From a virus, in IMG/VR virus record IMGVR_UViG_3300030106_006901, positions 1 to 33,459 of that record: a DNA stretch of 33,459 bases. One strand, written 5' to 3'. The position numbers and the translations under genes were made by a program. The notes beneath the pieces are model-generated. The model was not told where the DNA came from and searched no databases. It saw only the letters and a list, made by a program, of their open reading frames with translations. Positions 1-33,459 of the stretch are shown here, in pieces. Numbering within the stretch: position 1 is the first letter of the stretch; every line of letters starts with the position of its first letter.

Positions 1-5
1 CGATC

Positions 6-583
<578 letters not shown>

Positions 584-587
<4 letters not shown>

Positions 588-661
588 GCCGCGCCGACGT
601 CCTCTCCCTGGCCATGGTCGCCGCGCTTGTCGCGGCTACCGTCCTGGCCTTGCTGCCCTAA
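584..661 (+). CDS. Tiny single-span membrane peptide (25 aa)
   Basis: A GTG start overlaps the TGA of the preceding gene (GTGA arrangement) and opens a 25-codon frame ending in TAA. The product reads MSRADVLSLAMVAALVAATVLALLP: a short polar N-terminus with one Arg and one Asp, then about 18 hydrophobic residues, long enough for one membrane span. The GTGA coupling is the same as at many other junctions here (for example 6085, 8191 and 3574), which supports real translation. Function is unknown. A lysis-related, superinfection-related or toxin-like membrane peptide are all possible. A similar 26-aa peptide is encoded at 5098-5178 on the other strand. Small size makes this call uncertain. Confidence 0.5.
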
Positions 662-669
662 CGCCCAGC

Positions 670-687
670 CCTCCCCAATTGGGGAGG
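670..687 (+). promoter_or_regulatory. Perfect 18-bp palindrome between two early genes
   Basis: CCTCCCC-AATT-GGGGAGG is a perfect inverted repeat: 7-bp GC-rich arms around AATT. As RNA it could form a strong hairpin, but no U-run follows on either strand, so it is not a typical intrinsic terminator. As DNA it could be a dimeric-protein operator. It lies about 75 bp upstream of the next start codon (763), in the only notable gap (662-762) of this operon. The rest of the gap holds short CCCAACA direct repeats (about 735-749) and a ribosome site, AAGGA at 751-755. Confidence 0.5.
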
Positions 688-762
688 CTTGTCAGACATC
701 CCGGCTCCGTCGGTGTGTCCGTCAAGCCCAACCACCCAACACCCAACACCAAGGACCGAACA

Positions 763-1146
763 ATGAACTACGACAAGTACTCCAAGACGCTCGACGCCAT
801 CAAGGAGATCGCCGCCATCGACGCCATTAAGGAACTGTACCTCGAGATCGTACGCCTGCAGGCGCACAACGCCGCTCTCAAGACCCGGTGCGAGACGCTG
901 ACTAACCGGGTCAGTGTCCTCCGCACCGAGGTGGCCATCGCCAAGGGTAGCAAGCCCAAGCGGCTCGACTCCACAAGCGTGAACGACGCGGACCCCTGGT
1001 CGAAGCGAATGCTGGAGGGCTTGAAGGGCACCGATCACGAGTCGTGGTTGGCGCATGTGCTGGACGGCTTGGAGAGCAGCGATCTTGATCGTCGAATGGC
1101 CGCGCTGCGCGTACTTGAGCAGTATGAAGCCGGTCTCCCCACCTGA
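763..1146 (+). CDS. Hypothetical coiled-coil protein
   Basis: 127 aa, family not recognised. The ATG at 763 is preferred over longer upstream frames because AAGGA (751-755) lies 7 nt upstream and upstream codons in this frame look non-coding (Pro/Arg-rich). Residues about 10-65 are helical with leucine/valine heptad character (AIKELYLEIVRLQAHNAAL onward), likely a coiled coil for oligomerisation. The C-terminal half (about 70-127) is charged and probably helical. The stop overlaps the next start by one base (TGATG), so it is probably translationally coupled to the DUF4338-like gene. Confidence 0.7.
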   Translation: MNYDKYSKTLDAIKEIAAIDAIKELYLEIVRLQAHNAALKTRCETLTNRVSVLRTEVAIAKGSKPKRLDSTSVNDADPWSKRMLEGLKGTDHESWLAHVLDGLESSDLDRRMAALRVLEQYEAGLPT

Positions 1147-1730
1147 TGCTGCCTCTGTTCACCAAGCCGTTAGCGTTTGAGCCGGTCAGCACCTGGGATC
1201 CCTACGTGCTGACCATGATCCGCGCGCACTACACCGGGAGCCGGGGCGCACCCGTCGGCAAGAAACAAGCCTGGATCGTGACGGAACACGGACGCCGGGT
1301 CGGCGTCATCGGTCTGGGGGAGCCGTCGTTTAAGCTCGCCGCACGGCGACGGCTTGGCCTGGAAGACGCGCGCCCGCTGCCACGCACCGTGTCGTGCTTC
1401 ATCGCTCGCTTTGAAGGCCACACCACCCGCGCCGGAAACATCCTGCGAGCCTGGCACCCGGTCGCCGGTCAGCACTGGGAGGGCCGATACGGCTGGGCTC
1501 CCGTGCATTGGGAAACGATGGTTGGCAACGCCACCGAAGGTGGACGCACGCACCACGGGGGCGCGCTGGGCGCATGCTTCCGGCGCAGCGGCTACCGCTC
1601 CCTGGGCTGGACGACGGGCCGAAGCGCGCGACGTCCAGCAGGCAACACGCACGGCCCGCGCGTCTGGACCGACGCAGAGCCCAAGCTCGTCCTGTACCGT
1701 GGCCCGCTGGCCCGGCTCCCGGCGTCGTGA
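1146..1730 (+). CDS. DUF4338/DruA-like protein, possibly Mom/GNAT-like
   Basis: 194 aa. The C-terminal part carries the DUF4338 (DruA-type) signature: W111 then YGWAPVHWETMV (115-126, compare the family's G-x-P-x-x-x-ETFV), GACFRRSGYRSLGWTTGR (142-159, compare GTCYRAANW-x-x-x-G-x-T-x-G) and a closing PKLVLYRGPL strand (179-188, compare K-x-V-x-VYPL). DUF4338 proteins include DruA of the Druantia defence system and many phage and transposon-borne proteins; their chemistry is not settled to my knowledge. The N-terminal half has an HYTGSRGAPVG stretch (28-38) and a GVIGLG hairpin (53-58), which recall Mom-like GNAT enzymes of phages. That link is inference. It overlaps both neighbours by 1 nt and is coupled to the ligase-like gene. 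A DNA-base modification role is possible but unproven. Confidence 0.65.
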   Translation: MLPLFTKPLAFEPVSTWDPYVLTMIRAHYTGSRGAPVGKKQAWIVTEHGRRVGVIGLGEPSFKLAARRRLGLEDARPLPRTVSCFIARFEGHTTRAGNILRAWHPVAGQHWEGRYGWAPVHWETMVGNATEGGRTHHGGALGACFRRSGYRSLGWTTGRSARRPAGNTHGPRVWTDAEPKLVLYRGPLARLPAS

Positions 1731-2248
1731 TGTCGCTGCCCTTCCACCTGGTCAAGCCGATCCCCGGCGGGCGTCCCCTCAGTAGCTTCTACCGTTCGCT
1801 GGAGGCTGACCCGCAGTGGGTCTGCCAAGCGAAGCTCGACGGACAGCGCGCGCTCTGGGATGGCTCGCGCCTGTGGTCCCGGCGGGGCAACCTGCTGGAC
1901 CTGTGCGCGCCTGTGCTCGAGGAGCTTCAGCAGCACGCGCCGGGCGTCATGCTGGACGGCGAGTACCTCACCGAGGTGGGCACGTTCCGACGGCGTGCAC
2001 GCTTCGTAGCCTTCGACGTGCCCGGCCCCGGCTCCCTGCTTGAGCGCTGGTCCTTGCTGTCTGAACTGGTCGCGCCGATGGACCCGGACCTGGTCGAGGT
2101 GTGCCCGCACGGTGTGACGTGGGGCGACGTCGAGGCACAGGGCTGGGAGGGCGTGGTCTTCAAGAGGACCAACTCCCCCTACAGCCGCGCCATGCGGCCT
2201 AACAAAACCACCCCGGCGTGGATCAAGTTCCGCGCCATCAACTCCTGA
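1730..2248 (+). CDS. Minimal ATP-dependent ligase-type nucleotidyltransferase
   Basis: 172 aa with the covalent nucleotidyltransferase motifs of ATP-dependent DNA ligases in order: motif I KLDGQR (35-40, K35 the expected AMP-accepting lysine), SRRGN (50-54), motif III LDGEYL (75-80, E78), FVAFDV (92-97, motif IIIa-like), motif IV EGVVFKR (140-146) and motif V WIKFR (164-168). It ends four residues after motif V, so there is no OB-fold domain, normally needed for step 1 chemistry and DNA binding. In motif V the usual second lysine (K-x-K) is arginine (K166-F-R168). It could be a compact nick-sealing enzyme working with a partner, or another AMP- or GMP-transferring enzyme. The ATG overlaps the previous TGA (TGATG). 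Confidence 0.8.
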   Translation: MSLPFHLVKPIPGGRPLSSFYRSLEADPQWVCQAKLDGQRALWDGSRLWSRRGNLLDLCAPVLEELQQHAPGVMLDGEYLTEVGTFRRRARFVAFDVPGPGSLLERWSLLSELVAPMDPDLVEVCPHGVTWGDVEAQGWEGVVFKRTNSPYSRAMRPNKTTPAWIKFRAINS

Positions 2249-2265
2249 CCCCAACGGAAACAACC

Positions 2266-2610
2266 ATGACCATCCACACCATGCACGACATCAACAAACT
2301 CGACGCCGCGCGCGCACTGTCCGAGGCTGCGGCCCGGCTGATCGACAGCGGGACGCAGAGCAGTTTCAGCCGCCACAACCTGGAGTGTGCTCTGGCTGGC
2401 ATTCAGGGAGCCCTTAGCCACCTGGGCCTGTCTGGCTTGTCGCTCAACGACAGCCCTAGCTGTGTCGCCAAGTCGCTCGAGGAGCCGGTCGGACACCACG
2501 GCCCGGCGGAGGAGACGTGCGGCATGTGCAACGGCACGGGCGAGGGCGCCACCGAGCATTACTACTGCCGCTTCTGCAAGGGACACGGCGCGGTGCCGGT
2601 CGACCGATGA
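2266..2610 (+). CDS. Small protein with a CxxCxGxG zinc-binding pair
   Basis: 114 aa. The N-terminal 75 residues are helical and not recognised. The C-terminus holds two CxxCxGxG units, CGMCNGTG (C85, C88) and CRFCKGHG (C101, C104), spaced like one DnaJ-type zinc knuckle. This probably binds one Zn ion with four cysteines and could contact nucleic acid or a protein partner. No J-domain is present, so this is not DnaJ. The start is taken at the ATG of MTIHTMHD, 17 nt after the ligase-like stop, rather than at an earlier in-frame ATG that would overlap that gene. Its TGA overlaps the next ATG (ATGA). Confidence 0.7.
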   Translation: MTIHTMHDINKLDAARALSEAAARLIDSGTQSSFSRHNLECALAGIQGALSHLGLSGLSLNDSPSCVAKSLEEPVGHHGPAEETCGMCNGTGEGATEHYYCRFCKGHGAVPVDR

Positions 2611-2891
2611 CCAACTTCGACGACTTGATCGAGGCCATCGCCTCGCGGAACATCGCCTCGATGGACAACTGGATGAGAACGCTGTTCGTTCGCGTAAATG
2701 GCGACCGCGAGCTTTACGCGACGCCAGGATGGGAAGGCGGCTGCCTTCCCTATTGCGTGTATGCCGACGGCGAAATTCCGTTGCACGGCGATATGCACGT
2801 GGACTGGACCAACGACTTGGAGGAAAACATTCGCCTATACCAAGCGGCCCTCCGCGAACTTGTCGACCAAGCGAACGAACAAGGACTGTGA
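2607..2891 (+). CDS. Hypothetical small phage protein
   Basis: 94 aa, not recognised. It begins MTNFDDLIEAIASRNI with the ATG overlapping the previous stop (ATGA). The sequence is acidic, with a helical start, a central aromatic, possibly beta-structured stretch (LYATPGWEGGCLPYCVYADG) and a helical C-terminus (ENIRLYQAALRELVDQA). The two central cysteines are not in a metal-binding arrangement. Its position between other tiny coupled genes suggests an accessory early protein. Confidence 0.65.
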   Translation: MTNFDDLIEAIASRNIASMDNWMRTLFVRVNGDRELYATPGWEGGCLPYCVYADGEIPLHGDMHVDWTNDLEENIRLYQAALRELVDQANEQGL

Positions 2892-2893
2892 AC

Positions 2894-3163
2894 ATGACCA
2901 CCCCCGCCCGCCAAGCCGCTCGAGTTTTCTACCTCGCCGCCAAGTCCGAACTGGTCCGAGCCGACCAGCCCCACGGGGTGCGCGCTATCGCCGCCATCGT
3001 GAAGTGCGATGCGCTGTCCCACTACACGACGCCGAAGGGACAGCGAGAGTCCTGGGCGCAGGTGTGCCGCTGGGTCATGCGCTGGAACGAGTACGCGAAG
3101 CAACACGACATGGCGCAGCTCGAGCTGCGCGTCGGACCCACGATCAGCTGCGGGCCGAAGTAG
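2894..3163 (+). CDS. Hypothetical small protein at the end of the first rightward operon
   Basis: 89 aa, not recognised. The ATG sits 2 nt after the preceding TGA. The product (MTTPARQAARVFYLAAK to the end) is basic and mixed alpha/beta, with a tryptophan-rich centre (SWAQVCRWVMRWNEY). It is the last rightward gene before the opposing block. Its last 20 bases overlap the 3' end of the convergent ribbon-helix-helix gene (3144-3302), so the two transcripts are complementary at their ends. Confidence 0.65.
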   Translation: MTTPARQAARVFYLAAKSELVRADQPHGVRAIAAIVKCDALSHYTTPKGQRESWAQVCRWVMRWNEYAKQHDMAQLELRVGPTISCGPK

Positions 3164-3302
3164 CCTCGTAGTGTTCCAGGCCGAGCTTCAGGAGCGCCCT
3201 CACGGCCTCCTGTTTGCTCATGCCTGTCTGCTCCATGTGCAACCGGACGCGAAGCCACAAGCGCTCAGGCAGGCGAATGTGCATGGAGGGAGAACGACTC
3301 AC
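3144..3302 (-). CDS. Ribbon-helix-helix (Arc/CopG-like) small regulator
   Basis: 52 aa starting at GTG (3302), which overlaps the TGA of the upstream gene as GTGA. The product, about MSRSPSMHIRLPERLWLRV then RLHMEQTGMSKQEAVRALL and KLGLEHY, has the ribbon-helix-helix layout: a short strand with alternating residues (MHIRLP, 7-12), helix A (about 13-26), a G-x-S turn (27-29) and helix B (about 30-45). RHH proteins are dimeric DNA-binding repressors, so this is probably a phage transcription regulator at the end of the leftward operon. A 46-aa version from the internal ATG is also possible. It overlaps the convergent gene by 20 bp. The fold call rests on pattern only. Confidence 0.65.
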   Translation of the reverse strand: MSRSPSMHIRLPERLWLRVRLHMEQTGMSKQEAVRALLKLGLEHYEATSARS

Positions 3303-3574
3303 TCTTGCTCCTGATCAAGGAGGAACGAGGGTGTGCCCTCCCCGCAATACGCGCCGAGGGTGTTGAAGTCGAGGTAATCGACCGCTTGCTCATAGGTGCT
3401 GCCTTGGCGCATCAAGACCTCGACGCATCCACGCACCGAGTAGACCGCACGGTACCGGTAGCCTCCGCGCTCAAAGGTCTGAGTCACGCCCAGTAGCGCG
3501 TCCTCAAACCCATCTGCCAGCAGGATCTCTTCGCCGTCATCAGCAAGGGCTCCAATGATTTCAAGCGGAGTCAC
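3299..3574 (-). CDS. Conserved small phage protein of unknown function
   Basis: 91 aa from a GTG start that overlaps the upstream TGA (GTGA), with GGAG just before it. The sequence, MTPLEIIGALADDGEEILLA through DYLDFNTLGAYCGEGTPSF, has the look of a short protein seen in many phage genomes without a known role. It is acidic, probably mixed alpha/beta, with no membrane segment or metal motif. Operon position after the helicase-loader candidate suggests an accessory early function. Confidence 0.7.
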   Translation of the reverse strand: MTPLEIIGALADDGEEILLADGFEDALLGVTQTFERGGYRYRAVYSVRGCVEVLMRQGSTYEQAVDYLDFNTLGAYCGEGTPSFLLDQEQE

Positions 3575-4275
3575 TCCAAGTCCCTCCTCTCTTCGTAGCG
3601 GTCGACGCGCAGGTGAGCCTGGGGGTCGGTGGCCTGAGCGGCAGCGACAAGCGCCTTGAGCGGCGGCAGCGCCGAAACCTGGCGCGTACTGTTCCCCTGC
3701 TTGGCCTGCAGGAACTGTGGCAACGGATGCTCAGGCTGGTTGGCGTTGAGCCACGCCGCGCTGGGGTCAACAGCGACGAGGTGCCCGGTGTGGTCGGAGC
3801 AGGTGTCGGGGTGACGCGCAGCCGTCTGCACCAATGCGCTGAAGCTCGCCATCACCTGGCTGTACCGCTGGCCCAAGGCACAAGAGCAGTGCGTGGCGAA
3901 GGTGCGCAGCTCTCGACGCTGCGCCCGACGTGCGGCACCGAGCGGCTCGTACCGGACGATGGCCACGGTGCGGCGACCGGAGAACTTGCAGTCGGGACAG
4001 CCGTCAGGAGCTGTGACAGCCATGCCGAAGCGGTGACCGGCAGTGCCCGACGGCATGCCCTTGCGAGCGAGCGCCCGGATGTTGCCTGGCCTGGGCGTGT
4101 GGTTGTGGTCTTCGCCAAGCCACATGTCCACGGCGTCCAGCACCGCTTCGCACGGGATGTCTCGCAGGATCCGGTGCCAGTCCATGACCAGATCCTCGTT
4201 GAGGTTGCGTGCGATGCCACCGTAGGTGCGAGCCAGCGTGTGCAACGCCGTGACGATGGTGGTTTCCTCAGCCAT
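3571..4275 (-). CDS. Probable replicative helicase loader with Zn-binding cysteines
   Basis: 234 aa. Residues 1-75 follow the plan of small phage helicase loader/inhibitor proteins of the G39P type: LARTYGGIARNL, D-x-W-x-x-x-L (DWHRIL, 32-37), DIPCEAVLDAVDMW and a PRPGNIRALA segment (61-70). After this come CPDC (C93, C96) and HCSC (129-132), which probably form a zinc site. The C-terminal 90 residues are low in recognisable structure. Such proteins bring the host or phage DnaB-type helicase to the origin. It overlaps the initiator candidate by 8 nt and lies right behind it, the same order as O-P in lambdoid phages. The loader call is inference from pattern and context; a primase-associated or other zinc protein is the alternative. 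Confidence 0.5.
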   Translation of the reverse strand: MAEETTIVTALHTLARTYGGIARNLNEDLVMDWHRILRDIPCEAVLDAVDMWLGEDHNHTPRPGNIRALARKGMPSGTAGHRFGMAVTAPDGCPDCKFSGRRTVAIVRYEPLGAARRAQRRELRTFATHCSCALGQRYSQVMASFSALVQTAARHPDTCSDHTGHLVAVDPSAAWLNANQPEHPLPQFLQAKQGNSTRQVSALPPLKALVAAAQATDPQAHLRVDRYEERRDLE

Positions 4276-5101
4276 GGGGAGCCTCCTTGCTTCGGAACCG
4301 CTCGAGCAGGGCAGACGCCTTGCGGTTCAGGTCGTTGGGAACGCCAGCCATAGGTCCACGCTCCTTCTCCTCGAGCGCCAGACTGACATACTCCACGCAG
4401 CTGGTGCGCAGCAACGTGTCGAGCGGCGCTCCGGTCTTGCGTGCGCCTTCGGCGCGAATGTTGGCCGAGGTGTACATCCAGCCACCCGCCGTGCGGAACG
4501 CCTGCAGCACCTCGTCCTCCGTCGTGCCCTTGCCCAGGTGCTTTCGGACCTCGCGGATGCACCGGTTCAGTTGCGTCTGCCGCTTGCTGGTCAGACTAAA
4601 GCCGCCGAGCCGAGGCAGGCTGCCACCAAGGGTCGCGTGATGCTCAACGCGGACCTGGTCGAGAGCTGCGCAGACCACCCTGGGTGTCAGTCGGTCGGAC
4701 TTCGGCTTGCCGGAATCCGACAGAGTATCTCTATCTCTATCTTCCTCTGTAAGAAGAGGACGCGCGCGTACCGTTTCGCTTCTGTTCCGCATCTGTTCCG
4801 TCTCTGTTCCGTTGCTGCTTGCAGGTGTCCGAGATTTCTTAGGTTTGGTGTTCCGCCACCTGAGCACCCACGGTTCCGAAAGTGTTCCGTCCATCTTGGA
4901 GCAGAAACGACGCACCCTTCCAGGCGACCAACCCAGCACCCTGGCCACTCCGCGCAGGCCCGTCGCCTCCAGCAGACCGGCAGACTCCATGGCGTTCAGC
5001 TCCGCGACCGCTTCCGGTTGACTCGCAGGCCGACCGCTCAGGACTCGGTCCTGCTGCCAAGCCAACACCATGCCGTTGGGCATCTTCGACCACGGCTTCA
5101 T
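4268..5101 (-). CDS. Probable phage replication initiator (O/replisome-organiser-like)
   Basis: 277 aa. The N-terminal region holds a helix-turn-helix-like stretch (about 40-66: SAGLLEATGLRGVARVLGW then SPGRVRRF), possibly a winged helix that recognises DNA. Residues about 85-130 are a charged, probably disordered linker. The C-terminal region (about 170-250) includes RQTQLNRCIREVRKH, EDEVLQAFRTAGGWMYTSAN and APLDTLLR, similar in rhythm to the C-terminal parts of phage replisome organisers (R-x-x-x-I ... W ... LD-x-LLR). Location upstream of the loader candidate supports a replication module. The ATG overlaps the stop of the tiny membrane peptide gene (ATGA). It could instead be a transcription regulator. 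Confidence 0.5.
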   Translation of the reverse strand: MKPWSKMPNGMVLAWQQDRVLSGRPASQPEAVAELNAMESAGLLEATGLRGVARVLGWSPGRVRRFCSKMDGTLSEPWVLRWRNTKPKKSRTPASSNGTETEQMRNRSETVRARPLLTEEDRDRDTLSDSGKPKSDRLTPRVVCAALDQVRVEHHATLGGSLPRLGGFSLTSKRQTQLNRCIREVRKHLGKGTTEDEVLQAFRTAGGWMYTSANIRAEGARKTGAPLDTLLRTSCVEYVSLALEEKERGPMAGVPNDLNRKASALLERFRSKEAPHG

Positions 5102-5178
5102 CTCGTCCGCCAGAGCGAGTACGTCAACGCTGCTGCCACCGACGCAACGATGCCTACCAAGATCAGGTCGCTCATCAT
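5098..5178 (-). CDS. Tiny single-span membrane peptide (26 aa)
   Basis: An ATG at 5178 overlaps the TGA of the RusA-like gene (ATGA), and its own TGA overlaps the ATG of the initiator candidate (ATGA). So it exactly fills an otherwise empty 73-bp gap. The product MMSDLILVGIVASVAAALTY + SLWRTR has about 17 hydrophobic residues followed by a basic tail, suggesting a single span with the C-terminus inside (positive-inside rule). Function is unknown. The precise double coupling is the main evidence that it is a real gene. Confidence 0.6.
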   Translation of the reverse strand: MMSDLILVGIVASVAAALTYSLWRTR

Positions 5179-5504
5179 TGGAAATCCAGCCTCGCCTTGT
5201 ACTCGCGGACGGCTCCGCGCTCCTGAGCGTAGGCCCAGGTCACCCTGGGGTCCGCATCATCCACGCCAAGCCACGCTGCAACCTGATCTCGGACAGCCTT
5301 GAACGCTCCACGCAGGTTGTCGTCGTCGAGCTTGCGTGGCGCAATGCGGGTCATCAGCACGGTGCAAGGGAGCGCGGGTCGAGGCTTGTTGCCCAACAAC
5401 CACCTCACCGTGTCGCGTTCTGCTTTGGTCCGTCGAGCCTTCTTCGCCCAGTGCTCGCGCTGATTCAAACTCGACTTCAAACGCAGGGGCAGCACAACGG
5501 TCAC
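5175..5504 (-). CDS. RusA-like Holliday-junction endonuclease
   Basis: 109 aa from GTG at 5504, which overlaps the upstream TGA (GTGA). A TTG at 5510 would add two residues and is less attractive. The family signature is clear in the centre: LDDDNLRGAFKAVRD (59-73) matches the D-x-DN-x-x-K-x-x-x-D core of RusA enzymes, and V-DD-x-DPRV (81-88) supplies further acidic residues. An N-terminal LNQREHW (13-19) is also usual. RusA-type resolvases cut four-way DNA junctions as dimers and in phages resolve recombination or replication intermediates. It fits with the YqaJ/RecT genes across the control region. Confidence 0.7.
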   Translation of the reverse strand: MTVVLPLRLKSSLNQREHWAKKARRTKAERDTVRWLLGNKPRPALPCTVLMTRIAPRKLDDDNLRGAFKAVRDQVAAWLGVDDADPRVTWAYAQERGAVREYKARLDFQ

Positions 5505-5713
5505 TGCCAAAACCGGGCGAGCTGCCGGAACTCACGATGGTCGAGGTCGTAGAGCACGCCCATACGGAGGAGCGTCTTGACGTCAGGCGTCCTGGCTTTG
5601 CGCTCGTATCGCTGAAGGGAGCGGACGCTGCAGCCAAGTTGCAGTGCTGCGCTGGCCTCGCTGAACTCGCGATCCTTGCGGAGTCGCCGGGGGTCAATAG
5701 TCTGCTGTTCCAT
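5501..5713 (-). CDS. XRE-family helix-turn-helix regulator
   Basis: 70 aa from the ATG of MEQQTIDPRRL. An in-frame ATG at 5725 would give 74 aa; neither has a strong ribosome site. The fold is a short Cro/CI-like HTH: RRLRKDREFSEASAALQLGC (9-28), with the recognition helix in SVRSLQRYERKARTP (29-43), then DVKTLLRMGVLYDLD. It lacks a dimerisation or cleavage domain, so it is Cro-sized. It is the first gene of the leftward operon and diverges from the recombination operon. By analogy with lambdoid phages it probably binds the intervening region and controls both operons. Its stop overlaps the start of the RusA-like gene. Confidence 0.75.
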   Translation of the reverse strand: MEQQTIDPRRLRKDREFSEASAALQLGCSVRSLQRYERKARTPDVKTLLRMGVLYDLDHREFRQLARFWQ

Positions 5714-5818
5714 GCGACCGACCATATGGCCGACGTTGAATGTGAGCAAGAGGTTTCTTCTTGACGGGAGGACCAAACGGTGTGTAGAAGGGTGTTCCCC
5801 CAACAGGAGAACCCAACC
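5714..5818. promoter_or_regulatory. Divergent control region between regulator and recombination operon
   Basis: About 105 bp with no gene. It must hold promoters in both directions. A rightward candidate is TTGACG (5761-5766), 18 nt, TAGAAG (5785-5790). The leftward promoter is less clear; TTGCTC followed by CATATG on the minus strand is a weak possibility. AGGAGA at 5804-5809 is the ribosome site for the gene at 5819. No long inverted repeat that would mark an operator was seen by eye. Confidence 0.45.
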
Positions 5819-6088
5819 ATGACTTTGTCTGAATACGACGCCGATCCGCTCATCATCCAGTTGTCCATTGCCACGTCGGTGGCGCTCGAGAAAATGGGCG
5901 AGGACGCTGGCTGCGTGTTTGGCGTAGCCGGCAGTTTCGGAACCGTGCGTCTGCAGACCACTGTCGACGTGCTGGAGCGCGTCTCGGATCGGCACAACCT
6001 CGCGGTCCACACCCGTGAGGACGCCAACCTCAACACTCACCACACCGTCGACCTGGGTGACGGCATTCACCTCATCGCCTGCCAGTGA
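5819..6088 (+). CDS. Hypothetical small protein, first gene of the recombination operon
   Basis: 89 aa from ATG at 5819 with AGGAGA 9 nt upstream, better than an in-frame earlier ATG at 5780. Not recognised. The sequence MTLSEYDADPLIIQLSIATS followed by SVALEKMGEDAGCVFGVAGS suggests an alpha/beta protein, acidic overall and without a metal motif. As the first gene after the divergent control region it is probably expressed early. Its stop overlaps the next start (GTGA). Confidence 0.65.
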   Translation: MTLSEYDADPLIIQLSIATSVALEKMGEDAGCVFGVAGSFGTVRLQTTVDVLERVSDRHNLAVHTREDANLNTHHTVDLGDGIHLIACQ

Positions 6089-6375
6089 GCTACGTTCGTT
6101 CCTTTTGTGAGTGTGGCTGCAGGCAACTTGCGGCGGGTGTCGTTCGCGATGCCCGCCGCCCCAAGCGCGTCGGTGACCACCGGCAAGTGTGCGCGCACCT
6201 GCTGCACCAAGCCGACAACTCGCCTGCGTTCGAGGTGCTGCACCGCTTCCCGAAACGCGCTCGCGACGAGGTGCCTCCCCCGCCACCCAAGGACTACCGT
6301 GAGCAGCGCATGTCCAAGGAGCGGCGGGAGTTGCGTCGTCGCATCATCCCGCTCAAGCACTGGCCCGTCCGATGA
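6085..6375 (+). CDS. Small basic CxCxC phage protein
   Basis: 96 aa from GTG overlapping the previous TGA (GTGA). The N-terminus has FCECGCRQL (C8, C10, C12) followed by a basic stretch with H and C (RRPKRVGDHRQVC, to C36). This is like the C-x-C-G-C-x-x-x ... R-x-R-x-x-x-x-H start of many short phage proteins and probably binds zinc. A Pro-rich segment (PPPPPKDY) and a strongly basic tail (MSKERRELRRRI) follow, suggesting nucleic-acid contact. Its position directly before the exonuclease suggests an accessory recombination or nuclease-related role, but no function can be assigned. Its TGA overlaps the next ATG. Confidence 0.65.
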   Translation: MSYVRSFCECGCRQLAAGVVRDARRPKRVGDHRQVCAHLLHQADNSPAFEVLHRFPKRARDEVPPPPPKDYREQRMSKERRELRRRIIPLKHWPVR

Positions 6376-7265
6376 ACCTGCAGTCGTTTTCCGACCGAGA
6401 AAGTTGGCTGAATGCCCGCCACGTCGGCGGATCCGATGTCGCAGTCATCCTGGGCGTGTCCCATTGGTCGACGCCTTACGACCTGTGGCTGGTGAAGACC
6501 TCAAGGGCCCAGCGCTTGCCGCAGACACCGTGGCAAGCCTTTGGGCACCTAGTCGAGGACGCCCTCCTTACCGATTGGGCATTGAGGCACGGTGCGGAGC
6601 GGCGCAACCTTGGTCTGTCCATTATCACCGGCTCGGAGTATTGGCAGACGATGTCTCCCGACGACCTGGTGCGGATTGACGACCAGGATGCGGGCATTGA
6701 CGCCAAGTTCTACCGCTTCCCGGCGAAGTCTGACGGCTGGGGAGAAGCAGGCACAGACGAAGTGCCCGTCGACATCTACCTGCAGATGCAGTGGGGCATG
6801 CACTGCTCCGGCTACGACGAGTGGCACATCGTTGCTGCGTTTCATCAGGTGGGAGAACTCCGCGACTACGTCATCCGCCGCGACGACGTCGTCATCGACC
6901 ACATCGTTGAGAAGTGCGGAGCGTGGCACCAGAAGCACATTATCGAAGACATTGCCCCTGAGCTGCAGGTGGGTCCGGTGGCCAACCTGTTTCACGGCAG
7001 CGTCGCGCAGACCGGCTCCGGTTCACGACGAGCAACGGAAGCTGAACGAGAAACCATCAAGGCTCGAGAAGCTGCGCGTCAGCAGCGACTGGACGCCAAG
7101 AAGCTGCAGGCGCTGCTCGACCTGCGATTGAAAGAAGCCATCGGTGAGGACGAGGGGCTCTGGCACGACGACTGCCGGGCCACCTGGAAGACCGCCACCA
7201 ATGGCAGCCGTCGATTGAACACCAAGGTGTGGGACATCGACACTGACCTCAAGGAGAACCAATGA
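6372..7265 (+). CDS. YqaJ-type viral recombinase exonuclease
   Basis: 297 aa. The lambda-exonuclease/YqaJ fold is visible: WLNARHVGGSDVAVILG (12-28, the usual R-x-x-GGSD-x-x-x-ILG), a conserved glutamate in GHLVEDAL (58-65, E62), SPDDLV (95-100), the metal-site strand GIDAKFY (108-114) and VP-x-x-Y-x-x-Q-x-QW-x-M (131-143). The usual E-x-K of this superfamily is D-x-K here (D110, K112). It degrades one strand of dsDNA from an end to leave a single-stranded tail for the annealase encoded next. The first third is the catalytic core; the last 80 residues are charged and helical. ATGA coupling on both sides supports a joint exonuclease-RecT unit. Confidence 0.88.
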   Translation: MNLQSFSDRESWLNARHVGGSDVAVILGVSHWSTPYDLWLVKTSRAQRLPQTPWQAFGHLVEDALLTDWALRHGAERRNLGLSIITGSEYWQTMSPDDLVRIDDQDAGIDAKFYRFPAKSDGWGEAGTDEVPVDIYLQMQWGMHCSGYDEWHIVAAFHQVGELRDYVIRRDDVVIDHIVEKCGAWHQKHIIEDIAPELQVGPVANLFHGSVAQTGSGSRRATEAERETIKAREAARQQRLDAKKLQALLDLRLKEAIGEDEGLWHDDCRATWKTATNGSRRLNTKVWDIDTDLKENQ

Positions 7266-8194
7266 CGACTGCACTCGACAACGGAAAGGCTGCGCTCATG
7301 CAGCGGTGTCGGCACCTGGCCGGCAACCAGACCATCAAGGACGTGGCTTCGGCGCACATCACCCCAGAGCGGGTGACGGCTTGCATCATGGCAGATGCCG
7401 AAACGTACCTGCGGTGCCTGAACAGCCAGAAGGGTCAAGCGTCCATCGCACGCTTTTTCATGGACTGCACCCAGCTGGGGCTGGAGCCGGGGGCCACGCG
7501 CGGCCTCATCTACGCCCTGCCGTTCGGCGGCGAGATCACCACGGTCATCGGCTACCGGGGCCTCTGTGAGTTGGCTCGACGAAGCGGCGAGATTCGCTAC
7601 CTCAGCGCGGGCGTGGTCTACGAAGACCAGTTGCGGTTGTTTTCCGCGACCGAGGAGCCGCCCTCGCTGGAGTTGAAGTTCGACCCGACCCTGAAGATTG
7701 ACCGCAGCGAAGACAAGCTGCGACTGGCCTACGCTGTTGCTGTCCTAAAGGGTGGCGGGCGAGCACAGGTCATCATGGACCGAGAGCAACTCCTCAGCAT
7801 CAAGAAGCAGTCGCCGTCGGGCGGCAACAAGTCCAGCCCCTGGAACAAGCACTTCGACCGCATGTGCCGCAAGACCGCGTTGCGTCGGTTGCTGACCAGC
7901 GGTGAGGTTCCGCTGGCGCTTGAGGTGGCGCAGGCGTTTGAGGTCGAAGACCGGGACATCATCGAGGCGACGTTCGAGGAGTTGCCCAAGAAGCCGGCGG
8001 CTCCGGGGCGTGCCGCTGCCCGCCAGGCGTTGGGCATTCCGCTTGCAAACGTGGCTCTCGAGCGGGATCTTCGCGAGCGTCACCCCGAAGCGGACAAGCT
8101 GCTGAATGAACTGGACGCGGAGGCTGCCGGCGACTTCGACAAGTACGTTGACCTGCTGCGTGCTGAGGTCGCTGGGCTGGAGTCTGGCGCGTGA
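7262..8194 (+). CDS. recT: RecT-family single-strand annealing protein
   Basis: 310 aa. Recognised by the RecT core: SIARFFMDCTQLGLEPGATR (compare A-x-x-x-GL-x-P), IYALPFGGEITTVIGYRGL (compare Y-x-x-P-x-x-x-x-x-x-x-x-x-x-GYKG), ELARRSG-x-I (compare the ...SG-x-V/I of RecT), the AVAVLKGGG-RAQVIM strand pair, and SPWNKHFDRMCRKTALRRLL (compare the W-x-x-x-x-x-x-M-x-x-KT-x-x-R signature). It coats the ssDNA made by the upstream exonuclease and anneals it to complementary DNA. The C-terminal 80 residues are acidic and helical, as often seen. The ATG overlaps the exonuclease stop (ATGA). Confidence 0.9.
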   Translation: MTTALDNGKAALMQRCRHLAGNQTIKDVASAHITPERVTACIMADAETYLRCLNSQKGQASIARFFMDCTQLGLEPGATRGLIYALPFGGEITTVIGYRGLCELARRSGEIRYLSAGVVYEDQLRLFSATEEPPSLELKFDPTLKIDRSEDKLRLAYAVAVLKGGGRAQVIMDREQLLSIKKQSPSGGNKSSPWNKHFDRMCRKTALRRLLTSGEVPLALEVAQAFEVEDRDIIEATFEELPKKPAAPGRAAARQALGIPLANVALERDLRERHPEADKLLNELDAEAAGDFDKYVDLLRAEVAGLESGA

Positions 8195-8826
8195 TCTTTG
8201 CAGACATCGAGGTGGTGCCTGCTGTCCATTGGGACAAGGACACCCGCGCCTACTACGCAAACAAGAGCAAGACCGACGACCCCGATGAGGCGTTCCGCGA
8301 GACAGCTCTCCACCCCTTGCGTGGACGCATCTGGCTGATTGGCCTGGCGTCCACCGCGAGCCGAGAGCCAACGGTTCTCATCAACGAAGACCCAAGCTGC
8401 GACGGCGCAAACGCGAGGCTCGTGTCGCAACTGGACGAGATGGTGTTCAAAGCTCGACCACCCTGGGTTGGCTGGAACTGCAACGAGTACGACTGGCCTT
8501 TCCTGCGTGCGGCAGCACAGAAGCACAACCGGCTCAACCTGGCGAACGCCATTCCGCATGACCGCTGGGGCAAGAAGAACAGCATCGACCTTGCCCTGTG
8601 GGCGAAGGGCAGCCGACGCTGGATCTATGGGCTCGACGAATACAGCCGCTTCCTGGGCCTGGAAGGCAAGACCAAAGGCGTGGACGGTACGCAGGTCTAC
8701 GACCTGTACAAGGCGTACCTGGAGGGCGATGAGACGGCGCTCGAGCGCGCGATCGAGTACGTCAAGCAAGACGTTCGCATGCTGCAGACCCTGTGGCCAG
8801 TTTATGCTGCAGACACGGGGAAGTAG
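8191..8826 (+). CDS. DEDDy 3'-5' exonuclease (PolB-exonuclease/DnaQ-like)
   Basis: 211 aa from GTG overlapping the recT TGA (GTGA). It carries the four acidic positions of the DEDDy RNase H-like exonucleases: FADIE (D5, E7), GWNCNEYDWPFL (94-105, N96 and D101) and YVKQDVR (190-196, Y190 and D194). Length and motif spacing match stand-alone proofreading-type exonucleases related to the exonuclease domain of family B polymerases. No polymerase domain follows. Placed after an exonuclease and annealase, it may trim 3' flaps during recombination or act in replication. Confidence 0.82.
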   Translation: MIFADIEVVPAVHWDKDTRAYYANKSKTDDPDEAFRETALHPLRGRIWLIGLASTASREPTVLINEDPSCDGANARLVSQLDEMVFKARPPWVGWNCNEYDWPFLRAAAQKHNRLNLANAIPHDRWGKKNSIDLALWAKGSRRWIYGLDEYSRFLGLEGKTKGVDGTQVYDLYKAYLEGDETALERAIEYVKQDVRMLQTLWPVYAADTGK

Positions 8827-8828
8827 AC

Positions 8829-9344
8829 GTGGCTCGCCGTAAGGACTTTACCACCAGAGAACGGCAGCTTGCGCTGGGCGCCATGATGCGCAGCGCAAAG
8901 AAGGTGTACCGGGCCGGCGGGCCCCACGCCGACGCCGACGGTCAGTACGACTGGCGACCGGCTTGGTCGTCCGTGCAGCGTGCGCTGGCGGAAGACGCCG
9001 ACGGCTTCGCCATCTCTACGGAAACGCTCAAGCGTCAGTGGGCGCAGCGCGACCCTCAGCACGACGAGGCGCTGAGAATCATGGCGGGGCTCGAGGACGT
9101 CAAGGACCAGGCTGCTGGAGGGGCCCTGTGGTCCACGCAGGCTCGCGGGCACATCCGCCAGCGGCTGGACGAGATGCTGGGCGACAGCCAGGGTTGGGCC
9201 GAAGCTCGCATCGACCACAAGGCTAGGGCGCTGCAACTCAGCTCGGAGCTGATTGACCGGCTCTCAGGCGAGGAGGACATGTCGGGGCTGACGGACGAGC
9301 AGAAGGAGCAACGAGCACTCATCGCTCAGATCCTGGGCGACTAA
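8829..9344 (+). CDS. Hypothetical helical protein at the end of the recombination operon
   Basis: 171 aa from GTG at 8829 (GGGGAAG upstream, 2 nt after the previous stop); an in-frame ATG at 8793 would overlap the exonuclease gene. The protein (ARRKDFTTRERQLALGAMMR through QRALIAQILGD) appears all-helical, with a basic N-terminus and an acidic C-terminus. A helix-turn-helix-like segment may lie near AISTETLKRQWAQRD. A small terminase subunit is conceivable because none is found near TerL, but the gene is far from it and on the other strand, so I do not assign this. Its TAA abuts the opposing stop codon at 9345. Confidence 0.65.
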   Translation: MARRKDFTTRERQLALGAMMRSAKKVYRAGGPHADADGQYDWRPAWSSVQRALAEDADGFAISTETLKRQWAQRDPQHDEALRIMAGLEDVKDQAAGGALWSTQARGHIRQRLDEMLGDSQGWAEARIDHKARALQLSSELIDRLSGEEDMSGLTDEQKEQRALIAQILGD

Positions 9345-9728
9345 TTACTCCAACTCGATTTCCAGATGTCGAGCGATGACATCCAGCTTATGTCCTAATT
9401 CTCGTAATTCTGTAGATAACGCCTGTTCCTGAGCCAGAAGCTCCAGTTGTCGGTCTTTGGCCATGTCGTCGCGAAGGCGGGTTTCCAACTCTTCCAGGTC
9501 TGCCTGCAGTTGGTCTTGCTTCACCACGTCGCCGTTGCCTGTGATCATCGCGGAGGTAAGCGAGCCTGACCCTCCGCCGAAAAGCAAAACGAGGCCCGCG
9601 ACCCCGGAAAGTTGCCCAAGCGTCAGGTTGCTTACCCAACTGCTGCGAGCCGGTGGTGCGGACTCTTGCGTCGGCGGGTCCAGCGTCATCATTGGGCTCG
9701 TGACCTGTTCTTGTTCTACGGAACCCAT
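9345..9728 (-). CDS. Membrane-anchored coiled-coil protein, possible lysis protein
   Basis: 127 aa. The N-terminal 35 residues are polar and Pro/Thr-rich. Residues about 36-62 (LTLGQLSGVAGLVLLFGGGSG onward) form one Gly-rich hydrophobic segment that could span the membrane. Residues about 68-122 are a heptad-patterned coiled coil (KQDQLQADLEELETRLRD, then ELLAQEQALSTELRELGH). A single span followed by a long coil resembles Rz-type spanins, but a spanin span usually sits at the very N-terminus, so this is tentative. It is the last gene of the late operon, behind the cysteine-peptidase-like gene, which fits a lysis cassette. The start overlaps the previous stop (TGATG). Confidence 0.55.
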   Translation of the reverse strand: MGSVEQEQVTSPMMTLDPPTQESAPPARSSWVSNLTLGQLSGVAGLVLLFGGGSGSLTSAMITGNGDVVKQDQLQADLEELETRLRDDMAKDRQLELLAQEQALSTELRELGHKLDVIARHLEIELE

Positions 9729-9952
9729 CAGTCTGCCGTGTACGCCTTGAGCTTGTCGCGGACCTCGCTCAACTCCTCGGGCACGCGGCGAGCGCTACGC
9801 CAGGCCCGCGTGAATCGCTTGGCCTGGACGTCGTCGACAACCTTGCCCAGCGCTTCGACGACGTCGATGGCTTCCACGGCAAGGTCGAGCAACTCGGCCT
9901 TCTTCAGGTTCATGAGCTTCTTGCGAAGGGTCGTCTTGATGTCGTCGCTCAC
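9728..9952 (-). CDS. Small helical hypothetical protein
   Basis: 74 aa from GTG overlapping the upstream TGA (GTGA). The sequence (MSDDIKTTLRKKLMNLKKAE, then ELLDLAVEAIDVVEALGKVV) is all-helical and charged, with no membrane segment. The function is not recognised. It lies between the cysteine-peptidase-like protein and the membrane/coiled-coil protein and may belong to the same late or lysis group. Confidence 0.6.
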   Translation of the reverse strand: MSDDIKTTLRKKLMNLKKAELLDLAVEAIDVVEALGKVVDDVQAKRFTRAWRSARRVPEELSEVRDKLKAYTAD

Positions 9953-10545
9953 AGCAGCCTCGCGGTGTAAAGGAGATCGTAGCGGTCCTCGATGTCTTCG
10001 GGACTCTCCAACTCAAGAGAGTTCGCCGGGAAGTCGCCGCCCCATCGGCTGATGGGAACGTCGCAGCTCCGAGAGCCCAGACCGTTCATGCCGACGTTGT
10101 TGGCCTCGAGGTAGGCCAAGCCGATGTCGCCAGACTGCGTGGTCATCACCCGCAGCAGGAAAGCGTGACCCTTGGTGCGAGCCGCATTCCACGACTGAGC
10201 GACGTACCAGTCGCCGTCCTGCAGGACCATCGGCAGACCGGTGGGCTGTGTGCGCTCGGCAAGTCCCAGGCGAACGCAGACGTCGACGCCGCCGCCGCTG
10301 CCCAGCGTCTGGATCATCCACTCCTGCCAGTCGCCCAACTCGAACCGAAAGCCCGACTTGCCCAGGAGGTAGGCCCCCCACAGCACCAACTTGGCGTTGG
10401 CCGTCGAGCAGTTCCACTTGTCGCTGCTGGGCGGCTTGAAGTTGCCCACCGGGTTGCCGACGATAGGCCCGCCGCCTCCTCCGTAGGTGGGTTCACACCA
10501 GCCTGGCGCGGACGCAAGGCGAACTAGAATGTCCCAGTCAGACAT
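9949..10545 (-). CDS. Cysteine-peptidase-like protein, candidate endolysin
   Basis: 198 aa. Two features suggest an NlpC/P60- or CHAP-like amidase/peptidase: a cysteine at the start of a helix (KWNCSTANAKLVLWGAYLL, C46) and a histidine at the start of a strand (GHAFLLRV, H127), followed by a strand with a polar third residue (YLEANNVGMNGLGS, E147 and N149). A GDWQEWMI segment lies between them. CHAP-type enzymes cleave peptidoglycan peptides. There is no signal peptide, so a holin or similar would be needed. Position next to a membrane protein at the end of the late operon supports a lysis role. The alternative is a virion-associated peptidase. The family call is inference from residue order. 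Confidence 0.5.
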   Translation of the reverse strand: MSDWDILVRLASAPGWCEPTYGGGGGPIVGNPVGNFKPPSSDKWNCSTANAKLVLWGAYLLGKSGFRFELGDWQEWMIQTLGSGGGVDVCVRLGLAERTQPTGLPMVLQDGDWYVAQSWNAARTKGHAFLLRVMTTQSGDIGLAYLEANNVGMNGLGSRSCDVPISRWGGDFPANSLELESPEDIEDRYDLLYTARLL

Positions 10546-11258
10546 CAGTCCTGCCCGTGGTGAGCGAGAAGTTGGTACTGAACCTTCAGACCTGTCAGGG
10601 TCTGGGTATCAGTCGTGTTCTGGTTGCCGAAGCCCACCATCAAGAACTGGGTATCCGACGTCATGGCGTTTCCTGGGTCGACAGTACGGTTCTGCCCGCC
10701 GCGATCCGTCCGATCACTGTTGGCGTTCTGCCCGACGCTACCGTCCTGCCGGTCGCTTCGGTAGCAGATCACGCCTGCCAAATACCGGGCATCGGTCACG
10801 CTCTGGTTGGTGTTCGGCAGGGTGCCATAGTCGTGCCCACCGACATACGCCGAGGAGTCCAGTTGCGAAGACAGGTACACACCCTTGTCGGCGGCAGGAG
10901 CGGCATCGTTGCCCATGCCCAGGTATAGCTCCCAGGTACCTGTCAACGTGTTTCCCCAGGTAGCGCGGACAGCCACCGAGTAGTGCTTGGTGCGATCGAA
11001 GTCGGACAGCTGGATCGTGAAAAACAAACCGTCGGGCGTGCCGTTGCCGATGCGTCCATGGTTGCTGCCGTTCAGCACGATGGTGGACTCGACGGCCAGT
11101 GTCGAACCGGAAGCGGTGTAGAGGCTGTTGCCGTCCGTTTTGGTAGCCGCGCTCAGATCAACGTCGGTCCATGCCGACGTGGGCGAGCTGCCTCCCGACG
11201 GAACGGATGGCTGCGTCCGCTTCGACGACGCATCCGGTGTTGGCTGGGTGCGCGCCAT
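10545..11258 (-). CDS. Predicted beta-rich virion protein
   Basis: 237 aa, not recognised. The ATG at 11258 overlaps the upstream TGA (TGATG); the frame stays open further upstream but those codons (His/Arg/Gln-rich) look like a shadow of the neighbouring genes. After a Pro/Ser/Thr-rich start (MARTQPTPDASSKRTQPSV), the rest has many short beta-type strands rich in Gly, Thr and Asn (LFFTIQLSDF, HYSVAVRATWG, ELYLGMG, FLMVGFGN), as in lectin-like or jelly-roll domains of fibres and decoration proteins. A receptor-binding or fibre-tip role is possible. Confidence 0.6.
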   Translation of the reverse strand: MARTQPTPDASSKRTQPSVPSGGSSPTSAWTDVDLSAATKTDGNSLYTASGSTLAVESTIVLNGSNHGRIGNGTPDGLFFTIQLSDFDRTKHYSVAVRATWGNTLTGTWELYLGMGNDAAPAADKGVYLSSQLDSSAYVGGHDYGTLPNTNQSVTDARYLAGVICYRSDRQDGSVGQNANSDRTDRGGQNRTVDPGNAMTSDTQFLMVGFGNQNTTDTQTLTGLKVQYQLLAHHGQD

Positions 11259-11698
11259 CAGGACAAGCCGTTGAACGGTGTGACGTTGGTCTTGGGCTGA
11301 CGGTCGACCGCCGGCTCGTACTCGTACTGCACGTCGGCAGTCCCGGCGTTGCTTCCAGTCACCTCGACGATGATGTTGCCGCCCCAGTCCTTGGCCTTGT
11401 CGCTGACGTAGTCGAGCTTGGTGTCGTCGAGTTCGACAAACAAGTCCTCCGTCTCGCTCATGGTGGCAGCAGCTGGGCTGTAGGACGCCAACTCCTGCAT
11501 GTCGCCGGCAGCAACGCCAGCCTTCTCCAAGACGCGCACGGTGGTGATGGTGCCCGCGCTGACCTTGACGCGCAGCTTGCGGAGGAAGTGCCGCTTGGCT
11601 TCGACGTGAATGTCGATCTCTTTCGCCGTAGCCGACAGGATGGAAGTGCCAGTGACCTTGGTGCGGTTGCGCTGACGCTGCTGCTTGGCAATGCTCAT
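11258..11698 (-). CDS. Predicted small virion protein
   Basis: 146 aa, not recognised. It starts MSIAKQQRQRNRTKVTGTSI (ATG overlapping the upstream TGA as ATGA) and continues with mixed strands and helices: IDIHVEAKRHFLRKLRVKV, an acidic middle (MSETEDLFVELDDTKLDYV) and a beta-like C-terminus (NIIVEVTGSNAGTADVQYEY). It is in the late operon between the giant internal virion protein and the beta-rich protein, so a structural or assembly role is likely. Confidence 0.6.
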   Translation of the reverse strand: MSIAKQQRQRNRTKVTGTSILSATAKEIDIHVEAKRHFLRKLRVKVSAGTITTVRVLEKAGVAAGDMQELASYSPAAATMSETEDLFVELDDTKLDYVSDKAKDWGGNIIVEVTGSNAGTADVQYEYEPAVDRQPKTNVTPFNGLS

Positions 11699-14600
11699 CG
11701 GTTTTCTTCCTCGTCGCGCTGCATGCGCTGTGACTCAATCCGTTGTGGGTCCAAAGGCCCGTCGACCAGCCCCAAATCCTTCATTTCCTTGTCCGCACGA
11801 TAACGCGCAAACAGCCCTCGAGTTTGAACGGACGAAGTCTGGGTACTCAAACCAATGGCTCGCGCGATGCGCGCAAGCATACGACGCTTTTGGTTGGGCG
11901 CAAGATCGTCCCGCGCTTCCAACTCCTCGGCCTGCTGAAAGGCGAGGTCAACCTGCTTCAAACCGGTGATGTTGCTCAACAGATCCCACCAAGCAGCGTC
12001 CTTGACAACGAACTGCTGCACGCCTTGGTAGCGAGCGTCTGAGTCGTCGATTTCTACCAAGTCGCCCATGCCGCTGTTCTTGACCAAGCGTCCAACGGTA
12101 GTGCTGATGCGTCGTTTAGACGGGCGTCCCGTTTGGCTGCCTGGGTCGATGCCTGTAAGCACCTCGGTGCCGAGACTCCAAATGGGCGAGTCCCCAAGCT
12201 GTATGACGGTTTCGGTAAAGATGTCCATGGGGTCGTACCCGCCGGCTTCCGAGGCCATGCAGTTCCACATTGCCGTGACCAGTGCGACAAGGCCCATGAA
12301 GTCGCCCAGCGCATCCTCGGCAGGCAGCGATTGCAGCATGAAGAAGTCTGCGGTGTCGCGCTGGAGCCGGTTTTCTACGGATGTACGCGACTGCTCGTCC
12401 TGCAAACGAGGCAGCAGGATCGCAACCCTTTCCCTGGCGTAGTCGGGCAGCCATTCGTAGGGGTTGACGCTGACTGCTCCCTCGTCCCGCCAGTCGTTGC
12501 CCTCGCGCCCGGTGCTCTCCCACCACAATTGCGTGGCCGACTGCTCGATGTACTCCTGCACCTTTGCGAGGTTCTTGATGCGCCAACTGGGATTGCGCGA
12601 CATCGACGTGTACGCCGCCAACATGCCGGTCATGGTTCCCTGCGGAGGAACGTCGGCATTGATTTCCTTTGAAACCTTTCTGGCGATGCTGGAGTCGGGC
12701 TTCAGCATCATCTTGTAGTGCAGGCTCAGGTTGGCCTTGCGCCAGGTCCAGAATGGCATGACCAGGCCAGAGAGCCATCGCTTCTCAAATTGAGTAGTCG
12801 ATGTCGCGTAGTTGAGTCGAACCTCCTTGGTTGCCTTTGCGGCTCTTCTGGGGTCGATGCCTTGCTTCATCAGCAACGCCATGACGCGCACTCGGCTGCG
12901 GATGGTGATGTCTTCGACCACCTTTGGGGCGAGGTACTTCTCGATCTTCGAAACAAAGCCACCGAAAAAACCAGCGGTCAATTCATCCAGCAACTCCCGT
13001 GCGATCCCACCTTCGACGACGCCCTCTTCGCCAGCGATTCTGCGAACGTCCTCTGCCGTGTAGTCCTTGCCCTTGAACCGCCCGAAGAACTCCGACCCTC
13101 CATTGAGAATCTTGTTCACGTCCGGGTTCATGAAGCCGTCGACCACTATGCCATATGCGGCCTGCGCCCTTTGAATAGGGAGTCGCGCAGCCAGGCCGGC
13201 GGCCACGCCGAATGGAGCCGCCACAGGGCCAGCTGCAGCGCCGGCTGCAACGCCACCGACAGGTGGTAGCGCCGAGGAAACCAACGTCGGCAAACCCTGC
13301 ACCGCGTCTTCAAGTGCGGCTCGCACCGCAATCGAGCGGCCCAACGCCTCATACAAGACGACGTTGTCGCCCACGACGTTGTTCACGACGTGTCCCGGTT
13401 TGGTAGTGAGGTTGCCGGTTACGAGGCTTGACTTGTACGACGCAACCACCACAGAAGCGGGATTGAGGATCACATCACGCGCCAGCCGCTTGCTCCCTAG
13501 CGTTTGAACCATTTGGTCGAGACGGTCAGCCATCATTTCGCGAGCCGCTTGGGGCAGGTAGTAGTCCGCTGCCCGAATCATGGCGTCAAGGGTCTGCGCC
13601 TCACCACCGGTCGCACCGACGCGCTGAATGATGTCCTCGACGTCTTCAACCCGTCCGGTTGTCTGCTCGATGCTTTCGCGAACGCTGCCAACCCTGGGGC
13701 TGACGTATGCCTTCTTGGGCCCAAAGAGCATCTCAAGGATTTGGCCTTCAAACGGATTTCCCTCAACCGTTCCGTCGTTGGACAACTTGGCGGCCAGCAA
13801 CTCCTGACACCCACGGTCAAGCAGTAGGCCGCCCTCGTACAGCGATGCCATCTCGTCCGACAACTTGCTGTGCGTTGCAACCAAGCGTCCGACCTGCGCC
13901 GCAATTTCGGCATCGGTCATGATGGCTTGTCCGCGACTGACCAGTGCCTCTCGGATGATCTGTACGAAAGCCTCAGCGGTTGGTTCCCCGGCTTCAATCA
14001 GTTGCGGTGAAGCGTCAAGAGCTGTTCCTGGCGTCGGTTCCGGCGTTGCTCTTGCGAAATCCGGCCTTGCAGCAAGCGCACCATCTGCCGCAACAGCGGT
14101 GGGGCGCAGCGGTCGTTGCAACCCGTGGAAGAACAACTTGAGTTCCGCAAGCAGTTGAGTTTGCTGCTGCGGACTCAACAGCGGCTTACCGGGAAGCGTT
14201 TTCTCGAGCGCCGCAATAAAGTCCACCAGTTGTTCGGGTGTCGTGTGACCGGACAGCACCGCGAACCGGAACAACTCCCAATGCGAGGTGTCGCGAAAGC
14301 CCTTCTGTGGATCTTGAAGGAGCTTGTAGACCTCATCAGGACCGGCCTTTGCTGCTTCAGCCAAGCTCTTGTCGAACACACCGACCCACGCCTGAGTTCG
14401 CTCGACCGCAGCGGCGAACTCGGGATGGATGGTTTTCAACTTACCAAAGGGCAAGTAGTTTCTGACTCTGCCGGCCTCCAGCGTCGTCATCATCCATCGG
14501 TAGCGCTCGGCTAGGACTCTGGGCCCACCCAAAAGCGCAATCAGCTCATCGCCAATGCGCAACGACATCGGGCCCAGGTAGTTTTCATCCTGCGTCTTCA

Positions 14601-16968
14601 GCGCCTGACGAAGCGTGGCTAGGTCTACGTCAGGACGAAGGCTTCGTTGCGCCGACTGCATCAACGTGTCGAGCCGGCGAATGCCTTCCGGCGTTTCTTC
14701 GATGCCCTGCCTAAGAACAGCGAGCACCTGGTCGACGAACCCGCCTTGTAGACGGACGGGCAGGGTGTTGCGAAGCGCGTTTATCGCTTCCACGCGGCTG
14801 ATGCTGCTGGGTTGAGCGTTGCGGCGCACCTCGTCCAGCGCGCGAACGAGAGCCTCGCCAGAATCCGACTCGCTGATGAGGCGAGTCAGGCCGACGTACT
14901 CAAACCCAGCCCCCTTGGTCAACTCCTTCGCCGGAAGGTCAGCAGCTCGAGCCCCCGCCATTTCGGCGCGAATGCTAACGACGGGTTGGTCGGCGTAGCG
15001 GGCGATTCTCTCGGCAGCGAGCGCAGCTTCGGGGTCGCCACCCGGCGGCAGCCGAGTCGTGGGGCGCCCAGCCTTCAGGTAGGCGCGGAACTGCTGCTGG
15101 CTTTTGAGCGCTGTCGCCGTTCGGACGAACTCCCGCGTCTCACCTTGGACAAACGAACGGAAGGCGTCCTGGCCCATAGAGGCGGCTCTAAGCGCCGCTC
15201 GCTGCGTGTCTGGCGCACGGAACAATGTCCTGGCCGCGCCCTCCAAGTCGTCCTTCCAGTTTGGACTGTACGACTCCAGCAGGTCGTCGATAACGTTGGG
15301 CTTTGCCAGCCGTGCATACGCCTCGTCGGTGCTCCTGAGCACGGCGTCGGCCCAGGCCTCGGCGGCCTTCGGGGACATCCCCATGTTGTCGACGTGATGT
15401 CGAATGTATTCCTCGCGGAACAGATTCGCCGTCGAAGGGCTGTGCTTCTGCGCCTCGTCGTAGGCCTTGCGGACGTCGGTCGGGCCATACTCCTTGATGG
15501 CGTCCAACGCTAAATCGACCTGCCTGTCCGAAGCTCCAACTGCCTGGACCTTGCCCAAGCGAGTTGTGCTGTCCGCTTGTCGAGCCGCCTTTGCCGCTGC
15601 TGCTGTGGCGTCGACGATGGCTTCTCGGCTGGCCCTTGCCCAGGCACGCCCAGCTGTACCGATGGGCAGGTCCGTGACCAGCGACAACGTGTCGGGAACC
15701 GCCAACGAGATGACCAACGCGGAGCCGCCGGCAATGTACGGGTGCTCCTCACCAAACTCGGTGTCGGCCAGCACGTCGAACATGTCGCGACCGGCAGCAA
15801 CCGACTCGAGCCCGGTCGGTGTCTGGCGCTGCCCTTCCTCCGCAACCAGCCCTGCCTGCTTTTCACCTGCCCCCAGCAGCGACTGGTACGTCACATCGGG
15901 CAGACCCGTGCTGACCATCAGCATCTCGGGCAGCGTCAGGTAGTGCATCAGCGTGTCGAACGTCGTCGGCTGAATCGGGATCAACTCACCCTGCGGCGAG
16001 AGCTTGGCCGACCAGCGTGGGCTCAACGCCTCCCAGACCGTCAGCCCTTCGTCGCGAATGGTCTTGTCCTGACCCTTGAACGACACCCCATTCCATTCGA
16101 CCTCGACGACGCCACCCGGCTCGCCCGACACGATCTTGTAGCCGCCGGGGAAGGCGACCACACCGTCATCGGTTTCAAGTACAAGAGTGCCCGGCGTGTC
16201 AGCTCTTTCGCGAATCGACTTCGGCAGGTTGACCGGCTCGCTCCACGCCCCGACTTGGTAGGCCAACAGCAACTCGGCGTAGGCGTTCTGCTTGAACCGC
16301 ACGTCCAAGGCGTTCCTGGTCGCCTCGAGCTTTGCGAGTTCCACCGGATCCGTTTCGGTTTGCTGCTGCCGGACGATGTCCTTGTACTGGTTGCTGTTGT
16401 CGATCAAAGCCTGGTAGCGCTTGTTGACGAAGTCCTGGCTCCCGGTGGCGGCCAGAACGAGGTTGCCGCCGTCGTCTTCCCGCATGAAGCCGCTTTCAAT
16501 GAGCGACGGAGACATCAACTCCCAAGCCTTGAGGAAGTCCTCCTCGTCCTTTTGCCGTGTCTGACGCTGCTCCTCGTAGAGGCGCGCCCCTCGTTCTGGG
16601 TCAAAGTCCGCAGGAAGACGCTCACTACCGGGCGTCCTCGTCTCCTGCGGTTCCGCCCCGGCATCGGGCAAGCCCAAGAGCGCGGCCAATTCCTCTTGAC
16701 CGTCAAGGCTCTCGACGGGTTCACGTTGCGCGAAGGCTTCGGCCTTGCGTACTCGAGCAGGACGTCTGTCTACCTCGGGCTCGGGCTCGGGCGGCAAACG
16801 CACGCCGCTTTCGGGCTCGATCTGCGGCTCCGCAAACTCCAGTTCGGGCCTGGGCTGCCGTACACCTTCGCCGGGCGGCAGCGGTTCGGACGGAGGAGGG
16901 ACGTTGACGGGCCCGACTTGGGACTTCCGCTCCTTGTACTTTCTCCAGTTGTCCGCAAACTCGCCCAC
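11695..16968 (-). CDS. Giant internal virion (ejection) protein candidate
   Basis: 1757 aa from GTG at 16968 with GAGG 6 nt upstream. The N-terminus (about 20-75) is Pro/Glu-rich and disordered. Much of the rest is helical and Ala/Glu/Arg-rich. Hydrophobic stretches lie at about 409-433 and, as a Gly/Ala-rich segment, about 1236-1260. Residues about 1185-1205 (TTKPGHVVNNVVGDNV) and 1385-1415 (NYATSTTQFEKRWLSGLV, then MPFWTWRKANLSLHY) match a pattern I know from very large phage virion proteins: T-x-P-x-x-x-x-x-N-x-x-x, then E+ ... +PF-x-x-W-x-x-x-N. Such proteins sit inside the head and enter the cell with DNA, some forming a channel across the envelope. No lysozyme, protease or RNA-polymerase motif was seen. 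It is the largest gene here, about 16% of the window. Confidence 0.65.
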   Translation of the reverse strand: MGEFADNWRKYKERKSQVGPVNVPPPSEPLPPGEGVRQPRPELEFAEPQIEPESGVRLPPEPEPEVDRRPARVRKAEAFAQREPVESLDGQEELAALLGLPDAGAEPQETRTPGSERLPADFDPERGARLYEEQRQTRQKDEEDFLKAWELMSPSLIESGFMREDDGGNLVLAATGSQDFVNKRYQALIDNSNQYKDIVRQQQTETDPVELAKLEATRNALDVRFKQNAYAELLLAYQVGAWSEPVNLPKSIRERADTPGTLVLETDDGVVAFPGGYKIVSGEPGGVVEVEWNGVSFKGQDKTIRDEGLTVWEALSPRWSAKLSPQGELIPIQPTTFDTLMHYLTLPEMLMVSTGLPDVTYQSLLGAGEKQAGLVAEEGQRQTPTGLESVAAGRDMFDVLADTEFGEEHPYIAGGSALVISLAVPDTLSLVTDLPIGTAGRAWARASREAIVDATAAAAKAARQADSTTRLGKVQAVGASDRQVDLALDAIKEYGPTDVRKAYDEAQKHSPSTANLFREEYIRHHVDNMGMSPKAAEAWADAVLRSTDEAYARLAKPNVIDDLLESYSPNWKDDLEGAARTLFRAPDTQRAALRAASMGQDAFRSFVQGETREFVRTATALKSQQQFRAYLKAGRPTTRLPPGGDPEAALAAERIARYADQPVVSIRAEMAGARAADLPAKELTKGAGFEYVGLTRLISESDSGEALVRALDEVRRNAQPSSISRVEAINALRNTLPVRLQGGFVDQVLAVLRQGIEETPEGIRRLDTLMQSAQRSLRPDVDLATLRQALKTQDENYLGPMSLRIGDELIALLGGPRVLAERYRWMMTTLEAGRVRNYLPFGKLKTIHPEFAAAVERTQAWVGVFDKSLAEAAKAGPDEVYKLLQDPQKGFRDTSHWELFRFAVLSGHTTPEQLVDFIAALEKTLPGKPLLSPQQQTQLLAELKLFFHGLQRPLRPTAVAADGALAARPDFARATPEPTPGTALDASPQLIEAGEPTAEAFVQIIREALVSRGQAIMTDAEIAAQVGRLVATHSKLSDEMASLYEGGLLLDRGCQELLAAKLSNDGTVEGNPFEGQILEMLFGPKKAYVSPRVGSVRESIEQTTGRVEDVEDIIQRVGATGGEAQTLDAMIRAADYYLPQAAREMMADRLDQMVQTLGSKRLARDVILNPASVVVASYKSSLVTGNLTTKPGHVVNNVVGDNVVLYEALGRSIAVRAALEDAVQGLPTLVSSALPPVGGVAAGAAAGPVAAPFGVAAGLAARLPIQRAQAAYGIVVDGFMNPDVNKILNGGSEFFGRFKGKDYTAEDVRRIAGEEGVVEGGIARELLDELTAGFFGGFVSKIEKYLAPKVVEDITIRSRVRVMALLMKQGIDPRRAAKATKEVRLNYATSTTQFEKRWLSGLVMPFWTWRKANLSLHYKMMLKPDSSIARKVSKEINADVPPQGTMTGMLAAYTSMSRNPSWRIKNLAKVQEYIEQSATQLWWESTGREGNDWRDEGAVSVNPYEWLPDYARERVAILLPRLQDEQSRTSVENRLQRDTADFFMLQSLPAEDALGDFMGLVALVTAMWNCMASEAGGYDPMDIFTETVIQLGDSPIWSLGTEVLTGIDPGSQTGRPSKRRISTTVGRLVKNSGMGDLVEIDDSDARYQGVQQFVVKDAAWWDLLSNITGLKQVDLAFQQAEELEARDDLAPNQKRRMLARIARAIGLSTQTSSVQTRGLFARYRADKEMKDLGLVDGPLDPQRIESQRMQRDEEENR

Positions 16969-16970
16969 GA

Positions 16971-19229
16971 CTACCTCGAGGCCGCCTGGTCCATGAACGC
17001 GAGCGCATCACGACGGCGGCTTCGACGACGCTTGGTCGTGCGCTCGACCGGCACAACGGCATCCTCGCTTGCCTTCGGGTCGTCGGGCTGCTCCATCGAC
17101 GGAGCTGCGGGACGGCGAGGCGCTGGGTCACCGAAGACCATCGGGTCATTCGGGTCGACCGGAGCGGGGGCTGCGGCGCGAGCCGACTCCAACGCGCGCT
17201 TTCTTGACGTCAGTTCACGAGCTTCGTTGGCGCGCCGTTCCGCCTGTAGCGCTTGATTCGCCTCTTCAAGCTCTCGATCGCTTGGATGCGGCAGCAGCGC
17301 AGAACGCCCAGGACGAAGCCCAGAATCCTCGGCATAGCGAGGGTCGTCTCCCAGAACCAGTTCCTCATCCGTCTTGGGACGTCGAACCGTGATGTCGCCT
17401 TCGGGACCAAAGGTGTAGCCAACACCATCAATGATCACCTCGCCTTGCGCATACGGGGCGTCGGGGTCGTTGAGGATTCGCGGAAGCGTGTCGTCTGGCC
17501 CTGTTACGGGCGCCCGCAAGGCGGCCTCGTAGTCTCGGCCCGTCAACTGCTCATACACCGCGGGGTATCGCGGGTCGGTTCGCGTCAACAGGTAGGTCGT
17601 TTCCTCGGGAGGAGCAGCGGGACCACCAATTTGAATCTGATCGGGAGTCTGCTGAAACTCGATGTCCTCGATGTTTTCGGCAAAACCGGGATCGTCCAGT
17701 CGTCGCTCAAGCGATGGTTCCTTGCCTGCACGCTCCTGCCGTTCGGCCAGAGCCTCGCGACGACGGCTGACGAAGCGCTCACCCAGCCCCGGTTGCTCGT
17801 CGAGTTCCTGAAGCGCCGGGTCGTCGGTGCTGACGACTCCTCGAGCCTCGCGCCGGCCCACCTCGGCGTCGAGCGGGTCCAACGCCTCGACGTCCTCGAT
17901 GGCTTCTCCGACACGCCGACCTCGCCGCAACGAGGCACGACTGATGTCCTCGGCCAGCTTGGGCTGCTCCTCGACGTCGACCTCGTCCAGGTTGTACAGC
18001 TCTTCCTGGCCATTCGGCAGCAGGATGCGAATGGTCCCCGGCGGGTCATCGAACTTGGGCTCGACGACGAAACCGTTGACCACCTGTGGTTGACCCAGGC
18101 GACCCTCGTCGTCGAACTCAGACGGTTCGCCCTCAATCAACTCCGCGCCGCGAGCACCGGGGTCCACCTGGGTCGGCGCTCCAGGGAAGCTGATCGTGAC
18201 GAGCTGCGCATTGCCAAGGGCTCGACGCTGGGCTCGGTTCGTCTCAAACTCGGGGTCCGAGATTGCGATAGCCGTGAAGATGGCGCGGTCTTGATCGAGC
18301 GGGTTGTTCAGGTCGTAGCCCTGACCTTCAGCCCATCGCTGAAAGTCCTCGTCCTCAAGAATCTGGTTGGCGCGCTGAACCCACGGGTCGGTTTCCTGCG
18401 TCGGCTGAATCTGCGCCAGGCGCTCGTCGATTTCCAAAACCTGCTGGTCGAAAGGCGCGAGTTGGGCCAACTCCTCGGGGCCCAACTCCTCTTCCATGCC
18501 TTCAAACAGCGCTTGAGAGTTGGCGTTGATGAGATCGCGCTGATCTGCGATCTCCGCACTCCAGTCGACGTCGCCACCGGTAGCCAGCATGTCCTCAAAC
18601 CGCTGGGTCATCACCTGCAAGTCGCCTCGGTATCCCTGCAAGGTTTCGTACTGAAGCTCGGCGGTGGTGATGATGTCGCCGGTCAAGTTGTATAGGGGCT
18701 CCAAACCCTGCCAAGGCTGACCAATCGTGTAGCCGACTCCTCCCTCGTCGCGGGGCTTCATGGCTTTACGGACAACGGCTACGTCGCTCCCGACGAGTCC
18801 CTTCTCCTCTACCAGGTACTGCCAAGCCGCTGCCTGTTTGTCGAGAGTCGAACCCATTGCTTGGTCGTAGCGCTTCTTGGCTTCGTTGAGATGTTCCTCC
18901 CATTCCTTCGGAATCTCTTCCGATTCCTCCAACGAGCGCTTGACAAGCTCCTGCTCGTTTTTGAACACCTCCATCGCAGCCTTGGTGCGGGCTGATTGAA
19001 CCGCTTTGTCTGCCGACTCGATGCTGGCAAGCTCGGTCAGCACCTTGGTCTGGCTTTCCAGCGCCTTGCCGCGCAACGTCTGCTTCTTGCCCTGGGCCTC
19101 GAGCAGTTGAATGTAGGCATCGCCGCGAGCCCTGACTGCGCTGGTGCGACTGCGGTGCAGTTCAACCATGACGCGAGCCTGCTCAGGGGACAGGTCCGCT
19201 CCTGCGGGGGTTGCGTGGTACTTAGGCAT
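16971..19229 (-). CDS. Internal virion protein candidate, coiled-coil and disordered
   Basis: 752 aa. Residues about 1-170 are strongly helical and coiled-coil-like (SPEQARVMVELHRSRTS, then EESEEIPKEWEEHLNEAKKR). The middle is acidic, with Asp/Glu/Pro-rich stretches and few hydrophobic blocks. The C-terminus is Pro/Ala-rich and ends in a basic patch (KRRRSRRRDALAFMDQAASR). No enzymatic motif was recognised. Its place between the 186-aa and 1757-aa genes parallels the three internal core proteins of short-tailed phages (for example gp14-gp15-gp16 of T7), so a head-core or ejection role is inferred. It begins 3 nt after the upstream stop. Confidence 0.55.
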   Translation of the reverse strand: MPKYHATPAGADLSPEQARVMVELHRSRTSAVRARGDAYIQLLEAQGKKQTLRGKALESQTKVLTELASIESADKAVQSARTKAAMEVFKNEQELVKRSLEESEEIPKEWEEHLNEAKKRYDQAMGSTLDKQAAAWQYLVEEKGLVGSDVAVVRKAMKPRDEGGVGYTIGQPWQGLEPLYNLTGDIITTAELQYETLQGYRGDLQVMTQRFEDMLATGGDVDWSAEIADQRDLINANSQALFEGMEEELGPEELAQLAPFDQQVLEIDERLAQIQPTQETDPWVQRANQILEDEDFQRWAEGQGYDLNNPLDQDRAIFTAIAISDPEFETNRAQRRALGNAQLVTISFPGAPTQVDPGARGAELIEGEPSEFDDEGRLGQPQVVNGFVVEPKFDDPPGTIRILLPNGQEELYNLDEVDVEEQPKLAEDISRASLRRGRRVGEAIEDVEALDPLDAEVGRREARGVVSTDDPALQELDEQPGLGERFVSRRREALAERQERAGKEPSLERRLDDPGFAENIEDIEFQQTPDQIQIGGPAAPPEETTYLLTRTDPRYPAVYEQLTGRDYEAALRAPVTGPDDTLPRILNDPDAPYAQGEVIIDGVGYTFGPEGDITVRRPKTDEELVLGDDPRYAEDSGLRPGRSALLPHPSDRELEEANQALQAERRANEARELTSRKRALESARAAAPAPVDPNDPMVFGDPAPRRPAAPSMEQPDDPKASEDAVVPVERTTKRRRSRRRDALAFMDQAASR

Positions 19230-19232
19230 GAC

Positions 19233-19793
19233 TCATCCCGCCGCGCTGACGCCAGGGTCGCCTGCGTACTTGATGCCCGACAGCACCGTGCGCGCCTCTC
19301 GTCGCGAACCCTCGTTCATGATTGGACTCTTATCTTTCGACCCCTGCTTCTGGTTGAAGCGTGCGGCTCGCTCGCTCTGCAGCAGTCGTAGGATTTCGCG
19401 CCGACGACGGTCAGCCTGTTGCGCCGCAGCCTGCTCAATGCCCGCCGACGCCTGCGCCAGCCCCGTCTGCTCTGCGGTCGCCAGTGCCTGGCGCTCCAGC
19501 AGGCCGCCACCCATACCCGCCGCCTCGCGGCGCGCCAAGTCGGCCCGTTGACCCGCAGCAGTGGCCTGCTGCACGCGCTGTGTTTCGCCCAGAAGTTCTC
19601 GGCGTCGAGCTTGCGACGGACCCAGCCGATTGGCTTTAAGGTCGGCAACCGCTTGGCGCTCCACTTTGCGAAGCTGGCGGTTTTCATAACCAAGCCGGTA
19701 CAGGTTGGACTTGATGCCGCTGCCGAGCTGACCAGCGATGGCGCTGGTGCCTGCCTTCAGCGCTACGCCTGCAAGTGCTGCTGGTACTGCCAT
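19233..19793 (-). CDS. Small internal virion protein candidate (gp14-like layout)
   Basis: 186 aa from ATG at 19793 with GGAGG 4 nt upstream; longer upstream frames overlap the neighbouring gene and look non-coding. The N-terminus MAVPAALAGVALKAGTSAIA is small-residue-rich and hydrophobic, enough for one membrane insertion. The rest is Gln/Ala/Arg-rich helix (LGETQRVQQATAAGQRADLA, AQASAGIEQAAAQQADRRRR), typical of a long coiled coil. Hydrophobic N-terminus plus Gln/Ala coil is the layout of T7 gp14-type ejection proteins that enter the outer membrane. This is inference from composition and position. Confidence 0.55.
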   Translation of the reverse strand: MAVPAALAGVALKAGTSAIAGQLGSGIKSNLYRLGYENRQLRKVERQAVADLKANRLGPSQARRRELLGETQRVQQATAAGQRADLARREAAGMGGGLLERQALATAEQTGLAQASAGIEQAAAQQADRRRREILRLLQSERAARFNQKQGSKDKSPIMNEGSRREARTVLSGIKYAGDPGVSAAG

Positions 19794-19801
19794 ACTGCCT
19801 C

Positions 19802-20536
19802 CTACACCAAGTCCACGACTCGGGCGTTCCGCACGCCAACCGTGAAGCGGTGATGGCTTTTGATTTCTTGTCTGCTGCCTCGATCGTAAGGCAGCTTCAG
19901 GTCTTCTTGACCCTTCTGCCGCTCGACGTAGACGCCAATCCACAGGTCATGAACGCCTGCCGCGACGTTCGTTTCCATGTACGACATGTCGAAGTGCCGC
20001 GTCATCAGGCTTTCGTTGCCAGTGTAGACGGTATCGTCGTTGTGTTGATGAATCGTCTCAGGCATGTTCCGAGTCGTCGCACCAATGGCTGTCGTGCCGC
20101 GAAACGCCTTGATCAGAATGTCTGGTGGAGCGGCCAGCGTGCTGTTGTCTGTTCGTTCTCGAATGCGCCAAACGCTGACGAACAGCGACCACTGCCAAAA
20201 AAGCATGCCGGCTTGGTAGTTCAGGCGCTTTTTGATGTTCAGCCCAGAGATGGGAACAAACAATGCTGCGTCATCGCTGTCCAAGAACGACTCGTCGAAG
20301 TGGTCGACGCTGCGGCGCAAACCCACGACCATGCCGTCGCTGGCCGCTCCACGATGCAGGTGCGCCGGCTTGATTTCAGCGGAGCCGGCCATATTGGCCC
20401 ACTGCACCGCACCGTTCATCTCGCTGTAGATGCCTTTCTGCGCCGTGTTGCTGTGCAGGTTCTTGTTCAGCCCGTTGCCGTCCAAGACAAGCGTGGCGCC
20501 ATCGCTGGGCGTGTAGTCGAAGGTAACGTCGCCCAT
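19802..20536 (-). CDS. Beta-rich virion protein related to its upstream neighbour
   Basis: 244 aa, not recognised. It is strand-rich with few charged helices: QWANMAGSAEIKPAHLHRG, then LFWQWSLFVSVWRIRERTD, GVHDLWIGVYVERQKG and a closing HHRFTVGVRNARVVDLV. The order of elements (LFxxxxFxV strand, polar middle, V-x-x-G-x-HD-x-x-x-V strand, R-x-x-V-x-V end) parallels the N-terminal half of the 525-aa protein encoded just upstream, suggesting a shared beta-sandwich domain. A fibre, decoration or tail-tip role is possible. The start lies 3 nt after the upstream stop. Confidence 0.6.
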   Translation of the reverse strand: MGDVTFDYTPSDGATLVLDGNGLNKNLHSNTAQKGIYSEMNGAVQWANMAGSAEIKPAHLHRGAASDGMVVGLRRSVDHFDESFLDSDDAALFVPISGLNIKKRLNYQAGMLFWQWSLFVSVWRIRERTDNSTLAAPPDILIKAFRGTTAIGATTRNMPETIHQHNDDTVYTGNESLMTRHFDMSYMETNVAAGVHDLWIGVYVERQKGQEDLKLPYDRGSRQEIKSHHRFTVGVRNARVVDLV

Positions 20537-20539
20537 GAC

Positions 20540-22117
20540 TCAGCTCTTCAGTTGAAAGACTTGGATGGAGCCACGCGCAACTGTGACCTGGACATTCACC
20601 GGCAGGCTGCTGTCGTGGTAGGCGGCAATGGCAACGCCGATCTCATCGTAGGTCGGGCCTCCTCCTGTGGGGTGCTCAAGAACTGCCATGAGCGGCACAT
20701 CACGACGCAACTCGGGGATTTCAAGGTGGGTGGTGGCCTCGCCGCCAGTAATTCCGCTAAGGAGTCCCAGCGTAGTAAAAGCGTTGGCCATAAATGACGG
20801 AATGAAGCACTCGCTCTGCTTGATGACCGTGTAGGTGCTGCCTCGCTTTTCGTAGAGGCAAAACAGCGCCCACAGGCGTCCTTCCGGCGTCACGGGAGCA
20901 AGAATGTCCTTAATGATCGACACCTCGACATTCGCCATGATGTGAATGGTGCTCTCGAGGTTGCCGTTGAAGCCGTTGCCGTTGCCGTTGCAGATCAACT
21001 CATTGAGGACGACCCAGCCTGCCGATGGTCCTGACGTGTCGAAGTCATCGGTGTCGTAGCCAGGCCAAGTGTTGGTGTAGGTGCTGGTCGAGAAACTGGT
21101 TGCCAACTTCTGTTCAGTTTCAATGATTCCGCTTGGAAGATGTGGCCGAAGCAGCGACGGGCCTGCCAGCGCGCCCTCGCCCAAGTCGTTGATTTGCGTG
21201 CGCAACGCCTCGAGCCGCTGCGTGTGCAACTCGGCTGCCGTCAGCGTGTCGCCATCTTCAAACGGGTCGACGGAGACGTTGTCCGGTGAGAGAGCTGCAC
21301 CTCCCTGGTTCAACCGCAGCACGCTGATTTGCCGGTTGTAAACGCTGACCCAGCCTACCTTCGACGGAGCTCCAAACCTGTCGGCAACTTGATCTGGAAC
21401 TCGACGCGCGACCAACTCAACGGTGTGAGTACCGTCTGGAACCTCGATAATCCAGCCCAGCCGCACTGGACCAGGACGCTGCAAGCTGATGGTGTTTAGG
21501 TACCGAGTAACCTTGATGGTTTCCTCAACCAGGCCGGTATCCACTTTATTGAATACTGATCCTTGCTTGACCAAGTCGGGATCGGGATGCTTCCACGGCT
21601 GCTGCGGCGCTTCTCCAAGATTGCTTTTACCAACGAGGCTCTCCTCGATGACTACGCCGTTGATGCGTAGGGCAAACTGCAGAAACGCTTTCCAGAAAAA
21701 TGATGGCGGAGAAGGGCTTAGGGTGTGCGCTCCGGTGTTGCCTTCGCATGAAAACACAGCCCAGGCGTTGATCCACAGCTTGTCGCCCGCAACGCACACG
21801 ACATCGCTGTCCGTCTTCACGACCTGATGCCATGCGTGGTCGTGCGGAATGTTGACGTAGCTGTCAGGGCTTGAGCTGCCACCTTGCGTCGGAATGAGGT
21901 TGGTGTTCAGTCCAGGCCCAACGGTCTTGACCCCAGCGTAATGCTTCCAATACGCACTGCGGTCCACCGATGCGTTGGCCTTAAAGTCACTGGCGTCTGC
22001 GTTGTGTTCGCGCAACTCCGACAGGCGACGAGCAGCTGGCTGGATCGCCTTGGTCAACTTGCCAGGATCAGGCGCTTCACTGTTCTGCAGACGCTCAGGC
22101 GGAAACTCATAGCTCAC
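20540..22117 (-). CDS. Large beta-rich virion protein, possible tail fibre/appendage
   Basis: 525 aa from GTG overlapping the upstream TGA (GTGA). The first 50 residues look like an anchoring or disordered segment. From about 70 to 275 there is a beta-rich domain with LWINAWAVFSCEGNTG, FALRINGVVIEESLVG, LGWIIEVPDGTHTVELVARR and WVSVYNRQISVLRL. A second similar stretch (about 345-525) contains STIHIMANVEVSII, LWALFCLYEKRGS and a closing VNVQVTVARGSIQVFQLK. The two halves look like repeats of the same domain, also present in the next gene. Function is not recognised; a fibre, appendage or whisker protein is the best guess given its place after the nozzle gene. Confidence 0.6.
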   Translation of the reverse strand: MSYEFPPERLQNSEAPDPGKLTKAIQPAARRLSELREHNADASDFKANASVDRSAYWKHYAGVKTVGPGLNTNLIPTQGGSSSPDSYVNIPHDHAWHQVVKTDSDVVCVAGDKLWINAWAVFSCEGNTGAHTLSPSPPSFFWKAFLQFALRINGVVIEESLVGKSNLGEAPQQPWKHPDPDLVKQGSVFNKVDTGLVEETIKVTRYLNTISLQRPGPVRLGWIIEVPDGTHTVELVARRVPDQVADRFGAPSKVGWVSVYNRQISVLRLNQGGAALSPDNVSVDPFEDGDTLTAAELHTQRLEALRTQINDLGEGALAGPSLLRPHLPSGIIETEQKLATSFSTSTYTNTWPGYDTDDFDTSGPSAGWVVLNELICNGNGNGFNGNLESTIHIMANVEVSIIKDILAPVTPEGRLWALFCLYEKRGSTYTVIKQSECFIPSFMANAFTTLGLLSGITGGEATTHLEIPELRRDVPLMAVLEHPTGGGPTYDEIGVAIAAYHDSSLPVNVQVTVARGSIQVFQLKS

Positions 22118-24111
22118 AGGTCACCTGCCCTCGGGATGCGGCCACCCTGTTCGACGAGCTTGGTTTCAAAACTCAAGCCCGACAGATGCAGGAAGGTCGG
22201 CTCGGTCACTTCAATGCGAACCTTAAAGCTCCAGCACGATACCGCATCGATGGCTTGTCGCCGCCAAAACGCTTGAGCACGCTGCAGGGTGTCGGTGCCG
22301 AGAACGAGAGCGCTCAACTGCTTAGAGAAGTCGATGCCGTGCAGCCTGAACGTGAACGACCTGCCGTTGATGCGGCGCTGGTTCTTCCACACCGTCACCG
22401 TCGCTGTGGCGTTGCTGGTTTCCAGAAGCCCCAGGATGATGCCCTGCAGGCTAAACACCGTGGGCCTGGCCATACGCAACCACGTCGTCTCGTAGACGTA
22501 CTTCTTGGCTGGGTTGGTCTGGTCAAGCACCTCGCGGTCCCAAACCCAAACGTCCTTGGTGTTCGGGCTGGTGTTTAGTCGCCCAGCGAACAGCAGCAGA
22601 TCACGCACATCGCGGGTCACGCACATGGACTGGATGGAGTACCCAATCTCGTACCGCTTCCACCCAACACCGTTGTAGGCGAGGATGTGGTTGCAGCGCT
22701 CGGTGCTGTCCAGCGCGACGGAGCAGTAGTAGGTGCCCTGGTACACCACCGCTGACGATTGCACCGCGCGGACGGGGTTCAACCGCTCCGTCTTCAGCAA
22801 CTCATGGTCGGTCAACAGCGGAACGAGCATGCCGTTGCGCGGGTCGTAGGTATGCCACCCGTCCTGGGTACGCCAAACCACGCGGGTGTCAGGTAAATGG
22901 CCGAGGGAACTCGCAGCCACGCATCCCACGGACTGCGAAATGGGGAGGCGCCGGAGTCCCTCGGCGTCGTCGATCACGGCATAAATGGACCTGCGAGTGA
23001 AGGCCCACAATTGACCACGAACGACCGCGAGAGCGGTGACGTCTCCATCGGGCATAGGCATCTGACGATGCGCTTGGTAGGTGCCTGGGAAGCCGGGGTC
23101 GCTCAGGTAGACGGTGTTTCCAGCGGCGACAGCAAGGCCGCCTTGGTAGGGCACCATGATCCCAAAACGCGGAGTCGGGATGATGTTGGGAATCGGCCCG
23201 CCCAGTTCGGCGTCCGAGTTGGGGTCGCTGTAGAACAGCGGACGTCGACCAGGAATGCGCTCAACTAAACGCACCTCGGGCCCCATGACGTGCTGATTGC
23301 CTGTTCGCACCAGACGGATAGCGGCGACCTTTTCTGGAGCCGACTCTCCTGTGGTGACCAAGAATTGCTTGAGCAGGTCGTCAACGCCGTAGGGATCTGC
23401 CACGTCCGGTGTGTTTTTCACCACCGCATACGGGTTAGCCTGTTGAATTTCAAGCCCAGCAAACGTCAACGTGCTGATGGGGCTTAGGTCACCGAAGTCG
23501 TCTTCGTATTGAACGCCCCAGCCCCAGTTGCCTTGCAGCAACGCACCGTACTGACCGTTAAGTGTGTCGCCAGCAGTTCCAACGCGCCCATGCCAAGAGT
23601 AGCCGTTCCAGTTCGGAGGGCGTTCAGCGTTGTTGCCGGGACGCGGACCATTCACCAGTGGTGCATCGGGACGCTGCCAGAAGCCCAGCAACTCGACGCG
23701 ACCGTCTGGCGTGATGATGCGCGGGTAGTCGATGCCGTTGCACCAGACGATGCGGTTGCCGACCACGGCAAACTGGTCTGGACCCCAGGCGCCCTGGTTC
23801 TCGTTGAGCCCCGTTTCGATGGCTTCCCAGTCGCGCTCCCAGCCTCGATGCCGATACAGCGTGGTGCCGGCTCGAGCAAGAAGCACCGACTGTCCGTCGA
23901 TGTCGGCCTGGAACACGCCGTGCATTTCGCCAAACGATGGCGATGCCTTCAACTCGTAGCGCACCGGGCCCCTGAGCGACCGGAGCGTGCCCTGCGGGGT
24001 TTCGACGAGGTTCTGAATGACCTCGGCAAGCGCAGTCGCTTGGTACTGGCTCTCGCTCTCGATGAGCGTGAAGCCAGGCTCGACGAGCTGCTTGTCGGCC
24101 CGGCTACCCAC
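22114..24111 (-). CDS. Beta-propeller tail nozzle candidate (tail tubular protein B-like)
   Basis: 665 aa from GTG at 24111. Repeated blade-like units with aromatic-Asp/Gly turns occur from about residue 60 to 480: VLLARAGTTLYRHRG, DQFAVVGNRIVWCNG, GGLAVAAGNTVYLSDPG, VVRGQLWAFTRRSIYAVI and CNHILAYNGVGWKRYE. Such short strands ending in YR/YLS/YAV with D-G are typical of the six- to seven-blade propellers in short-tailed phage nozzle proteins (T7 gp12 type). The last 170 residues are beta-structured. It lies directly downstream of the adaptor region, as in podoviruses. The fold is well suggested but the name is inferred. Confidence 0.65.
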   Translation of the reverse strand: MGSRADKQLVEPGFTLIESESQYQATALAEVIQNLVETPQGTLRSLRGPVRYELKASPSFGEMHGVFQADIDGQSVLLARAGTTLYRHRGWERDWEAIETGLNENQGAWGPDQFAVVGNRIVWCNGIDYPRIITPDGRVELLGFWQRPDAPLVNGPRPGNNAERPPNWNGYSWHGRVGTAGDTLNGQYGALLQGNWGWGVQYEDDFGDLSPISTLTFAGLEIQQANPYAVVKNTPDVADPYGVDDLLKQFLVTTGESAPEKVAAIRLVRTGNQHVMGPEVRLVERIPGRRPLFYSDPNSDAELGGPIPNIIPTPRFGIMVPYQGGLAVAAGNTVYLSDPGFPGTYQAHRQMPMPDGDVTALAVVRGQLWAFTRRSIYAVIDDAEGLRRLPISQSVGCVAASSLGHLPDTRVVWRTQDGWHTYDPRNGMLVPLLTDHELLKTERLNPVRAVQSSAVVYQGTYYCSVALDSTERCNHILAYNGVGWKRYEIGYSIQSMCVTRDVRDLLLFAGRLNTSPNTKDVWVWDREVLDQTNPAKKYVYETTWLRMARPTVFSLQGIILGLLETSNATATVTVWKNQRRINGRSFTFRLHGIDFSKQLSALVLGTDTLQRAQAFWRRQAIDAVSCWSFKVRIEVTEPTFLHLSGLSFETKLVEQGGRIPRAGDL

Positions 24112-24114
24112 GAC

Positions 24115-24627
24115 CTACTCGAGCAGTGCCGCGAGCAGTGCCTGCGGAACCTCGACGCCGGCACCTGCGATGTCGAACATTCCCAGTCGGTGCCACTGCT
24201 GCATGTTCGGCGGGCAGTTGGTAGACGACAAGCGGGCCACCGACGTGGTGGGCGGGATCACCGTCGCAATCCATCGACCGTTGCGGTTGACGTTGACGCC
24301 GACGACCTGGGCCACCTCGAGGCAGACCTTCTGCTGGACGCGGACGAACTTCTCGCCCGGCACAGGGACCGTGTCTTCCCACTGCTGCTTGCGCGCCTTG
24401 TCGGCGCTGGACCGCTGCTGGGCTTCCGCCTCGATGCGGTTGGCCTCACCCTTGACCTGCTTGCGCTTGTCACGCAGCTTGCGGCACTGCTGGAGGTAGA
24501 AGCGCTGTTCGTTGCCAAACGCCGCTCCGTCCTTCTCGCCGGCCTTTTCCCAGGCCTCCAACTCTTTGATGAGCTTGCCAAGGTCGCGGTCGCTGGGCGC
24601 CGCCATGCGGATTTGAGTCGTAGCCAT
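24115..24627 (-). CDS. Hypothetical virion-region protein with a helical hairpin
   Basis: 170 aa from ATG at 24627, chosen because GAGGA lies 5 nt upstream. A GTG four codons earlier also overlaps the preceding stop and is possible. Residues about 10-75 are long charged helices (DRDLGKLIKELEAWEKAGEK, then LQQCRKLRDKRKQVKGEANR), probably a coiled coil. The C-terminal part is mixed with a beta-type stretch (CLEVAQVVGVNVNRNGRWIA). No family recognised. Location between adaptor and nozzle candidates suggests a connector or tail-completion role. Confidence 0.55.
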   Translation of the reverse strand: MATTQIRMAAPSDRDLGKLIKELEAWEKAGEKDGAAFGNEQRFYLQQCRKLRDKRKQVKGEANRIEAEAQQRSSADKARKQQWEDTVPVPGEKFVRVQQKVCLEVAQVVGVNVNRNGRWIATVIPPTTSVARLSSTNCPPNMQQWHRLGMFDIAGAGVEVPQALLAALLE

Positions 24628-24635
24628 TGCAGTCC

Positions 24636-26081
24636 TCACACGGTTTTGAACGATTGCCCGTCGAGCGGATGCTTGTACCGTCGTCGGAGATTCCCTCGTT
24701 GCACAGAGCCTCCTCGCAGCTTGTTGGCAATGCCCGTCAGCTTCGGAAGCTCCATGTTCATGTACTGCGCAAGCAGGTCGCGCGCATCATCATGGTTCTG
24801 CTCGAGCTTCGCCATCTCCGACTCAACCAGCACCAGGAAGCTGTCGACAGCCCAAGCCTGGATAATTGGCGCGTCGGCGTCGTTGACCAACTCATCGGGC
24901 TCAACGCGAGACAGCATCTCGAGGAAGTAGCTCTGGTCGGGGTGCGGGTACACGCGCCAGCCGTGGTAGCCGTTGCACTGCTGCAGCCGCTGACGCATGT
25001 CGTACTGCGTGTTGCCTGACCAGGTGTAGGTGATCTGGCTACCCGGCACTTCGTCCAGCAGGTAGTAGATCTTGCCGGCTTCGACCTCGGGGTTGTTGAA
25101 CGACTGACCCGACGCTGCGGTCGTCGCCACATCCTCGATGGAGAGGTAGAGCCGGAAGTACCAGCCGCTGTGGTTCTCGCGAGCAAGGCCCGCTGGACCG
25201 TAGCTCCACTGGAAGTCGTCATCCACCAGCTTAATGTTGATGGCTTTGTGGTCGTCGGTGCCGTCATACACGGCAGACGCTGGCGACGGGCTGCTCTCAA
25301 ACAGGGGCTTGCGTAGACCGCTGCCGCTCTTGATGCTTGAGTAGAACTCTTGGTGCCCCAGGCAGCGCGTGACCTTGAAGGTGGCCTTGACGCGGTTGAC
25401 GGGACCGACCCAGTTGCTCTCAGCCTCGGTGCAGATGGGCGCGCGGTTTGGCGCTGGCACCTGGTACACCTCGTCGGGCCACATGTCCTCGGGCGGTCCC
25501 TTGCGGTCGTCCTGCCATCGGACCAGACCTTCGCCCCAGGCCCTGGCGCGCGTCACGCGGCTCAGTTGTCGGTTGGAGCTGTCCCAAACGGTGACCTTGG
25601 GAGCGGACAGCGTGTGCGCGGGCATCCACAACCACGGGGCGCTGAGACGCCACTCGAGGTTGGTTGCGGTGGGGTTGCCCCACGGCTCAATCAGTGAAAC
25701 GCGAACCTTGTTGCTGACCACCCAGAAATCCAGACATTGGCGAGCCGGATGCCATCGGCCAGCGCTGTCCTTGATTTCGATGTAGTACAGCCCGTTCCAG
25801 GTGCCATCGGTCGCAATGCCGGTGTAGCCCACACTGTTCTGAAACTCCAGAACCCAGGGGTCACCGCTCACGACGTTTGCTTTGAAGCCTTCCGTTGCGG
25901 AGTTCTTCTCGGGGTGTAGCTGTCCGTACAGCCGACGCGGAGTGACCCCGCGAGGGCAGTCGGTGACAAACCGCGTGTAGGCGCGCACTACCGCTCGGGT
26001 AGCACGCGCCTTCGCGGTGTCGGACGAGAGTTCCCAGGCTCGACGCTCGAGCCCGGCATCTCGGATTTCGCCGAGGTTCAC
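24636..26081 (-). CDS. Head-tail adaptor (tail tubular A-like) candidate with large insertion
   Basis: 481 aa from GTG at 26081; AGG lies about 5 nt upstream and the upstream stop is 10 nt away. The ends look like a helical adaptor: an N-terminal helix pair (residues 5-40, AKARATRAVVRAYTRFV) and a C-terminal helical bundle (about 400-455, APIIQAWAVDSFLVLVESEM, then LEQNHDDARDLLAQYMNMEL), as in gateway proteins that dock under the portal. Between them lie about 330 residues of beta-rich sequence (WNGLYYIEIKDSAGRWHP, then LEWRLSAPWLWMPAHTL). So it would be an adaptor with a large insertion, or a fusion with a tail or decoration domain. The assignment rests on helical ends and gene order. Confidence 0.45.
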   Translation of the reverse strand: MNLGEIRDAGLERRAWELSSDTAKARATRAVVRAYTRFVTDCPRGVTPRRLYGQLHPEKNSATEGFKANVVSGDPWVLEFQNSVGYTGIATDGTWNGLYYIEIKDSAGRWHPARQCLDFWVVSNKVRVSLIEPWGNPTATNLEWRLSAPWLWMPAHTLSAPKVTVWDSSNRQLSRVTRARAWGEGLVRWQDDRKGPPEDMWPDEVYQVPAPNRAPICTEAESNWVGPVNRVKATFKVTRCLGHQEFYSSIKSGSGLRKPLFESSPSPASAVYDGTDDHKAINIKLVDDDFQWSYGPAGLARENHSGWYFRLYLSIEDVATTAASGQSFNNPEVEAGKIYYLLDEVPGSQITYTWSGNTQYDMRQRLQQCNGYHGWRVYPHPDQSYFLEMLSRVEPDELVNDADAPIIQAWAVDSFLVLVESEMAKLEQNHDDARDLLAQYMNMELPKLTGIANKLRGGSVQRGNLRRRYKHPLDGQSFKTV

Positions 26082-26091
26082 TCCTACCTGA

Positions 26092-26586
26092 TCAGAACAG
26101 GTCGATGTAGGCAGTGGCGGCGGTGTTAGCGCCGACGGCAGCCCCCGTCACACCTGCGCCGTCATCGGTGGCGCCGCCAGCCTTGAACGCACCAGCGCTG
26201 GCGCCCGGCACGAACTTCTTGTTCGCCGCGACGCCGGCAGCGTCGCCAAGAATCTTGCCCCAACCCTTGGCAAGAACCCAACCGAAGTCGTTGATGGCAA
26301 ACGCCGACTGGGCGATACCGCCGGTCTTCAGCAGAGACGGGTCGTCAGCGCTGGGCACCAAGCGCATCTTGCTGGACGGTCCACCGGCAGCAACGATGCA
26401 GACACCTTCGCCAATCGCGACGGCAACGCCGGACTGCACGTAGCGCCAAATCTGGTGTCCGTTGGTGTAGTCCCAGACCTCGGCCAGCGAGCCGAGTTCA
26501 TGGATCTTGTCCGCTGCGCCGGCATCGCCGGGCTTGTTGATCGCGTTGCCCATGATGGGCTGGTTCAGCAGCTTTCCTCGAGGCAT
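26092..26586 (-). CDS. Capsid decoration/stabilisation protein candidate
   Basis: 164 aa. Its ATG overlaps the TAA of the capsid gene (TAATG), so it is probably coupled to it. The protein (MPRGKLLNQPIMGNAINKPG onward) is Gly/Ala-rich with short strands (VAVAIGEGVCIVAAGGPSS) and a small-residue C-terminus (GAGVTGAAVGANTAATAYID), as in small decoration or cement proteins found beside the major capsid gene in many phages. The frame stays open upstream inside the capsid gene, but those codons look like a shadow. Family not recognised. Confidence 0.5.
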   Translation of the reverse strand: MPRGKLLNQPIMGNAINKPGDAGAADKIHELGSLAEVWDYTNGHQIWRYVQSGVAVAIGEGVCIVAAGGPSSKMRLVPSADDPSLLKTGGIAQSAFAINDFGWVLAKGWGKILGDAAGVAANKKFVPGASAGAFKAGGATDDGAGVTGAAVGANTAATAYIDLF

Positions 26587-27650
26587 TAGGCCGCCCCTCC
26601 GGTGTAGGCGCCCTGAGCGGGCAGACGACGGCACATCCAGCCGCCCTGGAACGCAGCCTTCGCGACGAGTCCGTCGGCGTTGGCCACCTTGTCGGTAAAG
26701 TCGGAGAACGACCAGTCCTCGACGATGAACATCTCCCAGTGACGCATCGTCAGGATGTAGGCCAGACCGTCGCTGGCGTTGCCGCTGAAGACGCTGACGT
26801 CCAGCATCGGCTCGTCGATGACGGTGGCCTGACCCAGGACGTTTTCGGTCAGCAGCTTGTTGCCGCCGTCTTCCTGGTCGTTGATCAGCTGCAGACGGAC
26901 GCTGCCTTCCTTGTCGTCGTCGTAGTTTCCGAAGGTGTCGGAGTCCATGACGACCAGGTCGGGGCCCTTGCCGCGCATGCCGCTGTGGTGGGCACACTGA
27001 CGGTAGACCTTGCGAAGGGTCTTCTTGCCGGAACCACCGGACCAGTGGGCATCACCGAACTGGGTGTAGACACCGTTGGCCTGGCTACGGGACACGTTCT
27101 GAACGACGCCCGACTGGCTGCCGGGAGCAACGAAGCTGATGACGCCCGTGTCCAGACCGCGACCGCGACCGGTGGTGTGCTCGACGGACATGGTGAGGAA
27201 GCCCTCGAGGTCCGCAGCGTCCAGCACCAGGCTGTCGGTGGTGCCGCCCAGGATGAACTTGTTGAAGTCCATCGGGACGTACTCACCGATCTCCAGCACG
27301 TATTCGTCGATGAGCTTGAGCGCACCGTTGCGACCCTTGTTCAGGTTCGCCACCTTGATGGGGATGGTGCAGGGGACGACGATGCGTCCAAGTTCCAGCT
27401 CGTACTTGTCCTTGTTGGTGTACCGGGTCAGGTCCAGCGTCTCGTCGCCAGAGAAGATTCCGGTGCCCTTGGAGGGACTGCCCGTGCTGATGGGGCGGGT
27501 GGCGTAGGTGCCGTGGTGGTCGGTCGTGACCTTCGCCATCTTGCGCATGCGCTCGAAAACGTAGGCCTCCTGCGACAGCTGCTTCTCGAGCGGGCCGCGG
27601 AAGTCTTCCAGTTCAGCGTTGAGAATGTCAACGTCGAAAAAAGTCGCCAT
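26586..27650 (-). CDS. Major capsid protein (HK97-like)
   Basis: 354 aa from ATG at 27650 with GAGGT 7-8 nt upstream. The sequence shows the mixed alpha/beta plan of HK97-fold coats: an N-terminal arm with a helix (DILNAELEDFRGPLEKQLSQ, 8-27), a long E-loop-like part, a P-domain-like helical stretch (MRGKGPDLVVMDSDTFGNY, the common PDLVVMDS beta motif), then VIDEPMLDVSVFSG and the C-terminal LAYILTMRHWEMFIVEDWSF. Length, the PD-x-VVM-x-S motif, and position between scaffold and decoration candidates support this. It should be the most abundant virion protein. A promoter-like element and hairpin lie just upstream. Confidence 0.82.
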   Translation of the reverse strand: MATFFDVDILNAELEDFRGPLEKQLSQEAYVFERMRKMAKVTTDHHGTYATRPISTGSPSKGTGIFSGDETLDLTRYTNKDKYELELGRIVVPCTIPIKVANLNKGRNGALKLIDEYVLEIGEYVPMDFNKFILGGTTDSLVLDAADLEGFLTMSVEHTTGRGRGLDTGVISFVAPGSQSGVVQNVSRSQANGVYTQFGDAHWSGGSGKKTLRKVYRQCAHHSGMRGKGPDLVVMDSDTFGNYDDDKEGSVRLQLINDQEDGGNKLLTENVLGQATVIDEPMLDVSVFSGNASDGLAYILTMRHWEMFIVEDWSFSDFTDKVANADGLVAKAAFQGGWMCRRLPAQGAYTGGAA

Positions 27651-27662
27651 GAGATGTACCTC

Positions 27663-27707
27663 AAATGCGGAGGGGAGAGGGGGATTGGCTCTCGACCTGC
27701 CGCATTT
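27663..27707 (-). promoter_or_regulatory. Stem-loop in the capsid gene leader
   Basis: AAATGCGG (27663-27670) and CCGCATTT (27700-27707) form a perfect 8-bp inverted repeat with a 29-nt loop. It lies 13 bp upstream of the capsid start codon, in a 128-bp untranslated region. It could stabilise the capsid mRNA, mark a processing site or weaken readthrough from upstream. No T-run follows, so it is not a standard terminator. Confidence 0.45.
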
Positions 27708-27752
27708 AGTGCCGACCCGAAGGCTACCGGCGGCGCGGTGTCGCTTGAAGTG

Positions 27753-27782
27753 TGGTTAGCAAACCTCGTTGCGGACTGTCAA
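27753..27782 (-). promoter_or_regulatory. Candidate promoter for the capsid gene
   Basis: On the minus strand a consensus -35 box TTGACA (27782-27777) is followed after 18 nt by TAACCA (27758-27753) as a poor -10. It lies about 105 bp upstream of the capsid start, in the largest gap of the late operon. The TTGACA contains the TGA stop of the scaffold gene, so chance agreement is possible. Confidence 0.35.
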
Positions 27783-28579
27783 GATCTTCGCGTCTTTTGC
27801 CGCATCAAATCGCGCGGAGACACGTCGTTGCTGGGTCCACGCCGACGGACTTTTCCGCCGCCACCAGACGCCGCGCGGATGTCGGGGGGCAACGGTTCTT
27901 TTGTCGGTGCGGGCCTCAAGCCAAGCGCTTCAACAAGAGCGACTGCCTTCTCACGACCGTGCGTCCTAGCAAACTGCGCCCACGCCATGAGCCGCTCAAG
28001 GTCTGCTTCCTTGCGCGGATCGTTGTCGGGAATGTTTTCGTCGTCGAGCACCCAGGCGGCGTTCTCTTTCAACCACGACTCGTCTTCGTCGATGGCGCGC
28101 TCCGACTCCAGAGCTGCACGTTCAGCGTCGGCGCGCTCACGGGTAGTGCGAAAGTCGCGCAGCTCCGACAACTCGGACTCGAGTTTAGCGATTCGCTTTT
28201 CTCGTTCAGCAACGATGGGCTGCTCGTCGTCCTTCTTGTACCAGATGAGGTGGGCATCTCGGAGGGCTTGTTCCGCCTTCGCGGTCATGTCAGCGGCGGC
28301 TTTCTCGCGAGCCTCGATGTCCTTGCGACGGTCGGCCAAGCCTTGCACCTTGCTGTGCCAGCCACGTTCGAGGTTCTTGACCTTCGCTTCGTAGCCTGAC
28401 TTGACCGACGCCCGCCCGGCGTCATCCAAGCCGCTGAACCACGCTTCCTGCTCAAGATGGGCAGGCTCACCGGACCACGTCGGCTCGTCGGGTTCAGCTG
28501 GCGCTTCGGGTTCGGACGACTCGACCGCTTCCTCGGCAGGTGCTTCTTCGACGACCTCGTCGGGTTCGTTTTCGTACAT
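27779..28579 (-). CDS. Capsid scaffolding protein
   Basis: 266 aa. The layout is that of phage scaffolds: a very acidic start (MYENEPDEVVEEAPAEEAVE, about 1-40), a long charged coiled-coil region (about 60-190, VKNLERGWHSKVQGLADRRK, then REKRIAKLESELSELRDFRT), and a basic C-terminal tail (KVRRRGPSN, then RDLMRQKTRRS) suited to binding the coat protein. It lies directly before the major capsid gene. The ribosome site GAGAGGA precedes the ATG. Scaffolds assemble with coat into the procapsid and are later released or degraded. No protease domain was seen. Confidence 0.75.
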   Translation of the reverse strand: MYENEPDEVVEEAPAEEAVESSEPEAPAEPDEPTWSGEPAHLEQEAWFSGLDDAGRASVKSGYEAKVKNLERGWHSKVQGLADRRKDIEAREKAAADMTAKAEQALRDAHLIWYKKDDEQPIVAEREKRIAKLESELSELRDFRTTRERADAERAALESERAIDEDESWLKENAAWVLDDENIPDNDPRKEADLERLMAWAQFARTHGREKAVALVEALGLRPAPTKEPLPPDIRAASGGGGKVRRRGPSNDVSPRDLMRQKTRRS

Positions 28580-28597
28580 CGCAGTCCTCTCGTTGGT

Positions 28598-28933
28598 TTA
28601 CTCGGGCAGACCCAAGCGGTTGGGGTCGACGTCCATGTCGTCGTCCTCGCCCTCGATCTCCTCACCTCGCACTCGGCTGATGAGTTCCATGGCCAAACGG
28701 GGGTTCGCGTCGAGGCGCGACTTGACCGCAGCCATGTCCAGGCCCGACAGGTCGGGGTGGTCGCCAGCGGCTTCAAAGATGCGCTTCACCAAGTCCTCAG
28801 ACAGGCCCTCGTCCTTTTCGGGCTTGTCCTCCTCGGGCTTCATCTTGTCCTGCTTTCCAGCCATGATGAGGGCGATGCCCTCGCTGGGCGGCATCTTGCT
28901 GTTGTCGTTGTCGTACCCAATACCTTCAGGCAT
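28598..28933 (-). CDS. Small acidic protein before the scaffold gene
   Basis: 111 aa, not recognised. The start is at MPEGIGYDNDNSK; the gene overlaps the upstream gene by 8 bases. The composition is very acidic and low in hydrophobic residues (KQDKMKPEEDKPEKDEG, then EEIEGEDDDMDVDPNRLG), with a helical segment near LVKRIFEAAGDHPDLSG. It could be an assembly factor or an intrinsically disordered partner of the basic virion proteins nearby. Confidence 0.6.
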   Translation of the reverse strand: MPEGIGYDNDNSKMPPSEGIALIMAGKQDKMKPEEDKPEKDEGLSEDLVKRIFEAAGDHPDLSGLDMAAVKSRLDANPRLAMELISRVRGEEIEGEDDDMDVDPNRLGLPE

Positions 28934-29339
28934 TTGCGGCCTCCTGCTTTCGGCGTTTAATCTCGGCTCGGCGCTCGCTGTGGTCCTTCTCGCAGTAGCC
29001 AGCCTTGCGTCGATTCACGACGCCGCGATGCTTCCGCTCTTCCTTGCGAGCCTTCTTTTGCTTCTTGGTGCCACCATCAACGATGCCCACGCACTTGGTG
29101 CCGGTGTTCTGTTCGATGGCGCGGATGTGCGCATCACGCTCTGCCTTGGTGGTCAGAACGGTGTCGTCATCCAGACGAAGCGGGACAAACTCCGGGCCCG
29201 ACAAGCCAATGGACGTCCAGTTTCCGTAGAACGTCTCCATGGCTGCGGCGCCGCACTCTGAGCAGTCGACGAGCGTGCCGATGTGATTGGACACGACGTG
29301 ACCACACTCGCGGCACTTGTAGTCGTGAATGGCAGGCAT
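28926..29339 (-). CDS. Zinc-ribbon protein (FmdB-like N-terminus)
   Basis: 137 aa. The N-terminus begins MPAIHDYKCRECGHV (C9, C12) and continues to CSECG (C26, C29), the four-cysteine zinc ribbon of FmdB-type small regulators (MP-x-Y-x-Y-x-C-x-x-C-G). The middle is mixed (FYGNWTSIGLSGPEFVPLRL). The C-terminal 55 residues are strongly basic (KKQKKARKEERKHRG, then RRAEIKRRKQEA), pointing to nucleic-acid contact. FmdB-like proteins occur in many phages next to structural genes, without a proven role. The ATG overlaps the upstream TGA (TGATG). Confidence 0.7.
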   Translation of the reverse strand: MPAIHDYKCRECGHVVSNHIGTLVDCSECGAAAMETFYGNWTSIGLSGPEFVPLRLDDDTVLTTKAERDAHIRAIEQNTGTKCVGIVDGGTKKQKKARKEERKHRGVVNRRKAGYCEKDHSERRAEIKRRKQEAANA

Positions 29340-29635
29340 CAGGCGTCGTCCTCAAGCATTGCCGTCACCAACTCATCCAGGCGCTCGCTGCGCGTGGTTT
29401 CGTGGAGGTCAGCTTGCAAGCAACGGATTGGACCGCCCAGTTGCGTTGCAATCGTCATGCGTCCACTGTCGGGGCGCAACGTGCCAAAGCGCGTCGGATG
29501 GTCTGGGTGGTTCAACTCGACCCAGATTTCGGCGTCAAAGCCTTCAAACGCTCCGCACCTGAAGTGCCAGCCGTGCGCCTTGCAACCGTCGCTCAGTTGC
29601 TGAAGCACCGCTGCGGATGGCAGCCGTCGTTCCAT
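29339..29635 (-). CDS. Hypothetical small protein after the portal gene
   Basis: 98 aa, not recognised. It starts MERRLPSAAVLQQLSDGCKA with GTAGGAGGACTGC just before the ATG, a strong ribosome site. It is probably alpha/beta (HFRCGAFEGFDAEIWVELN, then TIATQLGGPIRCLQADLHE) with three scattered cysteines. It lies between portal and the zinc-ribbon gene, 9 nt after the portal stop. Confidence 0.6.
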   Translation of the reverse strand: MERRLPSAAVLQQLSDGCKAHGWHFRCGAFEGFDAEIWVELNHPDHPTRFGTLRPDSGRMTIATQLGGPIRCLQADLHETTRSERLDELVTAMLEDDA

Positions 29636-29644
29636 GCAGTCCTC

Positions 29645-31369
29645 CTACCCCGCTGGGTTCAGCGTGGGATCCATTGCCAGTGCGGGCACACCCTCGACCG
29701 GCGGCACCTCAGCTCCCATTGCCGGGTCGCCGGGCACCGGAGCCGCAGGTCCAGGCGGCATCGGTATGCCGGGCATCGGACCTTCGACAAAACCAGGCGG
29801 CGCCATTGGCGGCTCGGCAGACGGAATCGCGATGGTCTTCTTCAAGTCGGGGTTGAGGTTCAGCGCATCCACGACCTCGACGCTGACGTCCCGCTGGTCG
29901 AACCCGCTGTCAGGCGACCGCAGGTCTGCCAGCGCAGCCAGGACGTTCTCCGCGCGAACCGCTGGGTTGGATCGTGCCGGGCTGTAGGCTTCCATGGTCA
30001 ACTCGACCGACAAGTCCTTCGGCACCACGACAACCTTGCCGGGCAGCACGGTTTCGGGAACGTACTTGGCCTCCAGCATCAGCAGCTTCTGCGACACCGA
30101 CGACCACACGTCGAACAACTCCTGCTGCATCTGCGCCAGCTGCGTGCGGAGGTAGCTGTCGATCATCGCCAGTTCGCGCGCGGTGCGGACGTTGGCGACT
30201 TGGCCGCGGACGGCATCGTTCATCGACGTCAGGACGCTGATGATCTTCTCCAGGCGATCCAGCAACTCGAGGTGGTCGCTGTCAAACGGCGCCTCTGGCA
30301 CCTTCCAGAAGAAGTCCGACATGTTGCCCGGCTTCTTGAGCGACAGCCCCTCAAAGCCATTCGGGGAGCGTGTCTCGCTGTTAAGCGCGGACGCCAACTC
30401 CTCGGCGTCGAAGGCTTCGGCGTCGTAAAAGAACAACGCCTCACGGCTGTCAGCGTGCCGCAGCCACGTCGTCAGGATTTCGTTGACCAGGTCTTGCAGG
30501 CCCAGCATCAACTGGATGACCGACAAGCCCCCGATACCTTCACCGTCCCAGTGCAGGTTGCCGATGTCCCAGGGGTCGTAGGACATCTCCTCGTCCATCA
30601 GCAGCGTGCCGTCGCAGCCCAGGTGCAGCACACGTTCCTCGAGGTAGTCGTAGACCTCGTAGATGGTGACGCACTGCAGCAGCTCATGATCGAGCACGTC
30701 CTTGACGCGCCGGTCGCCCGGCTTGCGCATCCAGTCAGGCAGCGTGTCAACGAGCGTGCTGTTGAAGTGCTCCTTGCCCACCTGCTTGTACAGGCGCTGC
30801 TGACCCTTGCGCGGGTACATGCGACGCCACGCCTTCGACTTCGGCACGGAGGTGGCGTGGATGACGTAGGCCCGGTCCTCGACGCGCCTCGCCGTCAGGT
30901 CGTAGAACACCCGGCGTGGGCTCTCGCAGCGAGCCACTGGCTTGCCGCCCTGCATGAGCGTCTTGACGTTGAACCGACCGTACAGGTAGCTCTCGACCAA
31001 TGACATCTTCTGTTCGCGCCGGGCCTTGCTCTTGGCGAGCCGGTAGTTGACGACGTCGTTGACATCATCCAACTGCTGGCGAGAGATGTCTCCCGTGCCC
31101 AGCAGAGCTGCACTGGCCTGCGGGTTGGGCGGCAGCAGCGCTGCGATGCCTGAGTCCACGGTGGCGAACACCAGGTTGAATGAGCAGTAGCGACCACCCT
31201 CGCCCATCTGGCTTTCCAGAGCAGGATGAACGTCGTGAAAGCGCCCTTGATACGCTTTCAGAGCGCGGTCGAAGACCGGCTTCTCCTCCTTCTCGTAGGT
31301 CTTGATGTGCGCCTCAATGAGGCGTAGCCAGTCGGTTCGCTTTTCGATGTTGGAAGCCACGATTCGCAA
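29645..31369 (-). CDS. Portal protein
   Basis: 574 aa from TTG at 31369, 8 nt after the TerL stop; GTG at 31360 is an alternative and neither has a strong ribosome site. The order after TerL and before scaffold is that of a portal. The N-terminal part has the helical clip/wing plan (EKRTDWLRLIEAHIKTYEKE), then FNLVFATVDSGIAALLPPNP, a common opening of portals of this type (F-x-x-V-x-x-x-I-x-x-L-x-P). The middle carries IQLMLGLQDLVNEILTTWLR and the long tunnel-loop helices (ELLDRLEKIISVLTSMNDAV, RELAMIDSYLRTQLAQM). The last 70 residues are Pro/Gly/Met-rich and probably disordered. It forms the dodecameric ring through which DNA enters. Confidence 0.85.
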   Translation of the reverse strand: MRIVASNIEKRTDWLRLIEAHIKTYEKEEKPVFDRALKAYQGRFHDVHPALESQMGEGGRYCSFNLVFATVDSGIAALLPPNPQASAALLGTGDISRQQLDDVNDVVNYRLAKSKARREQKMSLVESYLYGRFNVKTLMQGGKPVARCESPRRVFYDLTARRVEDRAYVIHATSVPKSKAWRRMYPRKGQQRLYKQVGKEHFNSTLVDTLPDWMRKPGDRRVKDVLDHELLQCVTIYEVYDYLEERVLHLGCDGTLLMDEEMSYDPWDIGNLHWDGEGIGGLSVIQLMLGLQDLVNEILTTWLRHADSREALFFYDAEAFDAEELASALNSETRSPNGFEGLSLKKPGNMSDFFWKVPEAPFDSDHLELLDRLEKIISVLTSMNDAVRGQVANVRTARELAMIDSYLRTQLAQMQQELFDVWSSVSQKLLMLEAKYVPETVLPGKVVVVPKDLSVELTMEAYSPARSNPAVRAENVLAALADLRSPDSGFDQRDVSVEVVDALNLNPDLKKTIAIPSAEPPMAPPGFVEGPMPGIPMPPGPAAPVPGDPAMGAEVPPVEGVPALAMDPTLNPAG

Positions 31370-31377
31370 AGTAACAC

Positions 31378-32976
31378 TCAGCGGCGCCGTCGTGGGCTTT
31401 TGACGAGTCTGTCGATGTCAGCGACCGACAACCCGATCTTCGGACTGGGCGCTTCCTTTGGTGGTGCCCATGTCCGGTGATGGAACACCCAAGCTGCCAT
31501 GAACAGGCAAATGAGGCGCTCGTAGTGGTGCTGGCTGTCATCGTCAGACTGCCTGCGGCGCTTCCAGCGCCCGTCCCAGGTTAACGCCTGGTGCAACGTC
31601 GACATCGTTCGGACGGTGAACAAGTCCTCGAGCAGCCCCTTGATGAGGTAGCCCTCAGCCTGCTTCTTCCGCAGCGCCGTCGTGTAGAAGCCGGGGTGGT
31701 CATCGCTGTGACGCCAGATGTTTGAGTAGCCGTAGGCCACGACTGTGGCGATGCAGGCGGCCTGGTTGCTCTCGACGACCAGCAGCGCATCGTTGAAGAA
31801 GCGCGCAACGTTGATGCAGCGGTCAGCGAAACGAGCGGGGTCTTCTCGAGCCTGGAACGAGGCGACCTCGGTGAACGTGTGCGCATCGAAGACCAAGATC
31901 CCCGACGGGTCACCTGCGCGACCGTAGCTGTTCGGGTCAGCGAAGGCGACGTACTGGCGACCCCATTCGGGGTACTCAAGCACGGAGCACCGCGCCTCAA
32001 AGTCGTAAGGCGGGTCACGCACAGCTTCTGTGAGCTGGCGCTCGATGGCGTCTTTCGGCAGCTTGGGCGTCAGCGACGACACAAAACCGGCGTGCGGGTT
32101 CGGCGGATACTTGTTGGTAAACAGCCACTCTTTGCCGCTGAACTCGCTCTCGAGGATGTCTCGGCGGAACTTTAGGTGCTCTAAAGACGGCTCGGTCGCG
32201 TCACCCACCCCCAAGCGCTCGTTTGCCTTGTTGGTCGCCAGCACAGTCTCGACGTAGGCAATGTCATCGTTGCCCGGCTTCCAGCCATCGAAGCGTTTGG
32301 CTTGATCAGGTGGCAGCACGCAGGTGTCGTCTTCCCACCAGCGCAGGAAGGTCGGGTGGTACATGCCCTTGCCCTCCATCGCAGCCAGCCACATGCGGTG
32401 CTGTCGGCACATGTGCTCCCCAGGCGTGCCCTCGTTCCAGCCTCGAGCGTTCGGCCTCTTGCGGAAACTGGGCATGATGTGGCCCATCGCTGCGTCCGCG
32501 TTCTCCCATTCGCCAAACTCGGTGAAGACGTAGCGGTCAGGGCTGGTGCCCATTGCAGGCTTCGTCTCTTTGCCTCGTCCCGACGTGATGCCGACCACAC
32601 GACCCTTGTGCATTACCTGGAGCATGTGCATGTTGCGGCGGATGAACGGCACCTTGACCGCTTTCGGCAGCCAATCGTAGGCGTCGTGCATGCGGCCCAT
32701 GGCTTCGTCGACCGTCTTCTCGGCGTTGGCAATCAACAAGCCCTTCAGACCCTTGTTGTACAGGATCTGACCCAGCATCCACATCACACACCAGGTCGTG
32801 ACCTTCGCCTGCCGGTACTTGACTACGATGTTGTGCCGGTGCTCGATGGCTCGCTGGGCGAGCAGGTCTTGAACAGGCGTCGGGACCAGCGAAACAAGAC
32901 GCTCGTCTTCGGTCACAATCTTGCACAGCCGGGGAAACCGGTGCGGGTTTCGCAGCTTCTGGAGGCGTGTCGCCAG
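31378..32976 (-). CDS. terL: Terminase large subunit (TerL), start probably upstream of first GTG
   Basis: The frame from GTG 32916 gives 512 aa; I extend it to CTG 32976 (532 aa) because GGAAGGG precedes that codon and the added residues (ATRLQKLRNPHRFPRLCKI) continue naturally into VTEDERLVSLVPTPVQDLLA, as terminase N-termini do. Counting from the GTG: Walker A-like KYRQAKVTT (33-41, with lysine where glycine is usual), Walker B-like RYVFTEFGEW (128-137, E133, TE instead of DE), nuclease-type YVAFADPNSYGRAGDPSG (D near 326) and LLVVESN (near 378). TerL drives DNA packaging by ATP hydrolysis and cuts the concatemer. An in-frame TGA at 32980-32982 separates it from the upstream gene. The exact start is uncertain. 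Confidence 0.82.
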   Translation of the reverse strand: MATRLQKLRNPHRFPRLCKIVTEDERLVSLVPTPVQDLLAQRAIEHRHNIVVKYRQAKVTTWCVMWMLGQILYNKGLKGLLIANAEKTVDEAMGRMHDAYDWLPKAVKVPFIRRNMHMLQVMHKGRVVGITSGRGKETKPAMGTSPDRYVFTEFGEWENADAAMGHIMPSFRKRPNARGWNEGTPGEHMCRQHRMWLAAMEGKGMYHPTFLRWWEDDTCVLPPDQAKRFDGWKPGNDDIAYVETVLATNKANERLGVGDATEPSLEHLKFRRDILESEFSGKEWLFTNKYPPNPHAGFVSSLTPKLPKDAIERQLTEAVRDPPYDFEARCSVLEYPEWGRQYVAFADPNSYGRAGDPSGILVFDAHTFTEVASFQAREDPARFADRCINVARFFNDALLVVESNQAACIATVVAYGYSNIWRHSDDHPGFYTTALRKKQAEGYLIKGLLEDLFTVRTMSTLHQALTWDGRWKRRRQSDDDSQHHYERLICLFMAAWVFHHRTWAPPKEAPSPKIGLSVADIDRLVKSPRRRR

Positions 32977-32979
32977 TAG

Positions 32980-33264
32980 TCAGCCCTTCCACTTCACCTT
33001 GTTGGCCCACCAGGCTGCGGACATCTTGCCTCGCTTGATGTTCTTGCGATGACGGTCTTTGAACGCCTTGCGCTGCTTGGCAGACTGGTTGGTCTTCGCT
33101 CCCTGCTCACCGAAACGAATGAGCTTGACCTGATCTCCCTCCTGAGCAACCACGACGTGCGACTTCGTCGGGTGGTCAGGCGTGCGCTTAGGCTTGTTCA
33201 CGCCAGACACCCTGGCTTGCGCAATCAGACGACGCCGAAGGCTTGATTTGCGTTTCTCCGACAT
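32980..33264 (-). CDS. Small basic conserved phage protein before TerL
   Basis: 94 aa from ATG at 33264 with GGAAGG 5 nt upstream. Very basic: RKSSLRRRLIAQARVSG at the start, then a strand-like VVVAQEGDQVKLIRFGEQG and a C-terminal motif AKQRKAFKDRHRKNIKRG with MSAAWWANKVKW. This ending (R-x-x-F-x-x-RH ... W-x-x-K-x-W) resembles a group of small uncharacterised phage proteins. It sits where a small terminase is often found, but has no HTH signature. DNA or nucleic-acid binding is likely from charge. It shares the reading frame with TerL, separated by one TGA. Confidence 0.65.
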   Translation of the reverse strand: MSEKRKSSLRRRLIAQARVSGVNKPKRTPDHPTKSHVVVAQEGDQVKLIRFGEQGAKTNQSAKQRKAFKDRHRKNIKRGKMSAAWWANKVKWKG

Positions 33265-33459
33265 CGACCTTCCACTGTGAACAGGGAGAAGGGTAGCGCA
33301 CGGTCGCGGACACAGCACACGGAAGGACTCATATCGGCGTGCTGTTCATCTCGATGGGCGCTGGAGTCCGTTTGGTCCCACCGGTTTTTGTTGGCGCCGT
33401 GCGCGCCCCTTCGACTCCTGCGCTTCGTCAAACGCAGGCCCATTCGGTTGGGCCCCTCT
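33265..33459. promoter_or_regulatory. Structured region upstream of the terminase/late operon
   Basis: 195 bp to the window edge, no convincing gene. Three inverted repeats: ACAGCAC/GTGCTGT (33312-33318 and 33339-33345, 20-nt loop, stem extendable by a G-T pair), CCTGCG/CGCAGG (33417-33422 and 33433-33438) and GGCCCA/TGGGCC (33437-33442 and 33449-33454). The last two share bases, so they could be alternative structures. This may hold the late promoter and leader, or a packaging recognition site. No clear sigma-70 promoter was found by eye. A 72-codon frame (33225-33443, minus) runs through it but has no support beyond being open. Confidence 0.4.

Follow-up and report, generated by a model that had tools for sequence, protein, structure and literature searches.

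A phage GNAT-fold relative of DUF4338/DruA proteins, probably working alone, overlaps a gene for a ligase-type core without an OB domain

The window analysed here, all 33,459 bases of the linear virus record IMGVR_UViG_3300030106_006901, carries a gene (gene 1) for a remote, divergent member of the DUF4338 (DruA) kinship, a GNAT, and this assignment is well supported. Overlapping it is a gene (gene 2) whose product is supported as a ligase-type nucleotidyltransferase core with motifs I–V and no OB domain. Relatives of gene 1 occur elsewhere without gene 2. We propose that gene 1 encodes a mobile, stand-alone acyltransferase and gene 2 a minimal ligase domain, the two being adjacent through packing; for this reading as a whole, we consider belief and doubt to be evenly balanced. 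The layout of the two genes is as follows.

1146–1730, plus strand: gene 1 (P0001), 194 amino acids, a DUF4338-like GNAT
1728–1732, plus strand: TGATG, in which the gene 1 stop and the gene 2 start share one base
1730–2248, plus strand: gene 2 (P0002), 172 amino acids, ATG at 1730, a ligase-type nucleotidyltransferase without OB domain

The two open reading frames and their 1-nt overlap are borne out as originally described. Both genes show a strong third-position bias (GC3 of 80% in gene 1 and 88% in gene 2), the same as in the other genes of the window. The further claim that the two are translated together is an inference from this layout. The upstream gene (763–1146) likewise shares 1 nt with gene 1, and overlaps of 1–8 nt occur in 14 of the 32 same-strand neighbour pairs in the window's gene list, so the shared base speaks only weakly for coupling. 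The window also holds the recombination genes YqaJ, RecT and RusA, plus an RNase H-like exonuclease. Its terminase shows only about 23% identity with T4-like cyanophage terminases, its portal had no match among phage records, and searches with terminase and portal found no closely related phage. In the first gene of the window (6–587), a run of about eleven threonines lies close to the N-terminus.

Searched alone, the gene 1 protein gave PF14236 (DruA, formerly DUF4338) as its sole Pfam match, at E 0.029 and 13.9 bits, below the cut-off of 27. Single-protein scans of viral contigs and bacterial genome contigs revealed no relatives, and neither did tblastn against phage records and plasmids. 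Homologues were found in viral contigs by a probe scan (L005/L006, one virus) and by a search with an alignment of gene 1 and L005/L006 (L007). The probes were a hand-written DUF4338 consensus and an invented variant, and our conclusions draw on the natural loci to which they led. The hand-written consensus scores as a PF14236 member; its match to PHROG 1384 (Mom) at 1.9e-4 was discounted, the sequence being non-natural. Gene 1 and these homologues, hereafter the trio, share the stretches STWDP, HYT, GKK.AW, IGLGEP, RYGW.PVHWET and G.TTGR, each homologue having 62% identity to gene 1 in the alignment and the tblastn matches 59–61%. The best PF14236 score among the three members, E 0.0031, still lies below the Pfam cut-off, and a trio scan of bacterial genomes returned no relative.

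Comparison of profiles made the kinship clear. The trio profile aligned co-linearly with real DUF4338 proteins (L010, L011) over 135 columns (hhalign 91.8%, E 7.3e-7), and pairwise local alignment scores against DUF4338 lay at z 5–8 above shuffles, a level reached by 0 of 1000 shuffles. With the trio HMM, DUF4338 was found at E 1e-5, but no Mom protein scored better than 0.8. Three features of gene 1 align as follows.

1227–1232, plus strand: His28-Tyr29, kept in the trio and lying opposite the HY of both DUF4338 and Mom in the alignments
1485–1523, plus strand: RYGWAPVHWETMV stretch, R114–V126, aligned with DUF4338 YG.....ETFV
1569–1622, plus strand: GACFRRSGYRSLGWTTGR, residues 142–159, aligned with DUF4338 GTCYKAANW..GQTKGR

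Gene 1 thus resembles DUF4338/DruA proteins (PF14236) in the HY near its N-terminus, in the W...YG...ETxV and GxC...G.T.GR patterns and in a GNAT-type fold. It differs in lacking the N-terminal region of about 110 residues found in full DUF4338 proteins, and in having FxxxG in place of YxAxN. The DUF4338 motif GTCY.AANW is not matched as such; gene 1 reads GACFRRSGY, in which Gly and Cys are kept, Tyr is replaced by Phe145 and Asn by Gly149. The strings originally quoted are present. The DUF4338 signature is real, although it falls below the Pfam cut-off and becomes clear only with the homologues. DUF4338 was called a GNAT domain in a 2024 study (PMC10853773). PADLOC models, run on genes 1 and 2, matched neither, and no Druantia partner (DruB–E) has so far been identified in the window. 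Elsewhere, two DUF4338 genes of the same kind lie in opposite orientation near both ends of a 42.7-kb viral contig, IMGVR_UViG_3300048503_000080 (L011, L012).

An AlphaFold2 model of gene 1 was built on an alignment of five sequences, with DUF4338 proteins included and no Mom, so the model is not independent of the DUF4338 kinship. Its mean pLDDT is 58. It is confident in places up to about residue 130, while residues 133–194, including the GACFRRSGYRSLGWTTGR motif, are unreliable; a single-sequence model was discarded at pLDDT 40. The order of elements, beta1-alpha1-beta2-beta3-beta4-alpha3-beta5, is the GNAT topology, and a GNAT fold is predicted with modest confidence. Nearly all PDB matches of the model were GNATs. 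The crystal structure of Mu Mom (8bv8) was matched at Z 5.7 with an rmsd of 3.8 over 126 residues, a top Z tied with LasI and SpeG, and matches at Z of about 5.7 may reflect a common fold and nothing more. A canonical acyl-CoA loop was not recognised by eye. The structural comparison with Mom, which had been proposed as a check, yielded the GNAT topology and the 8bv8 match on one side and, on the other, a tie with other GNATs in a modest model.

The sequence link to Mom passes through DUF4338. DUF4338 aligned with 11 phage Mom proteins over 150 columns (hhalign 78.5%, E 1.7e-5), pairing ETFVD...GTCYKAANW with SFAD...YQASN. Gene 1 itself had no match to PF25680 or PHROG 1384, the Mom families; the profile from the gene 1 side aligned with Mom at hhalign 15.7% and in the N-terminal part only, and direct comparison with Mu Mom stayed at the chance level given by shuffles. 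Asp149, Tyr159 and Asn163 (numbering of the 241-residue Mu Mom) are invariant in 11 of the 11 aligned Mom proteins. These Asp, Tyr and Asn residues near the C-terminal motif are common to Mom and DUF4338 and are replaced in the trio, which shows no conserved Asp, in a region where the alignment is uncertain, and has Phe145 and Gly149 at the other two positions. With these residues replaced, the chemistry and substrate of gene 1 may differ from those of both Mom and DUF4338. The clearest feature common to the trio and Mom in the joint alignment is His28-Tyr29.

Gene 1 is thus like Mu Mom in being phage-borne, in its GNAT fold, in the HY motif and in having DUF4338 as a link, and unlike it in showing no significant direct sequence similarity and in not retaining the three invariant residues. 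The original prediction of a tie to Mom stands by way of the DUF4338 alignment and the fold match, but finds no support in the direct sequence comparison, and three Mom-conserved positions are replaced; "Mom-like" is weakly supported, and as a distant relation only. The trio forms a small phage branch that lies above the cut-off in no profile library searched and whose best match is the defence-associated DUF4338/DruA GNAT family. Together with the DUF4338–Mom alignment, it suggests a continuum from a bacterial defence protein family to a phage DNA-modification enzyme.

Gene 2 matched Pfam DNA_ligase_A_M (PF01068) at 27.8 bits, above the cut-off of 26.2, and PHROG 114 at E 7.6e-12. NCBIfam LigE-type PRK09125 was matched at E 1.9e-12, which is below that model's cut-off, and solved DNA ligases at E about 2e-5. 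The ligase motifs were located in the sequence as follows.

1832–1849, plus strand: motif I, KLDGQR, residues 35–40, with the catalytic Lys35 (sequence and alignment)
1955–1963, plus strand: motif III, DGE, residues 76–78
2009–2017, plus strand: motif IIIa, AFD, residues 94–96
2147–2164, plus strand: motif IV, EGVVFK, residues 140–145
2222–2233, plus strand: motif V, IKFR, residues 165–168; the frame ends 4 residues on, at the expected start of an OB domain

The description of gene 2 as an OB-less protein with ligase motifs that ends at motif V is confirmed, motifs I, III, IIIa, IV and V all being present. The OB families PF14743, PF04679 and PF17879 had no match in the gene 2 protein, and the first two had none across the whole record. 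As in minimal ATP-dependent DNA ligases (LigE and phage types; PF01068), motifs I–V occur in order, and it is small DNA ligases that match best in NCBIfam and among solved structures. Gene 2 departs from these enzymes in having no OB domain and no motif VI, and a shorter core between the lysines. Compared with the phage ligase of L026, which retains an OB-sized C-terminal part, the DGE-to-FD stretch is 12–13 residues shorter and the distance from the motif I Lys to the motif V Lys 28 residues shorter. Arg takes the place of the second lysine in motif V. When viral contigs were scanned with gene 2 and phage records searched by tblastn, remote ligases were the only matches.

According to published work (PMC4609770), ligases cannot do without the OB domain and motif VI for adenylylation, and gene 2 may therefore lack ligase activity. 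Its product could be what is left of a ligase, decayed or repurposed and unable to seal nicks; the shortened core and the Arg in motif V are in keeping with such decay. The intact motifs argue against it, as do the open frame with its coding-like composition and the finding that separate T7 ligase domains retain duplex DNA binding (PMC6144786), and we regard loss of activity as possible but doubtful. Most likely gene 2 encodes an accessory enzyme for sealing or adenylylation, or else is a relic. In the proposed role, a minimal ligase adenylylation domain would probably adenylylate itself and seal or activate DNA ends, in partnership with the phage's own recombination genes (RecT/YqaJ/RusA). 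If gene 2 is active, about 170 residues without an OB domain would suffice for nick sealing or end adenylylation.

Whether the two genes belong together was judged from other viruses. Gene 1 is known from only three independent viruses. Its relatives lie on contigs of 28, 87 and 26 kb, of which the first two represent one virus (99.97% identical). The 28-kb contig and probably the 26-kb contig are incomplete; the 87-kb record is apparently complete, since its ends repeat 137 bp with a single mismatch, as expected of a closed genome. When the 35 window proteins were compared with the three contigs by tblastn, gene 1 was the only one matched. No ligase was detected in the 28- and 87-kb contigs by PF01068 or gene 2 search, or in the 26-kb contig by gene 2 search, and none adjoins the gene 1 relative in any of the three. 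Since gene 1 is present at about 60% identity in viruses that otherwise have no detectable common genes, it most likely works alone. The original prediction looked to other phages for conservation of the pair, which is absent in the few relatives, and the joint function it suggested is not supported, gene 1 being the sole gene common to the window and these three contigs.

The two genes might nevertheless form one functional unit, with DNA or DNA ends modified by the GNAT being sealed or activated by the nucleotidyltransferase. Overlap, common strand and a nucleic-acid processing role that would fit both products speak for such a unit. So does HGTV-1, a haloarchaeal tailed virus in which an annotated RNA ligase lies two genes downstream of a Mom-like gene (L037, 2492–4310). 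HGTV-1, however, is the only one of 14 other mom-like phage genes with an annotated ligase nearby (ten were first viewed with 400 bases on each side). The ligase relatives L024, L025 and L026, whose frames were read, have their full length, and at the single locus whose neighbours were read the ligase has no GNAT next to it. With no ligase detected in the contigs of the gene 1 relatives and overlaps so frequent in the window, we consider a joint unit very unlikely. A more specific version, confined to this phage lineage, would have gene 2 adenylylate a DNA end or small molecule for subsequent acylation by gene 1; we give this sequence of reactions hardly any credence, although if true it would be an undescribed DNA modification or end-protection chemistry. 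In the literature searched, no published description of a GNAT paired with an OB-less ligase was found. The adjacency is probably chance packing, not a new two-part system, and we propose that gene 2 adjoins gene 1 because the genome packs its genes tightly.

We therefore favour a reading of gene 1 as a GNAT-fold acyltransferase that is small and acts alone. It would represent a divergent phage branch of DUF4338 (DruA), distantly akin to Mom, and would move singly among phages that are otherwise unrelated. Its product would most likely bind an acyl-CoA-type donor and acylate a target, aiding the phage against its host. By analogy with Mom, whose activity is acyl modification of adenine in DNA, the bases of phage DNA are the leading candidate for this target, and a host or phage protein is the alternative. 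Acylation of a protein, such as host RNA polymerase or a defence component, would agree with the loss of the Mom-conserved positions and with the structural neighbours of gene 1, most of which are small-molecule or protein acetyltransferases. Precedents exist in the Rac GNAT of phiKMV-like phages, which acetylates host RNA polymerase (PMC7824862), and in a DUF4338 GNAT fused to DndF, for which protein substrates have been proposed (PMC10853773). On the other hand, the nearest characterised GNAT, reached via DUF4338, is the DNA modifier Mom, and DNA-acting genes lie near the relatives, namely a PD-(D/E)XK nuclease in L007 and an HNH endonuclease in L005. A protein target thus seems a tentative alternative, somewhat improbable on present evidence.

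Several further observations can be added. In all three viruses, a protein encoded downstream of it carries two CxxC-type, zinc-ribbon-like cysteine pairs (window, 2266–2610; L007, 7137–7391; L005, 7188–7631); these proteins lie at differing distances from the GNAT gene and have no common family match. The arrangement is of interest because in Mu the regulator of Mom is Com, a four-cysteine zinc finger protein; since two-CxxC proteins are common in phages, it is possibly chance. A tandem-like array apparently differs between two assemblies of what seems to be the same virus (G001, about 22338–23806; G002, about 66789–67948). Upstream of the GNAT relative in L007 (3272–5736), the nuclease is accompanied by a 423-residue protein without a Pfam match whose DPPY stretch is of the type known from N6-adenine methyltransferases.

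Follow-up and report, generated by a model that had tools for sequence, protein, structure and literature searches.

On balance, it appears probable that the large terminase gene (terL) of this divergent, uncultured phage starts at a CTG codon, at 32976, by initiation coupled to the gene directly upstream, which encodes a 94-residue basic protein. CTG 32976 is favoured because of the profile gain found upstream of the first canonical codon, the positions at which relatives could start, the 3-nt spacing from the upstream stop and the score of the preceding ribosome site. The window, meaning the whole stretch of DNA that was analysed, is an entire virus record of 33,459 bases. The features of the junction are as follows:

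32980..33264, minus strand: gene for the 94-residue basic protein of the PHROG 7595 family (phrog_7595, E 1.1e-30), from ATG 33264 to TGA 32982-32980
32984..32990, minus strand: GGAAGGG, probable ribosome-binding site within the 3' end of the small gene (predicted duplex -6.0 kcal/mol)
32974..32976, minus strand: CTG, proposed terL start codon from its position and ribosome site, +3 nt from the TGA
31378..32976, minus strand: terL, large terminase, 532 residues counted from the CTG, assigned by gp17 homology, TerL family alignment and predicted fold
32914..32916, minus strand: GTG, the first canonical in-frame codon, probably internal (+63 nt from the stop, site score -1.8)
32990..32992, minus strand: GTG in a different frame, a rival start that presupposes either a contig indel or a +1 shift (site score -5.4)
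29645..31369, minus strand: probable portal gene, downstream of terL (phrog_156 portal, E 0.00028, a weak match)

The terminase frame is open for 533 codons past the TGA at 32982-32980, up to the stop at 31378. An earlier note on this DNA had described an open frame without ATG, GTG or TTG between that TGA and GTG 32916, a GGAAGGG placed 7 nt before CTG 32976, and an upstream basic protein in the frame of the terminase, and the sequence bears it out on all three points. None of the three canonical starts occurs in the 21 codons that run from CTA 32979 through ATT 32919, GTG 32916-32914 being the first; the GGAAGGG at 32990-32984 is separated from CTG 32976 by a spacer of 7 nt; and the ORF of the basic protein (94 residues, 33264-32980) shares the frame. 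Two more in-frame CTGs, at 32955 and 32928, precede GTG 32916, and of the five codons that separate the TGA from Leu6, CTG 32976 alone differs from ATG by one base. In our judgement a start-free stretch of 21 codons is not uncommon per se, and what lends it importance here is solely that this DNA appears to encode protein.

The terminase and the coding potential of its first codons

Sequence comparison and predicted fold identify the protein as a large terminase of the T4 gp17-like type. It matched in tblastn the gp17 terminases of T4-like phages, mostly cyanophages (about 21-27% identity, E down to 4e-14), with alignments that start at query residues 2 to 20 among the gp17 matches listed, and its score against a gp17 profile that we made from 12 sequences was 88.7 bits. 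A family of IMG/VR terminases (L088-L215, reached via L075) shares many invariant residues with it at 22-27% identity in the 21 members aligned. No relative above about 27% identity was found, including in a search of viral_contigs with the terminase alignment (best 80 of 140), and no closer TerL relative turned up in viral_contigs or genome_contigs; plasmids gave one weak TerL match. Pfam and NCBIfam returned no terminase match, the PHROG 5989 terminase matched weakly (E 0.0029), and the sequence search of solved structures returned one chance-like match and nothing else. Searches of viral_contigs and phages for the portal and the major head protein found nothing. The terminase of a gut phage contig (L082 2459-4942, MT835790) looks as if it were split by an intein that includes an HNH-like segment.

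The AlphaFold model (mean pLDDT 71, pTM 0.51) presents an ATPase domain followed by an RNase H-like nuclease domain, and it aligns with the ATPase domain of T4 gp17 (2o0h; Z 22.1, 249 residues, 2.7 A) and with the nuclease domain of RB49 (3c6h_B; Z 24.6, 182 residues, 1.9 A). Glu154, Asp348 and Glu403 are invariant in the TerL alignment; we take the first to be the catalytic Glu after Walker B and the other two to be the first two acidic residues of the nuclease. At the third acidic position (31521-31519, minus strand) there is Glu487, versus Asp in most relatives. The P-loop (32814-32794, minus strand) has the sequence RQAKVTT, in contrast to RQxGKS in most aligned relatives, and the Walker A lysine is thereby displaced; Arg56-Gln57 are retained and the near-invariant Gly-Lys-Ser of the relatives is Lys-Val-Thr. 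The protein is like the T4-like gp17 proteins (those of cyanophages and that of T4, 3cpe/2o0h) in its homology over most of the length and in the same predicted two-domain fold, but differs from them in this changed P-loop and in lacking the residues that they have ahead of model residue 1. Moreover, of the nine annotated gp17 genes that were compared, eight have a Met codon and one a Val codon at the start.

The frame upstream of GTG 32916 appears, for the most part, to be coding. Against the gp17 profile the N-terminal part of the protein scores 70.9 bits with residues 1-21 and 62.7 without them, a gain of 8.2 bits. The higher score was reached by none of 2000 shuffles and by two of 2177 stop-free peptides of the whole stretch, and the remaining two frames of the same DNA score 63.4 and 63.7 bits; in a separate shuffle test with the gp17 profile, 1 of 500 shuffles reached the real score. 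It had been proposed that this stretch reads like a terminase N-terminus, and the profile bears this out for residues 13-21, where the gain is located (3 of 1000 shuffles of these residues match the real score); residues 1-16 make no measurable contribution to the gp17 score (398 of 1000 shuffles equal the real one). PHROG 26724, of unknown function, whose alignment begins at residue 5, scores 23.5 bits with the whole protein and 16.0 bits with the form truncated to GTG 32916, and Leu9 and Pro12 are invariant across the 22-row terminase alignment. Short N-terminal profiles beat chance weakly: the one built from the family gave 1.9 bits (equalled in 55 of 2000 shuffles and in 76 of 4020 windows) and the one that also included T4-like sequences gave 0.6 bits (149 of 2000 and 172 of 4020). 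Since these short profiles are weak and the L088-L129 family profile stops short of the terminase N-terminus, the claim of homology for residues 1-16 is a limited one.

Codon usage gives modest support to the coding of the first 21 codons, which score +2.82 in the terminase frame and -2.35 and -4.94 in the others. The support is modest because, in the reference set, true genes average 6.1 (sd 4.8) and off frames -6.2 (sd 5.4) with a 95th percentile of 2.85, close to the value obtained. The training set consisted of hand-picked ORFs, one of which (26092-26997) overlaps the ORF at 26586-27650 and is probably too long. The earliest codons are not coding-like (CTA -0.81, ACA -1.31). In the model, helices are predicted at residues 2-9 and 15-18 and a strand at 20-22 that ends at the codon of GTG 32916, and the range aligned with T4 gp17 (105..357) opens at model residue 1, these ranges giving the ends only.

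Start positions in relatives and spacing within the genome

The positions at which relatives could start were compared in 73 distinct distant relatives, which were left from 118 terminase ORFs (119 loci) after the removal of 39 duplicates and 6 without the anchor; what was recorded are available ATG, GTG or TTG codons, which need not be true starts. All 73 have such a codon 19-66 residues before the conserved anchor Asp: in 70 it lies 21-66 residues ahead and in the other three it is a TTG at 19. CTG 32976 is 21 residues ahead of the anchor-equivalent residue and GTG 32916 is one ahead. According to the earlier note, relatives that start at the position of GTG 32916 would speak against its reading, and none of the 73 has a canonical codon there. 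It must be taken into account that 20 of the 73 have a canonical codon within 3 residues of it and 33 have one less than 19 residues ahead of the anchor, and thus available codons do not prove starts. The nearest available start is 24-29 residues before the anchor in 59 of the 73, so that the CTG-started protein would be among the shortest; the commonest distances, 26 and 27, account for 43 of the 70 relatives with a start at 20 residues or more. With starts chosen by us, an ATGA or GTGA overlap of start and upstream stop is seen in 24 of 38 relatives, some of them nearly identical.

The IMG/VR family shares invariant residues with this terminase but differs from it in having an available canonical codon at these distances in all 73 distinct members compared. 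The best precedent for the arrangement of the two genes is one of its members, L110, where a gene related to that of the small protein (53.6%) lies directly upstream and ends in TAA, with the GTG of the terminase immediately next and in the same frame. A second copy of the start region was sought with two DNA patterns spanning the junction, in a collection from which very near records may be left out, and none was found.

Within this genome, 18 other tandem late junctions were listed from hand-picked ORFs, and in 16 of them a canonical start is found between -8 and +18 nt relative to the stop that precedes it. The gap is exactly +3 in three of the 18 (TAG-GTC-GTG, TGA-GTC-ATG and TGA-GTC-ATG), as it is at the terL junction, TGA-CTA-CTG, while GTG 32916 would sit at +63. 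A CTG at +3 from a stop trinucleotide occurs in 25 of 1318 cases. Ribosome-site scores are duplex energies calculated with the anti-SD sequence ACCUCCUUA. CTG 32976 scores -6.0 kcal/mol, a value reached by 12.1% of 2000 random positions, and the other candidates score -5.4 (GTG 32992), -1.8 (GTG 32916), -1.9 (CTG 32955) and -2.4 (CTG 32928 and ATT 32919). To judge from these sequences, there is a fair candidate for a ribosome-binding site preceding CTG 32976.

At the junction of the probable portal gene (31381-31358, minus strand) there is no nearby ATG, the options being a CTGA overlap at -4, a TTG at +8 and a GTG at +17, and from the sequence a second CTG start in this genome, that of the portal gene, is conceivable. 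For the ORF at 11738-10545 (minus strand; first codon 11738-11736), the sole canonical start near the junction is a TTG that lies 44 nt within the gene before it. On the plus strand, 6372-8194 carries genes for a RecE-like exonuclease and a RecT-like annealing protein.

The small basic protein (32980-33264; relatives L002-L081 and L085-L087) is widespread, PHROG 7595 members being found in 593 viral_contigs stretches. We compared 83 rows, namely the best 80 of the 593 viral_contigs loci plus three named phage records, 69 of them distinct. In 36 of these 83 loci the stop of the small protein runs into an ATG as TAATG or TGATG.

Alternative readings of the junction

A single-nucleotide indel in the contig, between about 32992 and 32964, would place the true start at GTG 32992 or, with an additional substitution, at the CTGA at 32983. 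This is unlikely, although GTG 32992 lies 26.3 codons ahead of the anchor, next to the distances that are commonest in relatives, its ribosome-site score is -5.4, and the CTGA occupies here the place of the ATGA/GTGA overlap. Against such an error, homopolymers in the stretch are never longer than 3 nt, the ORFs picked by hand for the remaining late genes are tiled along the strand, codon usage in the frame of GTG 32992 is -2.35 versus +2.82 for the terminase frame, and the Leu three residues ahead of LRNP, common in relatives, is present in the terminase frame only. The same near-modal distance and fair ribosome site would serve a programmed +1 frameshift, in which ribosomes starting at GTG 32992 inside the small gene would pass its TGA in another frame and slip forward by one base before residue 6 to enter the terminase frame; however, no slippery site is apparent by eye, no such arrangement was noticed in a relative, and both the frameshift and this particular route are extremely improbable. 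If it were true, the output of the motor would depend on the slip rate. Another reading concerns a substitution at the start codon itself: were the C at 32976 wrongly sequenced, or a defective variant within a population that has ATG, GTG or TTG, a single change would restore a canonical start codon 3 nt from the stop and properly spaced from the ribosome site. We consider this improbable, as in our judgement an error in precisely this base is improbable a priori.

The remaining alternatives keep the DNA as it reads. That GTG 32916 is the true start, with the upstream frame untranslated and a 512-residue terminase with a short N-terminus, is quite unlikely; it is the first canonical start codon, and short N-termini do exist, since the alignments of the solved D6E and Sf6 terminases begin only at model residues 28-37, but no relative of the 73 has a canonical codon there, the gap of 63 nt comes with a ribosome-site score of -1.8, and the truncation costs 8.2 bits against the gp17 profile and 7.5 bits against PHROG 26724. 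Initiation at another near-cognate codon of the open frame, CTG 32955, CTG 32928 or ATT 32919, is very improbable. The solved terminases of HK97 and P74-26, whose residue 4-5 aligns to model residue 10-11 and which so begin near residue 6-7, would agree with a start of this kind, but the three ribosome-site scores are low (-1.9, -2.4 and -2.4) and a start at CTG 32955 would come at the expense of the invariant Leu9. The earlier note had left both CTG initiation and readthrough of the TGA as possibilities; CTG 32976 is now the best-supported reading, and a readthrough fusion of the 94-residue basic protein and the terminase is disfavoured and hardly to be expected, even though both ORFs share the frame and this TGA is the sole stop that separates them. 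A regular fusion is unlikely because the stop of the small protein is conserved, at residues 92-94 in its own numbering in 71 of the 83 relatives and thus within two residues of this site (the other 12 run 6-37 residues further), because ARAGORN finds zero tRNA genes, hence no suppressor tRNA, within the 33,459-nt stretch, and because TGA is an ordinary stop here that terminates 13 of 19 late ORFs. Moreover, L110 has TAA followed by a GTG start at the equivalent junction.

CTG initiation and its known precedents

In the reading that we favour, initiation at CTG 32976, ribosomes translating the 94-residue gene would terminate at TGA 32982-32980, the GGAAGGG just upstream would help them to restart 3 nt further on, and formyl-Met would be placed at the CTG, giving a terminase of 532 residues (MATRLQKLRNPHRFPRLCKIV...) whose output would be low. 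We infer the use of the CTG codon, the coupling to the upstream gene and the low output from the features of the junction. Common gene finders generally consider ATG, GTG and TTG only, and the start of this gene would probably be placed some 20 residues too far downstream.

Starts at CTG are very rare, amounting to 20 of nearly 85,000 genes in PMC11983097, which also puts expression from CTG about ten-fold below that from TTG. The same paper describes rep of the RepFIB replicon of F-like plasmids, which is CTG-started although most GenBank records wrongly give a GTG 14 codons downstream, and we regard it as the closest precedent. Both genes have a ribosome site before the CTG (GGAGG/GGAAG in rep, as given there, and GGAAGGG with a 7-nt spacer in terL), and in terL a GTG 20 codons downstream would be picked just as the downstream GTG is in the misannotated rep. 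In contrast, rep is a plasmid replication gene whose start is backed, according to that text, by N-terminal analysis and by a CTG to CTC mutation, and the terL start is proposed from the sequence alone.

According to PMC10666635, translational coupling depends on genes that overlap or are very closely spaced, and the termination-reinitiation pairs treated there resemble terL in having a start a few nucleotides from the upstream stop, but their commonest spacing is an overlap of -4 or -1, as opposed to a gap of +3 with CTG. Other reports also bear on CTG starts: one phage has an ORF with a predicted CTG start, ORF10, the terminase of the same phage being ORF43 (PMC3338817); an annotation that permitted CTG starts assigned none (PMC9503643); and in mycobacteria CTG was not enriched as a leadered start (PMC4633059), which speaks against CTG as a strong start. 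No report of a CTG-started terminase was found in the titles, abstract openings and excerpts examined of open-licence papers.

As judged from the junction, terL would join the known class of CTG-started genes, in this case in a phage packaging gene. If true, it would be a clear example of a CTG-started packaging motor in a phage late operon, and it would show that annotation can cut true N-termini off phage proteins. The choice of start codon, together with the coupling, would then suggest that the terminase is kept scarce relative to its neighbours.
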